NCBI GenBank assembly: GCA_021773645.1
Contig: JAJFJU010000010.1
Span: 248,001-312,000, forward strand
Direction of reading: 5' to 3'
Origin: Gammaproteobacteria bacterium
GTDB taxonomy: Bacteria; Pseudomonadota; Gammaproteobacteria; HK1
Length of the DNA stretch: 64,000 nt
Shown here: one piece after another, positions 1-64,000 of the stretch
Layout of the letters: the number at the start of each line of letters is the position of its first letter
Position numbering within the stretch: the first letter of the stretch is position 1
Notes under the pieces: model-generated
What the model saw: the letters and a program-made list of their open reading frames with translations, nothing else
The model's database searches: none
What the model was told of the DNA's origin: nothing
Position numbers and translations under genes: made by a program

Positions 1-927
1 GTAATTCTCCATTCGTTCCCGGCTAATTAGGCCTTCCTCGACCGCTGCTTGTACCGCGCAATCAGGTTCAGTGAGATGGCTGCAATCGCGAAAACGGCAG
101 TTGATGATATGCGGTCGGAACTCGATGAATTGTCTCGCTAGCTCCCGCTGTGGCACGTGCCAGAGGCCGAAGTCACGCACCCCGGGGGAGTCGATAAGAA
201 AACCGCCTTCAGCCTCGTGCAACGGGTAGAGGCTACCAGAGCTGGTGGTGTGACGGCCTAAGCCATGATAATCGCTTAGCGCTCCAACGGCAGTTTTAAC
301 CTCGGGTAGCAAACGCATGGTGAGGGAGGATTTGCCGACCCCGGATTGACCCACGAGGATGCTGCAGTGCCCTGCCAGCGCTTGTTGTAGCGCATTCAGA
401 TTGTCACCACTGTAGGCACTGCAAAAGATCAGTGGATAGCCGATGGCGGCGTAGTGGGCGTAGCGAGCCTCCAGTGCGGCGCGCTCGGTCTCATCCAGCA
501 ATTCTGCTTTATTCACCACCAATCCAGGGCTGATACCGAGATATTCCGCATTCGCCAGATAGGAATCTATTTCCTTGAGGGAGGGCTGCGGTTGGGGGGC
601 AATCACCACCAGGATGAGGTCAAGATTGGCCGCTACCGGGCGTAATACGCCCGAGGGTGAGGGGCGGGCGAGCAGGGTGTCGCGCGGTATTAGCGATTCC
701 ACCACTCCCAGCCGCCCAGTTTCCGCTGGCAACCAGCGCACCCGGTCACCACAGACCAGCGGTGGCACATCGCTGCGCACGGCACAGCGCCGTGTTTTGC
801 CTTTTACGTCTCGCAGTTTCAGGCGCCGTCCGTGACTGCTAATAACCAGTCCATCGTGTGTTGCGGATTTTTTGCCACGCTTGTGACTTGGGCGGCTCGT
901 ACGTCCTGCGGAACGATTTTGGCTCAT
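1..927 (-). CDS. rsgA: Ribosome biogenesis GTPase RsgA (3' end cut by window)
   Basis: RsgA is a cytoplasmic GTPase that helps late maturation of the 30S subunit. The minus-strand frame is open from ATG at 927-925 to the window edge (309 codons), so only the C-terminal tail is missing. The order of GTPase motifs is the circular permutation typical of the family: G4-like VVNKAE first, then the P-loop GQSGVGKSS, then G3 DSPGV. A Cys/His zinc motif follows (C-x4-C-x-H-x5-C in NCRFRDCSH..C), and the N-terminal region is a basic tail plus OB-fold. The next gene (pterin dehydratase) reads the same way 37 bases upstream. Identification rests on family motifs and on neighbouring orn, with which rsgA is commonly linked in gammaproteobacteria. 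Confidence 0.95.
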   Translation of the reverse strand, partial: MSQNRSAGRTSRPSHKRGKKSATHDGLVISSHGRRLKLRDVKGKTRRCAVRSDVPPLVCGDRVRWLPAETGRLGVVESLIPRDTLLARPSPSGVLRPVAANLDLILVVIAPQPQPSLKEIDSYLANAEYLGISPGLVVNKAELLDETERAALEARYAHYAAIGYPLIFCSAYSGDNLNALQQALAGHCSILVGQSGVGKSSLTMRLLPEVKTAVGALSDYHGLGRHTTSSGSLYPLHEAEGGFLIDSPGVRDFGLWHVPQRELARQFIEFRPHIINCRFRDCSHLTEPDCAVQAAVEEGLISRERMENY

Positions 928-964
928 CCGGCTCCAGGGGTGTTTGTGGTCGGCGGAAACGTGC

Positions 965-1306
965 TCATATCAACAGGGCATCCACTTTTGCTGCGCAGAT
1001 AAAGTCATTCTCTGATAGCCCACCCACTGCATGGGTTTGGTAATGCACCACCACCCGCGCGTAACCTACCTCCAAGTCGGGATGGTGATCTTCCTGATGG
1101 GCAATCCAGGCCAATGCGTTAACAAAGGCCATGGTTTCGTGAAAGTTAGAGAAGGTGAAGCTTCGCTGCATTTTTAAACAATGGTTATCCAACCCCCAGT
1201 CCGGGAGTATGGTGGCGAGCGCCGCTGCTTCTTCGGGGGTGAGAGGGACAGTGCCACTTTCGCATGCCTTGCAATGACTTTGGAGCAGTTCTGATAGTGC
1301 GTTCAT
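965..1306 (-). CDS. phhB: Pterin-4a-carbinolamine dehydratase
   Basis: A 113-residue protein of the PCD/DCoH family, which dehydrates 4a-hydroxytetrahydrobiopterin formed by aromatic amino acid hydroxylases or acts in related pterin recycling. The diagnostic core is visible: F-x-F-x-[ND]-F then AWIAHQEDHHPDLEVGY, with the catalytic His pair and the Pro-Asp. Length fits the family. I chose ATG at 1306-1304, which has GGGA a few bases upstream; an in-frame TTG at 1318 would add four residues. No phenylalanine hydroxylase is in the window, so its partner enzyme is unknown. It sits between rsgA and the M48 protease on the same strand. Confidence 0.92.
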   Translation of the reverse strand: MNALSELLQSHCKACESGTVPLTPEEAAALATILPDWGLDNHCLKMQRSFTFSNFHETMAFVNALAWIAHQEDHHPDLEVGYARVVVHYQTHAVGGLSENDFICAAKVDALLI

Positions 1307-1339
1307 AGGCGGTCCCAACGGGGTTTAACTGAATAAAGC

Positions 1340-2599
1340 CTAGTCCAGTTTGCTCTCTAAATGGGCAATCCGTAGCGGTGCTGGCGGATGAGTCTCATGG
1401 AAAGCGGAATACAGCGGGTCCGGGGTCAGGGTGTTGGCATTGTCTCGATAGAGTTTCACCAGGGCCTGGATGAGGGGAGCTGCCCCCGTCTGGTGCGCGG
1501 CAAAGTCATCGGCTTCGTATTCGTGACGGCGGGAAAACCAGGCCAGCAGCGGGCTGAGGAAAAAGCTGAACGAGGGTGAGACAAAGAGAAATAGCACCAG
1601 GGCCATGGCGAGGGAGGGTTCTGGCACCCCGAGCCCGTGGTAGAACCAATTTTGTGGGATCAGCCAGCCCAGCATGCTGAAGGCTATCAGGCCAAAACCC
1701 ATGCCCATCGCCATCTGCTTGCGGATGTGGCCACGGCGGAAATGCCCCAGTTCATGGGCCAGCACGGCCTCGGTTTCCTCGGGCTCCAGGCTGCCCAACA
1801 GGGTGTCGTAGAGAACGATACGTTTTTGCGCACCAAAGCCGCTGAAAAAGGCATTGCCGTGGCTGCTTCGCTTCGAACCATCGGCGACAAAGATGCCATT
1901 GGGGGCAAAACCGTTGCGTTCCAGCAGGCCCTCCAGTCGGGATTTGAGCGCCTCATCGTCGAGCGCTGTGAATTTATTGAAAAGTGGGGCAATGAAGGCG
2001 GGATAGAGCCAGGCCAGCAGCAGGCTGAAGGCACTCCAGAGCAGCCAGGCGTATAGCCACCAATAAGGCCCGGCATGGCTCATGACCCACAGGATGGCGA
2101 GTATCAGCGGTGTGCCGATGGCCAGCATCAAGGCGGTTTGTTTTAGAGTGTCGATGAAAAAGATGCCGATGCTGGAGCGATTAAAGCCAAAGCGCTGTTC
2201 CAGCACAAAGGTGCGGTAGGCGGACAGCGGCAGATCCAGCAACCCGGAGATGATGAATACCGAGAGGATAAGGGCGGCACCACCAAACAGGGGGCTTTCC
2301 AGCATCCCACGCCACCAGCCGTCCACCAGTGCAAGCCCGCCGCCGAGGGTCCAGATCAATAAAACCCCAGCGCCAAGCAACTGATCCAGCAGATAAACCC
2401 GTACCCGCGCACGGGTATAATGGGCGGCCTTCTGGTGTGCTTCCAGGGTGATCTTTTCCCTGAAGGCTGCGGGCACCTCGCCGCGTCGTTCCCCGACACG
2501 GCGAAACTGGCGCAGGGCAAGCCAGCAGTGGATGGTAGTGGCCAGCGTGAGGGCGGCAAGAAAAACGATGGAGAATTCATTCATTGGTGGGTTTTCCAT
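1340..2599 (-). CDS. M48 (Ste24/CAAX prenyl protease-like) membrane zinc metalloprotease
   Basis: A 419-residue integral membrane protease. Several hydrophobic segments (about residues 8-26, 70-92, 105-123, 155-175, 180-200, 298-316, 330-352) surround a zinc site: HELGH at about residues 282-286 gives two His ligands and the catalytic Glu, and the later HEYEADDFA supplies the third ligand. The layout and length match the bacterial Ste24 branch of M48 rather than the shorter HtpX. A role in membrane protein quality control or lipoprotein processing is inferred from the family. The first ATG is at 2599; a second in-frame ATG at 2584 is as plausible, since neither has a strong Shine-Dalgarno sequence. 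It diverges from orn, 92 bases away. Confidence 0.9.
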   Translation of the reverse strand: MENPPMNEFSIVFLAALTLATTIHCWLALRQFRRVGERRGEVPAAFREKITLEAHQKAAHYTRARVRVYLLDQLLGAGVLLIWTLGGGLALVDGWWRGMLESPLFGGAALILSVFIISGLLDLPLSAYRTFVLEQRFGFNRSSIGIFFIDTLKQTALMLAIGTPLILAILWVMSHAGPYWWLYAWLLWSAFSLLLAWLYPAFIAPLFNKFTALDDEALKSRLEGLLERNGFAPNGIFVADGSKRSSHGNAFFSGFGAQKRIVLYDTLLGSLEPEETEAVLAHELGHFRRGHIRKQMAMGMGFGLIAFSMLGWLIPQNWFYHGLGVPEPSLAMALVLFLFVSPSFSFFLSPLLAWFSRRHEYEADDFAAHQTGAAPLIQALVKLYRDNANTLTPDPLYSAFHETHPPAPLRIAHLESKLD

Positions 2600-2691
2600 A
2601 TGCTCATAGCGGTTTTCAGGCTTTCGGGCTTATGGCACTCTGCCGCGTTAAACAAGTTAGCCGGCAACGGCGTTAATACGGAGTAATGAAT

Positions 2692-3240
2692 ATGGCGCAA
2701 GATGGGGGGAATCTCATCTGGATTGATCTGGAAATGACGGGTCTTGATACGGATCAAGATTATATCATTGAGATCGCAACGATCGTTACGGACTCGGCTT
2801 TAAATATACTTGCCGAAGGACCGATGATAGCGATTCATCAAAGTGACCAGACTCTGGGCGCCATGGACCAGTGGAATACCAAGCAACATGGCGAGTCTGG
2901 TCTGGTTAAGCGAGTTAAGGATAGCCCTTACAGTGAGGCGGATGGCGAACGCATGACGCTGGAATTTCTCGCCAAATATGTTCCCGCTGGTGCTTCGCCC
3001 ATGTGCGGCAATAGCATCTGCCAGGACCGCCGTTTTCTCCATCGCTGTATGCCGGAGTTAGAGGCCTATTTCCATTATCGCAATCTCGACGTCAGCACGT
3101 TAAAGGAACTAGCGACGCGTTGGGCGCCGGAAGTCGCCAAGGGCCTGGTGAAGGAAAGTCAGCACCTAGCCCTGCAGGATATCCGCGATTCCATTACCGA
3201 GCTGGTTTATTACCGGGAGCATCTGTTCCGGCCCCTGTGA
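2692..3240 (+). CDS. orn: Oligoribonuclease
   Basis: Orn is the 3'-5' exonuclease that degrades di- and short oligoribonucleotides, including pGpG from c-di-GMP breakdown. DEDDh signatures are clear: Exo I in [10 protein letters not shown] (Asp/Glu pair), Exo II around [10 protein letters not shown], and Exo III with H-x4-D in [12 protein letters not shown] at 2686 and 2692 are both in frame; 2692 is preferred because GGAG (2680-2683) is then 8 bases upstream instead of 2. The resulting 182 residues match the family. Only two bases separate its stop from nnr, so orn-nnr-tsaE look co-transcribed. The HD-GYP gene at 40.4 kb could generate its pGpG substrate (inference). Confidence 0.97.
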
Positions 3241-3242
3241 CG

Positions 3243-4733
3243 ATGTGCCCGTCCCTTCCCACCGCGCTTTACCGGGCCGCCAGTGTGCGTGAGTTGGACC
3301 GTGTGGCTATAGAGGAGTTCGGCATACCCGGCATAGAGCTGATGGAGCGTGCCAGTGCCGTGGCCTTTGATGTGCTGCGTGGGCGTTGGCCCGAAGCACA
3401 GCGAATCGTGGTGATTGCCGGTGCCGGGAATAATGCGGGTGATGGTTTCATCCTTGCACGCCTAGCCAAGCTGGTTGGATTGGATGTTCGACTGCTCTAT
3501 CTCACCGCTCCGGAGAAACTGCTAGGCGATGCCCGTTTGGCCTACCAGGGCATGGCGGCGGCTGGAGTTGTTAGCGAATCATTCAAGGCGACATCATTGG
3601 CGCAAGCCGATGTGCTGGTGGACGCGCTCCTAGATACCGGGCTCTGTCGTCCTGTGGAAGGTGAGTGGGCAGCGGCCATTGTGGCTATGAATGAGAGCCC
3701 CGCACCCGTGCTGGCGCTGGATATTCCCTCGGGGCTGCATAGCGATACGGGCAGCATACTTGGGGTGGCAGTGCGGGCTGCCGCAACCATAAGTTTTATC
3801 GGACTCAAGCAGGGCCTCTACACCGGGCTAGCTCGTGAATACGCGGGCGATATCCTGTTTAGCGATTTGGATGTGCCGGCTGCTATATATAAGCGTGTGG
3901 ATGCCGATGCGCATCGGCTTGAATTTGATACCTCTCGTGACGCATTGCTTCCTCGACCGCGTGCTACCCACAAGGGCAACTACGGTCATGTGCTGATAGT
4001 CGGGGGTGAACTGGGTTATCCCGGGGCCGCGCCACTGGCGGCAGAGGCGGCGGCGCGGGTTGGCGCGGGTCTGGTGAGTGTGGCCACCCGGGCGGCCCAT
4101 GTGCCGGTGGTGAGTATGTTGCGCCCGGAGGTCATGGCGCATGGTATCGAATCTGCGGCAGAACTCATTCCACTGCTGAAAAAGGCAACGGTGGTACTCG
4201 CCGGCCCCGGCCTTGGGCAGACACCATGGGCGCGGCACTTGCTCTCTGTGGTACTCGAATTTCGCGGGCCGCTGGTGCTTGATGCCGATGCACTCAACCT
4301 GCTCGCCGTTATGGGCACCGAAGCTCAAAACAATTGGGTGCTCACGCCTCATCCTGGTGAAGCGGCACGTTTGTTGGGTAGCAATACTGCCGTGGTGCAG
4401 ACGGATCGTTTTGCCGCTGCCCATGAATTGGTAGCGCGCTATGGTGGGATCTCGGTACTTAAGGGCTCGGGGACCATCGTGCTTAAAGAGAAAGAGCCAT
4501 CCCGGGTCTGTAGCGATGGTAACCCCGGTATGGCCAGTGGTGGCATGGGTGATGTGCTGGGGGGGACCATTGCCGGGCTTATCGCTCAGGGTCTCAATCC
4601 TTGGCAGGCCGCTTGCACTGGGGTGGCGATACACGCCCGCGCAGGCGATCTGGCCGCGGTGAGCGGCGAGCGTGGTCTGCTGGCTCGTGATCTGATCCCG
4701 CATCTGCGTACCCTGATAAATCCCTCCACCTGA
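3243..4733 (+). CDS. nnr: Bifunctional NAD(P)H-hydrate epimerase / ADP-dependent NAD(P)H-hydrate dehydratase
   Basis: A 496-residue fusion that repairs damaged NAD(P)HX. The N-terminal YjeF_N epimerase domain (about 1-215) shows the glycine-rich GAGNNAGDGF and DALLDTG. The C-terminal ribokinase-like dehydratase (about 225-490) shows KGNYGHVLIVGG, DADALN, LTPHPGE and the loop GNPGMASGGMGDVLGG. The frame is open upstream to 3120 inside orn, but ATG at 3243, two bases after the orn stop, puts the family N-terminus (LYRAASVRELD) where expected, so the longer start is rejected. Its stop overlaps the tsaE start (TGATG at 4731-4735), which implies translational coupling. Confidence 0.95.
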   Translation: MCPSLPTALYRAASVRELDRVAIEEFGIPGIELMERASAVAFDVLRGRWPEAQRIVVIAGAGNNAGDGFILARLAKLVGLDVRLLYLTAPEKLLGDARLAYQGMAAAGVVSESFKATSLAQADVLVDALLDTGLCRPVEGEWAAAIVAMNESPAPVLALDIPSGLHSDTGSILGVAVRAAATISFIGLKQGLYTGLAREYAGDILFSDLDVPAAIYKRVDADAHRLEFDTSRDALLPRPRATHKGNYGHVLIVGGELGYPGAAPLAAEAAARVGAGLVSVATRAAHVPVVSMLRPEVMAHGIESAAELIPLLKKATVVLAGPGLGQTPWARHLLSVVLEFRGPLVLDADALNLLAVMGTEAQNNWVLTPHPGEAARLLGSNTAVVQTDRFAAAHELVARYGGISVLKGSGTIVLKEKEPSRVCSDGNPGMASGGMGDVLGGTIAGLIAQGLNPWQAACTGVAIHARAGDLAAVSGERGLLARDLIPHLRTLINPST

Positions 4734-5206
4734 TGTTTGTCGCCGACGAGGCCGCAACGATGGCCCTGGGTGCGCGGCTTGCCGCCTTTGTGGAGGGTGG
4801 GGCCAGCATCTGGCTCGAGGGTGATTTGGGCTCTGGCAAGACCACTTTTGCCCGTGGTTTATTGCGCGCCCTGGGAGTGACGGGTGCGGTAAAAAGCCCT
4901 ACCTATACCTTGGTAGAGCCCTATGAACTTCCCGAACGTACGATTTATCACTTTGACCTTTATCGCTTGGCGGATGGTGAGGAGTTAGAGGCCATTGGAG
5001 GGCGGGAATATTTTGATAATCGGGCACTTTGCCTAGTGGAATGGCCGGAGCGGGGTGGGGATTATCTGCCGGTTGCAGATTTACGTATCCACTTTAGCTA
5101 TCAGGATGAAGGTCGTGAGATAGATCTTGAGATTAACTCAGCAATTGGAGAGCGTTTGGCGGCTCTAATGCGTGGAGAGCCACAGGAATACCTGGGCAGA
5201 ACTTAA
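4733..5206 (+). CDS. tsaE: tRNA threonylcarbamoyladenosine biosynthesis ATPase TsaE
   Basis: TsaE (YjeE) is the small ATPase that works with TsaB, TsaC and TsaD to make t6A37 in ANN-decoding tRNAs. The 157-residue product has the Walker A GDLGSGKTTFARGLL at about residue 29, the family block SPTYTLVEPY, and FDLYRL followed by LCLVEWPE. Start overlaps the nnr stop. Downstream comes a gap of about 130 bases and then the cell-wall amidase, the standard gammaproteobacterial order. A tRNA-Thr gene, whose product is a t6A substrate by family knowledge, lies about 1.5 kb further on. Confidence 0.96.
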   Translation: MFVADEAATMALGARLAAFVEGGASIWLEGDLGSGKTTFARGLLRALGVTGAVKSPTYTLVEPYELPERTIYHFDLYRLADGEELEAIGGREYFDNRALCLVEWPERGGDYLPVADLRIHFSYQDEGREIDLEINSAIGERLAALMRGEPQEYLGRT

Positions 5207-5337
5207 ATGAGTAAGGGCGTTGAGCACGTAACTTATTGTTATTAAAGAATAATCAACTTAAATCTAGAAACCACTTGAAAAACAGCCTGGAACAGGTGGA
5301 AAATAAGGCAGAATCTCTCTTTCTCGGATGTGGAACC

Positions 5338-6657
5338 ATGAGGTTTTTTGGCCTTTTAATCTCTTTGCTAGTGGTCCTGGACTGTGCTGCAGCCCAAGTG
5401 GACATTGAGAATGTGCGCCTTTGGCCAGCTCCCAAACATACCCGGGTCGTTTTTGATGTGGGTGCACCCGTGCCCCACAGCCTGTTTGTCCTTGAGAAGC
5501 CCAGCCGAATTGTCATCGATCTGCGCAATGCGCGTCTGCGTCGAGCGATTCCGGTGGCGGCTTCTGAGGACAGTTTTCTTGCTGGTATTCGTTCCGCCTC
5601 TCGGAATCGTGGCGATTTGCGCGTGGTGCTTGATCTCAAACAAGCAGCACGGGCCAAGAGCTTTCTATTAAAACCAAACGCCAAATATGGCCATCGTTTG
5701 GTGATAGACCTGCAGGTGCCTGTCAGCGCCAAGCAGCCGAAACAGCCCGTCAGACAGATCACTGCGACCAAACTCAAACCCAAAGCCAAGGTTAAGCTAC
5801 GTGATTTAGTAATTGCTATCGACGCTGGCCACGGCGGCGAAGATCCCGGTGCACTTGGGGCTCGTGGGAGTAAGGAAAAGATCGTGGTCATGCAGATCGC
5901 ACGCCAGCTGGAAAAACTAATTCGGCGGGAAAGGGGGCTGCGGGCGGTGATGGTTCGCCGTGGTGATTACTACGTTGGCCTGCGCGAACGCATGCGCATT
6001 GCGCGGCGGGAAAAGGCCGACCTCTTCGTCTCCATCCATGCCGATGCCTTTAAAGATTCCCGGGTCCGCGGCAGCTCGGTTTATGTGCTCTCCCATAATG
6101 GAGCCAGTAGTGAGGCCGCCAAATGGTTAGCCGATCAGGAAAATTCCGCCGACTTAATTGGTGGCGTCAGTCTGGACGACAAGGATGATCTACTGGCCTC
6201 GGTTTTGCTGGATCTTTCCCAGACCGCAACGCTAAGCGCCAGTACTGATGCCGCAGGCGATATCCTTAAACAACTTAAAGGATTGGGTAAGACCCACAAA
6301 CGGAGGGTTCAGCGCGCTGGTTTCATGGTGCTTAAATCCCCCGATATTCCCTCGATCCTGATTGAGACCGCTTTCATATCCAATCCCGCCGAGGAACGAA
6401 AACTGCTCTCCCCACGCCATCAGCGTTCGTTGGCTGCGGCCATACTCAAAGGCGTCCGCGCCCACCTTGAGCGTACCGCCCCCCCGGATAGTCTGCTGGC
6501 CGCGCGCAAACACGTGATTGCCCGTGGCGACACCCTTTCCAAGATTGCCAATCACTACCGAGTCAGCATGGACGCCCTACGCACGGCCAACGCACTACCC
6601 CACGACAAACTGTTCACCGGCCAAATACTCCGCATCCCCCCAACCCACGGTAGCTAG
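5338..6657 (+). CDS. amiB: N-acetylmuramoyl-L-alanine amidase, AMIN + Amidase_3 + LysM
   Basis: A periplasmic zinc amidase that cleaves the amide between MurNAc and the stem peptide and splits septal peptidoglycan. From ATG 5338 the 439-residue product begins with a signal peptide (MRFFGLLISLLVVLDCAAAQ). It continues with an AMIN domain (about 22-115), a linker rich in Lys/Pro, the Amidase_3 fold (about 155-375; AIDAGHGGEDPGA, the Glu in SKEKIVV, SIHADAF, IETAFISN) and a C-terminal LysM (about 392-436; HVIARGDTLSKIANHY). The frame is open to 5236 with no signal-like start, so 5338 is preferred. AmiB is chosen over AmiC from position after tsaE and from the LysM; mutL, its usual downstream neighbour, is absent. 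Confidence 0.93.
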   Translation: MRFFGLLISLLVVLDCAAAQVDIENVRLWPAPKHTRVVFDVGAPVPHSLFVLEKPSRIVIDLRNARLRRAIPVAASEDSFLAGIRSASRNRGDLRVVLDLKQAARAKSFLLKPNAKYGHRLVIDLQVPVSAKQPKQPVRQITATKLKPKAKVKLRDLVIAIDAGHGGEDPGALGARGSKEKIVVMQIARQLEKLIRRERGLRAVMVRRGDYYVGLRERMRIARREKADLFVSIHADAFKDSRVRGSSVYVLSHNGASSEAAKWLADQENSADLIGGVSLDDKDDLLASVLLDLSQTATLSASTDAAGDILKQLKGLGKTHKRRVQRAGFMVLKSPDIPSILIETAFISNPAEERKLLSPRHQRSLAAAILKGVRAHLERTAPPDSLLAARKHVIARGDTLSKIANHYRVSMDALRTANALPHDKLFTGQILRIPPTHGS

Positions 6658-6714
6658 CCACAGGGATGGGGCGTACGTGTCGCTGCTCGTCGGGAACGGC
6701 TGGCGGCTCAGCCG

Positions 6715-6743
6715 TGAACAGCCCAACATTTTCCCTGTATACT
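6715..6743 (+). promoter_or_regulatory. Sigma-70-type promoter of tRNA-Thr
   Basis: A -35 box TGAACA (6715-6720, four of six consensus bases) and a -10 box TATACT (6738-6743, five of six) lie 17 bases apart. They put the transcription start near 6750, a few bases before the mature tRNA 5' end at 6758. No open frame competes with this reading. Confidence 0.65.
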
Positions 6744-6757
6744 GCGCCTCCCACCAC

Positions 6758-6833
<76 letters not shown>

Positions 6834-7101
6834 ATAAAATCAAAGGCTTATAGAGAACCCCCGACCAAAAACCCATGCCGAAAAAATGGTTAATAACGCT
6901 ATAATAACAGGGGTGCAGGATTCTTTCGGGTGAAATATAAAGCCGGCTAAGCGAATCAGCAGCCCCTGTTCCCGAGGGAGACTGCTGCGAGATTCACTTC
7001 CTCATCTGACTGATTCAAAATTCCCCACCCAGTTTCCGACTTATTCTTGCATATCATCGCCGCCATCATCAGAATCTCTTGGCATAATAAGGACGGTTGC
7101 C

Positions 7102-7482
7102 ATGCCTGTAGTCAAGGAAGGGAAAGCAAGGGAAGAGATAGCTCGGCTGCTGCTGGTGTGTTGGAAGGTATGTGACCCGAAAGACGCTAACATCATCGGC
7201 CATCGTGGCGTTGCCATTCGTGAGTTTCGACTGGAACAGGGCCCAGACTTAGCCGATTACCTGCTGTACATCGATGGCCAGGCCGCCGATTTCGCGGCAC
7301 CTTATAGCGCGTTGAGGCCCACCTTTCTCGCGCGCATGCAATACATGCCGGAGTTGATGGAGAAGGCCTCTGGCGAGTTCAGAAAGCTCGAACACTCCTT
7401 TTTGCGAAAATCTTCCCCGTGCCTTGGTCCAGATAGTATCAATCGGCATGCCTCAGTCTGTGAGAGCCCTCTAAATGGATAG
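7102..7482 (+). pseudogene. N-terminal remnant of an HsdR-like restriction subunit
   Basis: An open frame of 126 codons. Its first 60 or so residues resemble the amino terminus of a type I HsdR helicase family different from the intact one next door: AREEIARLLL, a run ending in VAIREFRLEQGP, then ADYLLYIDGQA. In the family this last block leads into the nuclease motif VIEAKPEG. Here the sequence instead continues into unrelated residues, so the nuclease Glu-x-Lys and the entire helicase are gone. It ends inside the start of the intact hsdR (overlap at 7475-7482). A TAAGGA lies upstream of the ATG, so a short peptide could still be made. I read it as decay left by an earlier restriction system. 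Confidence 0.6.
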
Positions 7483-9820
7483 TAAAGAGAAAAAAGAACT
7501 CAGCGAAATAGATATCTGCGATCTATTCATTACCCCCGCCATCAAGGATGCGGGCTGGGATCAGTTCACACAGATTCGTCGCGAAGTCACTCTGACCCCT
7601 GGCCCGGTCATCGTCCGCGGCAACATGTCCTCGCGCAACAAGAAAAAGAAGAAATTCGCCGACTATGTATTGCAACGGGAAGCAGGTGTGCCGATCGCCA
7701 TTGTTGAGGCTAAGGACAACAAACACACGGTCAGTCATGGCATGCAGCAGGCCCTAGGTTATGCAGATATCCTGCATGTGCCCAGCGCTTTCAGCTCAAA
7801 TGGCGATGCCTTTGCCGGGCATAACAAACTGGCACCAATCACCGGCCAGGAAACTGAAACCCAGTTCCCGCTAGAGTCTTTCCCAACCCCCGCTGAACTC
7901 TGGCAGCGTTACAAAAGCTACCGCGGCATCGAAGATGATGAAGAAGAGCTCGTCACTCAGCCTTACCAAGATGACGGCTCGGGCAAAGAGCCCCGCTACT
8001 ACCAGGCCGAGGCGATCAACCGCGTGATTGAAGCGGTCGCTAAAGGTAAAAAACGCCTCCTGCTGGTGATGGCCACCGGCACCGGTAAGACTTACGCCAC
8101 CTTCCAGATCATCTGGCGCTTATGGAAGGCCAAGAAGGCTAAGCGCATCCTCTTCCTGGTCGACCGCAACATCCTGGCCGACCAAACCCTGGTCAATGAC
8201 TTCAAGCCCTTCGGCTCAGTCATGACCAAGATCAAAAACCGCAAGATCGATCCGTCCTACGAAATCTACCTGGGACTCTACCAGGCACTCACCGGCCCGG
8301 ATGAGGAAGACAAGATCTTCAAAAATGTGTCACAAGATTTCTTCGATCTGATCGTCATCGACGAGTGTCACCGTGGCAGTGCGGCCGAAGACTCCGCCTG
8401 GCGTGAGATCCTCGATTACTTCTCCGACGCAATCCAACTGGGCATGACCGCCACACCCAAGGAAACCGAGTACGTCTCCAACATCAGCTACTTCGGTGAC
8501 CCGGTCTATACCTACACTCTGAAGCAGGGCATCGAAGACGGCTTTCTGGCCCCTTATAAAGTCGTCCGCATCGATATCGACAAAGACGTTCTGGGCTGGA
8601 CACCACCAGCGGGCATGACCGACGACCTCGGCCAAGCCATCGAGCAACGCACCTACAATCAATCCGACATGGATCGCATTCTGGTGCTCAACCAGCGCAC
8701 CAAGCTGGTGGCCAAATGCGTTATGGAGCTGCTCAACGCCACTGACCCTTACGCCAAGACTATTATTTTCTGCGAGGATATCGACCACGCCGAGCGCATG
8801 CGCGTGGCCATAGTGAATGCCGCGGGCAAAGTCGCCACGGATAACCCCAAGTACGTCATGCGCATCACCGGCGATAGCGTCGAGGGCAAGGCCGAGTTGG
8901 ATAATTTTATTGACTCGGAAAGCAAGTTCCCCGTCATTGCTACCACATCCGAGCTTCTTACCACCGGCGTGGATGCTAAGACCTGCAAACTCATCGTGCT
9001 GGACAAAAATATCAAATCCATGACCACCTTCAAGCAGATTATTGGTCGCGGTACGCGTATCGAGGAAGAGCACAACAAGTATTACTTCACTGTCATGGAT
9101 TTCAAGAAGGCTACTGAGCTCTTTAAAGACCCAGATTTTGACGGCGAACCCGTGGTTATTTACGAACCCGGTAGTGGCGATGACCCGGTACCACCAGACC
9201 CCCCGGATGATGACCCAGATGACGGTGTCAAAGAGGAGTCCGGCGTCTACAAAGTCCAGATCAGCGGCGTGGAAGTAAGAATCCTCGCCAAACGGGTGGA
9301 ATACCTAGGTCCGGATGGCCAAATGGTCACGGAATCCTATCGAGACTACTCAAAAAACCAAATCCAAAGTGAATACGCCTCCCTTGATGATTTCATAAGC
9401 AAGTGGAACAGCACCAAGAAGAAAGAGGTCATCATTCAAGAGCTAGAAGAGAGGGGCATTACCCTGGCCAACCTGGCCCAGGAAGTCGGTAAGGAATACG
9501 GCGATTTTGATCTCATCTGCCACATCGCCTACGACATGCCGCCGCTCACCCGCAAAGAGCGCGCCGACAACGTCAAGAAACGCAATTACTTTACCAAGTA
9601 TGGCGAGCAGGCGAGGGCTGTGCTGGAATCGTTGCTCGACAAATACGCCGATGAAGGCATCACCACCATCGAAAGCCCGCGCGTGTTAAAACTCCAGCCC
9701 TTCGACCGCATGGGCACACCCATGGAAATTATTAACAACGCGTTTGGCGGCAAAAAACACTACGAACAGGCCGTCCAGGAGCTGGAACAAGAACTCTACT
9801 ATCAGGATAAGTCTGCATGA
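7475..9820 (+). CDS. hsdR: Type I restriction enzyme, R subunit (EcoEI-like HsdR)
   Basis: The 781-residue motor and nuclease subunit of a type I restriction-modification complex. The N-terminal PD-(D/E)xK nuclease is visible: FADYVL (Asp about 63) and AIVEAKD (Glu 78, Lys 80). The SF2 translocase follows with Walker A ATGTGKT (about 200-206), DECH (296-299), MTATP (324-328) and the late helicase motif [12 protein letters not shown]. The C-terminal EcoEI_R_C region extends to the end, after an acidic Pro/Asp-rich linker at about 568-590. With HsdM and HsdS it cleaves unmodified DNA away from the recognition site after ATP-driven translocation. The TGA stop overlaps the hsdM ATG by four bases. 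It appears intact, unlike the remnant upstream. Confidence 0.95.
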
Positions 9821-11310
9821 GTAATGTCAGCGGTATCATCAAGTCCATTCAGGACATCATGCGCAAAGACGTCGGCGTCGACGGCGACGCCCAGCGCATC
9901 AGTCAGCTGGTGTGGATGTTTTTCCTCAAAATTTACGATGACCGCGAGGCAGAGCTGGAGCTATTGGAAGATGATTACCAGTCTCCGCTGCCGGAGAAGC
10001 TCCGCTGGCGCAACTGGGCAGCCGATCCTGAGGGCATGACGGGCGACGAGCTCAACAAGTTCATCAACGACGAGCTCTTCCCAACCCTGAAAATCAAGCT
10101 CAACCTGCAAGGCCCCACCGGCCAGCGCGCCCTGGTTATTCGTAATGTCTTCGAAGATGCCTACAACTACATGAAGTCCGGCACCTTGATTCGCCAAGTC
10201 ATAAACAAGATCTGTGAAATCGACTTTAACAACACCGAAGATCGTCACACCTTCGGCTCGATCTACGAACAAATCCTTAAAGACCTGCAAAGCGCCGGTA
10301 ACGCGGGCGAGTTCTACACGCCCCGCGCCGTCACTAAATTCATCGTCGACCGGGTAGCGCCTCAGCTGAAGGAGTCTGTGCTCGACCCCGCCTGCGGCAC
10401 CGGTGGCTTCCTAGCCTGCACCATCGACCACAAACGTAAGTCTGTAAAGTCTGCCAAGGATGAAGAGACGCTACAGCAGAGTGTTCACGGCGTGGAGAAA
10501 AAAGCCCTGCCGCACATGCTCTGCACCACCAACATGATCCTGCACGGCATCGATGTGCCCAGCCAAATCGAGCACGACAACATGCTGAGCCGCCGCGCCT
10601 ACAAAGATTACGGCGAGAAAGACCGCGTCAATGTCATCATCACCAACCCGCCCTTCGGCGGCATGGAAGAAGACGGCGTGGAGAACCAGTTTCCCGCCAC
10701 CTACCGCACGCGCGAAACGGCCGACTTATTCATGGCGCTGGTCATCAAGCTGCTCAAAGCCAATGGCCGCGCTGCCGTAGTGTTGCCCGACGGTTTTTTG
10801 TTCGGAGAGGGCATGAAATCCCGCCTCAAGCAGGAGCTGCTGGAGAAGTGCCACCTGCACACCATCGTGCGCCTGCCCAACGGCGTGTTTAACCCCTACA
10901 CGGGCATCAAGACCAACATCCTGTTCTTCATCAAAAAGCCCGAGAGGGAACAGCCTGGCACCGAGCAGGTCTGGTTCTACGAGCACCCGTACCCGGAAGG
11001 GATCACCAGCTACAACAAAACTAAGCCGATGCGCTTCGAAGAGTTCGAAACCGAGATTGCTTGGTGGGGCAATGAAGAAGACGGCTTCAAAGACCGCGTC
11101 GAGACCGAACAGGCCTGGCAGGTCAGCATTGATGACATCAAGGCCCGCAACTACAACCTCGATCTCAAGAATCCGCATGTCGGTGAGCAGGTCAGTCATG
11201 ACCCGGAAGAACTGCTGGCGGAATACCAGCAACAGCAAGGCGAAATTCAGGAGCTGCGCGACCAGCTGAAAATCATTCTCTCCGATGCGCTGGGTGGAGC
11301 CAATCAGTAA
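9817..11310 (+). CDS. hsdM: Type I restriction-modification methyltransferase, M subunit
   Basis: A 497-residue N6-adenine methyltransferase subunit. The helical N-terminal domain (about 1-140) is followed by the SAM-binding catalytic domain: EFYTPR, motif [10 protein letters not shown] (190-198) and motif IV NPPF (277-280), the gamma-class adenine methyltransferase signature. The C-terminal part (GDQ-type contacts to HsdS, about 440-497) includes a predicted helix rich in Gln/Glu. Both catalytic motifs are intact, so the system should be able to modify DNA. It overlaps hsdR by four bases and hsdS by one (TAATG), which indicates tight co-translation. Confidence 0.96.
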
Positions 11311-13061
11311 TGGTAACAGCGGAGCAGCTCATTGCCGAGAATATCGCCATCTGGTCATCTGCCATCCAGACGAAGTCGGCTGCTGGACGCGGCAAAGCCA
11401 ACAAGCAGGTGCTCTATGGCATCAAGAAACTGCGCGAGCTGATTCTGGAGCTGGCCGTTCGGGGGTTGTTGGTGCCGCAAGACCCCAACGACAAACCGGC
11501 CAGTGAGCTGCTCAAGAAAATATCTGCTGAAAAAGCCGGGCTGCTGAAAGACGGCAAGATCAAGAAGCCGAAGGCACTGCCGTCAATTGACGATGACGAA
11601 GTACCGTTTGGGCTTCCCGATGGCTGGGTATGGACTCGAATAGCAGAAATTGCGCAGGTTGGACCGCGGAACGAAGCATCGGATGATGCTCAAGTCTCGT
11701 TTGTACCCATGCCGCTGATAACGACCAATTACGATGGGGGGCATGGCCAAGAAATCAGAGAGTGGTTGGAAGTAAAGAAAGGCTATACGCATTTTGCAGA
11801 TGGGGATTTCGCAATAGCGAAAATCACGCCGTGCTTCGAAAACAGCAAGGCCACAATATTTTCTGACTTGAAGAATGGAATTGGCGCTGGAACAACCGAA
11901 TTGCATGTCGCCCGGCCATACGGCGAGTTTGTGAACCGCCGATATGTGCTGTTATATCTAAAGGCACCACAATTTCTCTTGGTGGGAGAAGGAAAGATGA
12001 CCGGGACAGCCGGTCAGAAACGTGTACCGAAAGATTTCTTTGCGCTAAATCTTCTGCCGTTTCCGCCGTTGGCCGAGCAAAATCGCATTGTCGCCAAAGT
12101 TAATGAACTCATGGTTCTCTGCAACCAGCTGGAACAGCAAAAAGAAACCAACATCACCACCCACCAAACCCTGGTGCAAACTCTGCTCGAAGCACTGACC
12201 ACAGCCAGCGAGCGCGACGGCTTCACCGCCGCCTGGGCAAGAATCGCCGACCACTTCGACACCCTCTTCACCACTGTGTGGAGCATCGACCAGCTCAAAC
12301 AAACTATCCTGCAACTAGCCGTCATGGGCAAACTCGTCCCCCAAGACTCCAGCGACGAAACCGCCAGTGCATTGATCGAACAGATAGTCGTAGAAAGAGA
12401 TTGGCTGATAAAGGATGAGGGTTTAAGAACAAAAGCAAGCATAGAGATAGATAATAGTGAGGAATACGTTGGTAGGCCAAATGGCTGGGATTATTGTCGT
12501 CTAGGTAATTTAGCAAAATTTATTGATTATCGGGGGCGTACTCCTAAGAAGATTGAAACCGGTGTTCCGTTGATTACTGCCAAAAATGTACGGTTTGGAT
12601 TTATATCGCGAGGCCCGGAGGAATATATCTCGGCTGATGATTATGAGAAATGGATGACACGAGGGTTTCCTAGAGTAGGAGATCTGTTGTTTACGACGGA
12701 GGCACCTTTAGGGAATGTGGCGCTGGTGAATATAGAAGAAAAGTTCGCTTTGGCTCAACGCGTAATATGTTTTCAGTTCCATGATCCGGGCATTTCTCCA
12801 TTTTTGCGGGCGTTGATTATGTCGGTGTTGTTCCAGGAGCAGCTTGCTGATAAGGCAACGGGGATGACGGCTACAGGAATAAAATCGGCGCGATTGAAGG
12901 AAATCCCTGTTCCATTGCCGCCGTTGAAGGAGCAAAAGCGTATCGTCGCCAAAGTCGATGAGCTCATGGCCCTCTGCGACACGCTAAAGACCCGCCTCAA
13001 CAATGCCCAAGCTACTCAATTGAAATTGGCCGATGCAATGGCTTACCAAACTGTCCGGTAA
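11310..13061 (+). CDS. hsdS: Type I restriction-modification specificity subunit
   Basis: A 583-residue two-domain specificity subunit that sets the bipartite recognition sequence. Two target recognition domains (about 95-250 and 375-540) alternate with conserved helices. The first conserved element is PFPPLAEQNRIVAKVNELM, and its counterpart near the C-terminus is PVPLPPLKEQKRIVAKVDEL. The segments before each TRD are also related (ELILELAVRGLLVPQDPND and QTILQLAVMGKLVPQDSSD), the internal duplication expected of HsdS. The second TRD (about 12380-12900) is clearly more AT-rich than the rest, with many ATA and AAT codons, which suggests domain exchange. Its stop is ten bases before the SIR2 gene start. 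Confidence 0.95.
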   Translation: MVTAEQLIAENIAIWSSAIQTKSAAGRGKANKQVLYGIKKLRELILELAVRGLLVPQDPNDKPASELLKKISAEKAGLLKDGKIKKPKALPSIDDDEVPFGLPDGWVWTRIAEIAQVGPRNEASDDAQVSFVPMPLITTNYDGGHGQEIREWLEVKKGYTHFADGDFAIAKITPCFENSKATIFSDLKNGIGAGTTELHVARPYGEFVNRRYVLLYLKAPQFLLVGEGKMTGTAGQKRVPKDFFALNLLPFPPLAEQNRIVAKVNELMVLCNQLEQQKETNITTHQTLVQTLLEALTTASERDGFTAAWARIADHFDTLFTTVWSIDQLKQTILQLAVMGKLVPQDSSDETASALIEQIVVERDWLIKDEGLRTKASIEIDNSEEYVGRPNGWDYCRLGNLAKFIDYRGRTPKKIETGVPLITAKNVRFGFISRGPEEYISADDYEKWMTRGFPRVGDLLFTTEAPLGNVALVNIEEKFALAQRVICFQFHDPGISPFLRALIMSVLFQEQLADKATGMTATGIKSARLKEIPVPLPPLKEQKRIVAKVDELMALCDTLKTRLNNAQATQLKLADAMAYQTVR

Positions 13062-13071
13062 GGATTTGTTC

Positions 13072-14271
13072 ATGAGCGAACAAAAGGAAACCTGGTGCGA
13101 CCGCGATGAGCACAAATTGTTCGAGTATTTTTCTGATTTCAACGAATGGTTGGATAGCCCTGATGAAGATGATGCGCAATTCATTCGTATCGAATATGGC
13201 ATCGACGAGCTATCTCAGCCCAGCAAGGCATTTTTTGCCGGAGACAAAGAAGCCTATGACCAAGCGTTCAAAGGTTATCGCATTCAACGTCGCCATGAAG
13301 TGCTCAGCAAGGAAACCTTGAATGATCATTGGTATGAGCGCAACGAAGAGCGTTTTAATCAGCTGGTTGAACGCCTTTTGGAAAATGGTGTGGTGCCATT
13401 TGTCGGCGCAGGTGTGTCCGTGGCCGGTGGCTTCCCGTCGTGGAAGGACCATCTGCGCCAGCAGGGTACAACAGCTGGCATAGACCCCGGCAGAATCGAA
13501 AGCTATCTCGCCAATGGCCGGTATGAAACGGTTATTGAAGAAATCGAAAACATCCGCGGCCGTGATGTGTTCGCCCAAGAGATTCGCGATGTCTTTTCGA
13601 AAACGGGTGAAATTTCAGATATCACCCTGCGGCTGTCAGAGCTATTTTCGGATACGTTGATTACGACCAATTATGATCGCTTATTAGAGCAGGCATTGGA
13701 TACTGGGGCATCAAAAATACAGCTTATATATGGCGTCGATGCACTGACGAAAGTAGATCCAAATAAAATAACCATATATAAGCTGCACGGTGATATTAAA
13801 AGACCACAACACTGCATATTGAGTAAAAACCAGTACGATGCGGCTTATGGTGCGGATCGCCTTGTTATGGCATTGCCTCTTCCTAAGCTGCTTCAATATT
13901 ACTTCAAGAATAGCAGTTTATTGTTTGTGGGCTGTAGTTTGAAGAATGACCGCACCATGCAAGTATTCAAGGAAGTAAAGCAAGAATTAGGCGACAAGGA
14001 TCTCCCGCAACATTTTTCTATTGAACAAATTCCGGGTTCTGAAGATGAGCTAGTGAAAAGGAATGCAGAATTGTTAAACTTGGGTATAACCGCCATTTGG
14101 TATGAGGCTGGTCAATATGATTTGGTCGAGGCGATAATCAGGCACGCAAGAAACGAAGTTACATATCTGCAGGGCGACAAAGAAAAGCACCGGCCGGCGC
14201 AAGCGGTTGAAAGTCTTGAAACATCTGGCCGAGGTTTTCGAGGCTGGTTCAAAAGGATTATTTCTCGGTAA
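13072..14271 (+). CDS. SIR2-domain protein (SIR2_2-like), probable defence effector
   Basis: A 399-residue cytosolic protein. Start ATG 13072 is chosen for the AGGA at 13061-13064, 7 bases upstream; a longer frame reaches 13033 inside hsdS. The first 95 residues or so are acidic and unrecognised. The SIR2-type Rossmann domain follows: VVPFVGAGVSVAGGFPSW (NAD-binding GAG about 112-114), ITTNYDRLLE (Asn 200, Asp 202), YKLHGDI (catalytic His 239) and LLFVGCSLKND. In bacterial defence systems such as Thoeris, DSR and SIR2-pAgo, this fold depletes NAD+; that function here is inference. It is the fourth gene of the hsdRMS operon and ends five bases before capV. Base composition drops from here on. 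Confidence 0.85.
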   Translation: MSEQKETWCDRDEHKLFEYFSDFNEWLDSPDEDDAQFIRIEYGIDELSQPSKAFFAGDKEAYDQAFKGYRIQRRHEVLSKETLNDHWYERNEERFNQLVERLLENGVVPFVGAGVSVAGGFPSWKDHLRQQGTTAGIDPGRIESYLANGRYETVIEEIENIRGRDVFAQEIRDVFSKTGEISDITLRLSELFSDTLITTNYDRLLEQALDTGASKIQLIYGVDALTKVDPNKITIYKLHGDIKRPQHCILSKNQYDAAYGADRLVMALPLPKLLQYYFKNSSLLFVGCSLKNDRTMQVFKEVKQELGDKDLPQHFSIEQIPGSEDELVKRNAELLNLGITAIWYEAGQYDLVEAIIRHARNEVTYLQGDKEKHRPAQAVESLETSGRGFRGWFKRIISR

Positions 14272-14276
14272 ATCTA

Positions 14277-15323
14277 ATGCGTGCATCGAATTCCGAGAAA
14301 AATCTAACTACTCCCTCGTTTGGTGTAAGCGAGCCAGTCCAGGTATTGGCCCTTGATGGTGGTGGGTTGCGAGGTCTGTATACCGCAAGCGTAATCAGAT
14401 CTCTAGAGAAGCAACTTGGTCATTCGATCTGCGAGCACTTCGACATCGTTACAGGGACGTCAACTGGAGGGCTGATTGCACTTGCACTGGGGCGAGAAAT
14501 CTCAGGTGAAGAAATTCAGCGCTTCTATGTTCAAAATGGTGAAAAAATTTTTCCGTCGAAAGGCTTGGGGGGTCGATTCAGGTCCATTCGCTCATTGGTT
14601 GCTTCTAAGTACTCGAATCGGGTGCTCGAAAACACCCTAAAGACTTTGCTTGCGTATAGTAACGGAGTTCAACCGAAACTCGGCGATAGTAAGGCGAGGC
14701 TTGTTATTCCGACGTTCATGGCAGGTGAATCGCTGCCGCGTTTGATAAAAACCCCACACGCAGCCAGATATAGGTATGACTGGAAACTGCCCATGTGGGC
14801 GGTCGGTATGGCAACATCCGCCGCTCCAGCGTACCTCCGATCATTCGAATACGACCGAAGAACTTATGTCGATGGAGGTTTGTGGGCAAATAATCCGTCT
14901 CTAGTTGGGTTGGTTGAGGCGAAAGATCTTGGTGCGGACCTTTCCAATATTAGAGTCCTCAACATTGGAACAACTTTCACAAACTCAGATTCTGTATTTC
15001 AGTATTGGTTCGGAGGCTTAATTCGAATTCGCCGATCTGGAATTCTTGGGTGGGCTACACATATTCTTCCCGCCGTTATGCAAGCAAATAGTTATGCCAC
15101 ATCCAGTATGTACGTCCACCAACTTCTGGAAAAAGGAAATTCATTTGTAATCAACAAACAAATAGACCAGGTGCGCTTTCAACTGGATCGTGTCGACACC
15201 AACGTTCTTGCGGAAATGGGAGAAGCAGCGGGTGAGGCCTCCTTTTCACAACTCGAGAAATTCTTTGAATACACCGCGGAACCCTATGTACCTATTGGAG
15301 AGGCGATGCATGGACCTGATTAA
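14277..15323 (+). CDS. capV: CapV-like patatin phospholipase, probable CBASS effector
   Basis: A 348-residue patatin-like lipase. The oxyanion loop is DGGGLRG (27-33), the nucleophile is Ser 62 in GTSTGG, and the dyad Asp 199 lies in VDGGLWANNPS. This is the layout of CapV, which attacks membrane phospholipids when bound by a cyclic dinucleotide. No signal peptide or membrane segment is seen, so it is cytosolic. The downstream gene is a CD-NTase-like enzyme overlapping by 14 bases, the usual effector-plus-synthase arrangement of CBASS. ATG 14277 has no good Shine-Dalgarno sequence, which fits coupling to the SIR2 gene ending five bases earlier. The ligand cannot be told from sequence. Confidence 0.87.
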   Translation: MRASNSEKNLTTPSFGVSEPVQVLALDGGGLRGLYTASVIRSLEKQLGHSICEHFDIVTGTSTGGLIALALGREISGEEIQRFYVQNGEKIFPSKGLGGRFRSIRSLVASKYSNRVLENTLKTLLAYSNGVQPKLGDSKARLVIPTFMAGESLPRLIKTPHAARYRYDWKLPMWAVGMATSAAPAYLRSFEYDRRTYVDGGLWANNPSLVGLVEAKDLGADLSNIRVLNIGTTFTNSDSVFQYWFGGLIRIRRSGILGWATHILPAVMQANSYATSSMYVHQLLEKGNSFVINKQIDQVRFQLDRVDTNVLAEMGEAAGEASFSQLEKFFEYTAEPYVPIGEAMHGPD

Positions 15324-16818
15324 AGATCAAAGGCTGACAGAAATTGCCCAGTATTTGGATATATCGCCATCCGATTTTCGGATGGCTCATAGCAGGTATT
15401 CATCGGTCAGAGATTGGCTTGCCAATGGGGTATATAGGTCTGGCAAAGAGCCTGATATCTACCTTCAGGGATCATTTCGGCTTGGAACGGTCATTCGGCC
15501 ATATAGGGGCGATAGGGATGGCGATTTTGATATCGATCAGGTCTGCGAGCTGAGGATACGCGGTTCGACCCATGGTCCTGAAATTTTGAAACATGATGTT
15601 GGCGACAGACTGAAAGAACATATGGACTATGAGCGTATGTTGGATGACGAGGGAAGGAGGTGCTGGACCTTAATCTATGCATCTCGGGAGAATCGACCGG
15701 GTTTTCATGTTGACGTCTTGCCAGCAATTACTTCCGATCAAAACGAAACCTCCCAAATCGATATTACAGATAAGGCATCTCTAGGCTATACCTGGGCATT
15801 GAGCGATCCAAATGGGTATTATCGATGGTTTAAGTCTAGGAACACGTTTTCGGAGGAGCTGGTTCTTTCGCAGCGACGAGATATTTTCACTAAAAACCGA
15901 GACCTCTTTACAGGTATCGACGATGTTCCCTTGCAGCTGGTTCGCTCAGCGTTGCAACGTGGTATTCAAATATTGAAGCGGCATAGGGATGTCTATTTTG
16001 CCGAACGAGAACACAAGTCGATTTCAATAATCATCACATCGATCGCTGCCCATTTATACGATGGGGAGTCTGTCTCCGCGCTTATAAAAAAGTTAACAAC
16101 CTATGCCATCAAGAGGCACGCGGTAATTCTTAAAGATGGTGAAATTGAATATGACGGAGTGTTGGACTATGTGAACGGTAGCTGGAGCATTCCAAATCCA
16201 GTTCATCAGCACAGAGTCGGTAGAGAGATCGAAAACTTCGCGGACAAATGGAATGAGGTCCCTGCTTTGGCAACTGGGTTTTTTGACTGGGTGTATCAGC
16301 TTGATCGGGATATTGAACGATATGAGGAAAGTGAGGTTTCCGACGATTTGAATCTTCGTATTCGACAATTCGGTGAAGGCGAACTCTATAGCGCGTTTAA
16401 AACTAATGAAGCAAGAGAAAAACTAGGGAGTGGTACCGAGGGCACCAATGAGTTACTCAAACTCATTCATCTTGGAATCGAAGGAAAATTAGCTTGGGAG
16501 CCCATTAAGGAAATATCGGTATCGATTTTTAATAATACAGGCGACGACGGTGGGAGCGGCAAGGATGTCGCTAAAGTAAATTACTATCAAATAGCGCGGC
16601 ATCGTCGAATGACGTTGTCAGATGAAGCAAAGAGTGATGTTCGAGGCATTTTGGCTAATAATACCAATTCAGCGGCTTTCAGAATGTGCTGCCACCTTCT
16701 TCTAGGTTCGGTCACCCAAGAGATGATACGTGACTGTATCCGTCAGAGGGGCTCCGATGATGTGTTGCGTTGGCCAATAATGCGACTGGCGAAGCGTGAG
16801 TATTTGCTGCCTGAATAG
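15310..16818 (+). CDS. CD-NTase-like nucleotidyltransferase with long C-terminal extension
   Basis: A 502-residue protein. ATG 15310 is chosen because GGAGAGG (15297-15303) is correctly spaced; the frame extends upstream to 15190 within capV. The polymerase-beta-type core is clear: YLQGSFRLGT (Gly-Ser 54-55), GDFDID (metal Asp 74 and 76) and HVDVLPA (Asp 135). This fits cGAS/DncV-like nucleotidyltransferases that make cyclic oligonucleotide signals. Residues after about 340 match nothing I recognise, and the total is longer than most CD-NTases. No cap2/cap3 or HORMA/TRIP13 genes follow, so the module would be a type I CBASS. The neighbouring capV supports the call; cognate product and clade are unassigned. 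Confidence 0.8.
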   Translation: MDLIKDQRLTEIAQYLDISPSDFRMAHSRYSSVRDWLANGVYRSGKEPDIYLQGSFRLGTVIRPYRGDRDGDFDIDQVCELRIRGSTHGPEILKHDVGDRLKEHMDYERMLDDEGRRCWTLIYASRENRPGFHVDVLPAITSDQNETSQIDITDKASLGYTWALSDPNGYYRWFKSRNTFSEELVLSQRRDIFTKNRDLFTGIDDVPLQLVRSALQRGIQILKRHRDVYFAEREHKSISIIITSIAAHLYDGESVSALIKKLTTYAIKRHAVILKDGEIEYDGVLDYVNGSWSIPNPVHQHRVGREIENFADKWNEVPALATGFFDWVYQLDRDIERYEESEVSDDLNLRIRQFGEGELYSAFKTNEAREKLGSGTEGTNELLKLIHLGIEGKLAWEPIKEISVSIFNNTGDDGGSGKDVAKVNYYQIARHRRMTLSDEAKSDVRGILANNTNSAAFRMCCHLLLGSVTQEMIRDCIRQRGSDDVLRWPIMRLAKREYLLPE

Positions 16819-16854
16819 ATACGGTCATAGCAGCAGATAAGGGGCCGGATACTT

Positions 16855-16965
16855 TTCCCGTCTCTGCGGCCGCCCCGATTTCCCTGGCGTCACTCGCCGG
16901 CCCAAGGCGTAGTTGCCCTTCGTTGCGGCCCGAATCTCTTCGACCATCTCCGGATCAAACTGGGA
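16855..16965 (-). pseudogene. Short C-terminal remnant of a REP-associated tyrosine transposase
   Basis: About 105 bases closely match the C-terminal coding part of the second, longer transposase remnant (19640-19800). They share GCGGCCGCCCCGAT, CTGGCGTCAC, CGCCGGCCCA, then AAGGCGTAGTTGCC and CATCTCCGGATC. Compared with that copy this one lacks roughly 40 bases between two GCCCAA repeats, as expected from slippage or recombination between short direct repeats. No usable reading frame remains. It fills the gap between the nucleotidyltransferase gene and the IS3 element. Confidence 0.65.
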
Positions 16966-17043
16966 CAATAGGGGACAGACTGAACTTCCCCCAGTTTAAC
17001 GGACACTCAAACAAGGGCTACGATAGCCTTCAAGGAGTGTTCG

Positions 17044-17355
17044 ATGAGCAAGAAAGCGTACAAGACCTACACCAGGGCATTCAAACTGGAAGCGATCCGT
17101 TTGGCCGAGGTGTCAGACTGTCCGGTAACCCAGGTGGCGCGGGAATTGGGGCTGCGAGTGAATCAGATATATAAATGGAAGAAACAATTAGAAGAAAAAC
17201 AGGACGATGCTTTTTCTGGCAAGCGCGGCAGGGCGCCAAAGGGCACGGATAAGGACGCCGAGATTCGGCGCCTGAAAAAGGCGTTGGCGGCCAGCCAGGA
17301 AGAGAATGAGTTTCTAAAAAAAACGGCCGTGTTCTTCGCGAAGAGCCAGCCGTGA
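17044..17355 (+). CDS. IS3-family transposase OrfA
   Basis: The 103-residue DNA-binding protein of the insertion sequence. The N-terminal helix-turn-helix is YTRAFKLEAIRLAEVSDCPVTQVARELGL. The motif VNQIYKWKKQ and a C-terminal leucine-zipper-like coiled coil (EIRRLKKALAASQEENEFLKK) follow. Start ATG 17044 has AAGGAG at 17032-17037. Eight A residues at 17316-17323 form a slippery heptamer (A AAA AAA, 17316-17322) in the right phase for a -1 shift into the orfB frame. This would make the OrfAB fusion transposase, as is known for IS3 elements. Confidence 0.93.
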   Translation: MSKKAYKTYTRAFKLEAIRLAEVSDCPVTQVARELGLRVNQIYKWKKQLEEKQDDAFSGKRGRAPKGTDKDAEIRRLKKALAASQEENEFLKKTAVFFAKSQP

Positions 17356-18218
17356 GATACGCGGTGATTGAACGCCATCGTCATCGATATCCAGTTCACA
17401 TGATGTGTCGCGTGCTGAGCGTGTCTCGCAGTGGCTATTACGACTGGCGGGACCGCCCGGAAAGTATTCGGGCGCAGCGTCACCGTGGGCTGACAGAGAA
17501 GATCCGGTATTTTCACCAGATCAGCCGAGAGACCTACGGTTCCCCTCGTATCCGAGCCGACCTGTTGGAAGCGGGTGAGCCGGTTGGAGAGAACACGGTT
17601 GCGCTACTCATGCGGCGTGCGGGCATTGTGCCGAAGACCATCCGCAAGTTCCGAGTGACCACGGACTCACGCAAGACAGTGCCTGCGCCTAACCGTTTGC
17701 AACGGCAATTTACGGCGAACCGCCTGAATGAGCGCTGGGTCTCGGATATCACCTTCATACCGACCCGAGAGGGCTGGCTGTATCTGGCCGTGATCATTGA
17801 TCTGTACTCCCGAGCGGTGATCGGCTGGGCAATGGATAAACGGATGAAGACCACGCTGGTAACAGATGCCCTGAAGATGGCGCTAATGCGCCGGAAGGTT
17901 CGCAGCCCACTGCTGCTGCTGCACTCAGATCAGGGCAGTCAGTATGCTGCGGCCGATTACCGAACGATGCTCGCCACAAAAGGCATTGAATGTTCGATGA
18001 GCTGCAAAGGGAACTGCTGGGACAATGCGGTAGCAGAAAGTTTCTTCCACACATTGAAGACAGAGCTAGTGCATCACGAAGACTATCTCAGTCGTACACA
18101 GGCAAAGACCAGCATCTTCGAGTACATCGAAGTGTTTTATAATCGTCAGCGGCGTCATTCCCATATCGGGCAGATGGCACCACTGGCATTCGAGGCAGCG
18201 GCTTTAATCGCAAGTTAG
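17352..18218 (+). CDS. IS3-family transposase OrfB (DDE integrase domain)
   Basis: A 288-residue catalytic part. After an HTH_21 region (TEKIRYFHQISRETYGSPRI) comes the rve integrase core: WVSDITFIPT (first Asp), LHSDQGSQY (second Asp) and NCWDNAVAESFFHTLK (catalytic Glu with following Lys). Its own start would be GTG 17352, overlapping the orfA stop as GTGA. Production as an OrfAB fusion by -1 frameshifting at 17316-17322 is more likely, since the -1 frame is open from there into orfB. Confidence 0.94.
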   Translation: MRYAVIERHRHRYPVHMMCRVLSVSRSGYYDWRDRPESIRAQRHRGLTEKIRYFHQISRETYGSPRIRADLLEAGEPVGENTVALLMRRAGIVPKTIRKFRVTTDSRKTVPAPNRLQRQFTANRLNERWVSDITFIPTREGWLYLAVIIDLYSRAVIGWAMDKRMKTTLVTDALKMALMRRKVRSPLLLLHSDQGSQYAAADYRTMLATKGIECSMSCKGNCWDNAVAESFFHTLKTELVHHEDYLSRTQAKTSIFEYIEVFYNRQRRHSHIGQMAPLAFEAAALIAS

Positions 18219-18248
18219 TGGTCCGTTAAACTGGGGGAAGTTCAGACT

Positions 18249-19581
18249 CTGAGAGATCCCCACGAATTAACATTCGACTCCCTCGTTGCCAACGATTTCC
18301 CGTAACGTCTTCGCGGCCCATAAGAGCTCCTCTTTAGAGAGCACCACGCGGCTATCGTTAATCACCTTCAGCCCAATAAAGATTGTCGATAACACCCGTC
18401 GTTTGCGTACCGTATTGGCTTGATATTGGCGAGCCTGCCCGGTCAGTTCAGTGGCCTTGCCTAACAACCAGATGATGAATAAAGCGAGGTGGCCAATCAG
18501 CAGCAATGCAGCAATCCGCTCAGTGGTATAAGAGCGGCTCAGTTCGAATCCCAAACCATACTGGCTGCTTTTAATATCCCGAAAGGCCTCTTCAATCTGC
18601 ATGCGTGTGGCATAGAGCGTCACCACCCGTTTTGCGAGTTTCAAAATACTTGGTAGAGAGGTTGCCAGTAGCCAGGGTTCACGTTCGCGAGCACTATGGA
18701 CCTGACTGTGTTTACATCGTGCCCGCTCGCCGAACTGAGTAACACGCATACGCCCCTTGGGCCTCGCCTTATAAAGCACCAGTTGGCAGTCAATCGGATT
18801 GGAGCGGGTCAGGCTGACTGTTCCCAAGTTCTTGGCATGACGACGGGCTCTGATATATAAGGATTTACAAGGGAGCCAGCCAACCTCTTTCGACTGTTGC
18901 ACGTAGGTCCGATTGCGTACCCTGCCCACCCAATTCCAGCCCATCTGTTCCACCAGCCTAAACCACGGCGTCTGAAAACCTGCATCCGTGACCAGTATCG
19001 GGCAACAGCCTGTCGCCAGCATCGCCTTCAAACGCTGAAGAAAACGCCGATGGGTTTTTGGTTTCTCCTTACTGTCCAAGCGATGCACCTCTTCATACAC
19101 GGTCAGTGAACGACCGCCTACCGGCGTTGATGCACGTAACAAAAAGTGACGTTTGGCACCATCCAGATCCGACCAGTCCACCAAAATAACCGGTCGCTGA
19201 CTGCTGCCAATAATACCCAGTGCCATACCCGCATAGAGAGTGCTACATTCCGTCTGAAAGTATCGGTTTGATAGCAAGCGATCAGCACGCTTGATGCAAT
19301 GCTTTTCCTTAGCCTGGCTCTCTATTGACCGTCCCAGACCGGTCACGCTCAACGTGCCCCCGGTCATCGCCGCATACACCACAGCATCCAGCGCACCGCG
19401 ACGATTTGCGTGCATTGATGGACAAATACTTTTCAGGGTTCTGTGTAATACTCGGCTTGCATGCATGGTGTGATCTCACGTTGGCTTTAGACTCCTCGTT
19501 TGATCGTTAAGCACCATGTATGTTCCTTTCTTTTCGACTTAATTGTTTGTTTTATCTAATCAATTCGTGGGGATGCCTCAG
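18249..19581 (-). mobile_element. Complete IS4-family insertion sequence (about 1333 bp)
   Basis: Imperfect inverted repeats of 21 bases (18 matches) lie at 18249-18269 and, on the other strand, 19581-19561. Both contain the perfect block ATCCCCACGAATT. One transposase gene fills the element. CAGACT occurs immediately left (18243-18248) and three bases beyond the right repeat (19585-19590); this may be the target duplication if the right end includes three extra bases. The left copy includes the last two bases of the IS3 element plus its GAC duplication, which implies that the IS4 arrived after the IS3. Confidence 0.8.
18267..19466 (-). CDS. IS4-family transposase
   Basis: A 399-residue DDE transposase. 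The catalytic residues lie in VDWSDLD (first Asp), LVTDAGFQTPW (second Asp) and the Y-x2-R-x3-E-x6-K signature YATRMQIEEAFRDIK, diagnostic for the IS4 family. The frame is complete from ATG 19466 to a stop inside the left terminal repeat. No frameshift is seen, so it could be functional. It is transcribed toward the IS3 element. Confidence 0.94.
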   Translation of the reverse strand: MHASRVLHRTLKSICPSMHANRRGALDAVVYAAMTGGTLSVTGLGRSIESQAKEKHCIKRADRLLSNRYFQTECSTLYAGMALGIIGSSQRPVILVDWSDLDGAKRHFLLRASTPVGGRSLTVYEEVHRLDSKEKPKTHRRFLQRLKAMLATGCCPILVTDAGFQTPWFRLVEQMGWNWVGRVRNRTYVQQSKEVGWLPCKSLYIRARRHAKNLGTVSLTRSNPIDCQLVLYKARPKGRMRVTQFGERARCKHSQVHSAREREPWLLATSLPSILKLAKRVVTLYATRMQIEEAFRDIKSSQYGLGFELSRSYTTERIAALLLIGHLALFIIWLLGKATELTGQARQYQANTVRKRRVLSTIFIGLKVINDSRVVLSKEELLWAAKTLREIVGNEGVEC

Positions 19582-19596
19582 GGACAGACTACGGTT

Positions 19597-20113
19597 TCAG
19601 CTCGTCACCCTCCCAACGAACATACCCAGTGACACAGGCTTTTTCCGCTTCCGCGGCCGCCCCGATTTTCCTGGCGTCACCCGCCGGCCCAACGCGCCAC
19701 TAACCTGCACCTGGAATTGTGGACTGCCCAAGGCGTAGTTGCCGTTCGTCGCGGTGCGAATCTCATCGACCATCTCCGGATCCCGCTGGTAGCGGAATAA
19801 CTCCCGGTATGCGGCTTGTCGAGCCTCGTTGTTGCCACCCAAAGCGGTATAGAGCGGGTGAGGCGTCAATAAGGTAGAAGACTCGCCCTGCGCGTTGGCG
19901 CGGTAGCTCGACCAGGGATACTCGGCTGGATGCCTGAGCATGTCCGCACGGATAGGATTGAGCTCAATGTAACGGTGGCAGCGTAAGCTTCCCCGTCAAG
20001 GCGACAGTCCAAAAATAGTCTTCATCAGCGAAGAAACACGCTTGGCGATTGTTGCCGCGCTGAATCAGGTGGAGCGGTATACCGGGAAGGGTGATGCGTG
20101 GCCGTTTTGGCAT
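19597..20113 (-). pseudogene. REP-associated tyrosine transposase (Y1_Tnp), internally deleted
   Basis: The N-terminal part (MPKRPRITLPGIPLHLIQRG..., from ATG 20113) and the C-terminal part (RYIELNPIRADMLRHPAEYP, then SSYRAN) belong to the same RAYT family protein but lie in different frames. They are joined where FFADEDYFWTVAL runs straight into the RYIELNP block. The missing middle (roughly 60-70 residues) includes the His-hydrophobic-His metal site and the catalytic Tyr, so the gene is dead. The C-terminus (GRPRKRKKPVSL) is basic. A shorter, older copy of the same family lies at 16855-16965 in the same orientation. Confidence 0.85.
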
Positions 20114-20188
20114 TTGGAGCTCATCCTTGATCGAAATAGCTGGCAAGCTATCAGAAAAGTCGTGGTCTTTCCCCGGATTTGCCACTCA

Positions 20189-21475
20189 CTACTTACCATC
20201 GTCGGGCACGTGAAAGCCTAGCCAGAGCCGTTTGTCTTTATCGAGCCTGAGTAATTCCTGCTCGCGCAGGTGACGCAGGTCGCGTTGCCTGGTCTTGTCA
20301 GTGAGGCGGGTGTAAAGCGCTAGATACCATGGGGCGCGACGCAATTTGTGGAGTGATACGGGTTGGCCTGTGGTCAGAATCTGGGTGGCGATGGCGTACT
20401 GGCGAGCATTGATCTGCTTTTCGTCGTGCCGGTGTTTCAGTTCATTCTGGAACAGCAATATGGTCACCATACGGTTAACGCGGCTGTGCAGATCGTTAAG
20501 ACTGGCCAGCATGCCTTCCAGAAAAAAAGCGATAAATTCCGTATTCGGGTTTGGTTTCCCGTTGGCCGCTGCCTTGCGGCTTTTGTTGATCAGGGCGAAA
20601 TAACGATCGATATGGGCAAAGTAATAGCGCGCCTGGGCAAAGGGTGCGTACTGGAAGCCTGCATGTTGCAAAATTGTAGCCTCAAGCACACGTCCGACAC
20701 GGCCATTGCCATCCCAAAAGGGATGAATCAACTCGTAGTAGTAGTGGAGCAGGGGTGCTCGGATTAGCGCCGGAATGTTTCTATTGACGAGTTCCTCATG
20801 CCAATCGATTAGTGCTTCAAGCAGCAGGTGAATATCGCCTCCATACTGGGGTGGTTTGTAGCGGCCACCATGGGCCTGATCGCCGACGTGAGTGACGATA
20901 CCCTTTGGATTGTCACGCAATTGCCCGGGCCGGTTGTACTCGTGGGGAATGTCTTGAGTGATGGCTGCATGTATTGCCTGAATGAATGGTAAGTCCAGGT
21001 GCCAGTCACTGCCGATTGGCTGCCGGGACAAATCGTAGGCGGCCTTGAGGTTTAGTGCTCGTCGCTGTTCGATATCTCGAACCTGTGCTGGATCCAGTTC
21101 CAGGGCTTGCTGGGTTTCTTCCTCGGACAGGGTGCCACCTTCGATACTGTTCGTGCCGAAGATGCTGGTAACTACGACCTCCTTTTCAAGCTGCTTGGCT
21201 ACTTGTGCAAGTGGTGAGCTTTTGAAACGTCGGTGGGCATCACTCACCCGAAGATAGAGGGTGTCAATGGCCTTGGTATCAATACCCATTTGCATCCGAA
21301 AAGGCCCGAAACGAGCTGTTTCGATCTCCATACGATGTTCAATGAGTTCAAATAACACTTTATTTTCCCTATTAAATGTCCATGCGGTTATATATGCATC
21401 ATCATGAAAGTTATTAAGATTTATAGCACGCGATGGATTTAATGTCTCGAATAATGTCCGAGTTGGGGGGCACAA
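20189..21475 (-). CDS. Fic-domain protein (class II, probable AMP-transferase)
   Basis: A 428-residue Fic protein. The catalytic core HPFWDGNGRVGR (His about 251) is canonical, so nucleotide transfer, usually AMP from ATP onto a target hydroxyl, is expected. An inhibitory helix upstream, TNSIEGG (Thr 108 to Glu 112-Gly 113), matches the class II (S/T)xxxE(G/N) motif that blocks ATP binding in cis. The C-terminal third looks like a winged-helix region (ARQYAIATQIL...RQRDLRHLREQELL). The first 47 residues are coded by AT-rich DNA and are not conserved in my view; Met 48 (ATG 21334) is an alternative start. Target unknown. It lies among mobile remnants and a HigA gene. Confidence 0.88.
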   Translation of the reverse strand: MCPPTRTLFETLNPSRAINLNNFHDDAYITAWTFNRENKVLFELIEHRMEIETARFGPFRMQMGIDTKAIDTLYLRVSDAHRRFKSSPLAQVAKQLEKEVVVTSIFGTNSIEGGTLSEEETQQALELDPAQVRDIEQRRALNLKAAYDLSRQPIGSDWHLDLPFIQAIHAAITQDIPHEYNRPGQLRDNPKGIVTHVGDQAHGGRYKPPQYGGDIHLLLEALIDWHEELVNRNIPALIRAPLLHYYYELIHPFWDGNGRVGRVLEATILQHAGFQYAPFAQARYYFAHIDRYFALINKSRKAAANGKPNPNTEFIAFFLEGMLASLNDLHSRVNRMVTILLFQNELKHRHDEKQINARQYAIATQILTTGQPVSLHKLRRAPWYLALYTRLTDKTRQRDLRHLREQELLRLDKDKRLWLGFHVPDDGK

Positions 21476-21686
21476 TACCTATTTCGACTGCAGGTACGCT
21501 GATGGGGGGGTGGGGAATGCAGCTAAGTCTTCGTAGGGGCAGCATAGCGTGGGGATGGAGCGCGCCCGCCATGCGTTGATTGCCCACAATCAGGGGACAT
21601 GATACTTAAAAATGGTCGCGCACGCGCTTGTAGGAAACCAGAAAACCCCGCTACAGTCCAAGTAGCTTAGCGGTAGTCCTGTTTAC

Positions 21687-21983
21687 TCACACAGCAAAAG
21701 AGATGCTCTCATAATTATCTGTATTTACTTCTCTTCGTGCCTTCCAGAGGTCGTAATTGTCTTGCATTAGTAACCAGCTTTCGGGAGATCGGCCGAGCAT
21801 TTTGGAGAGTTTTAGCGCCATTGCCGGGGAAATATCGGTCTTGCCATTAAGCAGACGGCTTATCAAGTCACCACTAACCTGCAACTTCCTGGATAGCTCG
21901 TTAGAATTAATATTGAATGGTTGCAGATGGACCTGCTTGATAAAAGCACCCGGGTGCATAGGGGCGTGTTGTTGGATGGCCAT
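21687..21983 (-). CDS. higA: HigA-family antitoxin (XRE, HTH)
   Basis: A 98-residue HigA-type antitoxin. The family opening MHPGAFIKQVHLQPFNIN is followed by a helix-turn-helix (SNELSRKLQVSGDLISRLLNG) and the HigA block ISPAMALKLSKMLG then SPESWLLMQ. It should bind operator DNA and, if present, neutralise a HigB mRNA interferase. Its ATG overlaps the stop of the toxin reading frame (TAATG), the usual toxin-first operon layout. Only the C-terminal part of that toxin remains, so this may now be an orphan antitoxin. Confidence 0.9.
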   Translation of the reverse strand: MAIQQHAPMHPGAFIKQVHLQPFNINSNELSRKLQVSGDLISRLLNGKTDISPAMALKLSKMLGRSPESWLLMQDNYDLWKARREVNTDNYESISFAV

Positions 21984-22168
21984 TAGTGGTAGTCCTCGTG
22001 GTTCACGATGTAGGCGTGGCCGTCTGTAAATTCAAATGCTATCCACCAATTGCCGCTGAGGTTAATAGCCCACGAGCCTGCATATTTTCCTATGCGACCG
22101 GCAAATTGGCTTGCCGGCTGTACCATCGAGTCGGCAGATGCTAGCGGCTCAACAGAAACTTGCTGTTT
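21983..22168 (-). pseudogene. higB: HigB toxin, C-terminal stub
   Basis: The frame is open for 61 codons after an in-frame TAA at 22171-22169. It encodes the HigB C-terminus: GSWAINLSGNWWIAFEF, then DGHAYIVNHEDYH at the stop, matching the family pattern G-x-W-[AS]-I-x-[VL]-[NS]-x-x-W-R-I-x-F ending in D-Y-H. The amino-terminal half is absent and no plausible ribosome site precedes the single internal ATG (about 22128). The catalytic basic residue usually found in GNWR is W-I here (GNWWI). I regard it as a broken toxin. Confidence 0.7.
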
Positions 22169-22200
22169 TTAGCTATGGCTTCTCCGTCCACCGCAGACGC

Positions 22201-23466
22201 TCAATTGTAAAGTTGCGATGCCGAGATGCGCTTTTCGATTACTTGCACGACTTTCTCGTATGCGGGTGAACCAATTTTTCCGTACTTTCGCTTGAACTCA
22301 CGCTCCGTCAAACCCTCTGGCAAATCCCGGATCTGAGGGATCAAATCGGTTTCAGTGATTGTCCCGGCCAGCTTGCGCTGCAGGCTCTTCGCGCTTGACG
22401 AAGATGCGACGGCAATTTCTCCTAACCGCGTTCCGGCGTTGTCCGCCAGCAAGTCCGTGAAGCTAAAACCGTTTCCGCCTTGGGAATCGTCCACTTCCTT
22501 GAACAGGCCGATTGCTTGAGACAAGGTCGTGCCGCTAGTGACCGCGAGGCCTGCCGACGTTAGGAAATGCTTCGGCAGGTCGTTTCTGCCATGTGATTTT
22601 ACTTTGACCCTTTTGGCCTTCTTCCAATTCTTCACGGCCGGAGCCAGCCGTTCCAGATTACGACCGTTGATGTAAGCCGACAACACCACCAGGGCGGCGC
22701 GATTGTCTTCGACAGGATCGCTACCGGCAGCGCGTTGCTGTGCAAATACAAAAACCGGTTGCACAATAGCCTCCAGAGAGGCGCGACGGCCCAATCTATT
22801 CACAATATTCGCTAATTCATGCTGAAAGACTCGCAGACGCTCCTGGTCTGCCCCACTGATCAGCGTTGAGCGCACCACTTTGATGATGTCACCATGCCAC
22901 TTGTAGGTGACGTCTAGACGTTGATCTGCCAACGTAATCTTCTGGATGACGTCTTTGGCATCTTCGTATCCCGGCTGCGAATAGAGATGGTCCAGCGATT
23001 TTTCCAAGACGAAGTCGGCAATCAGATTAGGCACCGGAATTTTTCCGAGCTCGAGATATCTGAAGCGCGGCAGAGTATCTGTTTCGCGCAGACCGACCTT
23101 AAAGTTCAGGTATTGGCCGAGCGGGGTCTTGGGAATCTTGACGCTGGCAACCATATCCATCCAACCACTTTGCACAAAAATCGCAGCAGAGCCGTCTATA
23201 ACGTTGAGCAAATAAACCGTGAGCAGTGTCAGGTCCTTCTCACTGAGCGAAACCGACTTGATATCACCTTCTTTGGCCTTACGAGGGTCGTGTTGCCTGG
23301 CGAGGTTCTTGGCCCTTTTGACCTGTGCTGGCGTAAGGGAAAATTGGGTTGATACCAAGGGTTTGTGTTCGATGCTGGCCACGACACTGGTCACGACGGC
23401 CCCTGCAATAATGAAGGGCGACAATATGATTAGCCAAAAGAACAGTTTGAATAAGCGTTTCATCAT
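22201..23466 (-). CDS. Unrecognised membrane-anchored protein
   Basis: I do not recognise this 421-residue protein. It has one N-terminal hydrophobic segment (about residues 6-30, FKLFFWLIILSPFIIAGAVV) preceded by MMKR, so it is probably anchored in the inner membrane with its body in the periplasm. The remainder is hydrophilic with many Arg and Lys residues, and shows no cofactor or nuclease motif I can name. Two adjacent Met codons (23466, 23463) could start it. Coding quality is good over the whole length and no frameshift is apparent. It closes the accessory stretch, 32 bases downstream of the higB stub region, and is not obviously in an operon. Confidence 0.7.
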   Translation of the reverse strand: MMKRLFKLFFWLIILSPFIIAGAVVTSVVASIEHKPLVSTQFSLTPAQVKRAKNLARQHDPRKAKEGDIKSVSLSEKDLTLLTVYLLNVIDGSAAIFVQSGWMDMVASVKIPKTPLGQYLNFKVGLRETDTLPRFRYLELGKIPVPNLIADFVLEKSLDHLYSQPGYEDAKDVIQKITLADQRLDVTYKWHGDIIKVVRSTLISGADQERLRVFQHELANIVNRLGRRASLEAIVQPVFVFAQQRAAGSDPVEDNRAALVVLSAYINGRNLERLAPAVKNWKKAKRVKVKSHGRNDLPKHFLTSAGLAVTSGTTLSQAIGLFKEVDDSQGGNGFSFTDLLADNAGTRLGEIAVASSSSAKSLQRKLAGTITETDLIPQIRDLPEGLTEREFKRKYGKIGSPAYEKVVQVIEKRISASQLYN

Positions 23467-23947
23467 CTCTCAATCGAATGGGGTTATGTTTGGCTGGTGC
23501 TCCTGACGACGGCAGTGGGTACTTGAACGATGATGGTAACAGGAAGGCATCTTTGAAAAGCGCGCCACCATGGTCAATCCGAGCAAGCTGACGGATGGGG
23601 TTGCGGTTCAGAACTGTGGCTCATGCCAAAACCGCGGCAAGTCGACCATGGCCAAAGGTGCGGGCTGGCCTGTGGGCTATCGACCTGGCAAGGCGTTGGA
23701 GAGCGACTACAGGTCCATTGAGCAAGGTTTAAGGAAGCTTTGGTTTATTCGTGAATCCGTATCTTGCAGAGTGCAACAAATTAACAATTCCCGGGTCCGA
23801 AGTTTCGGAGGTGCACGAAAACTCTCTTCTCTTGAGCGAGCATGCCCCCGCCTGTTGCCGAGAGTCCGGTGGCAGGCGCCTCAACTCCGGGGCTGACTTG
23901 GGTAGAGCTTGGCCCCCGTGTGGATAGTGCCGATAAGGAGGTAAACC
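23467..23947. other. Intergenic gap with no convincing gene
   Basis: About 480 bases between two divergent genes. A possible 108-codon plus-strand frame (23570-23896) has no family resemblance and no Shine-Dalgarno sequence. The gap contains one MITE end (23731-23767) and an imperfect hairpin around 23846-23880. The 3' edge carries the strong ribosome site of the following gene. Confidence 0.6.
23731..23767 (+). repeat. Solo end of the 160-bp MITE family
   Basis: These 37 bases match 59410-59446 at 31 positions (AAGGAAGCT, TATTCGTGAA and CGTAT blocks shared). No second inverted arm and no AATAGAACGACTATT core is found nearby, so this is a truncated copy. Confidence 0.6.
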
Positions 23948-24559
23948 GTGAGGGATGGCAAAAGTAATTCACCGCTAATCACGCGCCGTGCGTTAGTGCG
24001 CATGATGGGGGTCGGAGCGGGCGTGGCGACGGTAGGGATGGCAGGTGGGATCGGTGCAGTGAAAGCACAGCCACAGCCTTACGGTATTCTCGGGCAGATG
24101 GCGCCGGACATTGCGGCCAAATTTTGGATCGATCCGGCAGGCAAACCCACGACTTTCAACATGGCATCGATACGTGGAAAGTGGGTCTATCTCAAATGTT
24201 TTCAGAGTTGGTGCCCGGGTTGTCACCGCTATGGTTTTCCGACCCTAAAAAAAGTGGCGGATGCCTTCCTGGATGAAGATCGCTTCGTTGCGATCGGGGT
24301 GCAAACGGTGTTCGAGGGTTTCATGGTGAACACGGGTGGCAAGGTTCGGGATATTCAGCTTCAATATCAACTACCCATCATGATGGGTCATGACCCCGGT
24401 AGCCCGGAAAGTGGGCGGGGTTCTATCAATATGAGGCGTTTCCGCACCGGAGGTACGCCCTGGGTGGTGATCATTAACCCTTCAGGGCAGGTGGTGTACA
24501 ACGATTATCACATCAATGCGGATAAGTTGATTGAATATCTCCAAGCCAAATTTTCCTAA
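23948..24559 (+). CDS. Tat-exported thioredoxin-fold (TlpA/redoxin-like) protein
   Basis: A 203-residue protein starting at GTG 23948 behind an ideal AAGGAGGT (23935-23942). A twin-arginine leader (TRRALVRMMG followed by a Gly/Ala-rich hydrophobic stretch to KAQPQ) indicates export in folded form. The mature part has a thioredoxin fold: GKWVYLKCFQSWCPGCHRYG gives a WCPGC redox pair at about 92-96, and GGTPWVVIINPSG gives the cis-Pro loop. It is probably a periplasmic thiol oxidoreductase or peroxidase; the partner is unknown. Twin-arginine targeting is unusual for this fold unless a cofactor or a co-exported partner is involved (inference). Confidence 0.82.
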   Translation: MRDGKSNSPLITRRALVRMMGVGAGVATVGMAGGIGAVKAQPQPYGILGQMAPDIAAKFWIDPAGKPTTFNMASIRGKWVYLKCFQSWCPGCHRYGFPTLKKVADAFLDEDRFVAIGVQTVFEGFMVNTGGKVRDIQLQYQLPIMMGHDPGSPESGRGSINMRRFRTGGTPWVVIINPSGQVVYNDYHINADKLIEYLQAKFS

Positions 24560-24603
24560 GTGCATTTCATTTGGCTGTGTTGGGGGGATACGTTTCAGAT
24601 AGG

Positions 24604-24636
24604 CAAAAAAAAGCCCCGCCGGAGCGAGGCTTTTAG
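24604..24636 (-). terminator. Rho-independent terminator of the cold-shock gene
   Basis: On the minus strand AAAGCCTCGC, a four-base loop and GCGGGGCTTT form a stem with one G-T pair, followed by eight U. It lies 28 bases after the csp stop. It may also slow transcription from the thioredoxin-like gene, since the plus strand ends in four T. Confidence 0.85.
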
Positions 24637-24663
24637 GTACGACGTTAGAAAAGCCGGGTAGGC

Positions 24664-24867
24664 TTATTCGGCAACGACGTTAGTGGCGCTCAAGCCTTTG
24701 GGTCCACGCTCGGTGTCAAAAGTCACCTGCTGGCCCTCGGACAGGGACTTAAAGCCGCTGGCCTGGATGGCACTATGATGAACAAACACATCATCGCTGC
24801 CGTCGGAGGGGGCAATAAATCCAAAGCCCTTGGAATCGTTAAACCACTTGACTGTACCTGTAGCCAT
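24664..24867 (-). CDS. Cold-shock protein, CspA family
   Basis: A 67-residue single-stranded nucleic-acid-binding protein. RNP1 (KGFGFIA) and RNP2 (DVFVHHSAI) lie in a complete CSD beta-barrel, [17 protein letters not shown] to SATNVVAE, the normal family length. GAGGT precedes the ATG by 8 bases. About 150 bases upstream contain no other gene, so a long 5' leader, as in regulated csp genes, is possible but not shown. A strong terminator follows. Confidence 0.97.
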
Positions 24868-25158
24868 TCTGAATTACCTCATATTAATGAATTGTGTTTT
24901 AGCAGGCAGATTTGTCTGGAAATAACGGAAGGGTCTACTGCAATTCATTGCTGAGGAACTACCGAAACGACTACAAATACTGCTACTGAGACGGACCGTA
25001 TACTATCTTTTGACTAGAATCCACATGTTTTTCAGGGGAATTGCTGTTGAAACTGCAATTTAGCGGGGGAAAATCGGAAATGGCAGGCGTCGTTAGCCAA
25101 GAGGTTGAATCAGGTGGATTTCTCTTTGGGCCAATACTCGTATCAATACCAATTCCAT

Positions 25159-26412
25159 CTACGGGCCCAATCGACGCTTTACCAAGTCGATATGTTGGCG
25201 TAGATCGTAGAGTTGGCCAGCGAAGGATAACGGGACGTGTACTTTGGCGACCTCAAGCTCCAATGCCTCGGCACGCTGCCTCAACGTGATGTTGTCGGCT
25301 CCCGCTTGAGCGCTGGCTAAATCAATATCGCGCAATGATTGATACCAGCGATAAATACGGGAGCGCATGCGCCAGGTGTATAGCGGCGGCATGATTTTTA
25401 TCAGCGGAATCATCAGCATCAGCAGTGGTAGCAGCATTACTTTTAGCCGATCGAGCCCGGTGGCGGCCCAGAAGGGGAGGTAGCGTTGCAACAGCGGCGG
25501 GCCGTGTTTATAGAAGCGCCGCGCCTCGGGGCTGACTGGATATTCCGCAAAGTCTGCATTGGGAAACTCTCCAGTGTGTTCAAACCATCCGCCACTCTGA
25601 TGCACCTCACTAGCTGCTTGCAGCAAAAGATCCTGCAGGGCCGGGTGCAGGTTCTCACGGACTACAAGATTGGCTGTGGCGGCGATCAGGGTCTTGTCTT
25701 GGGTCGGTAAATCCTCCGCCATGGCCACCATGCCGCGTGGCAGGGTGACGCGGGAGAGATAGGGTAGGCGACGCGTATAGGCCTCGGCTCGCTGGAAGCT
25801 AAACAGCGTGAGATTTTGATCGCGTAGCAGGGTGCGGATGAGGGGTGATTGAGGCGAGGCGACGAAGAACGCCACATCGACCTCGCCGGCGACCAGAGCC
25901 TGGTGCGCGGCCTTACCACCTAGCGGTTGTAAGGCGACATCGGCCAGTAGTTCGTTGTCTTCCAACAAGCGCAAAGCCAGGGCACGGGTGCCGCTGCCAG
26001 AGGAACCTACCGCCAGCCGCTTACCGGCCAGATCGGGTAGTAGCTTAATCTCCTTATCACGGTAAAAAATCCATAAGGGTTCCAGATATAGGCTGCCGAG
26101 AGACAGCAAATCGCCACCATCAGTGTTATCCACGCCACCCTGTATTAGGGCAACATCGGCCTCATCAGCGCGCAGTCGTTTAAGGTTTTGCACCGAGCCG
26201 GCGCTGGGCTGGAGTATCACCTCGATGCCACGTTTAGCCAGAATGTCCCGGTAGCGTTGGGCGAAGGCCTGGTAGGCGCCGCCAGCGGAACCACTGGATA
26301 AGCGAAACTGATTTGGCGGCGCTGGATCAACAAACTGATAGGCTAATAAAAAGCCTGCTACGGTCAATACGATGGCCGGCAGGGTCATGCTCCAGCTAGA
26401 TTTCTTATCCAT
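25159..26412 (-). CDS. TAXI-family TRAP transporter solute-binding protein
   Basis: A 417-residue protein of the TAXI group. It has an N-terminal hydrophobic anchor (about 10-27), then the family opening FRLSSGSAGGAYQAFAQRY, the middle block LAGKRLAVGSSGSGTRALA, and VDVAFFVASP. A second hydrophobic stretch at about 325-345 (LKVMLLPLLMLMIPLIKIMPP) and a coiled tail suggest it is tethered at both ends, which differs from classical soluble receptors. No TAXI-type fused permease (DctQM) adjoins; the DctQM pair 3 kb upstream has its own DctP. It is the last gene of the minus-strand run beginning at arsR, 56 bases after fghA. Confidence 0.85.
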   Translation of the reverse strand: MDKKSSWSMTLPAIVLTVAGFLLAYQFVDPAPPNQFRLSSGSAGGAYQAFAQRYRDILAKRGIEVILQPSAGSVQNLKRLRADEADVALIQGGVDNTDGGDLLSLGSLYLEPLWIFYRDKEIKLLPDLAGKRLAVGSSGSGTRALALRLLEDNELLADVALQPLGGKAAHQALVAGEVDVAFFVASPQSPLIRTLLRDQNLTLFSFQRAEAYTRRLPYLSRVTLPRGMVAMAEDLPTQDKTLIAATANLVVRENLHPALQDLLLQAASEVHQSGGWFEHTGEFPNADFAEYPVSPEARRFYKHGPPLLQRYLPFWAATGLDRLKVMLLPLLMLMIPLIKIMPPLYTWRMRSRIYRWYQSLRDIDLASAQAGADNITLRQRAEALELEVAKVHVPLSFAGQLYDLRQHIDLVKRRLGP

Positions 26413-26468
26413 AGTGGGTCATTTCTTTGTCCCGCTTGTATCTGGGCGGGTAGTGCTCTTGAGACAAC

Positions 26469-27305
26469 TCAGGCGCGTAAAGCAGCCGCGTGGTAGGCGA
26501 GGTGCTCGCCAATGAAACTGGCGATAAAGTGGTAGCTGTGATCGTAGCCTTCCTGCTGGCGAAGGGTAAGTGGAAAGTCGCGCTCACGGCAGACGTTTTC
26601 CAGTTGCTGTGGATGCAATTGATTCGGCAGAAATTCATCGGCGCTTCCCTGATCGATGAGCAGCGGGATCTCCTCCGCACCGCTCGCAATCAGGCAACTG
26701 GCATCGTAAGTCTCCCAGTTGCTTACATCATTACCCAGATAAAGGCCGAAACAGCCCTGTCCCCAGCCACAGCGTACTGGATTGCAGATGGGGGCAAAGG
26801 CGGAGACCGATCGGTAGGCACCTGGTTCCCGTAGCGCAGCAATCAGGGCGCCGTGTCCGCCCATTGAGTGGCCACTGATGGACTTCACGCCTGGGGTTAT
26901 GGGTAGCCAGCGCTCCACCAAGGCTGGCAGTTCTTGAGTCACGTAGTCGTACATCCGGTAGTGCTTGGACCAGGGTTGCTGGGTGGCATTGACGTAGAAG
27001 CCAGCACCGTGGCCGAGATCATAGCGCTCGACTACATCCGGCACCTTTTTCCCCCGAGGACTGGTATCCGGAATGATCAGGGCAATTTCCAACTCCGCCG
27101 CATAACGCTGAGCACCGGCCTTGGTGCGGAAGTTGTCATCATTGCAGGTCAGGCCCGAGAGCCAGTAGAGCGCGGGCACATTTTCTTTCAGTGCTCGTGG
27201 CGGCAGGAAGACGGAAAAATGCATGCTGCAATGGCAGGTGTCGGATTCGTGCTGGTAGCGTTCAAGCCAGCCCCCAGCCTCTTTAATACGTTCAATTCGT
27301 TGCAT
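26469..27305 (-). CDS. fghA: S-formylglutathione hydrolase
   Basis: A 278-residue esterase-fold hydrolase that converts S-formylglutathione to formate and glutathione. Diagnostic sequence includes YWLSGLTCNDDNF, the nucleophile elbow SGHSMGGHGAL (Ser), and DQGSADEFL and GYDHSYHF for the Asp and His. The frame extends to 27374, but ATG 27305 (MQRIERIKEAGGW) places the family N-terminus correctly with GGGAG about 10 bases upstream. It follows frmA by 31 bases, making the pair a complete glutathione-dependent formaldehyde oxidation unit. Confidence 0.95.
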   Translation of the reverse strand: MQRIERIKEAGGWLERYQHESDTCHCSMHFSVFLPPRALKENVPALYWLSGLTCNDDNFRTKAGAQRYAAELEIALIIPDTSPRGKKVPDVVERYDLGHGAGFYVNATQQPWSKHYRMYDYVTQELPALVERWLPITPGVKSISGHSMGGHGALIAALREPGAYRSVSAFAPICNPVRCGWGQGCFGLYLGNDVSNWETYDASCLIASGAEEIPLLIDQGSADEFLPNQLHPQQLENVCRERDFPLTLRQQEGYDHSYHFIASFIGEHLAYHAAALRA

Positions 27306-27336
27306 GGCGTGTGGCTCCCGAGCCTGGCTATGGGGT

Positions 27337-28446
27337 CTAAAAAATGATGACTGAGCGAATACTCTTGCCGGCATGCATCAGCTCAAAGGCGGTATTGATC
27401 TCCTCCAGCGGCAGGGTGTGGGTAATCATAGAATCCAGCTGAATGTCGCCGGACATATATCGATCCACATAGCCGGGCAACTGGCTGCGACCCTTGACGC
27501 CGCCAAAGGCGGTACCCTGCCAGGTCCTGCCGGTTACCAACTGGAACGGTCGGGTATGAATCTCCTGCCCGGCACCCGCCACGCCGATGATGGTGGCTAC
27601 CCCCCAACCCATATGGCAGCACTCCAGTGCCTCTCTCATAACGTCTACATTGCCGATACATTCAAAAGAATAGTCCACTCCGCCGTTGGTCATGTCGATT
27701 ATCGCCTCGGTGACACTGACATCCAGCTTCTTCGGGTTGATGAAATCCGTAGCCCCTAAGTCACGTGCGATATCGAATTTATCGGTGTTGGTGTCGATGA
27801 CAATAATCCGCCCGGCCTTGGCCATCACCGCCCCTTGAATTACCGACAGGCCGATACCGCCGAGGCCAAAAATGGCCACCGTTGAACCGGGCTTTACCTT
27901 GGCGGTATTGAGCACCGCACCGATCCCGGTGGTGATGCCGCAACCGAGCAGACAGACTTTTTCCAGTGGCGCTGCCGGATTGATCTTTGCCAGGGCGATT
28001 TCCGGTACCACGGTGTATTCGGAGAAGGTGGAGCAGCCCATGTAGTGATAGATCGGCTTGCCATTGTGGGAAAAGCGCCGGGTACCATCGGGCATGTAGC
28101 CGGTCCACACCGTAGAGGCAATGGATTGGCACAGGTTGGTTTGGTCAGAATGGCAGTATTCGCACTCGCCACACTCGGGAATATAGAGCGGAATAACGTG
28201 ATCGCCAGGCTTGAGGTCTTTGACCCCCGGGCCGCATTCCACCACCTCACAACCCCCTTCATGGCCTAGGACACAGGGGAAGGCACCTTCCGGATCATTG
28301 CCGGAGAGAGTGAAGGCATCGGTGTGGCAGACTCCCGAGGCTATAACTTTTAACAGCACTTCGCCTTCTCTTGGGCCTTCTACGTCAATCTCTTCAATGG
28401 ATAGAGGTTGTTTAGGCCCCCATGCAACAGCAGCGCGTGCTTTCAT
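27337..28446 (-). CDS. frmA: S-(hydroxymethyl)glutathione dehydrogenase (class III alcohol dehydrogenase)
   Basis: A 369-residue zinc-dependent dehydrogenase that oxidises S-hydroxymethylglutathione, the spontaneous adduct of formaldehyde with glutathione, using NAD+. Catalytic zinc ligands lie in GVCHTDAF (Cys), LGHEGGCEV (His/Glu) and LLGCGITTG (Cys). The structural zinc site is the four-Cys cluster [15 protein letters not shown]. The Rossmann loop is [13 protein letters not shown], followed by the NAD-selective Asp in VIDTN. Length equals the family's. GGGAG precedes the ATG. It lies 57 bases downstream of arsI on the same strand with no T-rich terminator between. Confidence 0.96.
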
Positions 28447-28503
28447 CCGGAATTCTCCCTAAGGATTTGGCTAGTAAAGAGCCGTTGAAACAGCAATTGG
28501 GTC

Positions 28504-28941
28504 CTAGCTACAGCTAGAGATAGCTCCGTCGGGTACACAACAGCTGTTTTCTGGGGGCTGGGTATCGGCATTATTAAACGTCGGAATTGATCCCAGAGTG
28601 TGGAAGCCTTCCCAAGCGATTCCTTGGGGATCGACGCTCCAGTATTTCTGTGAACTGGCATAGCAGCAGGTGCCATCCTGGGAAATGCCGGAGATACCGG
28701 CTGCATCGAGCCGCGCCTGCACTTCGGCGAGTTCTTCATCTGACTCAGTCTGGATGCCTACATGATCCAGTCCGGATTCTTTCCCGCGTGCGGAGATGGC
28801 GAAATTAACGGCAGGATCCTTAAGATCCCATTTTGCATAGTCTTCTTTCAAAACGCTGGGCTCGGAGCCAAATAGGGCAGAATAAAACTGGATACTGGGA
28901 TCGAGTGTATCGACGGAAATATGAAGGTGTAAACGAGACAT
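28504..28941 (-). CDS. arsI: ArsI/CadI-family dioxygenase (probable C-As lyase)
   Basis: A 145-residue vicinal-oxygen-chelate protein. ATG 28941 (MSRLHLHISVDTL) has GAGG about 10 bases upstream; the open frame extends far upstream inside arsR and is rejected. Family features are the N-terminal His (5 or 7), His 60 in GLDHVGI, Glu 111 in IAWEGF, and the vicinal cysteines 92-93 in TCCYASSQKYW, the pair that binds trivalent organoarsenicals in characterised ArsI. ArsI cleaves carbon-arsenic bonds of methyl- and arylarsenicals using O2. A C-terminal Cys-rich tail (NSCCVPDGAISSCS) adds possible metal binding. It is second in an operon behind arsR. CadI-type function cannot be excluded. Confidence 0.82.
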   Translation of the reverse strand: MSRLHLHISVDTLDPSIQFYSALFGSEPSVLKEDYAKWDLKDPAVNFAISARGKESGLDHVGIQTESDEELAEVQARLDAAGISGISQDGTCCYASSQKYWSVDPQGIAWEGFHTLGSIPTFNNADTQPPENSCCVPDGAISSCS

Positions 28942-28978
28942 TAGGAGACCTCTGCTAGAAATAAAATGGAAAGCGGAA

Positions 28979-29332
28979 TCAGGCGCAAACACGCGTACTT
29001 GGGCGATTTGGCATGGTAATGAGTGTGTGATGATCAGATGTATAGGGAGGGGAATTGCCGATGCCGGAAAGGGTCTCGCGCAGGACCGCCTGTGCCCATG
29101 CTGGAAGATCCGGGTTAATGTGATAGTAAATCCACTGTTCGGTCCGTTTTGCATGCAATATGCCGGATTCCCGCAGGTGGGCCAGGTGGCGAGAGATCTT
29201 TGGCTGCGATAGGTCCAAGGCGTGGGTTAGTTCGCAAACACAGAGTTCGCCCTCGCTTTGAAGCAACATCAGTGCGCGTAGGCGCGTGCTGTCAGCAAGC
29301 ATGCGTAAAAATAGATCGGCTTCGGGAATCAT
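28979..29332 (-). CDS. arsR: ArsR/SmtB-family metalloregulator
   Basis: A 117-residue winged-helix repressor. The arsenite-sensing pair lies in ELCVCEL (Cys 31 and 33) at the start of the recognition region, followed by DLSQPKISRHLAHLRESGIL and the wing RTEQWIYYHIN. ATG 29332 is chosen because the promoter predicts transcription starting almost exactly there; ATG 29338 two codons earlier is the alternative. Thirty-seven bases separate it from arsI, so both should be induced by arsenicals. The last residues include an extra Cys (RVCA). Confidence 0.9.
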   Translation of the reverse strand: MIPEADLFLRMLADSTRLRALMLLQSEGELCVCELTHALDLSQPKISRHLAHLRESGILHAKRTEQWIYYHINPDLPAWAQAVLRETLSGIGNSPPYTSDHHTLITMPNRPSTRVCA

Positions 29333-29339
29333 AACCATC

Positions 29340-29375
29340 AATATACGGTGTTGCGCATATGCGGTCAAGCATATG
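29340..29375 (-). promoter_or_regulatory. arsR promoter and likely ArsR operator
   Basis: Minus strand: -35 TTGACC (29368-29363), a 17-base spacer and -10 TATATT (29345-29340) make a strong sigma-70-type promoter. Two CATATG hexamers (29356-29361 and 29370-29375) sit symmetrically around the -35 box and are the likely ArsR operator half-sites. The expected start point, about 29333, leaves essentially no leader before ATG 29332. Confidence 0.7.
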
Positions 29376-29457
29376 TTGAAAGAAGGCACTTTCCATAAGG
29401 TGGGCGTACGAGAAGGGGATTGTTGCTAGGTCGCATAGAGATGCGAACCCAGTGCGT

Positions 29458-30816
29458 CTACTGGTTGACGATCTCCGGGCCCATCAGCAGGTTCGGCAAC
29501 CACGTGGACAAGGCGGGGACGTAGGTCACGATGGCAAGGAAAACCAACAGAATACTCATCCACGGTATAGCCGCTTTGAGCACCCGCACCAGAGGCATAT
29601 TGGTGATACTGGCGGTGACAAAAAGGTTGAGGCCCACTGGTGGGGTAACCATGCCGATCTCCATATTGACCACCATGATGATACCCAGGTGGATGGGGTC
29701 AATACCGAGCCGGACCGCAATGGGAAACAGGATCGGCGCCATGATGAGCAGAATCGCCGAGGGTTCCATAAAGTCGCCGGCCAGGATCAGGATCAGGTTG
29801 ACGATGAGAAGGAAGGAGATAGGCCCAAGACCTGCACCAACGATCAAGTCGGTGATGGCGTGGGGAATTCGTTCAGCGGTCAGTACGTGGGCAAACAGCA
29901 TTGCGTTGGCAATGATGAACATCAGCATGATGGTCACGCGGGCTGCATCCAGTAGCGTTTTCACCACATCTTCGTGAACGAAAACCTGGACCGCCAACTT
30001 ATGCAGGGGAAGTTTTGGTGCTCCCTCTTTCAGTGGGCCCATGTCCTTGTACACGAAAATGGCGATGAAATAGGCGTATATCGCCGCAACCGCGGCCGCT
30101 TCCGTGGGGGTGAAGATACCCCCGTAGATGCCACCCATGATGATGACGATGAGCAGCAATCCCCAGATGGCATCAGTGAAAGATTCCCGAAATTCACGGA
30201 AGGTGGGTTTGGGTTGGCGCGGCAGGTTCTTGACTCGGGCAATGATATAGATGGTAATCATCAGCATGGCACCGGCAACGATGCCTGGAATGACGCCGGC
30301 CATGAACATGCGCCCTACCGAGACCTCGGTTGCTGCTGCGTAGACCACCATGACAATGGACGGTGGGATCAAGATTCCCAAAGTGCCCGCGTTTGCAATC
30401 AGACCTGCTGCAAAATCCTGGCTATAGCCCGCCTTCACCATACCGATAATGACGATGGAGCCGATGGCTACCACCGTAGCGGGCGATGATCCGGAGACGG
30501 CCGCAAACAGGATGCAGGCAACGACGCTGGCCATAGCCAGCCCTCCCGGGAGATGTCCAACTATATTGGTGGCGAAGCGGATCAGCCTGCGTGCGACCCC
30601 CCCGGTGGACAGAAAAGCCGATGATAGGACGAAGAACGGAATCGCCATCAGCGTGTAGTGATGCATGGTGTCGAATAACTTGCCAGCTAGCGAGGCCAGG
30701 TCGTCATCGGCAAAGAACAGCATGGTGGAGACGCTGGATAGTCCGAGGGCAACGGCGATTGGGGCCCCGATAAAGAGCAGTGAGAACAGCGCGATAAACA
30801 GGAAGGCGATGGTCAT
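29458..30816 (-). CDS. dctM: TRAP transporter large permease DctM
   Basis: A 452-residue membrane protein with about 12 hydrophobic segments, the substrate-translocating subunit of a sodium-coupled TRAP transporter. Family blocks visible are GAPIAVALGLSS near the N-terminus, AVSGSSPATVVAIGSI, GILIPPSI and TPPVGLNLFV. Its start overlaps the dctQ end by four bases. Substrate cannot be deduced; the linked DctP suggests a carboxylate. Confidence 0.94.
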   Translation of the reverse strand: MTIAFLFIALFSLLFIGAPIAVALGLSSVSTMLFFADDDLASLAGKLFDTMHHYTLMAIPFFVLSSAFLSTGGVARRLIRFATNIVGHLPGGLAMASVVACILFAAVSGSSPATVVAIGSIVIIGMVKAGYSQDFAAGLIANAGTLGILIPPSIVMVVYAAATEVSVGRMFMAGVIPGIVAGAMLMITIYIIARVKNLPRQPKPTFREFRESFTDAIWGLLLIVIIMGGIYGGIFTPTEAAAVAAIYAYFIAIFVYKDMGPLKEGAPKLPLHKLAVQVFVHEDVVKTLLDAARVTIMLMFIIANAMLFAHVLTAERIPHAITDLIVGAGLGPISFLLIVNLILILAGDFMEPSAILLIMAPILFPIAVRLGIDPIHLGIIMVVNMEIGMVTPPVGLNLFVTASITNMPLVRVLKAAIPWMSILLVFLAIVTYVPALSTWLPNLLMGPEIVNQ

Positions 30817-31379
30817 GCTTTGGGTTCCTGTTGTTTGTTAGCCTCCTCAAGCTCCGTAAACTGGTCTACCGCTTCACGACTTTCATCGGCGATCAGTTCT
30901 GGGGATTCTCCCAGCATGAGAACGCGCCAGGTGATGAGCAACAGGCGCACGATCATGGTAGTAAAACCGATGATCAGTACGCTCAGCGGGATCCATAGGG
31001 GTATCTTCAGATCCTCGGCTTCAATCTCGTACTCATAGATGATGCCGAAGGTTTGCTCCCAGGAGCCGTATAACAGCAGCACGGCATAGGCCAATCCAGC
31101 CAGAATAGCGACCAATCCGAGGATGCGTTGCTTGGGTTTATCGAACAGCTTGATGAAGGCATCGACGCCAATATGGGAGTGGATGCGTACGCCGTAGGCC
31201 ATACCGAGGATGACCAGCCAGGCAAATAGAAAGGAGGTGAGTTCCAGCGCCCAGATAGCGCCAGTATTGAACAAATAACGGGCCACGACCTGACCAAAGG
31301 TCACCAGGGTCATGGCCGCGAGGAGGAAGGCGAGGGTGCCTTCCTCCAAGCGGTGCAGAAATGCGATAAGCCTAGGCAA
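30813..31379 (-). CDS. dctQ: TRAP transporter small permease DctQ
   Basis: A 188-residue membrane protein with four hydrophobic segments and the family pattern MTLVTFGQVVARYLFNTG...WALELTSFLFAWLVILGMAYG. The only start that fits the family N-terminus is TTG at 31379 (no ATG or GTG in frame nearby) and no Shine-Dalgarno sequence precedes it. A MITE begins about 10 bases upstream and may have removed the original start region. The C-terminus is acidic (EAVDQFTELEEANKQQ). It overlaps dctM by four bases. Confidence 0.88.
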   Translation of the reverse strand: MPRLIAFLHRLEEGTLAFLLAAMTLVTFGQVVARYLFNTGAIWALELTSFLFAWLVILGMAYGVRIHSHIGVDAFIKLFDKPKQRILGLVAILAGLAYAVLLLYGSWEQTFGIIYEYEIEAEDLKIPLWIPLSVLIIGFTTMIVRLLLITWRVLMLGESPELIADESREAVDQFTELEEANKQQEPKA

Positions 31380-31388
31380 CCGCTTGGT

Positions 31389-31554
31389 AGAGGAGTCTGT
31401 CTGACTTAGGAGTGCTCTGCTGTGGGAAAGCCATTTTGGCCATATTTTCCGGTCCTTTTCGTCTAATAGAACGACTATTATCCTCTAACGACCAAAAAAT
31501 CTGTCTCAAAATGACTTCCCCTCGCTACGAGCACCTAAATCCGACAGGCTCCTA
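31389..31554. repeat. MITE-like element between dctP and dctQ
   Basis: About 165 bases with long imperfect terminal inverted repeats. The left arm contains CTGTCTGACTTAGG...TGCTC...CATTTTG. The complement of the right arm has CTGTCGGATTTAGG, TGCTC and CATTTTG in the same order, roughly 80 % alike over 48 bases. The centre is the near-palindrome AATAGAACGACTATTA (31465-31480), which recurs exactly in the MITE at 59.4 kb. No gene is inside. As RNA it would fold into one long hairpin. Confidence 0.75.
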
Positions 31555-31590
31555 CTTGCCTGGAATGAGTGGGGTGAATGCCAATCATGG

Positions 31591-32598
31591 CTATTTGGCC
31601 GACTGGGCTGCTTTCAGGAGATCCTGTCCGATCTGATCGGCGAATTGGTTCCACACTGGCTTCATGGCCTGGCGCCAGGCTTCACGCTGCGCCTTACTAA
31701 GGGTGTTGATGGTGCTGCCGGAATCCAGAATCTTTTGTCGATTGGCAAGATTCAGGCTGCGTGCCATGCCGTTCCGGTCCGAAGTGACCTCCGCCATGAT
31801 GGCATTGAGTTCCACCCGGATATCCTTGGGCAAGCCGTTCCAGAAGCGCTTGGAAACCACTACCGCATAGTCGATCACACCGTGATCGGTCTCGGTCACA
31901 CCATCCTGGACCTCAAAAAACTTCTTCGAATAGATGTTGGACCAAGTGTTTTCCTGACCATCAACAACGCCGGTTTGCAGAGCGCCGTAGACCTCCTTGA
32001 AGGCCATCTTCTGGGGGGTGGCACCTAGCTGCCTGAACTGAGCTACCAGTACGTCAGATTGCTGTACGCGGAACTTCAGACCCTTGGCATCCGCAGGTTT
32101 GATGAGCGGCTTGTTGGCAGACATCTGCTTCATGCCGTTATGCCAATAGGCGAGTCCGAGAACGCCCTTTTTCTCCATGGAGCCAAGCAGGGCCTTGCCA
32201 TGCGCCGAGCCTTGGAATGCATTAACTGCATTGATGTCATTAAACAGGAAGGGTAAGTCGAAGATGCGGAATTTCTTGGTGATGGCCTCAAATTTTGATA
32301 GCGAGGGCGCAGCCATCTGCACCGATTTCCCCTTGATGAGCTCAATGAGCACCGCTTTATCGTTGAAAAGTTGGCCACCCGGATAGACCTCCACCCGGAC
32401 TCTGCCCGCCAGGCGTTCGTTGACACGTTTGGCAAATTCTTCGGCAGCGAGGTATTTAGGATGTTTCTTGCCACTGGTGACGTGGCTGAACTTAATGACG
32501 ATTTCCTTGGCCTGGGCAGTTGGAATGGTTAATAAGCCAGCCGCGATGACAAGGGAGAGGCAAGTGGCGAAGCCTCGAAGGAGGTGAAGATGACGCAT
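31591..32598 (-). CDS. dctP: TRAP transporter solute-binding protein DctP
   Basis: A 335-residue periplasmic receptor. The signal peptide (MRHLHLLRGFATCLSLVIAAGLLTIPTAQA) precedes the DctP domain: IVIKFSHVTSGKKHPKYLAAEEFAKRV, then GLKFRVQQSDV and the substrate-carboxylate Arg region, TGVVDGQENTWSNIYSKKF. This pattern is typical of C4-dicarboxylate or related organic acid receptors. It is first in the dctP-dctQM unit and separated from dctQ by the 165-bp MITE, unlike the usual tight spacing. It diverges from the MBL nuclease gene. Confidence 0.94.
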   Translation of the reverse strand: MRHLHLLRGFATCLSLVIAAGLLTIPTAQAKEIVIKFSHVTSGKKHPKYLAAEEFAKRVNERLAGRVRVEVYPGGQLFNDKAVLIELIKGKSVQMAAPSLSKFEAITKKFRIFDLPFLFNDINAVNAFQGSAHGKALLGSMEKKGVLGLAYWHNGMKQMSANKPLIKPADAKGLKFRVQQSDVLVAQFRQLGATPQKMAFKEVYGALQTGVVDGQENTWSNIYSKKFFEVQDGVTETDHGVIDYAVVVSKRFWNGLPKDIRVELNAIMAEVTSDRNGMARSLNLANRQKILDSGSTINTLSKAQREAWRQAMKPVWNQFADQIGQDLLKAAQSAK

Positions 32599-32787
32599 GA
32601 GTGTTCCCCTTTTCTTGTGTGGTTCAAGATTTTCCGTGGACCCGGTAGCGCTTGGAAATTACCGCCGGTTACTACTCACTGACACAAGTTATAGCACTAA
32701 ATTCATCACATACCCATATTTCGCTCACATTGTTTCTGTGAAAGCTAGACTAGGGATAAGTGGGTGAGCAGATATCGTGAGGTGGCA

Positions 32788-34155
32788 ATGATGAAGGTAC
32801 GGATCAGATTCCTCGGAGGCGTGGGCACGGTGACCGGCTCCAAGTATCTAGTGGAGATAGATGATTATCGAATCTTGGTGGATTGTGGTTTATTTCAGGG
32901 CTATAAGCAGCTGCGTCTACGCAACTGGGCATCATTGCCCGTGGATCCAGCTACCATCGATGTGGTCCTTCTTAGCCATGCCCATCTAGACCACTCTGGT
33001 TACTTGCCGGTGCTGATTCGTAACGGTTTTTCTGGCGAGGTGATTTGTAGTGCGGGCACCAGAGACCTTTGTGCCATCTTGTTATCGGACAGCGGGTTTT
33101 TGCAGGAGCGCAGTGCCGCGTTGGCTAATCGCTATGGCTATAGTAAGCACCATCCTGCCCGACCGCTCTACACTCAGCTGGAGGGTGAGGCGGCGCTATC
33201 ACGTTTCCGAGCCATTGAGTTTGGACATTCTGAACGGCTGAGTAAGGATGTTGAGGTGCGGCTGGACCCAGCGGGTCATATCCTCGGGGCTGCCGTGGTG
33301 AGCCTGCGTGTAGGTGGGCGAAAGCTGGTATTTTCCGGTGATCTTGGGCGCATGGATTGCCCACTGATGTTGCCCCCAACGCATATTACGGATGCAGATT
33401 ATCTGGTGGTGGAGTCAACCTACGGGGGACGTCAGCATGGTTCGATGGATCCGGAGGATGCTCTTACAGATATTATTACGCGGACGGCCGCGCGTGGTGG
33501 AACGGTGCTGATTCCGGCCTTTGCTGTGGGGCGTGCTCAGCTATTGCTTTTTCATCTTCGACGTTTGAAAGATGCAGAAAGAATCCCAAATCTCCCCATC
33601 TTTCTTGATAGCCCCATGGCGATCAACGCCAGCGAAATCTTCTGTGCCCATCCCCAGGAACACCGTCTCAATGCAGCAGGGGCAAAGGCCACCTGTGGCG
33701 TGGCGCATTATGTGCGGGATGTTGAGGAATCCGAGGGACTCAATCACTCGCGCATGCCCATGATTATTATCTCGGCTAGTGGGATGGCGAGTGGTGGTCG
33801 CGTACTCCACTACATCAAACACTTTGCCCCGGATAGTCGCAACACCATATTGTTTACTGGGTATCAGGCTGGCGGTACGCGTGGAGCCGCTATGGTTGGC
33901 GGGGCTGAACGGGTAAAAATTTTTGGGGAATATGTACCGGTACGTGCCGAGGTTGTTAATCTGGATATGCTTTCGGCACATGCTGATCATGATGAGATCA
34001 TGAGTTGGCTTGGCCACTTTAATCAATCGCCACAGAGAACCTTTGTTACCCATGGAGAATCACAGGCATCGGATGCCCTTCGGCATGCGATAGAAGAAGG
34101 TTTGGAATGGTCGTGTGTGGTGCCGGAATATGGTGAGGAGTGCCTGCTTGATTAA
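32788..34155 (+). CDS. MBL-fold beta-CASP nuclease (RNA specificity domain)
   Basis: A 455-residue CPSF73/Ysh1-like hydrolase. The metallo-beta-lactamase core shows LSHAHLDHSG (metal His/Asp), DPAGHILGA and FSGDLGR. The beta-CASP insertion (about 200-370) precedes IISASGMASGGR, and the RMMBL tail carries LSAHADHDEIM with the final metal His. This family processes RNA (endo- or 5'-3' exonuclease). ATG 32788 is chosen because GAGGTGG ends 5 bases before it; GTG 32764 is an upstream alternative. It stands alone, divergent from dctP, and is followed by a strong terminator. Confidence 0.92.
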   Translation: MMKVRIRFLGGVGTVTGSKYLVEIDDYRILVDCGLFQGYKQLRLRNWASLPVDPATIDVVLLSHAHLDHSGYLPVLIRNGFSGEVICSAGTRDLCAILLSDSGFLQERSAALANRYGYSKHHPARPLYTQLEGEAALSRFRAIEFGHSERLSKDVEVRLDPAGHILGAAVVSLRVGGRKLVFSGDLGRMDCPLMLPPTHITDADYLVVESTYGGRQHGSMDPEDALTDIITRTAARGGTVLIPAFAVGRAQLLLFHLRRLKDAERIPNLPIFLDSPMAINASEIFCAHPQEHRLNAAGAKATCGVAHYVRDVEESEGLNHSRMPMIIISASGMASGGRVLHYIKHFAPDSRNTILFTGYQAGGTRGAAMVGGAERVKIFGEYVPVRAEVVNLDMLSAHADHDEIMSWLGHFNQSPQRTFVTHGESQASDALRHAIEEGLEWSCVVPEYGEECLLD

Positions 34156-34174
34156 GTAGGGACGATATTAGGGC

Positions 34175-34211
34175 AAAAAAAAGCCGGGCGCATAAGCGTC
34201 CGGCTTTTTTT
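34175..34211. terminator. Bidirectional rho-independent terminator
   Basis: AAAAAAGCCGG and CCGGCTTTTTT flank a GCGCATAAGCG-type loop region, with A-run and T-run on either side. It serves the MBL nuclease gene from the left and the universal stress gene from the right. Confidence 0.9.
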
Positions 34212-34252
34212 GATGGCAAGGCCCGTTGCAGGGCTTTTGCCAAATGTTATGC

Positions 34253-35116
34253 CTAGTGACTCATCAACACCGGAATGGCGGTGTGATGGAGGATGTTGTG
34301 AGTGACGCCGCCAAGAATCCGCTCGCGTAAGCGCGAGTGGCCGTAGGCCCCCATGATGATCATGTCAGCATCCATCTCTGTGGCCTTGGAAAGCAGCACA
34401 TCAGACAAATCACGGTTACGCACATCAATATGCTCTGGATTGGCCTTGATGCCATGGCGGGCCAGATGCTCACAGATACCGGAGCCTGGGATGCCTCCGT
34501 GAACCTCGGATTCCAGATTGATAGCCAGCACCTTCACTTCGTCTGCACCGTGCAAGAAAGGACGGGCATTATGTACTGCGCGGGCGGCCAGTGGGCTGCG
34601 GTCCCAGGCGATGAGTATGCGTTTGCCAATGGTCGGGAAATGCCCGGTCCGCGGAACCAGCATGATTGGATGGCCGACCGATAGTAATAAATGCTCGGTG
34701 GCTGTTTCGCCAAAGCGTTTTTTGGCTTCTCCACCTTGGCCGACGATGGCGACATCACAAAAACGACCGTGAACGGAGAGAGCGTCATAGAGGTTTCCCT
34801 CAATGCTATGCCAGGCAATGCTGATACCCGCCTTGGTTGCCGTCTGCTCAAAGTTGGCGCGGGTCTCTTCCTCGACCTGTTCAGCCGCGTCAGCAAGCGT
34901 TTGCAGGGCTTTCTCTGCCTTGGCGACGGTCTTAGACATCGCATCTGAGGCACCCTGAAGCAGTTGCCCAGAATACGAGCGACCATGGACTTCCGGGGCT
35001 ACGTAAAGGCCGGTTAGAAAGGAACCGTGTTCCTTGGCCAGGTTTACAGCAGCTTCCAGGCGGCGATTATCATCGCGACCGCCATCCAGGTGAACGAGCA
35101 TATCCTTCAATGCCAT
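34253..35116 (-). CDS. Tandem-domain universal stress protein
   Basis: A 287-residue protein with two UspA folds: MALKDMLVHLDGGRDDNRRLEAAVNLAKEHG to about 145, then GKRILIAWDRSPLAARAVHNA to the end. The second domain ends with MGAYGHSRLRERILGGVTHNILHHTAIPVL, the ATP-binding G-x2-G-x9-G-(S/T)-like region. The first lacks a clear glycine loop (IVGQGGEAKKRFGETATEHLLLSVGHPIMLV), so probably only one domain binds nucleotide. Family proteins act in stress survival; no specific partner is evident. It ends just downstream of the shared terminator. Confidence 0.9.
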   Translation of the reverse strand: MALKDMLVHLDGGRDDNRRLEAAVNLAKEHGSFLTGLYVAPEVHGRSYSGQLLQGASDAMSKTVAKAEKALQTLADAAEQVEEETRANFEQTATKAGISIAWHSIEGNLYDALSVHGRFCDVAIVGQGGEAKKRFGETATEHLLLSVGHPIMLVPRTGHFPTIGKRILIAWDRSPLAARAVHNARPFLHGADEVKVLAINLESEVHGGIPGSGICEHLARHGIKANPEHIDVRNRDLSDVLLSKATEMDADMIIMGAYGHSRLRERILGGVTHNILHHTAIPVLMSH

Positions 35117-35221
35117 CTTAATTTTCCTCTAACGAAAAGAACGTGAAACCACGCAATGGGGTTGATATAGGAAGATGCCTATTTTAGAAGGCTAGGGCGC
35201 CTTTACGCAATGCCCGAAAGG

Positions 35222-36139
35222 CTATTGTTGCTCTGAGGGCAGGCGAGTGACGCTTTTAGCCACTTGCAGGAAGGCGTGGACTAAGGGGGCTTGCCGGCGT
35301 TCTTGCAAACACAGCACATGGGCATTGAGGTAAATATCGGTATCGGCAACCTTCAGGGTGTGTATGCGCTGATCGGGTACTCGCTCTTCTTCTAGTGCGA
35401 TGCCGATGCCGATGCCGCGGGCAACGGCCTCGCGTACCGCTTCACGGCTGCCGATAGAGAGCACCTGGCGCACCTCTACGCCGACGGCACTTAGGGCATC
35501 ATCAAAGGCCTTGCGGGTGGCGGATCCGACTTCACGCAGCACCATGCGCTGGTCTTGCAGTTCTTCAATGTTGATAATTTTTCGCCCGGTCCAGCGGTGA
35601 TTTCGGCTGACCAAAATCACCACTTCATCGCGGCTGAAGGGGATGGAATAGAAACGTGGATCGTCCTCGGCCTGTAGGCGGATACCCACATCACACTTAA
35701 ACTCTAGCAGGCTGCTCAGGACTTCCTGTGAGTTGCCCAGAGTGATAGATAATTCGACATCCGGATACAAGCGACTGAAGGCGAGGGCGATGTCGGTAAC
35801 CTGTAGGGGGCCTATGGCGGCAATCTTTAAGCTGCCCACCTTGCGCTTGCTGGCAGCTTGCATGAGATCGGCCGATTCTTTTTCCAGGGAAAAAATTCGG
35901 TGGGTGAATTTGAGGAGTTCCTCACCGATATCGGTTAGTTGAACACTATGGCCGTGGCGAGCAAACAACTCGACTCCATAGTAATTCTCCAATGCGCGGA
36001 CATGGGTGGTGATACTGGGCTGGCCCACATTGAGAGCCCGTGCGGCGCGGGTGAAGCTACCCTCTACGGCCACTGCGTGGAAACAGCGCAGCTGCTTGAA
36101 ATTCAGGCGTGAGAATGAGTCGTTGGTATTTCTATTCAC
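35222..36139 (-). CDS. LysR-family transcriptional regulator
   Basis: A 305-residue regulator. The N-terminal winged helix-turn-helix (LNFKQLRCFHAVAVEGSFTRAARALNVGQPSITTHVRALE) is followed by the two-lobed effector domain (from about LKIAAIGPLQVTDIALAF). GTG 36139 is the nearest plausible start, with AGGAG about 14 bases upstream; ATG codons at 36211 and 36193 in the same frame would add unconserved residues. It is divergent from the reductase gene at 36443, the usual arrangement for a LysR regulator and its target. A possible T-N11-A site is at 36205-36219 (ATTGCATACGATAAT). Effector unknown. Confidence 0.88.
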   Translation of the reverse strand: MNRNTNDSFSRLNFKQLRCFHAVAVEGSFTRAARALNVGQPSITTHVRALENYYGVELFARHGHSVQLTDIGEELLKFTHRIFSLEKESADLMQAASKRKVGSLKIAAIGPLQVTDIALAFSRLYPDVELSITLGNSQEVLSSLLEFKCDVGIRLQAEDDPRFYSIPFSRDEVVILVSRNHRWTGRKIINIEELQDQRMVLREVGSATRKAFDDALSAVGVEVRQVLSIGSREAVREAVARGIGIGIALEEERVPDQRIHTLKVADTDIYLNAHVLCLQERRQAPLVHAFLQVAKSVTRLPSEQQ

Positions 36140-36442
36140 GTGAGATGGCCAACTCCTATCAGTGTTTCCGATTTGAGCCCAAGGGTAATACATATTTCCA
36201 ATGCATTGCATACGATAATTGAATTGGACGCTGCTTTGCTCGCTATGAAAGCATGCCTCCCCGAGTACTGGATACCACGAAAAGAACTAAGCGCCATCCA
36301 GTAAAAACAGTTTCAGGGATGCAGCAACTCCCAGAATATCTCGATATTTCAAACAGATGCGTTTGGCATTCCGCTAGGCTATTGCCGCTCTGGCATCTGA
36401 TTTATATCCGCTAACCTAAAAATACAAGGGGACTCCAGGGTT
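36140..36442. other. Divergent regulatory gap between lysR and reductase
   Basis: About 300 bases without a gene. ATTGCATACGATAAT (36205-36219) has the loose ATT...AAT symmetry of LysR-type operators. No convincing -35/-10 pair was found for either direction. Confidence 0.4.
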
Positions 36443-37462
36443 ATGGTTAAGCAAGTCATGCCTCTCTTCGTGAGGCGAGTGACCTACGAAGCAACAGATA
36501 TTAATTCCTACGAATTGGTGGATCCGGATGGTGGCGAACTGCCGGAGTTCACCCCCGGCGCCCATCTGGATATCAACTTCCGTGATGGTCGGGTCCGTCA
36601 GTATTCCATCAGCAGCCCGGCATCCGATCGCATGCGCTATCGCATCGGCGTGCTGAAGATGCGTCCACCCAATGGTCGCGGCGGCTCCATGGCCGTATTC
36701 GAGCGTGTGCACGTAGGGCGGGTGGTTTCTATCGGTGGACCGCGTAACAACTTCTTGCTGGATGAGACTGCCAAGAAGAGCATGTTCATCGCTGGTGGCA
36801 TTGGCATTACCCCGCTGCTGTGCATGCTGTATCGGTTGGAAGAAATTGGTGCCGACTTCGTGCTGCATTATTGTGCCAAGGCGAAGAATAATGTTGCCTT
36901 CAGTGAGGAACTGGAGAGGTTCGAGGCCGACGGCAAGGTGATTTTTCATCTTGACGGTGGCAATCCCAAGAACGGCATTAACCTCAAGAAGGAACTCGCC
37001 GATCCAGAGGAAGGCACCCACCTGTATTTCTGTGGTCCTCCCGGATTGATGGGCGCAATCAAGAAGTTTTCCAGCCATTGGCCCTCAGGAACGGTGCATT
37101 ACGAATACTTTGGCGCACCGCCGCCCAGTGAGCCTCCGGTGCCCAAGGCCGGTCAGCCCACCAAGGCTGAAGAACATATCGGTGATCTTGCTATTGGCGT
37201 TGGTTTTCAGGTGCAGGTTGCCGGTAGCGATGAAAGCTATGAAGTACCGCCGGATAGCACCATTCTCGATGTGTTGATCGCGAACGGTCATAAGATTGAG
37301 AAATCCTGTGGTGCTGGCATGTGCGGCGCCTGTAAGACGCGGTACGTGGAAGGGGTTGTCGATCACAAGGATCTGGTACTACGTGACGAGGAGAAGGCGA
37401 ATTATATTCTTCCCTGTGTCTCGCGTTGTACCAGCAAAAAGCTGGTGGTGGATCTGTCCTAG
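36443..37462 (+). CDS. PDR/VanB-type oxidoreductase (FMN, NAD, plant-type 2Fe-2S)
   Basis: A 339-residue single-chain reductase of the phthalate dioxygenase reductase type. Order of domains: flavin-binding barrel (RQYSISSPASD), NAD-binding fold (FIAGGIGITPLLCML...YFCGPPGLM), then a C-terminal [2Fe-2S] ferredoxin with CGAGMCGACK and a fourth Cys in ILPCVSRC. Such proteins feed electrons to Rieske oxygenases or demethylases. No oxygenase gene is next to it, so the partner is elsewhere or lost. AGGG lies just before the ATG at 36443. A strong terminator ends the unit, so it is monocistronic and probably controlled by the divergent LysR protein. Confidence 0.9.
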   Translation: MVKQVMPLFVRRVTYEATDINSYELVDPDGGELPEFTPGAHLDINFRDGRVRQYSISSPASDRMRYRIGVLKMRPPNGRGGSMAVFERVHVGRVVSIGGPRNNFLLDETAKKSMFIAGGIGITPLLCMLYRLEEIGADFVLHYCAKAKNNVAFSEELERFEADGKVIFHLDGGNPKNGINLKKELADPEEGTHLYFCGPPGLMGAIKKFSSHWPSGTVHYEYFGAPPPSEPPVPKAGQPTKAEEHIGDLAIGVGFQVQVAGSDESYEVPPDSTILDVLIANGHKIEKSCGAGMCGACKTRYVEGVVDHKDLVLRDEEKANYILPCVSRCTSKKLVVDLS

Positions 37463-37490
37463 CCACTCCTGCCCTGCGGGGCATCAGCTG

Positions 37491-37522
37491 AAAAGGCCGC
37501 CCTACTCGGGCGGCTTTTTTTT
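37491..37522 (+). terminator. Rho-independent terminator after the reductase gene
   Basis: Seven-base stem GCCGCCC/GGGCGGC around a five-base loop, followed by eight T. Confidence 0.92.
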
Positions 37523-37638
37523 GCCTCGGGAGAGCCCTTTCTTAAATGCAACTTCTCCCCTTAGGTGATTGTTTTCAAGGCGTTTGTGGTAGCCTCGCTC
37601 CTGCTATCTCTTCATCACAAATACAAGGAATCCTTTTT

Positions 37639-38331
37639 ATGAGCTCATCTCAGGCCCAGATAGAGATCTTAGTATTCGACCACTATGGCACCTTGTTCGA
37701 CAAACTTTCTGTGGCGACGCTTTTTGAGCAGGCACTGCCTGCTCACGGGAGTGCTGGGGTGGAATTGGCGGAGATGTGGTTTGCCAAAACCAAGGAATAC
37801 TGCTGGCTCTCTGGTCTCATGGGAGAATTTCGCTCGTGGGAGGATATTTCCGAGCGAGCGCTCGATTATGCAGGCAAAAAACTAGGCATATTGGTACCGG
37901 ATGATCTTCACGATAAGTTGCTGGCCGCCGATCGGGTACTGCCACCTTTTCCGGATGTAGCCGAGGGACTTGAGAGACTGGCAAAAAAATACAAACTAGC
38001 CGTTCTGAGCATGGCATCCCCCAAAATCGTGCAGGGGGCGCTTGCCCATGCCGGGATGGATAAATATTTCAGCAAGGTCATTAGTACCGAGCGGGTACAG
38101 GCCTATAAACCGGAGCTTCGTGCCTATAAATACGGGATTTCCGAGTTAGGTGTGGAGAAAGGACAGGTTGCCTTTGTCTCTGCCAATTCCTATGACATGG
38201 TGGGTGCCAAGGTTTTCGGCCTGTCCAGTTTTTGGATCAATCGCCGGGAGAAGGTGATGGAAGAGCTTGGATTTCAGCCCGATCTCACCGTGACGGATTT
38301 GCTTGAATTGGCGGATTCCCTTGAGGCATAA
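37639..38331 (+). CDS. HAD-superfamily hydrolase, type II haloacid dehalogenase-like
   Basis: A 230-residue protein. Motif I FDHYGTLFD (nucleophile Asp 14) has the DxYGT form that marks L-2-haloacid dehalogenases rather than phosphatases (DxDGT). Motif II is VLSMASPK (Ser), motif III is the Lys in QAYKPELRAYKYG, and motif IV is SANSYDMVGAK. ATG 37639 has AAGGA 9 bases upstream; the longer frame to 37546 is rejected. Dehalogenase activity is inferred only from the motif; other C-X bond substrates are possible. It is followed after about 37 bases by nudF. Confidence 0.87.
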   Translation: MSSSQAQIEILVFDHYGTLFDKLSVATLFEQALPAHGSAGVELAEMWFAKTKEYCWLSGLMGEFRSWEDISERALDYAGKKLGILVPDDLHDKLLAADRVLPPFPDVAEGLERLAKKYKLAVLSMASPKIVQGALAHAGMDKYFSKVISTERVQAYKPELRAYKYGISELGVEKGQVAFVSANSYDMVGAKVFGLSSFWINRREKVMEELGFQPDLTVTDLLELADSLEA

Positions 38332-38368
38332 AGATATTTCCCAGTAATTTCCCCCGGGGTGAGCTCCT

Positions 38369-38983
38369 ATGAATCGCTCTATCGAAATACACAAACGGGT
38401 TCGTAACGTACAGCGCTCGACCTCTTTCAAGGGCTATTTTGAGGTTCAGGAATACACCCTTGAGCACCGCACCCATGAGGGCGGCTGGAGCTCTCCCATT
38501 CAGCGTGAGGTTTTCGAGCGCGGTCACGTGGTCATCGTGCTGCCCTACGATCCGTGGCAGGACACGGTGGTGTTGGTGGAGCAGTTTCGCATTGGAGCCT
38601 ATGCCGCCGGCCTGGAACCGTGGCTGACCGAGGCTGTTGCCGGCACCATTGAGCCGGGTGAAAGTGCAGAGGAAGTGGCACACCGCGAGGCCATGGAAGA
38701 GGCGGGTTGTACGCTCACCGAAATGGAGTCCATCGGTACCATGCTCATGAGCCCGGGCAGTTGTACCGAAACTGCAGCCATGTTTTGTGCGCGAGTGGAT
38801 AGCCGAGAGCTCGGTGGTATCCACGGGTTGGCCGATGAGGGTGAAGATATCAAGGCTCGAGTGGTGCCCCTAAAGGAAGCCTTCGATCAGCTAGAAAGCG
38901 GTCAAATATCAAATGGTTATGCCGTTATCCCCCTGCAGTGGTTGGCCCTCAATCGCAATCGATTACGCACGATCTGGCGTTAG
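38369..38983 (+). CDS. nudF: ADP-ribose pyrophosphatase (Nudix)
   Basis: A 204-residue Nudix hydrolase. The Nudix box GTIEPGESAEEVAHREAMEE continues with AG, matching G-x5-E-x7-R-E-U-x-E-E-x-G-U. The surrounding sequence (FERGHVVIVLPYD, VEQFRIGAY, MLMSPGSCTET) is typical of NudF/ADPRase, which hydrolyses ADP-ribose to AMP and ribose-5-phosphate. In gammaproteobacteria it is often near tolC or cpdA; that context is absent here. It could recycle ADP-ribose, including that made by SIR2-type NADases (speculative). Confidence 0.92.
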   Translation: MNRSIEIHKRVRNVQRSTSFKGYFEVQEYTLEHRTHEGGWSSPIQREVFERGHVVIVLPYDPWQDTVVLVEQFRIGAYAAGLEPWLTEAVAGTIEPGESAEEVAHREAMEEAGCTLTEMESIGTMLMSPGSCTETAAMFCARVDSRELGGIHGLADEGEDIKARVVPLKEAFDQLESGQISNGYAVIPLQWLALNRNRLRTIWR

Positions 38984-39050
38984 CGCGCTGTCTGAAATTT
39001 CCCCGGTGGAACTGGTGTTTAGCGGTCTCCTCGGATAAACCTGATTTCCC

Positions 39051-39078
39051 TCAAGCTACACGTGCAGGCTGCCGCTAA
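39051..39078 (+). promoter_or_regulatory. Possible flagellar-sigma (sigma-28) promoter
   Basis: TCAAG (39051-39055) and GCCGCTAA (39071-39078; consensus GCCGATAA, seven of eight) are spaced close to the sigma-28 pattern. The -35 side is a weak match. Confidence 0.3.
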
Positions 39079-39123
39079 ACGTATTGGATGTTGCGTAGAT
39101 AAGTAGTGGCGGAGAAATCGAAC

Positions 39124-40443
39124 ATGTCTGATGACAAACTCACCAAGGCCCGTGATGAGCGTATGCGGCCACGAGCCTACCTAGACGATGAGGGTACGGC
39201 CGAGGAGTTGAAGCGGGATCTGGAAATGCTGAAATTTGCCCTTGACCAGCATGTCAGCATGACCGTTGCTGATACCGATGGCACTATCCTTTACGTCAAT
39301 GACCGGTTTTGTGAGCTAAGCGGATACGCTCGTGATGAATTGGTTGGTGAGAATCATCGGATGCTTAAATCAGGGGTCCACACACCTGAGGTATTTGCCG
39401 ATTTGTGGGACACCATTATGGCTGGAGAGGTCTGGCACAACACGGTCTGCAACAAGAAAAAAGGAGGGGGGGTTACATGGTCAGAATCCACCATAGTTCC
39501 CTTCCTCGACAAGGAGGGAAACCCCTTTCAGTTTATCGCCATGCGCACCAACATTACCCGCTTGAAGGAAACTGAGGAGGCCCTGCGTGCAAGTAATACC
39601 AAGCTGCACGAATTAAATCGGCGTCTGGGGGAGGCCCAAAGTCAATTATTGCAGTCAGAAAAACTCGCCTCACTCGGGCAATTAGCGGCTGGTGTCGCTC
39701 ATGAGATCAACAATCCCATGGGCTATATCGACTCCAACCTGGGCATGCTCGAGGGTTATCTGAAAGATTTATTTCGGGTGTTGGAGGCCTATCAGGGAGC
39801 TGAGGCTGGGATGGACGCGGATACACTAAAAACTCTCACTGAGCTTAAGTCCGGCGTAGACCTTGGGTTTTTGCGTGAGGATGTAAGTGATCTCTGCCGG
39901 GAATCTCGGGAGGGGGTGACACGGGTTACTCAGATTGTTCAGGATCTGAAGAACTTCTCTCGCGTTGATGATGCCAAGTGGCAGTGGACGGATCTCCATC
40001 ATGGTCTGGATAGCACGCTGAACGTCGCCCACAATGAGATCAAGTATAAGGCGGAATTGGTCAAGGAATTTGGCTCCTTGCCAGAAATTCAATGTCGTCC
40101 GGCCCGGTTGAATCAGGTTTTTCTGAACTTGCTGATTAATGCGGCACAGGCGATAGATGAGCGAGGCACTATTACGGTACGCACTGGCGCTGAACCAGAA
40201 TGGGTTTGGGTTGAGGTTGAGGACACGGGCAAGGGGATACCCATTGATGAAATTGGAAAAATATTTGATCCCTTTTTTACTACCAAAGAGATCGGACAGG
40301 GTACTGGTCTTGGACTTTCTTTGTCCCACGGCATTGTGTCCGATCATGGTGGTCGCATCGAAGTGGATAGCAAGCCCGGCGAGGGAACACGTTTTCGGGT
40401 GTGGTTACCGGTAATGCAACAGGAGATTCAGTCCGTTGGTTGA
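39124..40443 (+). CDS. PAS-domain sensor histidine kinase (soluble)
   Basis: A 439-residue cytoplasmic sensor kinase. A PAS domain (about 35-150; ADTDGTILYVNDRFCELSGY) with PAC tail precedes a short coiled coil, the phospho-acceptor box GVAHEINNPMGYI (His 193), and the ATPase domain with N-box LINAAQAI, G1 VEDTGKGIP, F-box IFDPFFTTK and G2 GTGLGLSLSHGI. No membrane segment is present, so it senses a cytosolic cue such as redox state, oxygen or ligand. ATG 39124 has GGAG upstream; GTG 39106 is an alternative. Its end overlaps the start of the HD-GYP response regulator, its obvious partner. Confidence 0.92.
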   Translation: MSDDKLTKARDERMRPRAYLDDEGTAEELKRDLEMLKFALDQHVSMTVADTDGTILYVNDRFCELSGYARDELVGENHRMLKSGVHTPEVFADLWDTIMAGEVWHNTVCNKKKGGGVTWSESTIVPFLDKEGNPFQFIAMRTNITRLKETEEALRASNTKLHELNRRLGEAQSQLLQSEKLASLGQLAAGVAHEINNPMGYIDSNLGMLEGYLKDLFRVLEAYQGAEAGMDADTLKTLTELKSGVDLGFLREDVSDLCRESREGVTRVTQIVQDLKNFSRVDDAKWQWTDLHHGLDSTLNVAHNEIKYKAELVKEFGSLPEIQCRPARLNQVFLNLLINAAQAIDERGTITVRTGAEPEWVWVEVEDTGKGIPIDEIGKIFDPFFTTKEIGQGTGLGLSLSHGIVSDHGGRIEVDSKPGEGTRFRVWLPVMQQEIQSVG

Positions 40444-41761
40444 GCAGGCAGCGACACTACTCATCGTCGATGACGAGCGCAATGTGCTAAGTGCATTGCG
40501 GCGGCTTCTTCGTTCCCATGGATACCAGATTCTAGTGGCTGAAAGTGGCGAGGAGGGGCTTGCCATACTTAAAGATGCCGCCGTGGATTTGGTGATTTCA
40601 GATATGCGTATGCCGGGTATGGATGGGGCAGATTTTCTAGGGCAGGTTGCCAACCGTTGGCCGGACAGTATGCGTGTGTTATTAACGGGTCAGGCCGATG
40701 TGGATGCCGCATTTCAGGCGGTCAAAGAAGGCAAGCTTTACCGCTTTATGCGTAAGCCCTGGGATGAAAATGATCTGTTGCTCACCATACGCAGCGCATT
40801 GCAGGCGCGGCAGGATGTGCTGGAGTTGCGGCGGCTTGAGCAATTATCGCTAAGGCAGAACAAAGAACTTCAGGGGCTCAATGAGAGTCTGGAGGAAAAG
40901 GTTTTGGCGCGTACCCAGGAAGTGGAGCAAACCGCCTCCTTTCTGGAAATGGCCTACAGCGAATTAAAAAATAGCTATATGACGGCGATACCGGTGTTCG
41001 CCAATCTGGTGGATATGCGCGAAGGGGCCTCTAAGGGGCACGGTCGACGGGTGGCGGAACTGGCACGTTGTATCGCCGAACGCATGGGGCTTGATGAGGA
41101 GCTGGTCCAAGATATTTATCACGCGGGTTTGTTGCACGATGTAGGCAAGATTGGCTTGCCGGACGCCATCGTGGAAAAACCCTTTACGGAGCTTAATCCC
41201 AAAGAGAAAAAGCAGCTTGAAAGCCATTCGGCATTGGGGGCGGATGTATTGCTTGCCTTGGAACCCTTGCATAACGCGGCGGATTTTATTCGTTCACATC
41301 ACGAAAGCTATAACGGTAAAGGCTATCCCGACCGATTGATGGGAGATGAAATTCCTCTCGGTGGTCGGATTCTCCGGGTAGCTAATGATTTTGATTCGGT
41401 TCAGTTGGGTCATTTGGTGGAACGGGCTATTTCCGTTAGCGAGGCCCGCGGATTGCTAAAGAAATATAGTGGTCAGTTTTATGATCCGGAGGTGGCGTCT
41501 GTGGCCTTGGAGCTGCTTGAGAGTGAGGGCGAACGCTTTCAGATAGACAGTGGCGGGGAAATACGCACTGACTCGGGTGGCTTACAGGCCGGTATGGTGC
41601 TGGCGCGGGAGGTGCTCAATCCGGCAGGGATCCTGTTGCTTCCCCGAGGAGCTAGATTGAGCGCAACTCAGATCCAGCGTCTGTGTGATTGTGAGCTCGA
41701 TGCGGATCGACGCTTTATCTATTATATCCAACGGGAAGCAGGGAAAATTCAGGCCGAATAG
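40436..41761 (+). CDS. Response regulator with HD-GYP domain
   Basis: A 441-residue regulator. The receiver domain (1-125; phospho-acceptor Asp 56 in ISDMRMPG) and a coiled-coil linker lead into an HD-GYP domain (about 180-340; LLHDVGKIG, HHESYNGKGYP) and a C-terminal extension of about 100 residues. HD-GYP enzymes hydrolyse c-di-GMP. The usual VAD-x-[FY]-DA motif reads VANDFDS here, with Asn 317 where a metal-ligand Asp is expected, so activity may be altered. Start is TTG 40436 with AGGAG about 10 bases upstream, overlapping the kinase stop by eight bases. Confidence 0.9.
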   Translation: MVEQAATLLIVDDERNVLSALRRLLRSHGYQILVAESGEEGLAILKDAAVDLVISDMRMPGMDGADFLGQVANRWPDSMRVLLTGQADVDAAFQAVKEGKLYRFMRKPWDENDLLLTIRSALQARQDVLELRRLEQLSLRQNKELQGLNESLEEKVLARTQEVEQTASFLEMAYSELKNSYMTAIPVFANLVDMREGASKGHGRRVAELARCIAERMGLDEELVQDIYHAGLLHDVGKIGLPDAIVEKPFTELNPKEKKQLESHSALGADVLLALEPLHNAADFIRSHHESYNGKGYPDRLMGDEIPLGGRILRVANDFDSVQLGHLVERAISVSEARGLLKKYSGQFYDPEVASVALELLESEGERFQIDSGGEIRTDSGGLQAGMVLAREVLNPAGILLLPRGARLSATQIQRLCDCELDADRRFIYYIQREAGKIQAE

Positions 41762-41864
41762 TGAGCTAGTTTCCGTATTCTCGTTACCCGATTCCAGCTG
41801 GAATCAAAGCATTTCTCCTGCTCCATTGTGTTGTTTTCAACCCCCGCGCTCGGCGAGCTTTCGC

Positions 41865-41886
41865 TATACTGGTTAAATGAACAGTA
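41865..41886 (+). promoter_or_regulatory. LexA (SOS) box overlapping the dnaE2 start
   Basis: TACTGGTTAAATGAACAGTA (41867-41886) matches the E. coli LexA consensus at 15 of 20 positions, with both conserved CTG/CAG half-sites and the N10 spacing. It overlaps a TATACT -10 box (41865-41870) and the ATG at 41877. LexA bound here would block the promoter. Confidence 0.75.
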
Positions 41887-44800
41887 TTCGCTCGTGTCCA
41901 CGAGATCCATCTTCATCAGAAAATTTCTCACCTGACTACGCCGAGCTGCATTGCATCAGTAATTTCAGTTTTCTCCGCGGTGCCTCGCATCCGGAGGAAA
42001 TGATGACGAGGGCCGCGGAGCTGGGCTATACGGCGCTAGCACTCACCGATGAATGCTCTTTCGCCGGTGTGGTGCGAGCCCATGTGGCGGCCAAGGCCCA
42101 AGGGATCAAACTTATCCTGGGTACCGAAGTACGCCTCAAAGATGGCCCGAAGTTGGTGCTGTTAGCGTGCAATCGCAAGGGTTACGGGCAGCTCTCTGAG
42201 CTCATTAGCCGAGGGCGTCTGGCTGTAGGAAAGGGCGCTTATCAATTGACCTGCTCCGATCTGGAAGATGGCCTGTCGGACTGTCTGGCTTTGTTATTAA
42301 GGGGAGAAAATTCTCCTTATGAACAGTTGAGCTGGGCGGCAGAGCGTTTTCCCAAACGCCTATGGTTGGCGGTGGAATTGCTTCGGGATGGCCTAGATGA
42401 GCAGCGGCTTTCCCGGCTGCGAGATTTGGGTCGGCGCGCCCGGGTGCCACTGGTGGCAGCGGGTGATATCCACATGCATCGTCCCACCCGCCGTGCGCTG
42501 CAAGACACCCTCACAGCCATCCGCCTAGGCTGTCCAGTGGCTGAGGCCGGGGATGCGCTATGTGCAAATGGTGAGCGCCATTTGCGCCCCCGTCAGCGCT
42601 TGGCTGAGCTCTATCCTCGCGATCTTCTATCGGCAACTCTTGCGATAGCGGAGCAGTGTGATTTCTCCCTAGATGAGCTGCGCTATGAATACCCCGAAGA
42701 ATTAGTGCCACCAGGAAAAACACCAGCAGGTCATTTGCGGGCGTTGACCGGTGCGGGGATGAATCAGCGTTGGCCGGAAGGTGCACCGGCGCGGGTACGC
42801 AAGCAGGTGGCGCGGGAGCTTGAGCTTATTTCAGCGCTGGGCTATGAGCCTTATTTTCTTACCGTTCACGATCTCGTTTGTTTTGCCCGCGAGCGCAAAA
42901 TCTTATGCCAGGGGCGCGGTTCTGCGGCCAATTCCGCGGTGTGTTATTGCCTCGGTATTACTGCAGTGGACCCGGCCCGCATGGAGATGCTATTCGAGCG
43001 CTTCATCTCCCGTGAGCGTGATGAACCACCGGATATTGACGTGGATTTTGAGCATGAGCGGCGCGAGGAGGTAATCCAGTACATCTATCAGAAATACGGT
43101 CGCCATCGGGCCGCGCTGACCGCCACCGTCATCTCCTATCGTCCCCGTAGCGCCTTGCGTGATGTGGGCAAGGCGCTGGGCTTGGATGGAGCGCAGTTAG
43201 AGCGTCTGGCTGCTTCCGTGGCTTGGTGGGATGGCCGCCAAGTACTTGCGGAACGCCTGCGTGAGGCTGGCTTCGAACCGGAAAATCCAGCCATTCACCG
43301 GCTCATGGTATTGGTGGAGCAGCTCATTGGTTTTCCCCGGCATTTGTCCCAGCATGTGGGCGGTTTTGTCATTGCGCGGGACCGGCTATCCCGGCTGGTA
43401 CCTATTGAAAATGCCGCCATGGAAAAACGTACCGTCATCCAGTGGGACAAGGATGATCTGGATGCCCTGGGTTTGCTCAAGGTGGATGTGTTGGGGCTTG
43501 GCATGCTGAGTGTTATCCGTCGTGCCCTCAAACTGGTGGGCCACAGGCTCGGTCGGGTTATGGAACTGACGGATATCCCGGCCGAGGACCCGGCGGTGTA
43601 CCGGATGATTTGTCGTGCCGACTCCCTTGGAGTATTCCAAATCGAATCACGGGCTCAGATGGCTATGTTGCCGCGCCTGTTGCCCCGTTGTTTTTATGAC
43701 CTTGTCATCGAGATCGCCATCGTGCGTCCCGGCCCCATCCAGGGCGGTATGGTGCATCCCTATCTGCGTCGTCGGCAGGGCAAGGAGGCGGTGGATTATC
43801 CCTCAGCCGCGGTGCGCAAGGTGCTGGAGCGCACCTTGGGCATACCGATTTTTCAGGAACAGGTGATGCAGCTTGCGGTGGTCGCTGCTGGCTTTAGCCC
43901 GGGGGAGGCGGATCAGTTGCGCCGTGCCATGGCGGCCTGGCGGCGCAAGGGTGGTTTGGGACCCTTCGAAGCGCGGTTGACCGAGGGCATGCATGAGCGG
44001 GGTTATTCCGCTGAGTTTGCTCAGCGTGTTTTTCAGCAGATTCAGGGCTTTGGGGAATACGGTTTTCCTGAGTCCCATGCCGCCAGTTTTGCCTTGTTGG
44101 TTTATGTGTCGGCCTGGCTGAAATGCCATCATCCCGCGGCCTTTGCTTGTGCCCTGTTAAATAGCCAGCCCATGGGCTTTTATGCCCCAGCGCAGATTGT
44201 TCAGGATCTTCGTGTTCAAGTAGGCAGGGTGCTTGCGGTGGATGAGCGTTACAGTGATTGTGACTGCACATTGCTGCAGAATAATGAAGAAAATCCCACC
44301 TTGCGTCTGGGGCTGTGCATGATCAAGGGCTTCTCACAAAGTGGTGCAAATTTACTAATGAATAGCCGTGATGTGGATGGATTATGGGGGTCCGTGGAGA
44401 TGTTGGCTCGACAAAGCGGCTTGTCACGGCGGCAATTGCAATGTTTAGCCGCGGCCGGTGCGCTGGCCGGACTCATTGGGAATCGTCATCAGGCGCAGTG
44501 GGCGGTGCTGGGTACGGATGCCATGCCTCTATTGTTGCAGCACAGTGCCTTTACCGAGGCCTCACCGTTGTTGCCAGTGCCTACCGAGGGTGCAGATCTG
44601 GTGATGGATTATGCCAATCTGGGTTTTTCCCTAGGGCGGCATCCACTGGCCTTGTTGCGTGGGCATTTCCATCGGGATGTGTATGACGCGGCTCGTATAG
44701 CCAAGAGTCGTCACGGACAACGGATACGGGTGGTTGGCCTAGTGATTAACCGGCAGCGGCCCTCTACTGCGGCCGGGACGGTGTTCATGACCCTAGAGGA

Positions 44801-44999
44801 TGAAACGGGGCACGTGAATGTGGTGTTACGCCCGCAACTGGTGGAGCGTGAGCGCAGTCTGGTGCTGGCTGGGCGGTTACTGGAAATCAGCGGAAAGATC
44901 GCCCGCGAGGGGCGGGTGATTCACGTGTTGGCCAGCGGGCTGGCCAACTACGATGCTCTATTGGGACAACTAGAAACCCGTTCTAGAGATTTCCATTGA
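41877..44999 (+). CDS. dnaE2: Error-prone DNA polymerase DnaE2
   Basis: A 1040-residue C-family polymerase of the DnaE2/ImuC type, used in SOS mutagenesis with ImuA and ImuB. Order: PHP domain (YAELHCISNFSFLRGASHPEE), polymerase core with the active-site acids in PPDIDVDFEH (about 383), the finger/thumb region (GRGSAANSAVCYCLGIT), helix-hairpin-helix, and a C-terminal OB fold (RIRVVGLVINRQRP...GHVNVVLRP). ATG 41877 is the only start before the PHP domain; it has no Shine-Dalgarno sequence and coincides with the predicted transcription start. imuA and imuB, usually directly upstream, are not in the window. Confidence 0.95.
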   Translation: MNSIRSCPRDPSSSENFSPDYAELHCISNFSFLRGASHPEEMMTRAAELGYTALALTDECSFAGVVRAHVAAKAQGIKLILGTEVRLKDGPKLVLLACNRKGYGQLSELISRGRLAVGKGAYQLTCSDLEDGLSDCLALLLRGENSPYEQLSWAAERFPKRLWLAVELLRDGLDEQRLSRLRDLGRRARVPLVAAGDIHMHRPTRRALQDTLTAIRLGCPVAEAGDALCANGERHLRPRQRLAELYPRDLLSATLAIAEQCDFSLDELRYEYPEELVPPGKTPAGHLRALTGAGMNQRWPEGAPARVRKQVARELELISALGYEPYFLTVHDLVCFARERKILCQGRGSAANSAVCYCLGITAVDPARMEMLFERFISRERDEPPDIDVDFEHERREEVIQYIYQKYGRHRAALTATVISYRPRSALRDVGKALGLDGAQLERLAASVAWWDGRQVLAERLREAGFEPENPAIHRLMVLVEQLIGFPRHLSQHVGGFVIARDRLSRLVPIENAAMEKRTVIQWDKDDLDALGLLKVDVLGLGMLSVIRRALKLVGHRLGRVMELTDIPAEDPAVYRMICRADSLGVFQIESRAQMAMLPRLLPRCFYDLVIEIAIVRPGPIQGGMVHPYLRRRQGKEAVDYPSAAVRKVLERTLGIPIFQEQVMQLAVVAAGFSPGEADQLRRAMAAWRRKGGLGPFEARLTEGMHERGYSAEFAQRVFQQIQGFGEYGFPESHAASFALLVYVSAWLKCHHPAAFACALLNSQPMGFYAPAQIVQDLRVQVGRVLAVDERYSDCDCTLLQNNEENPTLRLGLCMIKGFSQSGANLLMNSRDVDGLWGSVEMLARQSGLSRRQLQCLAAAGALAGLIGNRHQAQWAVLGTDAMPLLLQHSAFTEASPLLPVPTEGADLVMDYANLGFSLGRHPLALLRGHFHRDVYDAARIAKSRHGQRIRVVGLVINRQRPSTAAGTVFMTLEDETGHVNVVLRPQLVERERSLVLAGRLLEISGKIAREGRVIHVLASGLANYDALLGQLETRSRDFH

Positions 45000-45027
45000 C
45001 GAATGATGCGGGCATCACTCGTCAATG
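44994..45027. terminator. Perfect hairpin between convergent genes
   Basis: CATTGACGA (44994-45002) pairs with TCGTCAATG (45019-45027), and inside it TGATGC pairs with GCATCA. The hairpin contains the dnaE2 stop codon and ends 11 bases before the chemoreceptor stop. No T-run follows on either strand, so intrinsic termination is uncertain. Confidence 0.5.
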
Positions 45028-45037
45028 GGGATTGGAG

Positions 45038-47071
45038 TCAGAGCTGGAAGCGTCCCACTAGCTGCTGCAATTCTCCCGCCACCGACGCCAATTCCTGACT
45101 GCTCTGCGCCGATTGCTGAGCCCCCGTAGCGGCCGAGTCGGCGACCTCGCGGATGGAGGACAAATTCGTGTTGATGTCCTCGGCCACCACACTTTGCTCT
45201 TCCGAGGCACTGGCGATTTGGGCATTCATATCGGTGATGGTATGGACCGCACTGCCGATAGCGGTGAGTGATTCACCGGCCTTGGCGGCTTGTTCCACGC
45301 TGTCCTGAGTACCACGCTGACTCTCCTCCATGACCTTGACCGCTTCACCGATACCGGTTTGCAGGCGTTGGATCATATTCTGAATTTCCTCGGTGGATTG
45401 CTGAGTGCGGCTTGCCAGGGTGCGCACCTCGTCAGCCACTACGGCAAAGCCCCGTCCCTGTTCACCTGCCCGTGCCGCCTCGATGGCAGCATTCAGTGCC
45501 AGTAAATTGGTCTGTTCGGCGATGCCCCGAATCACGTCCACTACGGAGCCGATCTTATCGCTATCTGTCTCCAGCTCTTTAATAACCCCGGAGGCCTTTT
45601 CCACCTCTGCTGCCAGCCGATCGATGGTATCGATGGCCTGGCCAACCACCTGTTGGCCATTATCGGCATCATCTTTGGCTTGATTGGCTGCCTGTTCGGC
45701 TTCCTGAGTGCTGTGGGCAACGTCGCGTACCGCCGAGGACATTTCGTTCATGACGTGAGCGATTTGCTCGGTCTGACCACGTTGCTGCTCCGCACCATCC
45801 AACGCCTGTCCGGTGGAATCACGCAGTTGTGTCGAGGCACCGGCGAGTTGGGTGGTGGATTGGTTAATGCTGCCAATCATCTCTCGCAAATTAGCGGTAA
45901 TGGCATTAAATGCCTGGGCAACTTGGCCCAGCTCATCCTGACTGGAGCACCGTACAGTCATGGCTAGGTTGCCACTGGATAGCTGCTCCGCCCCCCATTG
46001 CAATCGGCCGATGGCCCTAACCACCGAATTGTAAAAGCCAATAAAGAGATAAAGGGCCAGCGCCAGGGCGCCAAGGCATGCCCCAGCCACCAGGGTGAGC
46101 TTGTTTCCAAGGCGGCTAGCGCGTTGAGTCAGCAAGGCGTTTAGCTCGACGGCGGCACCGTCAAATAGTGCAAAACCCGCATCCACAGCCTTGCTACCGG
46201 CAGCGAACATCTCTGGGCCAGTCGCATTGATCTCGGTCATGCCTTCAATGCTAACGATATTTTTGTCAGCCAGGTGGAGAAAACTTTGAGCGTTGTCGTT
46301 AAGCCCGGTAAGCAGGGGAGTGAGACTGCCCTTGAGTGATGGATTAGCCCGAGTGATAGCATCCAAAGACTGCTGGGTGCGTTGTGAGCCACTTTGAATT
46401 TGCCCGGATAGGATTTGAGTGGCTTGCTTGTCTTCCTGGGTTACCCAGCGGCTGCTTACCAGGCCAGTGGCCTTTGCCCGCAGCAGCCCAAGCCGCTCGA
46501 GGGTAATCGGTAGCTTGGTCACGATGGCATCCATCAGGTAGAAGCTGTCCAGGTCAGGATCAAGCATGAGCGCAGAGTTATCAGCCGCTAGCTGAATCAG
46601 AGCAATGACGGACTCAATGAGTTTGCTGTGGGCTACTAGGCTACCTTCCGACTTAAGCTGGGTGTGGCTACCTGCTAACTGGCTCCAGCTATTTTTTATT
46701 TCTTGCCACTTTGCATCTAAGCGCAGGGGGACGGCGAGGCGTGAATTCAATTTATCGATGGCCTGAATGTCGGCATTAATACTGGCTTGTTTGCCAACAA
46801 ACTTGGGTTGAAATTCTTTCACCCCTTCAAGAAATCCTACCGACAGACCACGATGTTCTGGCAGATGTTGAAGCAAAGGTTTTAGCGCTTGAACATATTC
46901 CAGGCCCATTTGCTCTCGTTCGGTAGTTGCTTTCTGCCCACTGACATCACTGATAAGCAGGCTCATCACCAGGATTAGAGGCAGAATGAAGATAACTGAG
47001 ACCAGAGCCATCTTGTGCGAATAACTCAGTCGATCCATGAGGTGCATGGCGGGGGCAATAAAAGCGTTCAT
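45038..47071 (-). CDS. Methyl-accepting chemotaxis protein (first of a pair)
   Basis: A 677-residue receptor. TM1 (about 20-42) and TM2 (about 325-348) bracket a helical periplasmic sensor region of about 280 residues with the pattern [20 protein letters not shown] and later [18 protein letters not shown]. This resembles nitrate/nitrite-sensing type helical bundles, but I do not assign a ligand. A HAMP domain and a long signalling domain follow, with the hairpin tip containing [19 protein letters not shown]. No CheR-binding pentapeptide ends the protein. It shares almost the whole signalling domain with the receptor encoded upstream at 47318-49360. Confidence 0.95.
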
Positions 47072-47154
47072 TTAGCTATCTCCAACAAGCATTTGGGCGG
47101 TGTTGCTTCGCTCCGGGCCACACGGTTTATTTCCTTCCGTGCTCTTGTTGGGTG

Positions 47155-47181
47155 GTATCGGTACAAATAAGAATATCTTTA
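47155..47181 (-). promoter_or_regulatory. Flagellar sigma-28 promoter of the first chemoreceptor
   Basis: Minus strand: TAAAGATA (47181-47174), 11-base spacer, ACCGATAC (47162-47155). The consensus is TAAAGTTT-N11-GCCGATAA. The spacing is exact and 12 of 16 bases match. It lies about 85 bases before the ATG. Confidence 0.7.
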
Positions 47182-47239
47182 ATGGTTTTATCGAATGGGG
47201 TGCTTGGTGAGGAGAGGGCTGTTTGGCTTATCTGGATTG

Positions 47240-47274
47240 CCCCTGTCATATCGCTTGGGCAGGCATGACAGGGG
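47240..47274. other. Perfect 10-bp inverted repeat between the chemoreceptor genes
   Basis: CCCCTGTCAT (47240-47249) and ATGACAGGGG (47265-47274) enclose a 15-base loop about 45 bases after the second receptor's stop. It lacks a T-run, so it may be a weak terminator or an RNA-stabilising hairpin. Confidence 0.5.
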
Positions 47275-47317
47275 AGAGTAAGGGGGGAGCGTTGCCCCCT
47301 TTAATGTAAAGCACTTG

Positions 47318-49360
47318 TTAGGAGGTGAGTTTGAAGCGTCCCACCAGTTGCTGCAGTTCATCGGCAATGGTCGATAGGTCCTGACTGCTTTGGGCTGATT
47401 GGCGTGCCCCTGTTGCGGCGGTGTCGGCCACTTCGCGAATAGAAGACAAATTGGTGTTGATATCTTCCGCCACTACGCTCTGTTCCTCCGAGGCACTAGC
47501 AATCTGGGCGTTCATGTCGGTGATGGTGGAGACAGCACTGGCGATGGAGTTGAGGGATTCGCCAGCTTTGGCCGCTTGTTCAACGCTGTCCTGGGCCCCG
47601 CTGCGACTCTCTTGCATGACCTTGACCGCCTCACTGATGCCGGTTTGCAGACGTTGGATCATGCTCTGAATTTCTTCAGTGGAGGACTGGGTGCGACTCG
47701 CTAAGGTGCGTACTTCGTCAGCCACTACGGCAAAGCCTCGCCCTTGTTCTCCCGCTCGTGCGGCCTCAATAGCGGCGTTTAGCGCCAGTAGATTGGTCTG
47801 CTCGGCAATGCCACGGATGACGTCGACTACTGAGCCGATCTTGTCACTATCGGATTCCAGGTCTTTGATAACCCCCGCGGCCTTTTCCACTTCGGCGGCC
47901 AGCTTGTCGATGGTATTGATAGCTCCACCGACGACGTGCTGCCCATTGCTGGTTTCGTCATTGGCCTGATTGGCCGCTTGCTCTGCCTCCTGGGTGCTAT
48001 GGGCAACGTCGCGTACCGCCGATGACATTTCATTCATGACATTGGCGATCTGCTCGGTTTGTCCGCGTTGTTGCTCTGCCCCGTCTTGGGCTTGCACCGT
48101 AGAGGTGTGGAGCTGGGTGGAGGCACTGGCTAGTTGCGTGGTGGATTGCCCGATCTGTCCAATGAGGGTGCGAAAGTTTTGGGTCACAGTGTTGAAGGCA
48201 GCGGCCACATCGCCTAGTTCGTCTTGGCTATCGCGTGGGAATTCAACTGTGAGATCACTATTAGCCAGTCGGGTTGATGCCTGTTTGAGGCTGGCAATGG
48301 TATTGCTAACTGAGGTGTAGAATGCAACAAACAGATAAATGGCGATCACTAGGGCAGCGAGACTGCCACCGGCAGCCAGAGTCAGCTCCCTCTGCATGGC
48401 GCTAATACGTTGACTGAGGATCTGTTCCAGCGCTCTCGTGGCGCCATCCATCAACTCAAAACCAGCATCGACCACCTTGCTGCCAATGCTGAAGGCCTCG
48501 CTGGCCCCCAACTCAACTTCGTAGATGTTCTCAACATTGAGAATGTTTTTATCCACCATCTCAAGCAAGGTGTGCCGGGAGCTGCCTAATAGGGCTAGGT
48601 TTCCGGCAAGTTGTTCACGTAGTCCGCCATTGGCCTCGAAGGCACTAGCCAGGCCAAGCTCCATCGCCTGCAGCTTGCTGGCGGTGCTGGAGCCCAATGC
48701 CGTCAGTTTCTGCTTGTGCGCCGTGGTAATCAGTTTGCTGGCTAACAGACCGCTGGCTAGACCACGTAGTTGGGCTAGTTCCTCAATGGTTGGCGGTAAC
48801 TGATTAACGACACTGTCCATGAGATAAAAGCTGTCCAGCTCTGGGTCCAGGGTGAGATTGGATTTATTAGCTACCAGGCGTACCAGCGCGATGACATCCG
48901 CAATGAGGGCGCTATGCTGCTTGAAAACAACCTCAGTATCGCTATTTTCAAATTGTTTGTTTTCCAGCGTTTTCCAAGCCTGCTTGATGCGGCTCCACTG
49001 GGCGTCGGTCTGGAAGGCTGCACCAAATTCTCGATTGATCGCATCAACATTCTGTATATCTTTGGTGATAATGCTGCGCTGAGCTTGTAGTTTTCCCAGG
49101 AAACTTTTAGAGCCTCCAAGATAGGTGGCGCTCATGCCTCGGTGTTGCGGCAGGTGTTTGAGCAAGGGGCCAAGCTCCGTGATGTATTGCAAGCCTTGGT
49201 GCTCTTGCTGGGTAGTGGTTATTTGGTGGTTGAGTTTGCTGATGAGCAATGAAACCACCAACACCAGAGGCAATATAAAAATAACTGAAATGAGCAGCAT
49301 CTTGCGCGAGTAGCTGATTCGGTTCATAAGCTGTAGCGCGGGGAGTAGCAGGGCGTTCAT
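47318..49360 (-). CDS. Methyl-accepting chemotaxis protein (second of a pair)
   Basis: A 680-residue receptor with the same plan as its downstream neighbour: TM1 ([18 protein letters not shown]), a periplasmic helical sensor with [15 protein letters not shown] and [21 protein letters not shown]2, HAMP, and a signalling domain nearly identical to the first. The sensor parts are clearly divergent, so the pair arose by tandem duplication and probably separated in ligand range. ATG 49360 is chosen for the GGAGG 6 bases upstream; the frame continues to 49390. It has its own sigma-28-like promoter. Confidence 0.95.
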
Positions 49361-49700
49361 GAGTGCCTCCATAGGCCTTGAATAAAGCATCTAGTGGCAG
49401 TGTGCGACGCGTTGGCTTTTTATGCCTTAGACGAAGCACCTGCGCACATGTTCATTTAACGGTCATTATGGAGCCAACTTTAGAGTTTTTTTGGATGTTG
49501 CGATTGTTCTGAAGGCCCCTTCATATTCTGTTCTTGCTTGCGGGTAAGCGCCAAATCCGTTAACATTCCGCTCTTTTTTTAGGGCCCCTGTGGGCCGCAT
49601 TTTCCGCCAGCTGTTTCGGGCGGGAAATTTCGTTGGAGGGAACCGGTGGCTTCGTCACCTGGGCTCTTCCGCACCCAACCACAATCAGGAAAACAGGCTT
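49361..49700. other. Divergent intergenic region before ppdK
   Basis: About 340 bases. The left part holds the sigma-28-like promoter of the chemoreceptor. For ppdK a weak candidate is TTGCGA (49498-49503), 18 bases, CATATT (49522-49527). A small GGGCCC/GGGCC hairpin lies near 49582-49597 in the presumed ppdK leader. The open frame from 49590 has no ribosome site and is not considered coding. Confidence 0.45.
49456..49482 (-). promoter_or_regulatory. Flagellar sigma-28 promoter of the second chemoreceptor
   Basis: Minus strand: TAAAGTTG (49482-49475), 11-base spacer, ACCGTTAA (49463-49456). Thirteen of 16 bases match TAAAGTTT-N11-GCCGATAA, and the spacing is exact. It is about 95 bases before the ATG. 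Confidence 0.75.
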
Positions 49701-52490
49701 ATGAAATATTGTTATACGTTCGATGAAGGGGATGGCCAGAATAAGGCCCTGCTGGGCGGCAAGGGTTCCAACCTCAGCGAGATGACGCAGATTGGCCTGA
49801 ATGTGCCTCCTGGCTTCGTGGTTAGCACCGAAGCCTGCTTGAGCTACCTCGATGCGGACAACAGCTTCCCTGAAGGGCTGATGGACGAAGTGCGTAACAG
49901 CATGTCCTACATCGAAAAGAAGAGCGGCCGTGGTTTTGGCGATGCCAAGAATCCGCTGCTAGTTTCTGTGCGTTCCGGTTCCGCCATCTCCATGCCTGGC
50001 ATGATGGATACCATCCTTAATCTCGGCCTCAATGCCGCGACCCTCAAGGGCTTTATCGCCCAGACCAAGAACGAGCGTGCAGGCTACGACGCCTATCGCC
50101 GTTTCGTGCAGCTGTTTGGCAAGGTCGCCCTCGGTGTTGATGACGAGCATTTCGACGAGCATTTCAATGCCATCAAAAAGCGCGAAGGAATCTCGGAGGA
50201 TCTGGACCTCTCCGCCGCACATCTGAAGGAGGCCGGTGAGCGCTTCCTCGAGGTGGTGCGCGAGCAAACGGGTCGTGCCTTCCCTGATGACGTGTACGAG
50301 CAGCTGGAGATCGCAACTAAAGCGGTATTTGGTTCCTGGGGTGGACGACGTGCTGTCGACTACCGTCGCGAATTCAACATCACCACGGACATGGCCAACG
50401 GCACCGCCGTGAACATCCAGGCCATGGTCTTTGGCAACATGGGTGACGACAGCGCCACTGGCGTGGGCTTCACCCGCGACCCGGGCACTGGCGAGAACGT
50501 CATGTTTGGCGAGTATCTGGTCAACGCCCAGGGCGAGGACGTGGTGGCTGGTGTGCGCACTCCCAAGACCGTGGACGAGATGGAGAAAGAGTTCCCGGGC
50601 CTGTACAAGGAACTCGCTGCACTGCGTGATCGGCTTGAGAGCCATTACAACGAAGTTCAGGATTTCGAGTACACCATTGAAAAGGGCATCCTTTATTGCC
50701 TGCAGACCCGCAACGGCAAGATGAATGCCGCGGCCATGGTGCGTACCTCGGTAGAAATGGCCGAGCAGGGCCTGATCACTCGCAACGAAGCTTTGCTGCG
50801 TATTGAGCCTGAGATTCTTGACCAGTTGCTGCATCCCCATTTGGATCCCAACGCTGATGCAACGCCCGTGGCCCAGGGCCTGTCGGCCTCTCCGGGTGCC
50901 GCCTCTGGCCGTGCCGTATTCGATGCCGATCGTGCCGAAGAGCGTGGCCGTGATGGTGGCGAAGCCATCATCCTGGTGCGTGAAGAGACCAAGCCGGAAG
51001 ATATCCATGGCTTCTTCGCTTCTTCCGGAATTCTCACCAGCCGCGGTGGCAAGACCTCTCACGCGGCCGTAGTTGCTCGTGGTATGGGTAAGCCCTGTGT
51101 CGCTGGCGCCGAAGGCATCACCGTTGATGTGAATAAGCGTCGTGCGGTAATTGGCGATACCGTCATCATTGAAGGTGACGTCATCACCATCGATGGTGGT
51201 ACCGGTGATGTGTACCTGGGTGAAGTGGCGACACTGCCCCCGGTCTTCTCCGACGATCTCAAGACCCTGTTGTCCTGGGCTGATGAGGTAGCCACCCTGA
51301 AGGTGCTGGCCAATGCGGATACCGCCGATGGCGCCACCAAGGCACTGGAATATGGTGCCGTAGGTATTGGTCTGTGCCGTACTGAGCGTATGTTCAATGA
51401 CACCGACCGTCTGCCCATCATGGTGGACATGATCCTGTCCGACACCACCGCACAGCGGGTTGAGTTGCTGGACAAGCTGGTACCGTTCCAGCGTGAGGAC
51501 TTCAAGGTGCTGTTCAAGACCTTGGCGCCTTATCCCGTGACCATCCGTCTGCTGGATCCGCCGATTCACGAGTTCCTGCCTACTGAAGAGCAGTTGCGTG
51601 ATGATCTGGTGCACTTACGTAACCTGCGCACCACGGTGCAGGGTGCTAACAGCTTGCAGCTGGCTCTCCAGGCTATTGATGCTTCAGGTGGCGAAGCCAC
51701 TGGCAGTGCCGGTGCCGGAGCAGTTGCCGGGATGCGCGAGGAAGTGATTGCGGACGTTATCGAGCGTAAGGAAGTCATGCTCGCCAAGGTTCGTGACCTG
51801 ATGGAAGTGAACCCGATGCTAGGCCATCGTGGTGTGCGTTTGGGTGTGACCTTCCCGGAAATCTACGAAATGCAGATCCGGGCGGTATTCCAGGCGGCGG
51901 CGGAATGTGTGAAGGAGGGCATCAGAGCCCTGCCGGAACTGATGATTCCCCAGGTTTGTACCGCTCAGGAGCTGAAGTTCATCCGCGGCATCTTCGACCA
52001 GGTGAAGTCTGAGGTTGAAGGTGAGTACGGGGTTGAGACTGAGGTGAAATTCGGCAGCATGATCGAAGTAGTACGTGCTTGTGTACGTGCTGATGGTCTG
52101 GCCGAGGACGCTGAGTTCTTCTCCTTCGGTACCAACGATTTGTCCCAGGCGACCTTCTCCTTCTCCCGCGAGGATGCGGAGAACAAGTTCCTGCCCCAGT
52201 ACATGGACGCAGGTATCCTCAAGGACAACACCTTTGAGGTGCTGGACATCAACGGTATCGGCAAGCTGATGAAGATTGCCGTAGACGGTGGTCGTGGCGT
52301 CAAGAAGGACCTCAAGATTGGCATCTGTGGTGAGCATGGCGGACATCCTGCCTCCATCCACTTCTGCCATTATCTTGGGCTGACCTATGTCTCCTGCTCC
52401 CCTCCCCGTGTGCCGATCGCGCGTTTGGCGGTGGCCCATGCGAAGCTGCTGGAGAAAGACTACCGTCCTGGAAACTGGACTAACTACTAA
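49701..52490 (+). CDS. ppdK: Pyruvate, phosphate dikinase
   Basis: A 929-residue enzyme that interconverts pyruvate, ATP and phosphate with phosphoenolpyruvate, AMP and pyrophosphate. N-terminal ATP-grasp region: GGKGSNLSEMTQIGLNVPPGFVVST and SVRSGSAISMPGMMDTILNLG. The central phosphohistidine domain has GILTSRGGKTSHAAVVARGM (catalytic His). The C-terminal PEP/pyruvate barrel has GIGLCRTERMF, FGTNDLSQ and GICGEHGG with the following His. ATG 49701 (MKYCYTFDEG) is the family start. The reversible enzyme can serve gluconeogenesis or pyrophosphate-linked glycolysis. It is monocistronic, ended by a very strong terminator. Confidence 0.97.
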   Translation: MKYCYTFDEGDGQNKALLGGKGSNLSEMTQIGLNVPPGFVVSTEACLSYLDADNSFPEGLMDEVRNSMSYIEKKSGRGFGDAKNPLLVSVRSGSAISMPGMMDTILNLGLNAATLKGFIAQTKNERAGYDAYRRFVQLFGKVALGVDDEHFDEHFNAIKKREGISEDLDLSAAHLKEAGERFLEVVREQTGRAFPDDVYEQLEIATKAVFGSWGGRRAVDYRREFNITTDMANGTAVNIQAMVFGNMGDDSATGVGFTRDPGTGENVMFGEYLVNAQGEDVVAGVRTPKTVDEMEKEFPGLYKELAALRDRLESHYNEVQDFEYTIEKGILYCLQTRNGKMNAAAMVRTSVEMAEQGLITRNEALLRIEPEILDQLLHPHLDPNADATPVAQGLSASPGAASGRAVFDADRAEERGRDGGEAIILVREETKPEDIHGFFASSGILTSRGGKTSHAAVVARGMGKPCVAGAEGITVDVNKRRAVIGDTVIIEGDVITIDGGTGDVYLGEVATLPPVFSDDLKTLLSWADEVATLKVLANADTADGATKALEYGAVGIGLCRTERMFNDTDRLPIMVDMILSDTTAQRVELLDKLVPFQREDFKVLFKTLAPYPVTIRLLDPPIHEFLPTEEQLRDDLVHLRNLRTTVQGANSLQLALQAIDASGGEATGSAGAGAVAGMREEVIADVIERKEVMLAKVRDLMEVNPMLGHRGVRLGVTFPEIYEMQIRAVFQAAAECVKEGIRALPELMIPQVCTAQELKFIRGIFDQVKSEVEGEYGVETEVKFGSMIEVVRACVRADGLAEDAEFFSFGTNDLSQATFSFSREDAENKFLPQYMDAGILKDNTFEVLDINGIGKLMKIAVDGGRGVKKDLKIGICGEHGGHPASIHFCHYLGLTYVSCSPPRVPIARLAVAHAKLLEKDYRPGNWTNY

Positions 52491-52521
52491 GTCGTAGTTT
52501 AGAAAAAGTAGTCTGTATGAA

Positions 52522-52559
52522 AACAAAGCCCCGCACGGGAAACCGTGCGGGGCTTTGTT
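52522..52559 (+). terminator. Rho-independent terminator of ppdK
   Basis: A perfect 17-bp stem (52522-52538 with 52543-52559; AAAGCCCCGCACGG and its complement) is closed by a GAAA tetraloop. Confidence 0.93.
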
Positions 52560-52617
52560 GTTTATGGGTTACAGAGGCTGCGAGTATCTACCGGATTCAG
52601 GAACTTTCCCCTCCGCC

Positions 52618-52786
52618 CCGTCATGCCGGATGCAGCAAAGCGGAAATCCGTTATCCAGGGAACGGAGGCTTTGCAAACAGCCCATCCCGTTTACTTGACG
52701 ATGCGTGGGTTATCGTTGGCTTGAAGGGGATCCATTGCTCTGCCGTTGCGCCCTGGATACCGGCTTTCGCCGGCATGACGACATTG
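52618..52786. repeat. Dispersed palindromic repeat downstream of ppdK
   Basis: The ends CGTCATGCCGG (left) and CCGGCATGACG (right) are inverted, and so are the adjoining TTATCCAGGG and CCCTGGATA. Inside is ATCCAGGGAAC-GGAGGC-TTGCAAACAG (52653-52680), which recurs in modified form at 56597-56626. No gene is visible in 52560-52800. Confidence 0.6.
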
Positions 52787-52800
52787 GTTATATGTCCGGC

Positions 52801-55800
52801 CTAGGCCTTGGAGGGCTTTCCAAAGCCACCCCCTCCCGGGGTTTCGATGGTCAGCCGGTCACCCGCTTCCATCTGACGTTCGGCGATCCCCCCCAACTCC
52901 TCAACGACACCATTGGAACGTGTAATACGATTACGCCCGCTTGCCCCCGACTCACCCCCCGCCACGCCAAAGGGCGAGTCGGTGCGGTGGCTGGAAAGAA
53001 TGGCGGCAGTCATGGGTTCCAGGAACTGAATTTCCCGAATAACGCCATCCCCCCCGGCATATTTTCCCTTGCCACTACTGCCTTTCCGGATCTCGAAGCG
53101 ATTCAGGCGTACTGGAAAGCGCCACTCCAGCACCTCGGGGTCGGTCAGGCGTGAGTTAGTCATATGGCTGTGGACGGCATCAGTGCCAGCAAAGTCAGGG
53201 CCGGCACCGGTACCACCACACAGGGTCTCATAGTACTGATAGCGGTCATTGCCGAAGCTCAGGTTATTCATGGTGCCCTGGGATGCGGCCATGGTGCCGA
53301 GGGCGCCATAGAGGGCGTCGGTAATGTATTGGGAGGTCTCGACGTTGCCGGCGACCACCGCAGCGGGATGACGGGGGTTGAGCAGAGAACCTTCAGGGAT
53401 GCGGATGTCGAGAGGTTTGAGACAGCCTTCGTTGAGGGGAATATCGTCATCCACCAGGGTACGGAAGACGTACAGCACTGCAGCGCGGCAGATGGCAGAT
53501 GGGGCGTTAAAATTACCCCGGTGCTGGGCTGAGGTGCCGCTAAAATCGATGCATGCGCGCCTTGCTTTACGATCTACGGTGATAGTGACGGCAATCTGGC
53601 CACCATCGTCCAAGGCATAAACGAAGTGCCCATTTTGAAGTTTTTCCAGCACCCGCCGTACCGCCTCTTCGGCATTGTCCTGCACATGTCCCATGTAGGC
53701 CTCTACCACCTCACGGCCATAATGCTTGGCCATGGCACACAACTCGTGGACACCTTTGGCATTGGCGGCGATCTGGGCTCGAAGATCTGCGATATTCTGG
53801 TCAGGATTGCGCGCTGGATGAGATCCCGAGGCGAGCAACTCGCGTATCTCTTGTTCCAGGAATTGCCCGTTACGTACCAGCAGCTGATCGTCGATGAGCA
53901 CCCCTTCCTCATCAATATGGTGGCTTAAGGGCGGCATGGAGCCAGGGGTAATGCCACCGATATCGGCATGATGGCCACGGGAGGCAACAAAAAATAGCAG
54001 CTCCTTTTCATTGGCAGAAAAGACCGGTGTGATCACCGTGATATCGGGGAGATGGGTGCCGCCGGCATAGGGGTTATTGAGGACGTAGACCTCCCCCGGA
54101 TGCATCTGTGGGCGGCTTTGCAGCACGGTGCGAATGGATTCGCTCATGGAACCGAGATGCACCGGCATGTGTGGTGCATTGGCCACCAACTGGCCTTTGC
54201 GATTGAAGATGGCGCAGGAGAAATCCAGCCGCTCCTTAATGTTTACCGAGTAGGCGGTATTGGCTAGCACCGCCCCCATCTGCTCGGCGATGGACATGAA
54301 CAGGTTGTTGAAGATCTCCAGCAAGATTGGATCTGCCTGGGTGCCGAGTGCCGGAATACGCTGAAGGGGTTTGCCGCGTTCCAGTAATAGTTCACCACCA
54401 GCGCATACGCGGGCGTTCCAGCCGGATTCCACCACTGTAGTGCCAGTGGACTCGGCAATGATGGCGGGACCATTTAATTGTTGGCCCGGGATTAGCGTGG
54501 CGCGTTGGTAGACCGGGCTGGAGCGTAGCTGGCCGTCGGAGTGCATCTGTACCTGGGCTACCGGGGTGGGTGGTGCTGATGGCCGGACAGGCATCTTTGG
54601 TGTCGCTAAATTTCCGGCAGACTCGTCGGCAATGGCCTCAAGCAGCAGGGTCTCTATGAGTAATTCCCGTTCCCTCATGACAAAGCCGTAACGGGCTTGA
54701 TGCAGCCTATTGAACTCGGCCTCCATGGCCGGCAGCGTAGCAAACGCCACCTCCAGCGCGATGTCCGTGCCGGCATATCGGATCTGTAGTTTGCGCTGAA
54801 GGCCAAGTTTTTCCGGTGCGACACCCTGCAGCTGCATCTCTAGCCGCAGTTCATCTTCCAGTTCCAGGAATCGAGGCTCCAGTGCCGCCAGTGAGATGAT
54901 GGAAAGCGGGGCCTCAACCGTTTGTTCGCGGTAGCCACGCAGCTCAGAGAGGCCCATGCCTAGCGCCGAAAGTACCCCGGCCTGAGGATGGAGCAACACT
55001 TGTTTCATGCCCAGTTCATCGGCCACCAGGCAGGCATGCTGACCGCCCGCACCACCAAAGCAGCACAGGGTATAAGCAGTGACGTCATAACCCCGCTGCA
55101 CTGATATCTTCTTGATGGCATTGGCCATATTGGCCACTGCAATATGAAGGAAACCCGCGGCTACCATGTGACCAGTCTTTTGCTCGCCGGTGGCGGCAGA
55201 AATCTCCCTGGCCAATGTCGAAAAGCGGCTACAGACCCCATGGAGATCCAGTGGCAGGGTCCCTTTGGGACCAAAAATCGCCGGGAAAAAATCGGCCTGG
55301 AGGCGCCCCAGCAACAGATTGCAGTCGGTTACTGTAAGCGGGCCACCACGCCGATAGGCGGCGGGACCGGGAATGGCGCCGGCAGATGCCGGGCCGACAC
55401 GATAGCGGCCGCCATCGAAACGCAGTATGGATCCACCGCCAGCGGCCACGGTGTGGATACGCATAATCGGCACGCGCAGTCGTATTCCGGCTACCTCGGT
55501 ATCAAAGGCGCGCTCGTATTCACCGGCGTAATGACAGACATCGGTGGAGGTGCCGCCCATATCAAAGCCAATGATGTGCTCGAACCCCGCCGTGGCGCAG
55601 GTTTTTACCGCCCCGACCACGCCCCCGGCAGGACCTGAGAGGATGCTGTCCTTGCCTTGAAAGCGATGCGCATCCACCAAGCCACCGTTGGACTGCATGA
55701 ATAGCAAGCGGGCGCCATTTAGTTCGGCTGCGACCTGATCCACATAACGCCTAAGCACCGGGCTCAGATAGGCATCCACCACGGTGGTTTCACCACGGCT

Positions 55801-56409
55801 CACCAGCTTCATCAAAGGGCTCACCTGATGCGACAAGGAGATTTGGCTAAAGCCAATTTCCCGCGCCAGTTCTCCTATAGCCTGCTCGTGTTGGGGAAAG
55901 CGATAGGCGTGCAAAAAGGCCACTGCAAGTGAGCGTATGCCGCTATCAAATACGGCCTGCAATGCCTCAGCTGCGGCGCTCAAATCAATCGGTTTCAGGC
56001 ATTCCCCACGGGTCCCCAGACGCTCATCAATCTCGACAACTTCACTATAAAGTTGCTCGGGCAGCACGATATGACGTGCAAACAGCTGTGGGCGATGCTG
56101 ATAGCCGATGCGCAACGCATCCCGGTGGCCGCGGGTAATGGCCAGCACTGTGGGCTCTCCCTTGCGCTCCAGCAGGGCGTTGGTAGCCACCGTGGTGCCC
56201 ATCTTTACGCCCTTAATGCGATCGCCCGGCATGGGCTCATGGGGGGCAATCCCGAGGAGTTCACGCATGCCATGGATGGCAGCATCGGCGTAATGCTCGG
56301 GATTTTCCGAGAGCAACTTACGGGTAAGCAAGGGGCCGTGGGGTGGGCGAGCCACGATGTCGGTAAAGGTACCGCCCCGGTCAATCCAGAATTCCCACTG
56401 TTTGCTCAT
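52801..56409 (-). CDS. Hydantoinase/5-oxoprolinase, fused HyuA-HyuB
   Basis: A 1202-residue ATP-dependent amidohydrolase, probably 5-oxoprolinase, which opens pyroglutamate to glutamate. The N-terminal HyuA-type half opens with [17 protein letters not shown] and shows an actin-like ATPase core ([13 protein letters not shown]). The second half is HyuB-like (from about residue 690; [31 protein letters not shown], later [13 protein letters not shown]), ending in Gly-rich [13 protein letters not shown]. The length fits OplAH. ATG 56409 ([13 protein letters not shown]) is chosen; an 86-codon upstream extension is coded by repeat DNA and is rejected. Hydantoin or N-methylhydantoin substrates are possible alternatives. 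Confidence 0.9.
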
Positions 56410-56867
56410 AGCCAGCTCAAAATCCTCAACCCCCGTCATACCGGGCGAAGTGAAACGTAGAGTTTGGCCAAGGATGGCCTTATGTCGCGGAGCACAAGGA
56501 TGTGCGGGAGCGACCCGGTATCTAGGGAACGAAGGCAGGTTGGAGAAGCTAACTCCCGACTTGATAGAGCTGTGGGTTTCGCTGGATCCCCGAGAACTAT
56601 TTGCATTGCCTTTGTTCCCTGGATTATTCGCTTCACTCACCCTACGGGCCGCCCTTTGTGCGTTCAACGCGCTTTGCGCTTTTGTCCCGTTTTCACGAGA
56701 ATGACGAAGGTGGTTTTATACGGCTGCCGGAATGTGAGGCAGGCCCCGTGGAGTGGGGTGGTCGGTATAAAACAACAAGGTGCCGTAGTATATCCCGGTC
56801 GCGGGGAGTGGTGCGCCCGCAGTGCGACCGCTAGACTTCGGAATCTGCGCTATCAGGAGACTAAAAA
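56410..56867. repeat. Repeat-filled gap upstream of the oxoprolinase gene
   Basis: This gap contains nested inverted repeats. ATACCGGG (about 56439) pairs with CCCGGTAT (about 56515-56522). AGGGAACGAAGGCA (56524-56537) pairs with TGCCTTTGTTCCCT (56607-56620), 13 of 14 bases. The latter block belongs to the same family as 52653-52680. The open minus-strand frame through it has no ribosome site. It also contains the promoter region of the plus-strand quinone oxidoreductase gene, in which no clear promoter was seen. Confidence 0.55.
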
Positions 56868-57845
56868 ATGGGTAAGGCAATACAGGTAACGGACTTCGGC
56901 GGCCCCGAGGTATTGCGTTGTGTGGACGTGACGGTAGGGGAGCCGGGGGCGGATGAGATCCGGGTACGGCACACGGCCATCGGGCTCAATTTTATCGATG
57001 TGTATTTTCGCACCGGTGTCTACCGTGGCCCGGATTTACCTTTTATCCCGGGTATGGAGGCGGTGGGTGTGGTTGAGGCAGTGGGTTCAGGCGTGTCGGA
57101 GTTGAAGGAGGGGGATCGGGTGGCCTATGCCACACCGCCGCTGGGTGCCTACGCCGAGGTGCGCCTGATGCCTGCAGATCGTGTGGTAAAGGCGCCAGAT
57201 GGGCTCCCGGACGATCAGTTGGCGGGCATGATGCTCAAGGGTATGACCGCCGAGTATCTACTGCGTCGGGTTTACGATGTACAAGCGGGTGACACAATTT
57301 TGTTCCAAGCCGCGGCTGGTGGTGTGGGCCTCATCGCATGCCAGTGGGCAAAGCACCTTGGGGCAATCGTCATCGGCACCGTGGGTAGCGAAGAAAAGGC
57401 GGCGCTCGCTACCGCCCATGGTTGCGATCACACGATTCTTTATCGCGAGGAAAACGTGGTGGAGCGGGTACGGGAAATCACCGATGGTAAGGGGGTACGG
57501 GCGGTCTATGACGGGGTGGGCAAGGACACCTTCGACATCTCACTGGACTGCCTGCAGACCCGTGGCCTAATGGTCAGTTTCGGCCAGTCGTCCGGGCTGG
57601 TGCCTTCATTTGATCCAGGCATCCTCAGCGCCAAAGGTTCCCTCTATCTGACTCGTCCAACACTGATGACCTATAACGCCGAGCGGGCGGATTTGGTGGC
57701 CTCGGCTAAGTCACTGTTTGGGGTGGTGGAAAGCGGTGCGGTAAAGATCGAAGTACAGCAGAGTTTCGCGCTTGAAGATGCGGCGGATGCCCACCGTGCC
57801 TTGGAAGGCCGGCAGACGACCGGCTCAACGGTATTGCTGCCCTGA
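56868..57845 (+). CDS. qorA: NADPH:quinone oxidoreductase (zeta-crystallin-like)
   Basis: A 325-residue zinc-free medium-chain dehydrogenase. Family blocks: NFIDVYFRTGVY, the nucleotide loop AAAGGVGLIACQWAK, GTVGSEEKAALA, and LTRPTLMTY. The zinc ligands of alcohol dehydrogenases are absent, so a one- or two-electron quinone or enone reductase using NADPH is expected. AGGAG precedes the ATG at 56868. It is a single gene followed by repeat DNA. Confidence 0.93.
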   Translation: MGKAIQVTDFGGPEVLRCVDVTVGEPGADEIRVRHTAIGLNFIDVYFRTGVYRGPDLPFIPGMEAVGVVEAVGSGVSELKEGDRVAYATPPLGAYAEVRLMPADRVVKAPDGLPDDQLAGMMLKGMTAEYLLRRVYDVQAGDTILFQAAAGGVGLIACQWAKHLGAIVIGTVGSEEKAALATAHGCDHTILYREENVVERVREITDGKGVRAVYDGVGKDTFDISLDCLQTRGLMVSFGQSSGLVPSFDPGILSAKGSLYLTRPTLMTYNAERADLVASAKSLFGVVESGAVKIEVQQSFALEDAADAHRALEGRQTTGSTVLLP

Positions 57846-57910
57846 TAAACGCCACGGCACGATGTAGGGCAGTCTGTGGCTGCCGAATACCGTGATTTTG
57901 ACCACCGTTG

Positions 57911-58017
57911 GATGGCGCACATGGTGCGCCCTACTGGATAACCCGCTCTCGTGGGTAATGATGGAGTAGGGCGGGCCGTTCCCGCCATAGCCATATCGGT
58001 GGGCACGGCGCACCCAC
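57911..58017. repeat. Palindrome-rich intergenic repeat
   Basis: GGCGCACATGGTGCGCC is itself a palindrome. It overlaps CGCCCTACT (57927-57935), which pairs with AGTAGGGCG (57965-57973), with an inner ACCCG/GGGT stem. A similar GGCGCACCC phrase ends the block. It is extragenic and between convergent qorA and icd. Confidence 0.55.
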
Positions 58018-58054
58018 AAAAAAAGGCCGGGACGGCATTGCCGTCCCGGCCTTT
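58018..58054 (-). terminator. Rho-independent terminator of icd
   Basis: A perfect 15-bp stem (58022-58036 with 58040-58054; AAAGGCCGGGACGGC) with a three-base loop, followed on the minus strand by seven T. Confidence 0.93.
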
Positions 58055-58074
58055 GAGCTTAAAGTCTAAGCGTT

Positions 58075-59328
58075 TTAGCCTTTTTCAATCGAGGCAATAA
58101 TCGCATCCGCGAAGCCGCTGGTGGAGACTTTGGTGGCCCCTTCCATCTGGCGGGCAAAATCATAGGTGACGATCTTCTGCTGAACTACCTTCGAGTAGTG
58201 CTCGGCGATGAGCTTGGACGCCTCGGTCCAGCCGATATAGTCGAGCATCATCACGCCGCTGAACATCAGCGAGCCTGGGTTTACCACGTTCAGGCCGGTG
58301 TACTTGGGTGCAGTGCCGTGGGTGGCCTCGAAGACGGCGATGTGGTCGGCCATGTTGGCTCCCGGGGCGATACCCATGCCACCTACCTCGGCTGCGGCGG
58401 CGTCGGAAATATAGTCACCGTTGAGATTCATGGTGGCGAGCACGTCGAACTCGGCAGGACGCAACAGCATGAGCTGGAAGATAATGTCGGCGATGCGGTC
58501 CTTGATGACAATTTTGCCTTCAGGGCACTTGCCGTCATGGTCACGCCACAGCGCTTCCTCGGTGATGGTCTGCTCGCCGAATTCTTCCGCCGCTACTTCA
58601 TAGCCCCAGGCACGGAAGGCACCCTCGGTGAACTTCATGATGTTGCCCTTGTGAACCAGAGTGACGCTCTTACGATTATTGTCGATGGCGTACTGGATGG
58701 CCTTGCGCACCAGGCGTTTGGAACCGAAGGGGCTGATGGGCTTAACGCCGATGCCGGCGTCATCGAAGAAAGTCTCGCCCATCTCTTCTTTCAGGAATTT
58801 TTCGACCTTGCGCATTTCCGGGCTGCCGGAGGCGTATTCGATGCCGGCGTACACGTCTTCGGTGTTCTCACGGAAGATAACGACGTCCACTTCCTCGGGC
58901 TTGCGCAGCGGCGAGGGCACGCCGGGGTAGTAACTCACCGGGCGGACACAGGCATAGAGGTCGAGATCCTGGCGCAGGGAGACGTTCAGAGAACGGAAAC
59001 CACCGCCTACGGGAGTGGTCAGCGGACCCTTGATGGAGACCAGTAGATCCTTGAGGGCGGTCTTGGCCTCTTCAGGGAAATAGTCGCCGTCATAGATGCC
59101 GGCGGCTTTTTCGCCCATGAAGATTTCTGCCCAATGGATTTTGCGCTTGCCGCCATAGGCTTTTTCTACCGCGGTATCCCAGATGCGCAGGCAGGCACTG
59201 GTAATATCCGGGCCGATGCCATCACCTTCCACAAAGCCAAGGATGGGTTGATCCGGGACATTCAGCTTGCCGTCTTTTACGCTGAGCTTGGTGCCGCCTT
59301 CGGGCAGGTTGATGTGCTGGTAACTCAT
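58075..59328 (-). CDS. icd: NADP-dependent isocitrate dehydrogenase
   Basis: The 417-residue TCA-cycle enzyme converting isocitrate to 2-oxoglutarate. Features: [11 protein letters not shown] near the start, the substrate Ser in the region [77 protein letters not shown], and [10 protein letters not shown]. Length and sequence match the E. coli-type NADP enzyme. GAGGAG-like sequence precedes the ATG. It is monocistronic with its own terminator. Confidence 0.97.
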
Positions 59329-59799
59329 GTTTGCTCCTCAATAAAAACAATTTGGCGGGAGCGGGCTCAGGCCGTTGGGCCGGGAACGCTTTCCGCCATG
59401 GTCGGTCCTAAGGAAGCTCTGATCTATTCGTGAACTCGTATATTGCGTCCAAAATGCCCATCTTTATCGTTGTTGCTCTTCGCAATAGAACGACTATTAC
59501 GTGCGATCAGCGCCTTAAAGCTGAACATTTTGAATCGCAATCTACTTCGCCCAGAATAAATCAGAGCTTCCCTGATCACAGGAAAAATGCGGGTGATATC
59601 TCGGTAAAAGACACGCCGTGGCGCGCCTTTCAGTATTTGTGACTGCGTGCGAGAATTGTACCGTTAAACCACAGAACAAGACCAATATGAATGGGGCATT
59701 TGTCCAATCCATGACGGAATTAACGCGAAACGGTAAGGTTAAGGGATGGCTCTCGGTGCTGCTCTCTACGCACCGTAGTGATCTCTCTGGTCATATCCT
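59329..59799. other. Intergenic gap between icd and the hopanoid genes
   Basis: About 470 bases. The middle is the MITE at 59412-59572. The remaining DNA has a small open frame (59618-59812) without ribosome site or family resemblance. I found no convincing promoter for the squalene synthase gene. Confidence 0.55.
59412..59572. repeat. MITE (about 161 bp)
   Basis: Terminal inverted repeats GGAAGCTCTGAT-N-TATTC (59412 onward, complement ending at 59572) match at 17 of 18 bases. Inner arms ATTGCGTCCAAAATG (59442-59456) and CATTTTGAATCGCAAT (59526-59541) are also inverted. The centre is AATAGAACGACTATTA (59484-59499), identical to the core of the element at 31.4 kb. There is no coding capacity, so mobilisation would need a transposase in trans. 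Confidence 0.8.
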
Positions 59800-60897
59800 A
59801 TGTCAGCACTGAATGTAGCGGCCTTGGATCAAGGTGAGCGCGCCGCTGACGAGCGTTATCAGCACCACATTTTACAAGGTGTTTCCCGCACCTTTGCTCT
59901 GACCATCCCCCAATTGGGTCCGCAACTGCGTTCCGTGGTGGGGAATGCCTACCTGCTTTGCCGTATCGTCGACACAGTGGAGGATGAGGCCACTCTGAAG
60001 CTGGTGGATAAAAAGCGTTTTTCGGAACAATTCGTTGCAGTGGTGGCGGGTGAGGTTCCGGCAGCGGAATTTGCCCGCGAGTTATATCCCCTGCTTTCTT
60101 CCCAGACGCTTGATGAAGAGAAGGATCTTATTCATCACACCGATGCAGTGCTTCGTATTACCCATGCCTTCAATACAGTGCAGCAGGCAGCCTTGCAGCG
60201 CTGTATCCGCATCATGGCCGAGGGCATGGCCTACTACCAGGAAAGTGCCAGCGTCGAAGGGCTTCCCCAGTTGCCCGATTTGGACCGCTATTGCTATCAC
60301 GTAGCCGGGGTGGTGGGCGAGATGCTCACTGAACTCTTTTGTGACAACTCGGTCGAGATTAGCAGGCAACGGGAAAAACTCATGCCGCTGTCGGTCTCTT
60401 TCGGTCAAGGCCTGCAGATGACGAATATTCTCAAGGATGTATGGGAGGACCACCGACGCGGGGTGTGCTGGTTGCCCAGGGAGTTATTCGCACGTCACGG
60501 CTTTGATCTTTCCAAACTACAACCCGGGCAGCATAACGAATCATTTGCTGCGGGCATGCGGGAGTTGATTGGGGTGGCTCGCTACCACCTGGAACGAGCG
60601 CTGGAATACACCTTGTTGTTGCCACCAGAGGAAACCGGCATCCGTAAGTTCTGTTTGTGGGCGCTGGGCATGGCCGTGTTGACCCTGCGCAAGATACACG
60701 GGCGATTGGATTTTTCGACGGGCGTGGAGGTGAAGATCAGCCGCCGTAGTGTTAAGGCGACGGTGCTGGTCAGTAATTTTCTGGTGAAGAAAGACACCGG
60801 CTTACGATGGGTCTTTGCCGGGCTAAGCCACGGCTTGCCGCCGGTGCCGGCTTATCTGCGGCAAAGCGATCAGGGAACAAATGTCGGTGATTCATAG
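59800..60897 (+). CDS. Squalene synthase (farnesyl-diphosphate farnesyltransferase type)
   Basis: A 365-residue trans-prenyltransferase that joins two farnesyl diphosphates into squalene. The first Asp-rich motif lies in YLLCRIVDTVEDEA (DTVED) and the second in LKDVWEDHRRGVCWLP. GEMLTELFC and SFGQGLQMTNI are the conserved neighbours. SRTFALTIPQLGP near the start and the single-chain length resemble the eukaryote-like bacterial synthases more than the HpnC/HpnD pair. It lies 83 bases before squalene-hopene cyclase, giving a direct route to hopenes. The product tail is hydrophilic and shows no membrane anchor. Confidence 0.88.
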   Translation: MSALNVAALDQGERAADERYQHHILQGVSRTFALTIPQLGPQLRSVVGNAYLLCRIVDTVEDEATLKLVDKKRFSEQFVAVVAGEVPAAEFARELYPLLSSQTLDEEKDLIHHTDAVLRITHAFNTVQQAALQRCIRIMAEGMAYYQESASVEGLPQLPDLDRYCYHVAGVVGEMLTELFCDNSVEISRQREKLMPLSVSFGQGLQMTNILKDVWEDHRRGVCWLPRELFARHGFDLSKLQPGQHNESFAAGMRELIGVARYHLERALEYTLLLPPEETGIRKFCLWALGMAVLTLRKIHGRLDFSTGVEVKISRRSVKATVLVSNFLVKKDTGLRWVFAGLSHGLPPVPAYLRQSDQGTNVGDS

Positions 60898-60980
60898 GGT
60901 GGAATAAATAGCTGAGTTGAAGTGATCAAGGTGCCGTATATGGATTTCAGCAACTGGATTTATGACGGGGAGCATGCGCG

Positions 60981-62975
60981 ATGACCGAAGGAGTTTCTTC
61001 GCGCAGCCCGCAGGCAGACCACGAGCGTCTGCCGGAGGAGAAGGCACCACTTTTTCTGGTATCGGAGGAGGCATCTCCGAAATCTTGTTCGGCCAGTGAA
61101 TCCGATAGCCTTGAGCATGCCTGCCAGGCCTTACTGGCTGACCAGCGGACGGACGGCTGCTGGAGCTACGAGCTGGAGGCGGATTGCACCATCCCCGCCG
61201 AATATATCCTCATGCTTCACTTCATGGACGAGCTGGATGCTGCCCTGGAGGCCAAGTTAGCTTGTTACCTGCGTGCCCGCCAAAACAGCACGGGCGGCTG
61301 GCCGCTGTATTACGGTGGCAAAACCGATGTGAGTTGCTCGGTCAAAGTCTACTACGCGCTTAAATTGGTGGGCGATGATGTCGATGCGCCACATATGCGC
61401 GCCGCACGCGAGGCAATTCTTGAGCTTGGCGGCGCTGCCCGAGCCAATGTATTTACCCGTATTACCCTGGCCTTATTTCAGCAGATTCCCTGGCACGGCG
61501 TGCCCTTTGTGCCAGTTGAGCTGATTTTCATGCCGCGCTGGTTCCCTGTCACCATCCACAAGGTTTCCTACTGGTCACGTACGGTTGCCGTGCCACTTTC
61601 CATCCTGGTGAGCCTCAAGGCTCGTGCCCGCAATCCCCGCGGTATCGGCATTGGCGAGTTGTTCACGGTGTCACCAGAGGAGGAGACAAACTGGTTTCCG
61701 GTACGCACCCGCTTGAATCGCGCCTTCCTCTACCTGGAGGAAGTGGCACGCAAAGTGGAGCCTTGGGTCGCCCGGCTGGTGCGGCCCATTGCCATCCGTA
61801 AGGCGGAGCGGTGGATTTTAGATCGGCTCGTGGGTGCGGATGGTCTGGGCGCCATTTTTCCCGCCATCGTGAACAGTTATGAGGCGCTGTCGGTACTGGG
61901 CCATGCTAATGACGCTCCCGGCCAGGTAACTACCCGCAATGCGCTCAAACAGCTGCTGATAGAGGGGGAACAGGAGGCCTACTGCCAGCCCTGTGTATCC
62001 CCGGTGTGGGACACGGCACTCGCCAGCCTTGCCTTGACCGAATATGGCTATGCCGCAGATCAGCAGGCCATTTTGAGTGGGCTGGATTGGCTGCGGGATC
62101 GACAGTTGCTCGATGAACCAGGAGACTGGCGGATTGACCGCCCCCATCTGCGTGGCGGTGGCTGGGCCTTTCAGTTCGACAACCCCTATTACCCGGATGT
62201 GGACGATACCTCGGCAGTGGCTCTGGCCCTGCTGCGGGCAGACTCCCGTCGCTATCACCGTGCCATCGAGCATGCGGCGGAGTGGATTTGCGGGATGCAG
62301 TCCTCTAACGGGGGTTGGGGGGCCTTTGATGTGGATAATACTTACGAATACCTGAACGAAGTGCCCTTTGCCGATCATGGCGCTTTGCTGGATCCGCCCA
62401 CCAGCGATGTCACTGCCCGCTGTGTCACCTTCCTGGCGGAGCTGGATAAGGAGCGCTATCGCTCACAGATCCGACGTGGTATCGGTTTTCTGCGCCAGGA
62501 ACAGACGGATGATGGATGTTGGTACGGGCGTTGGGGGTGTAACTATCTTTATGGAACCTGGTGCGTGCTACTGGCACTGGAAGCTGTCGGTGATGAGAGC
62601 GAGCGTGATCTGATGGAGCAGGCGGTGGCGTGGTTAAAATCGGTGCAACAAGCTGATGGCGGCTGGGGTGAGACTAACGACAGTTATGCAGATCCTTCAT
62701 TAGCCGGCCAGGGCGCTTCAAGTACTTCCGCGCAAACAGCTTGGGCGATGCTGGCGCTGATGGCGGCGGGCGAGCCGCGAGACGGCGCGCTTGCCGATGG
62801 TGCCAAATACCTCTGTAATACCCAACGGTCCAGCGGATTATGGAGTGATGCCGAATTCAACGCACCCGGATTTCCGCGGGTCTTTTATCTTAAATACCAT
62901 GGCTATTCCCGCTACTTCCCGCTCTGGGCACTGGCGCGTTACCGGCGCCTGGGTGGATCCCTGGATAAAACCTAG
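60981..62975 (+). CDS. shc: Squalene-hopene cyclase
   Basis: A 664-residue membrane-associated cyclase making hopene or hopanol from squalene. The catalytic DVDDTSAVAL (family DXDDTA) is at about residue 411. Several QW-type repeats are visible (DGCWSYELE, STGGWPLYY, SNGGWGAFD, DDGCWYGRWG, ADGGWGET, SSGLWSD). The N-terminus carries about 45 extra hydrophilic residues before the first QW motif. The terminal YHGYSRYFPLWALARYRR is typical of the family. GGGGAGC lies upstream of the ATG. Downstream, hpnG begins within 21 bases. Confidence 0.95.
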   Translation: MTEGVSSRSPQADHERLPEEKAPLFLVSEEASPKSCSASESDSLEHACQALLADQRTDGCWSYELEADCTIPAEYILMLHFMDELDAALEAKLACYLRARQNSTGGWPLYYGGKTDVSCSVKVYYALKLVGDDVDAPHMRAAREAILELGGAARANVFTRITLALFQQIPWHGVPFVPVELIFMPRWFPVTIHKVSYWSRTVAVPLSILVSLKARARNPRGIGIGELFTVSPEEETNWFPVRTRLNRAFLYLEEVARKVEPWVARLVRPIAIRKAERWILDRLVGADGLGAIFPAIVNSYEALSVLGHANDAPGQVTTRNALKQLLIEGEQEAYCQPCVSPVWDTALASLALTEYGYAADQQAILSGLDWLRDRQLLDEPGDWRIDRPHLRGGGWAFQFDNPYYPDVDDTSAVALALLRADSRRYHRAIEHAAEWICGMQSSNGGWGAFDVDNTYEYLNEVPFADHGALLDPPTSDVTARCVTFLAELDKERYRSQIRRGIGFLRQEQTDDGCWYGRWGCNYLYGTWCVLLALEAVGDESERDLMEQAVAWLKSVQQADGGWGETNDSYADPSLAGQGASSTSAQTAWAMLALMAAGEPRDGALADGAKYLCNTQRSSGLWSDAEFNAPGFPRVFYLKYHGYSRYFPLWALARYRRLGGSLDKT

Positions 62976-62995
62976 AATCAGCAGTTGACCGCTCT

Positions 62996-63766
62996 GTGTA
63001 TGATGCAAGTGATGGAATCTCCTCGATCCTGCTGGGCAAAGTGTTCTCACCCCGTCCAACTGCAGATTCTAGGTTGACCACCACCGGCATCATTTGCGCC
63101 TTGGCTGCCGAGGCCAAATGCCTGCCTGCCGGCACTGACGACATTAGGGTGCATATCTCCGGCCCGGGTGCTGTGGCGGCCCGGAAGAGCGCGGAGGCCT
63201 TGGTGGCAGGGGGTGTCCAGGGGCTCATTAGCTACGGTGTTGCGGTGGGCCTGGTGCCGCAGCTGCCGACTGGCAGTCTGCTATTACCCGCGACCATCTA
63301 TACTAATAAGGGATCATTGCCCGTCGATGCCCGGTGGCATACCCGGGTTAAGACCTTACTGATATCTCATGGTTACAGCCTTTCCAGTGGGGCGATGGCC
63401 GATACGCCGGTGGTGCTCGCCACGCCGCTCGCCAAGCAGGCGCTTGCGGCGACCTGCAACGCGGTGGGGGCGGACATGGAAAGCGCAGCTATCGGTGCGG
63501 TTGCCCGCGATGCGGGTCTACCCTTCCTGGTCATACGCGCGGTGGTCGACCCGCTAGAGCAGACCCTGCCGCCGTGGGTTGCCTCGGCACTGGATGAGGA
63601 TGGTGGCTTGCGGCTCAGTTCCGTCTGTAAGGGACTATTGCGCCAACCCACAGATCTCGGGGCGCTATTAGCCCTGGCCCGCGAGTTCCGGTGTGCCCGG
63701 CAGAGTTTACGAGAGGTGGCTGATGTACTCGGCCAGGAAGGTGGTTTTCGTATTGCTAATACGTAG
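62996..63766 (+). CDS. hpnG: Hopanoid-associated nucleoside phosphorylase HpnG
   Basis: A phosphorylase-fold protein of up to 256 residues. In hopanoid pathways HpnG removes adenine from adenosylhopane to give ribosylhopane. Recognisable parts are GIICALAAEAKCL, the nucleoside site SYGVAVGLVPQLPTGSLLLP, and VGADMESAAIGAVARDAGLPFLVIRAVVD (Met-Glu-Ser ribose-binding loop). The start is unsettled: GTG 62996, GTG 63041 and TTG 63074 are all in frame and none has a good ribosome site; family members begin near the GIICAL block, favouring the shorter forms. hpnH, whose product supplies the substrate, is not in the window. Confidence 0.85.
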   Translation: MYDASDGISSILLGKVFSPRPTADSRLTTTGIICALAAEAKCLPAGTDDIRVHISGPGAVAARKSAEALVAGGVQGLISYGVAVGLVPQLPTGSLLLPATIYTNKGSLPVDARWHTRVKTLLISHGYSLSSGAMADTPVVLATPLAKQALAATCNAVGADMESAAIGAVARDAGLPFLVIRAVVDPLEQTLPPWVASALDEDGGLRLSSVCKGLLRQPTDLGALLALAREFRCARQSLREVADVLGQEGGFRIANT

Positions 63767-63974
63767 CCCTAGCGATAGGAGCCAATCGTAGTTAGGGTGT
63801 CTATACGTAGAGTATGTGCTGGTCGAATAGTTTCCTTTTTCGGTTAGCAGCGCGATGGTTCCGGATTTTATGAGAAAGGAAGACTCTACTCCTGCGCAAT
63901 CGTTATATTTTAATATCGACCTTTCAAATATTTGGTGGTATTAGTTTTAATTTAACTAGTAAGGGGAGAAAAAC

Positions 63975-64000
63975 ATGTCGCTACGTATAAATGATCAAGC
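63975..64000 (+). CDS. Start of a probable 1-Cys peroxiredoxin gene (cut by window)
   Basis: Only nine codons are present (MSLRINDQA...), preceded by AAGGGGAG at 63961-63968 with proper spacing. The N-terminus resembles the MSLRINDEAP opening of Prx6/LsfA-like peroxiredoxins. The rest lies outside the window, so this is a prediction from very little sequence. Confidence 0.5.

Follow-up and report, generated by a model that had tools for sequence, protein, structure and literature searches.

The window, the 64,000-nucleotide stretch of gammaproteobacterial DNA analysed here, carries a gene for an error-prone DNA polymerase, dnaE2 (imuC), at positions 41877–44999 of the forward strand (1040 codons plus the stop codon). 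In a family-model search, the product scores 1450 bits against NF004225, for which the cut-off is 939, bearing out the original prediction that the gene is dnaE2. Its assignment to the DnaE2/ImuC group combines this score above the error-prone DnaE cut-off with the presence in the same genome of ImuA, ImuB, and a separate, replicative DnaE homolog (G000:C28:28920-32039). The gene 5′ of dnaE2 encodes a NosR-family response regulator; 115 bases separate the end of its frame (41761) from the dnaE2 ATG. On the 3′ side, two adjacent long frames occupy positions 45038-49390 of the reverse strand; their C-termini are very similar, which suggests a tandem duplication, and the first of them matches chemotaxis receptor models.

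Several elements coincide at the start of dnaE2. A predicted LexA operator (SOS box), TACTGGTTAAATGAACAGTA, occupies positions 41867–41886 of the forward strand and spans the start codon. On the same strand, a −10-like hexamer, TATACT (41865–41870), matches TATAAT at five of six positions and ends 6 bases before the ATG at 41877–41879, where transcription is also predicted to start. The placement of the 20-base box over both TATACT and the ATG was verified in the sequence, and the layout from 41865 to 41886 confirms that repressor site, −10 element, and start codon are squeezed into about 22 bases, as had been proposed. The operator's right half doubles as the codons for Met-Asn-Ser. An in-frame TAA (41874–41876, forward strand) abuts the start codon and rules out a longer frame; the TAA is present in both sister genomes too. 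Codons 2–40 hold no in-frame ATG, GTG, or TTG (codon 11 is CCA), leaving the box ATG as the only such codon between this TAA and the conserved YAELH at codon 21, and the conserved YAELHCISNFSFLRGAS falls within the same start-free first 40 codons. Because no alternative canonical start lies between the TAA and codon 40, the box ATG would by exclusion be the dnaE2 start in the window genome, unless a non-canonical codon is used.

The gammaproteobacterial LexA box follows an approximate TACTGT-N8-ACAGTA consensus, with which the boxes at the surveyed dnaE2 loci agree. TACTGGTTAAATGAACAGTA matches TACTG and CAGTA exactly at its two ends and qualifies as a palindrome near this consensus, despite having CTGG rather than CTGT in its left half-site. 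Across the 2,489,738-base genome, an exact TACTGN10CAGTA occurs at the dnaE2 box alone. With up to one mismatch, the same pattern is found at 40 places genome-wide versus 99 for a backwards control, showing no excess, and CTGTN8ACAG is barely commoner in the genome than in a reversed control (580 versus 493). Since such loose counts are similar to or lower than those of the controls, motif counting alone is no proof of a LexA box, and genome-wide enrichment was dropped as an argument for a regulon.

Both sister genomes of the genus have boxes (TACTGTATAAATGAACAGTC and TACTGTTTAAATGAACAGTA) that keep register with the ATG, so that all three genus genomes, the window genome included, possess one. 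The surrounding intergenic stretch is otherwise diverged. We further surveyed 94 dnaE2 loci with no near-duplicates among them. L048 and L124 were left out of an 80-locus set since the match lies at a contig edge; 16 of the 26 loci L001–L026 were used, with L002 dropped as the same place as L046, and L012, L014, L017, L019, L021, L022, L023, L025, and L026 dropped as cut, masked, fragmentary, or more distant. A LexA box scoring at least 19 lies upstream of the conserved YAEL at 31 of the 94 loci, versus none of 282 control stretches inside the same dnaE2 genes, the highest of which scores 17. The motif is thus conserved at orthologous promoters, within the genus and at about a third of the surveyed loci.

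The boxes are distributed unevenly with respect to imuB, which we counted as upstream when it lies within 900 bases upstream of dnaE2. Thirty of the 31 dnaE2 genes with a strong box lack an upstream imuB and one has it, whereas 55 of the 63 without a strong box have imuB upstream and 8 do not (Fisher P = 4e-16, phylogeny ignored). A strong LexA box thus marks most dnaE2 genes not directly preceded by imuB and hardly any that are. This pattern strongly suggests that the box accompanies a dnaE2 that stands alone and must carry its own promoter. For most of the other dnaE2 genes with a box, candidate start codons lie past it. The idea that TATACT serves as a general, directional −10 of box-bearing dnaE2 genes was rejected: the signal is weak, as TA immediately precedes the box in 11 of 31 cases and its mirror is seen in 5 of 31.

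The window genome encodes one clear LexA; a second match, at C19, falls under the family cut-off. This LexA aligns nearly end to end with E. coli-type LexA chains (E = 9.5e-86) and keeps the AG dipeptide, catalytic residues, and most of the helix that we take to be, respectively, the cleavage site, the active site, and the recognition helix of LexA. Its gene heads a lexA-imuA-imuB operon and has its own box, TACTGTCTATATTTACAGTT, 17 bases before the lexA ATG. The organism thus possesses an E. coli-like LexA with the same motif on its own gene, and not a LexA with a different motif, which had been named as a finding that would speak against LexA control. ImuA is identified by NF033429 (217.8 bits); ImuB is named by its place after imuA and its sequence, family models giving weak Pol IV matches only. 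Since dnaE2 lies approximately 268 kb from lexA-imuA-imuB on the same contig, the mutasome cassette is split. The E. coli-like LexA, the same-register boxes, and the association of the box with detached dnaE2 genes together make LexA control of dnaE2 through TACTGGTTAAATGAACAGTA well supported by inference.

A check of other SOS genes in the genome found a LexA-like box at lexA-imuA-imuB and an integron integrase but not at recA. At recA, a box was required to match at least 5 of 6 core and at least 11 of 20 consensus bases; the region running from 500 bases ahead of the recA match to 20 bases inside it contains none in the three genus genomes (L142, L143, and L144), and recA was set aside as a further SOS gene. 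Because recA lacks such a box, the genus may have a small SOS regulon built around lexA-imuA-imuB, dnaE2, and the integron integrase. The integrase (TIGR02249, E = 1e-111) is located at about 9187-10271 of G000:C28 (L128:1188-2271, reverse strand), and a LexA-like box, TACTGTTTATATATCCAGCA, lies 23 bases ahead of its ATG; integron integrases are known to be under SOS control (PMC3108266).

Two features expected of a leaderless start are present at dnaE2. TATACT stands 6 bases before the ATG, with the same spacing in all three genus genomes and within the range of about 6–8 bases, and no ribosome-binding site precedes the ATG, in agreement with the original prediction. The pairing energy is only −2.7 kcal/mol, a value that the best starts of all but 3 of the 41 predicted genes in the window surpass, and dnaE2 alone among these 41 combines the lack of a Shine-Dalgarno sequence with a TANNNT 5–8 bases before the start. 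Seven bases past the end of the −10 lies 41877, the A of the ATG; from the 6-base spacing, the transcript is expected to start at this A or 1–2 bases earlier. The promoter is incomplete: with spacers of 15–19, the best −35 hexamer matches one of six positions in the window genome and three of six in each sister genome, no extended −10 is present at dnaE2, and a consensus scan of 41700-42000 returned no promoters. The first interpretation of the locus accordingly stands for the LexA operator (through the comparative tests), for dnaE2, and for the sole canonical start, but the promoter that it assumed has no −35. Leaderless transcription of dnaE2 is plausible.

The box, its register, its conservation, the reading frame, the E. 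coli-like LexA, and the association of the box with detached dnaE2 genes are direct observations. From them we propose that dnaE2, apart from imuA-imuB, probably has a LexA-repressed, damage-inducible promoter of its own that yields a message likely to be leaderless. A LexA dimer would cover the −10 and the predicted transcription start, so that RNA polymerase could not load. RecA-driven self-cleavage of LexA would then free the dnaE2 promoter together with the separate lexA-imuA-imuB operon. The resulting message would most likely start on the AUG or no more than about 2 bases from it, and would be translated without a ribosome-binding site.

One competing account accepts the LexA operator and treats the ATG within it as incidental, with translation starting downstream and the stretch in between forming a short 5′ leader. 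In loci L004-L006, from the same family, the spacing between box and YAELH is similar, but candidate starts fall at −24 to −30. The box of L088 contains an out-of-frame ATG, so an ATG in a box can be incidental. Codon 11, moreover, is ATG in G001 and GTG in G002. Between these two genomes, codons 1–20 differ by 1 synonymous and 4 nonsynonymous changes, with no purifying selection seen (codons 21–120 show 16 synonymous and 11 nonsynonymous changes); coding constraint on codons 1–20 is thus unsupported, and together with the codon-11 triplets this makes a later start possible in G001 and G002. In the window genome, however, with CCA at codon 11 and a start-free stretch through codon 40, a later start could be made only via a non-canonical codon, and all three genus genomes have an open reading frame from the box ATG. 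We regard this account as rather unlikely. Under the reading that we prefer, in which the box ATG is the start, the start codon likely migrated upstream into a stationary operator, so that the former leader became a 20-residue tail.

The start could also be correct and the message not leaderless, with transcription coming from an upstream promoter or from read-through of the response regulator gene, the box acting as a roadblock, and ribosomes reinitiating at TAAATG. The lack of a −35 at dnaE2 would fit such an arrangement, as would a 58-codon frame from 41700 that ends at the TAA abutting the ATG, and TAAATG is kept in all three genus genomes. Yet the scan of 41700-42000 offers no upstream promoter, the 58-codon frame starts inside the upstream gene in a different frame with a weak ribosome site (−4.1 kcal/mol), and the TAA belongs to the operator sequence, which explains its conservation otherwise; we consider this arrangement improbable. 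The chance is slighter still that the box is a fortuitous palindrome in an organism whose LexA does not control dnaE2. Genome-wide motif counts that do not exceed the reversed control would be consistent with coincidence, but the recurrence of the same box across the genus, its presence at 31 dnaE2 loci against no control stretches, and its near-exclusivity to dnaE2 genes without imuB upstream make coincidence very hard to sustain. These comparisons favor the reading of a LexA-repressed dnaE2 promoter.

To look for similar arrangements, we scanned 369 genomes of the class under two designs, with the ATG at box position 11 or beginning at the last box base. The former yields 27 places in 26 genomes, against 9 for the reversed control (counted by eye). 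Six are in-frame SOS genes, namely dnaE2 (G000, G001, G002, and G076), umuD (G239), and an imuB-like gene (G122); four others adjoin lexA or imuA without using the box ATG (L152, L162, L163, and L164), and the remaining 17 are short frames, in-gene matches, or other genes. The imuB-like product of G122 is 33% identical to ImuB of the window genome; TATACT precedes the ATG of its gene by 6 bases, a ribosome site is lacking, and the next possible start comes no earlier than codon 30. Behind the G239 umuD, a long frame takes the place expected of umuC. This umuD has the 6-base TATACT spacing too but could instead start at codon 21, where the ribosome site is better (−6.3 kcal/mol); for the G076 dnaE2, an alternative start is possible at codon 6. 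The scan set also includes G229, which carries two copies of a LexA-like box, TACTGTATGGATGTACAGT (L160 and L173), on different contigs before related frames.

The second design yields 18 places in 16 genomes, against 12 for the reversed control (counted by eye), and again six SOS genes: dnaE2 (G067 and G031), lexA (G191, G153, and G265), and imuA (G077). The LexA box of the G191 lexA (L183) contains a perfect TATAAT whose end lies 6 bases before the box-touching ATG; there is no ribosome site and no upstream in-frame start, which makes this gene a strong candidate for a leaderless, self-repressed lexA. The G067 dnaE2 has TATATT 8 bases before its ATG and likewise lacks a ribosome site and an upstream in-frame start. 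The G191 lexA and the G122 imuB-like gene are the clearest parallels to the window dnaE2. Weaker parallels are the G031 dnaE2 and the G077 imuA, because upstream in-frame starts are present, and the G153 lexA, because it has no good −10. Since the genomes concerned belong to different families, except for the trio of the window genus and the pair G153/G265, the compression of operator, −10, and start codon looks recurrent across families. A broader proposal is tentative and may well prove wrong: that gammaproteobacterial SOS genes repeatedly fuse these three elements into about 22 bases, giving leaderless or near-leaderless lexA, dnaE2, imuB, and perhaps imuA and umuD, with independent origins in several families.

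LexA control of imuA-imuB-dnaE2, split cassettes included, is established (PMC8072749, PMC3323433). These cassettes share with the window genome the same genes, LexA control, and a dnaE2 at its own locus with its own box; the passages available from those papers name other splits and do not mention a box over the start or a leaderless dnaE2. In Mycobacterium tuberculosis, experiments place the translation start of lexA at its transcription start (PMC2897130), an SOS gene with coinciding starts of the kind predicted here for dnaE2. That case concerns another gene in another phylum where leaderless messages are common, and the available passages do not place an operator over the start codon, unlike the arrangement at dnaE2. 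The dnaE2 of Streptomyces venezuelae is induced by damage and bound by LexA, and a LexA site has been reported within the gene (PMC9380542). It resembles the window dnaE2, for which binding and induction are predicted, in having a LexA site, but the motif is different, and the site given for it begins 68 bases ahead of the predicted start codon.

Searches of open-licence papers turned up no title or abstract on a LexA box overlapping a gammaproteobacterial start codon, which, at the level of titles and abstracts, is weak evidence of absence. The proposed regulatory logic at dnaE2 is ordinary SOS repression; what sets the locus apart is that operator, promoter, and start codon are fused, and that this fusion recurs. 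To our knowledge, leaderless translation starts are usually considered rare in Gammaproteobacteria. If the broader proposal is true, SOS messages free of ribosome sites could favor the synthesis of mutasome proteins and LexA under damage. If the messages are leaderless, induced mutagenesis would combine a very tight promoter occlusion with a translation start that is usually considered rare in the class. The operator sequence would, in addition, dictate the protein's first codons.
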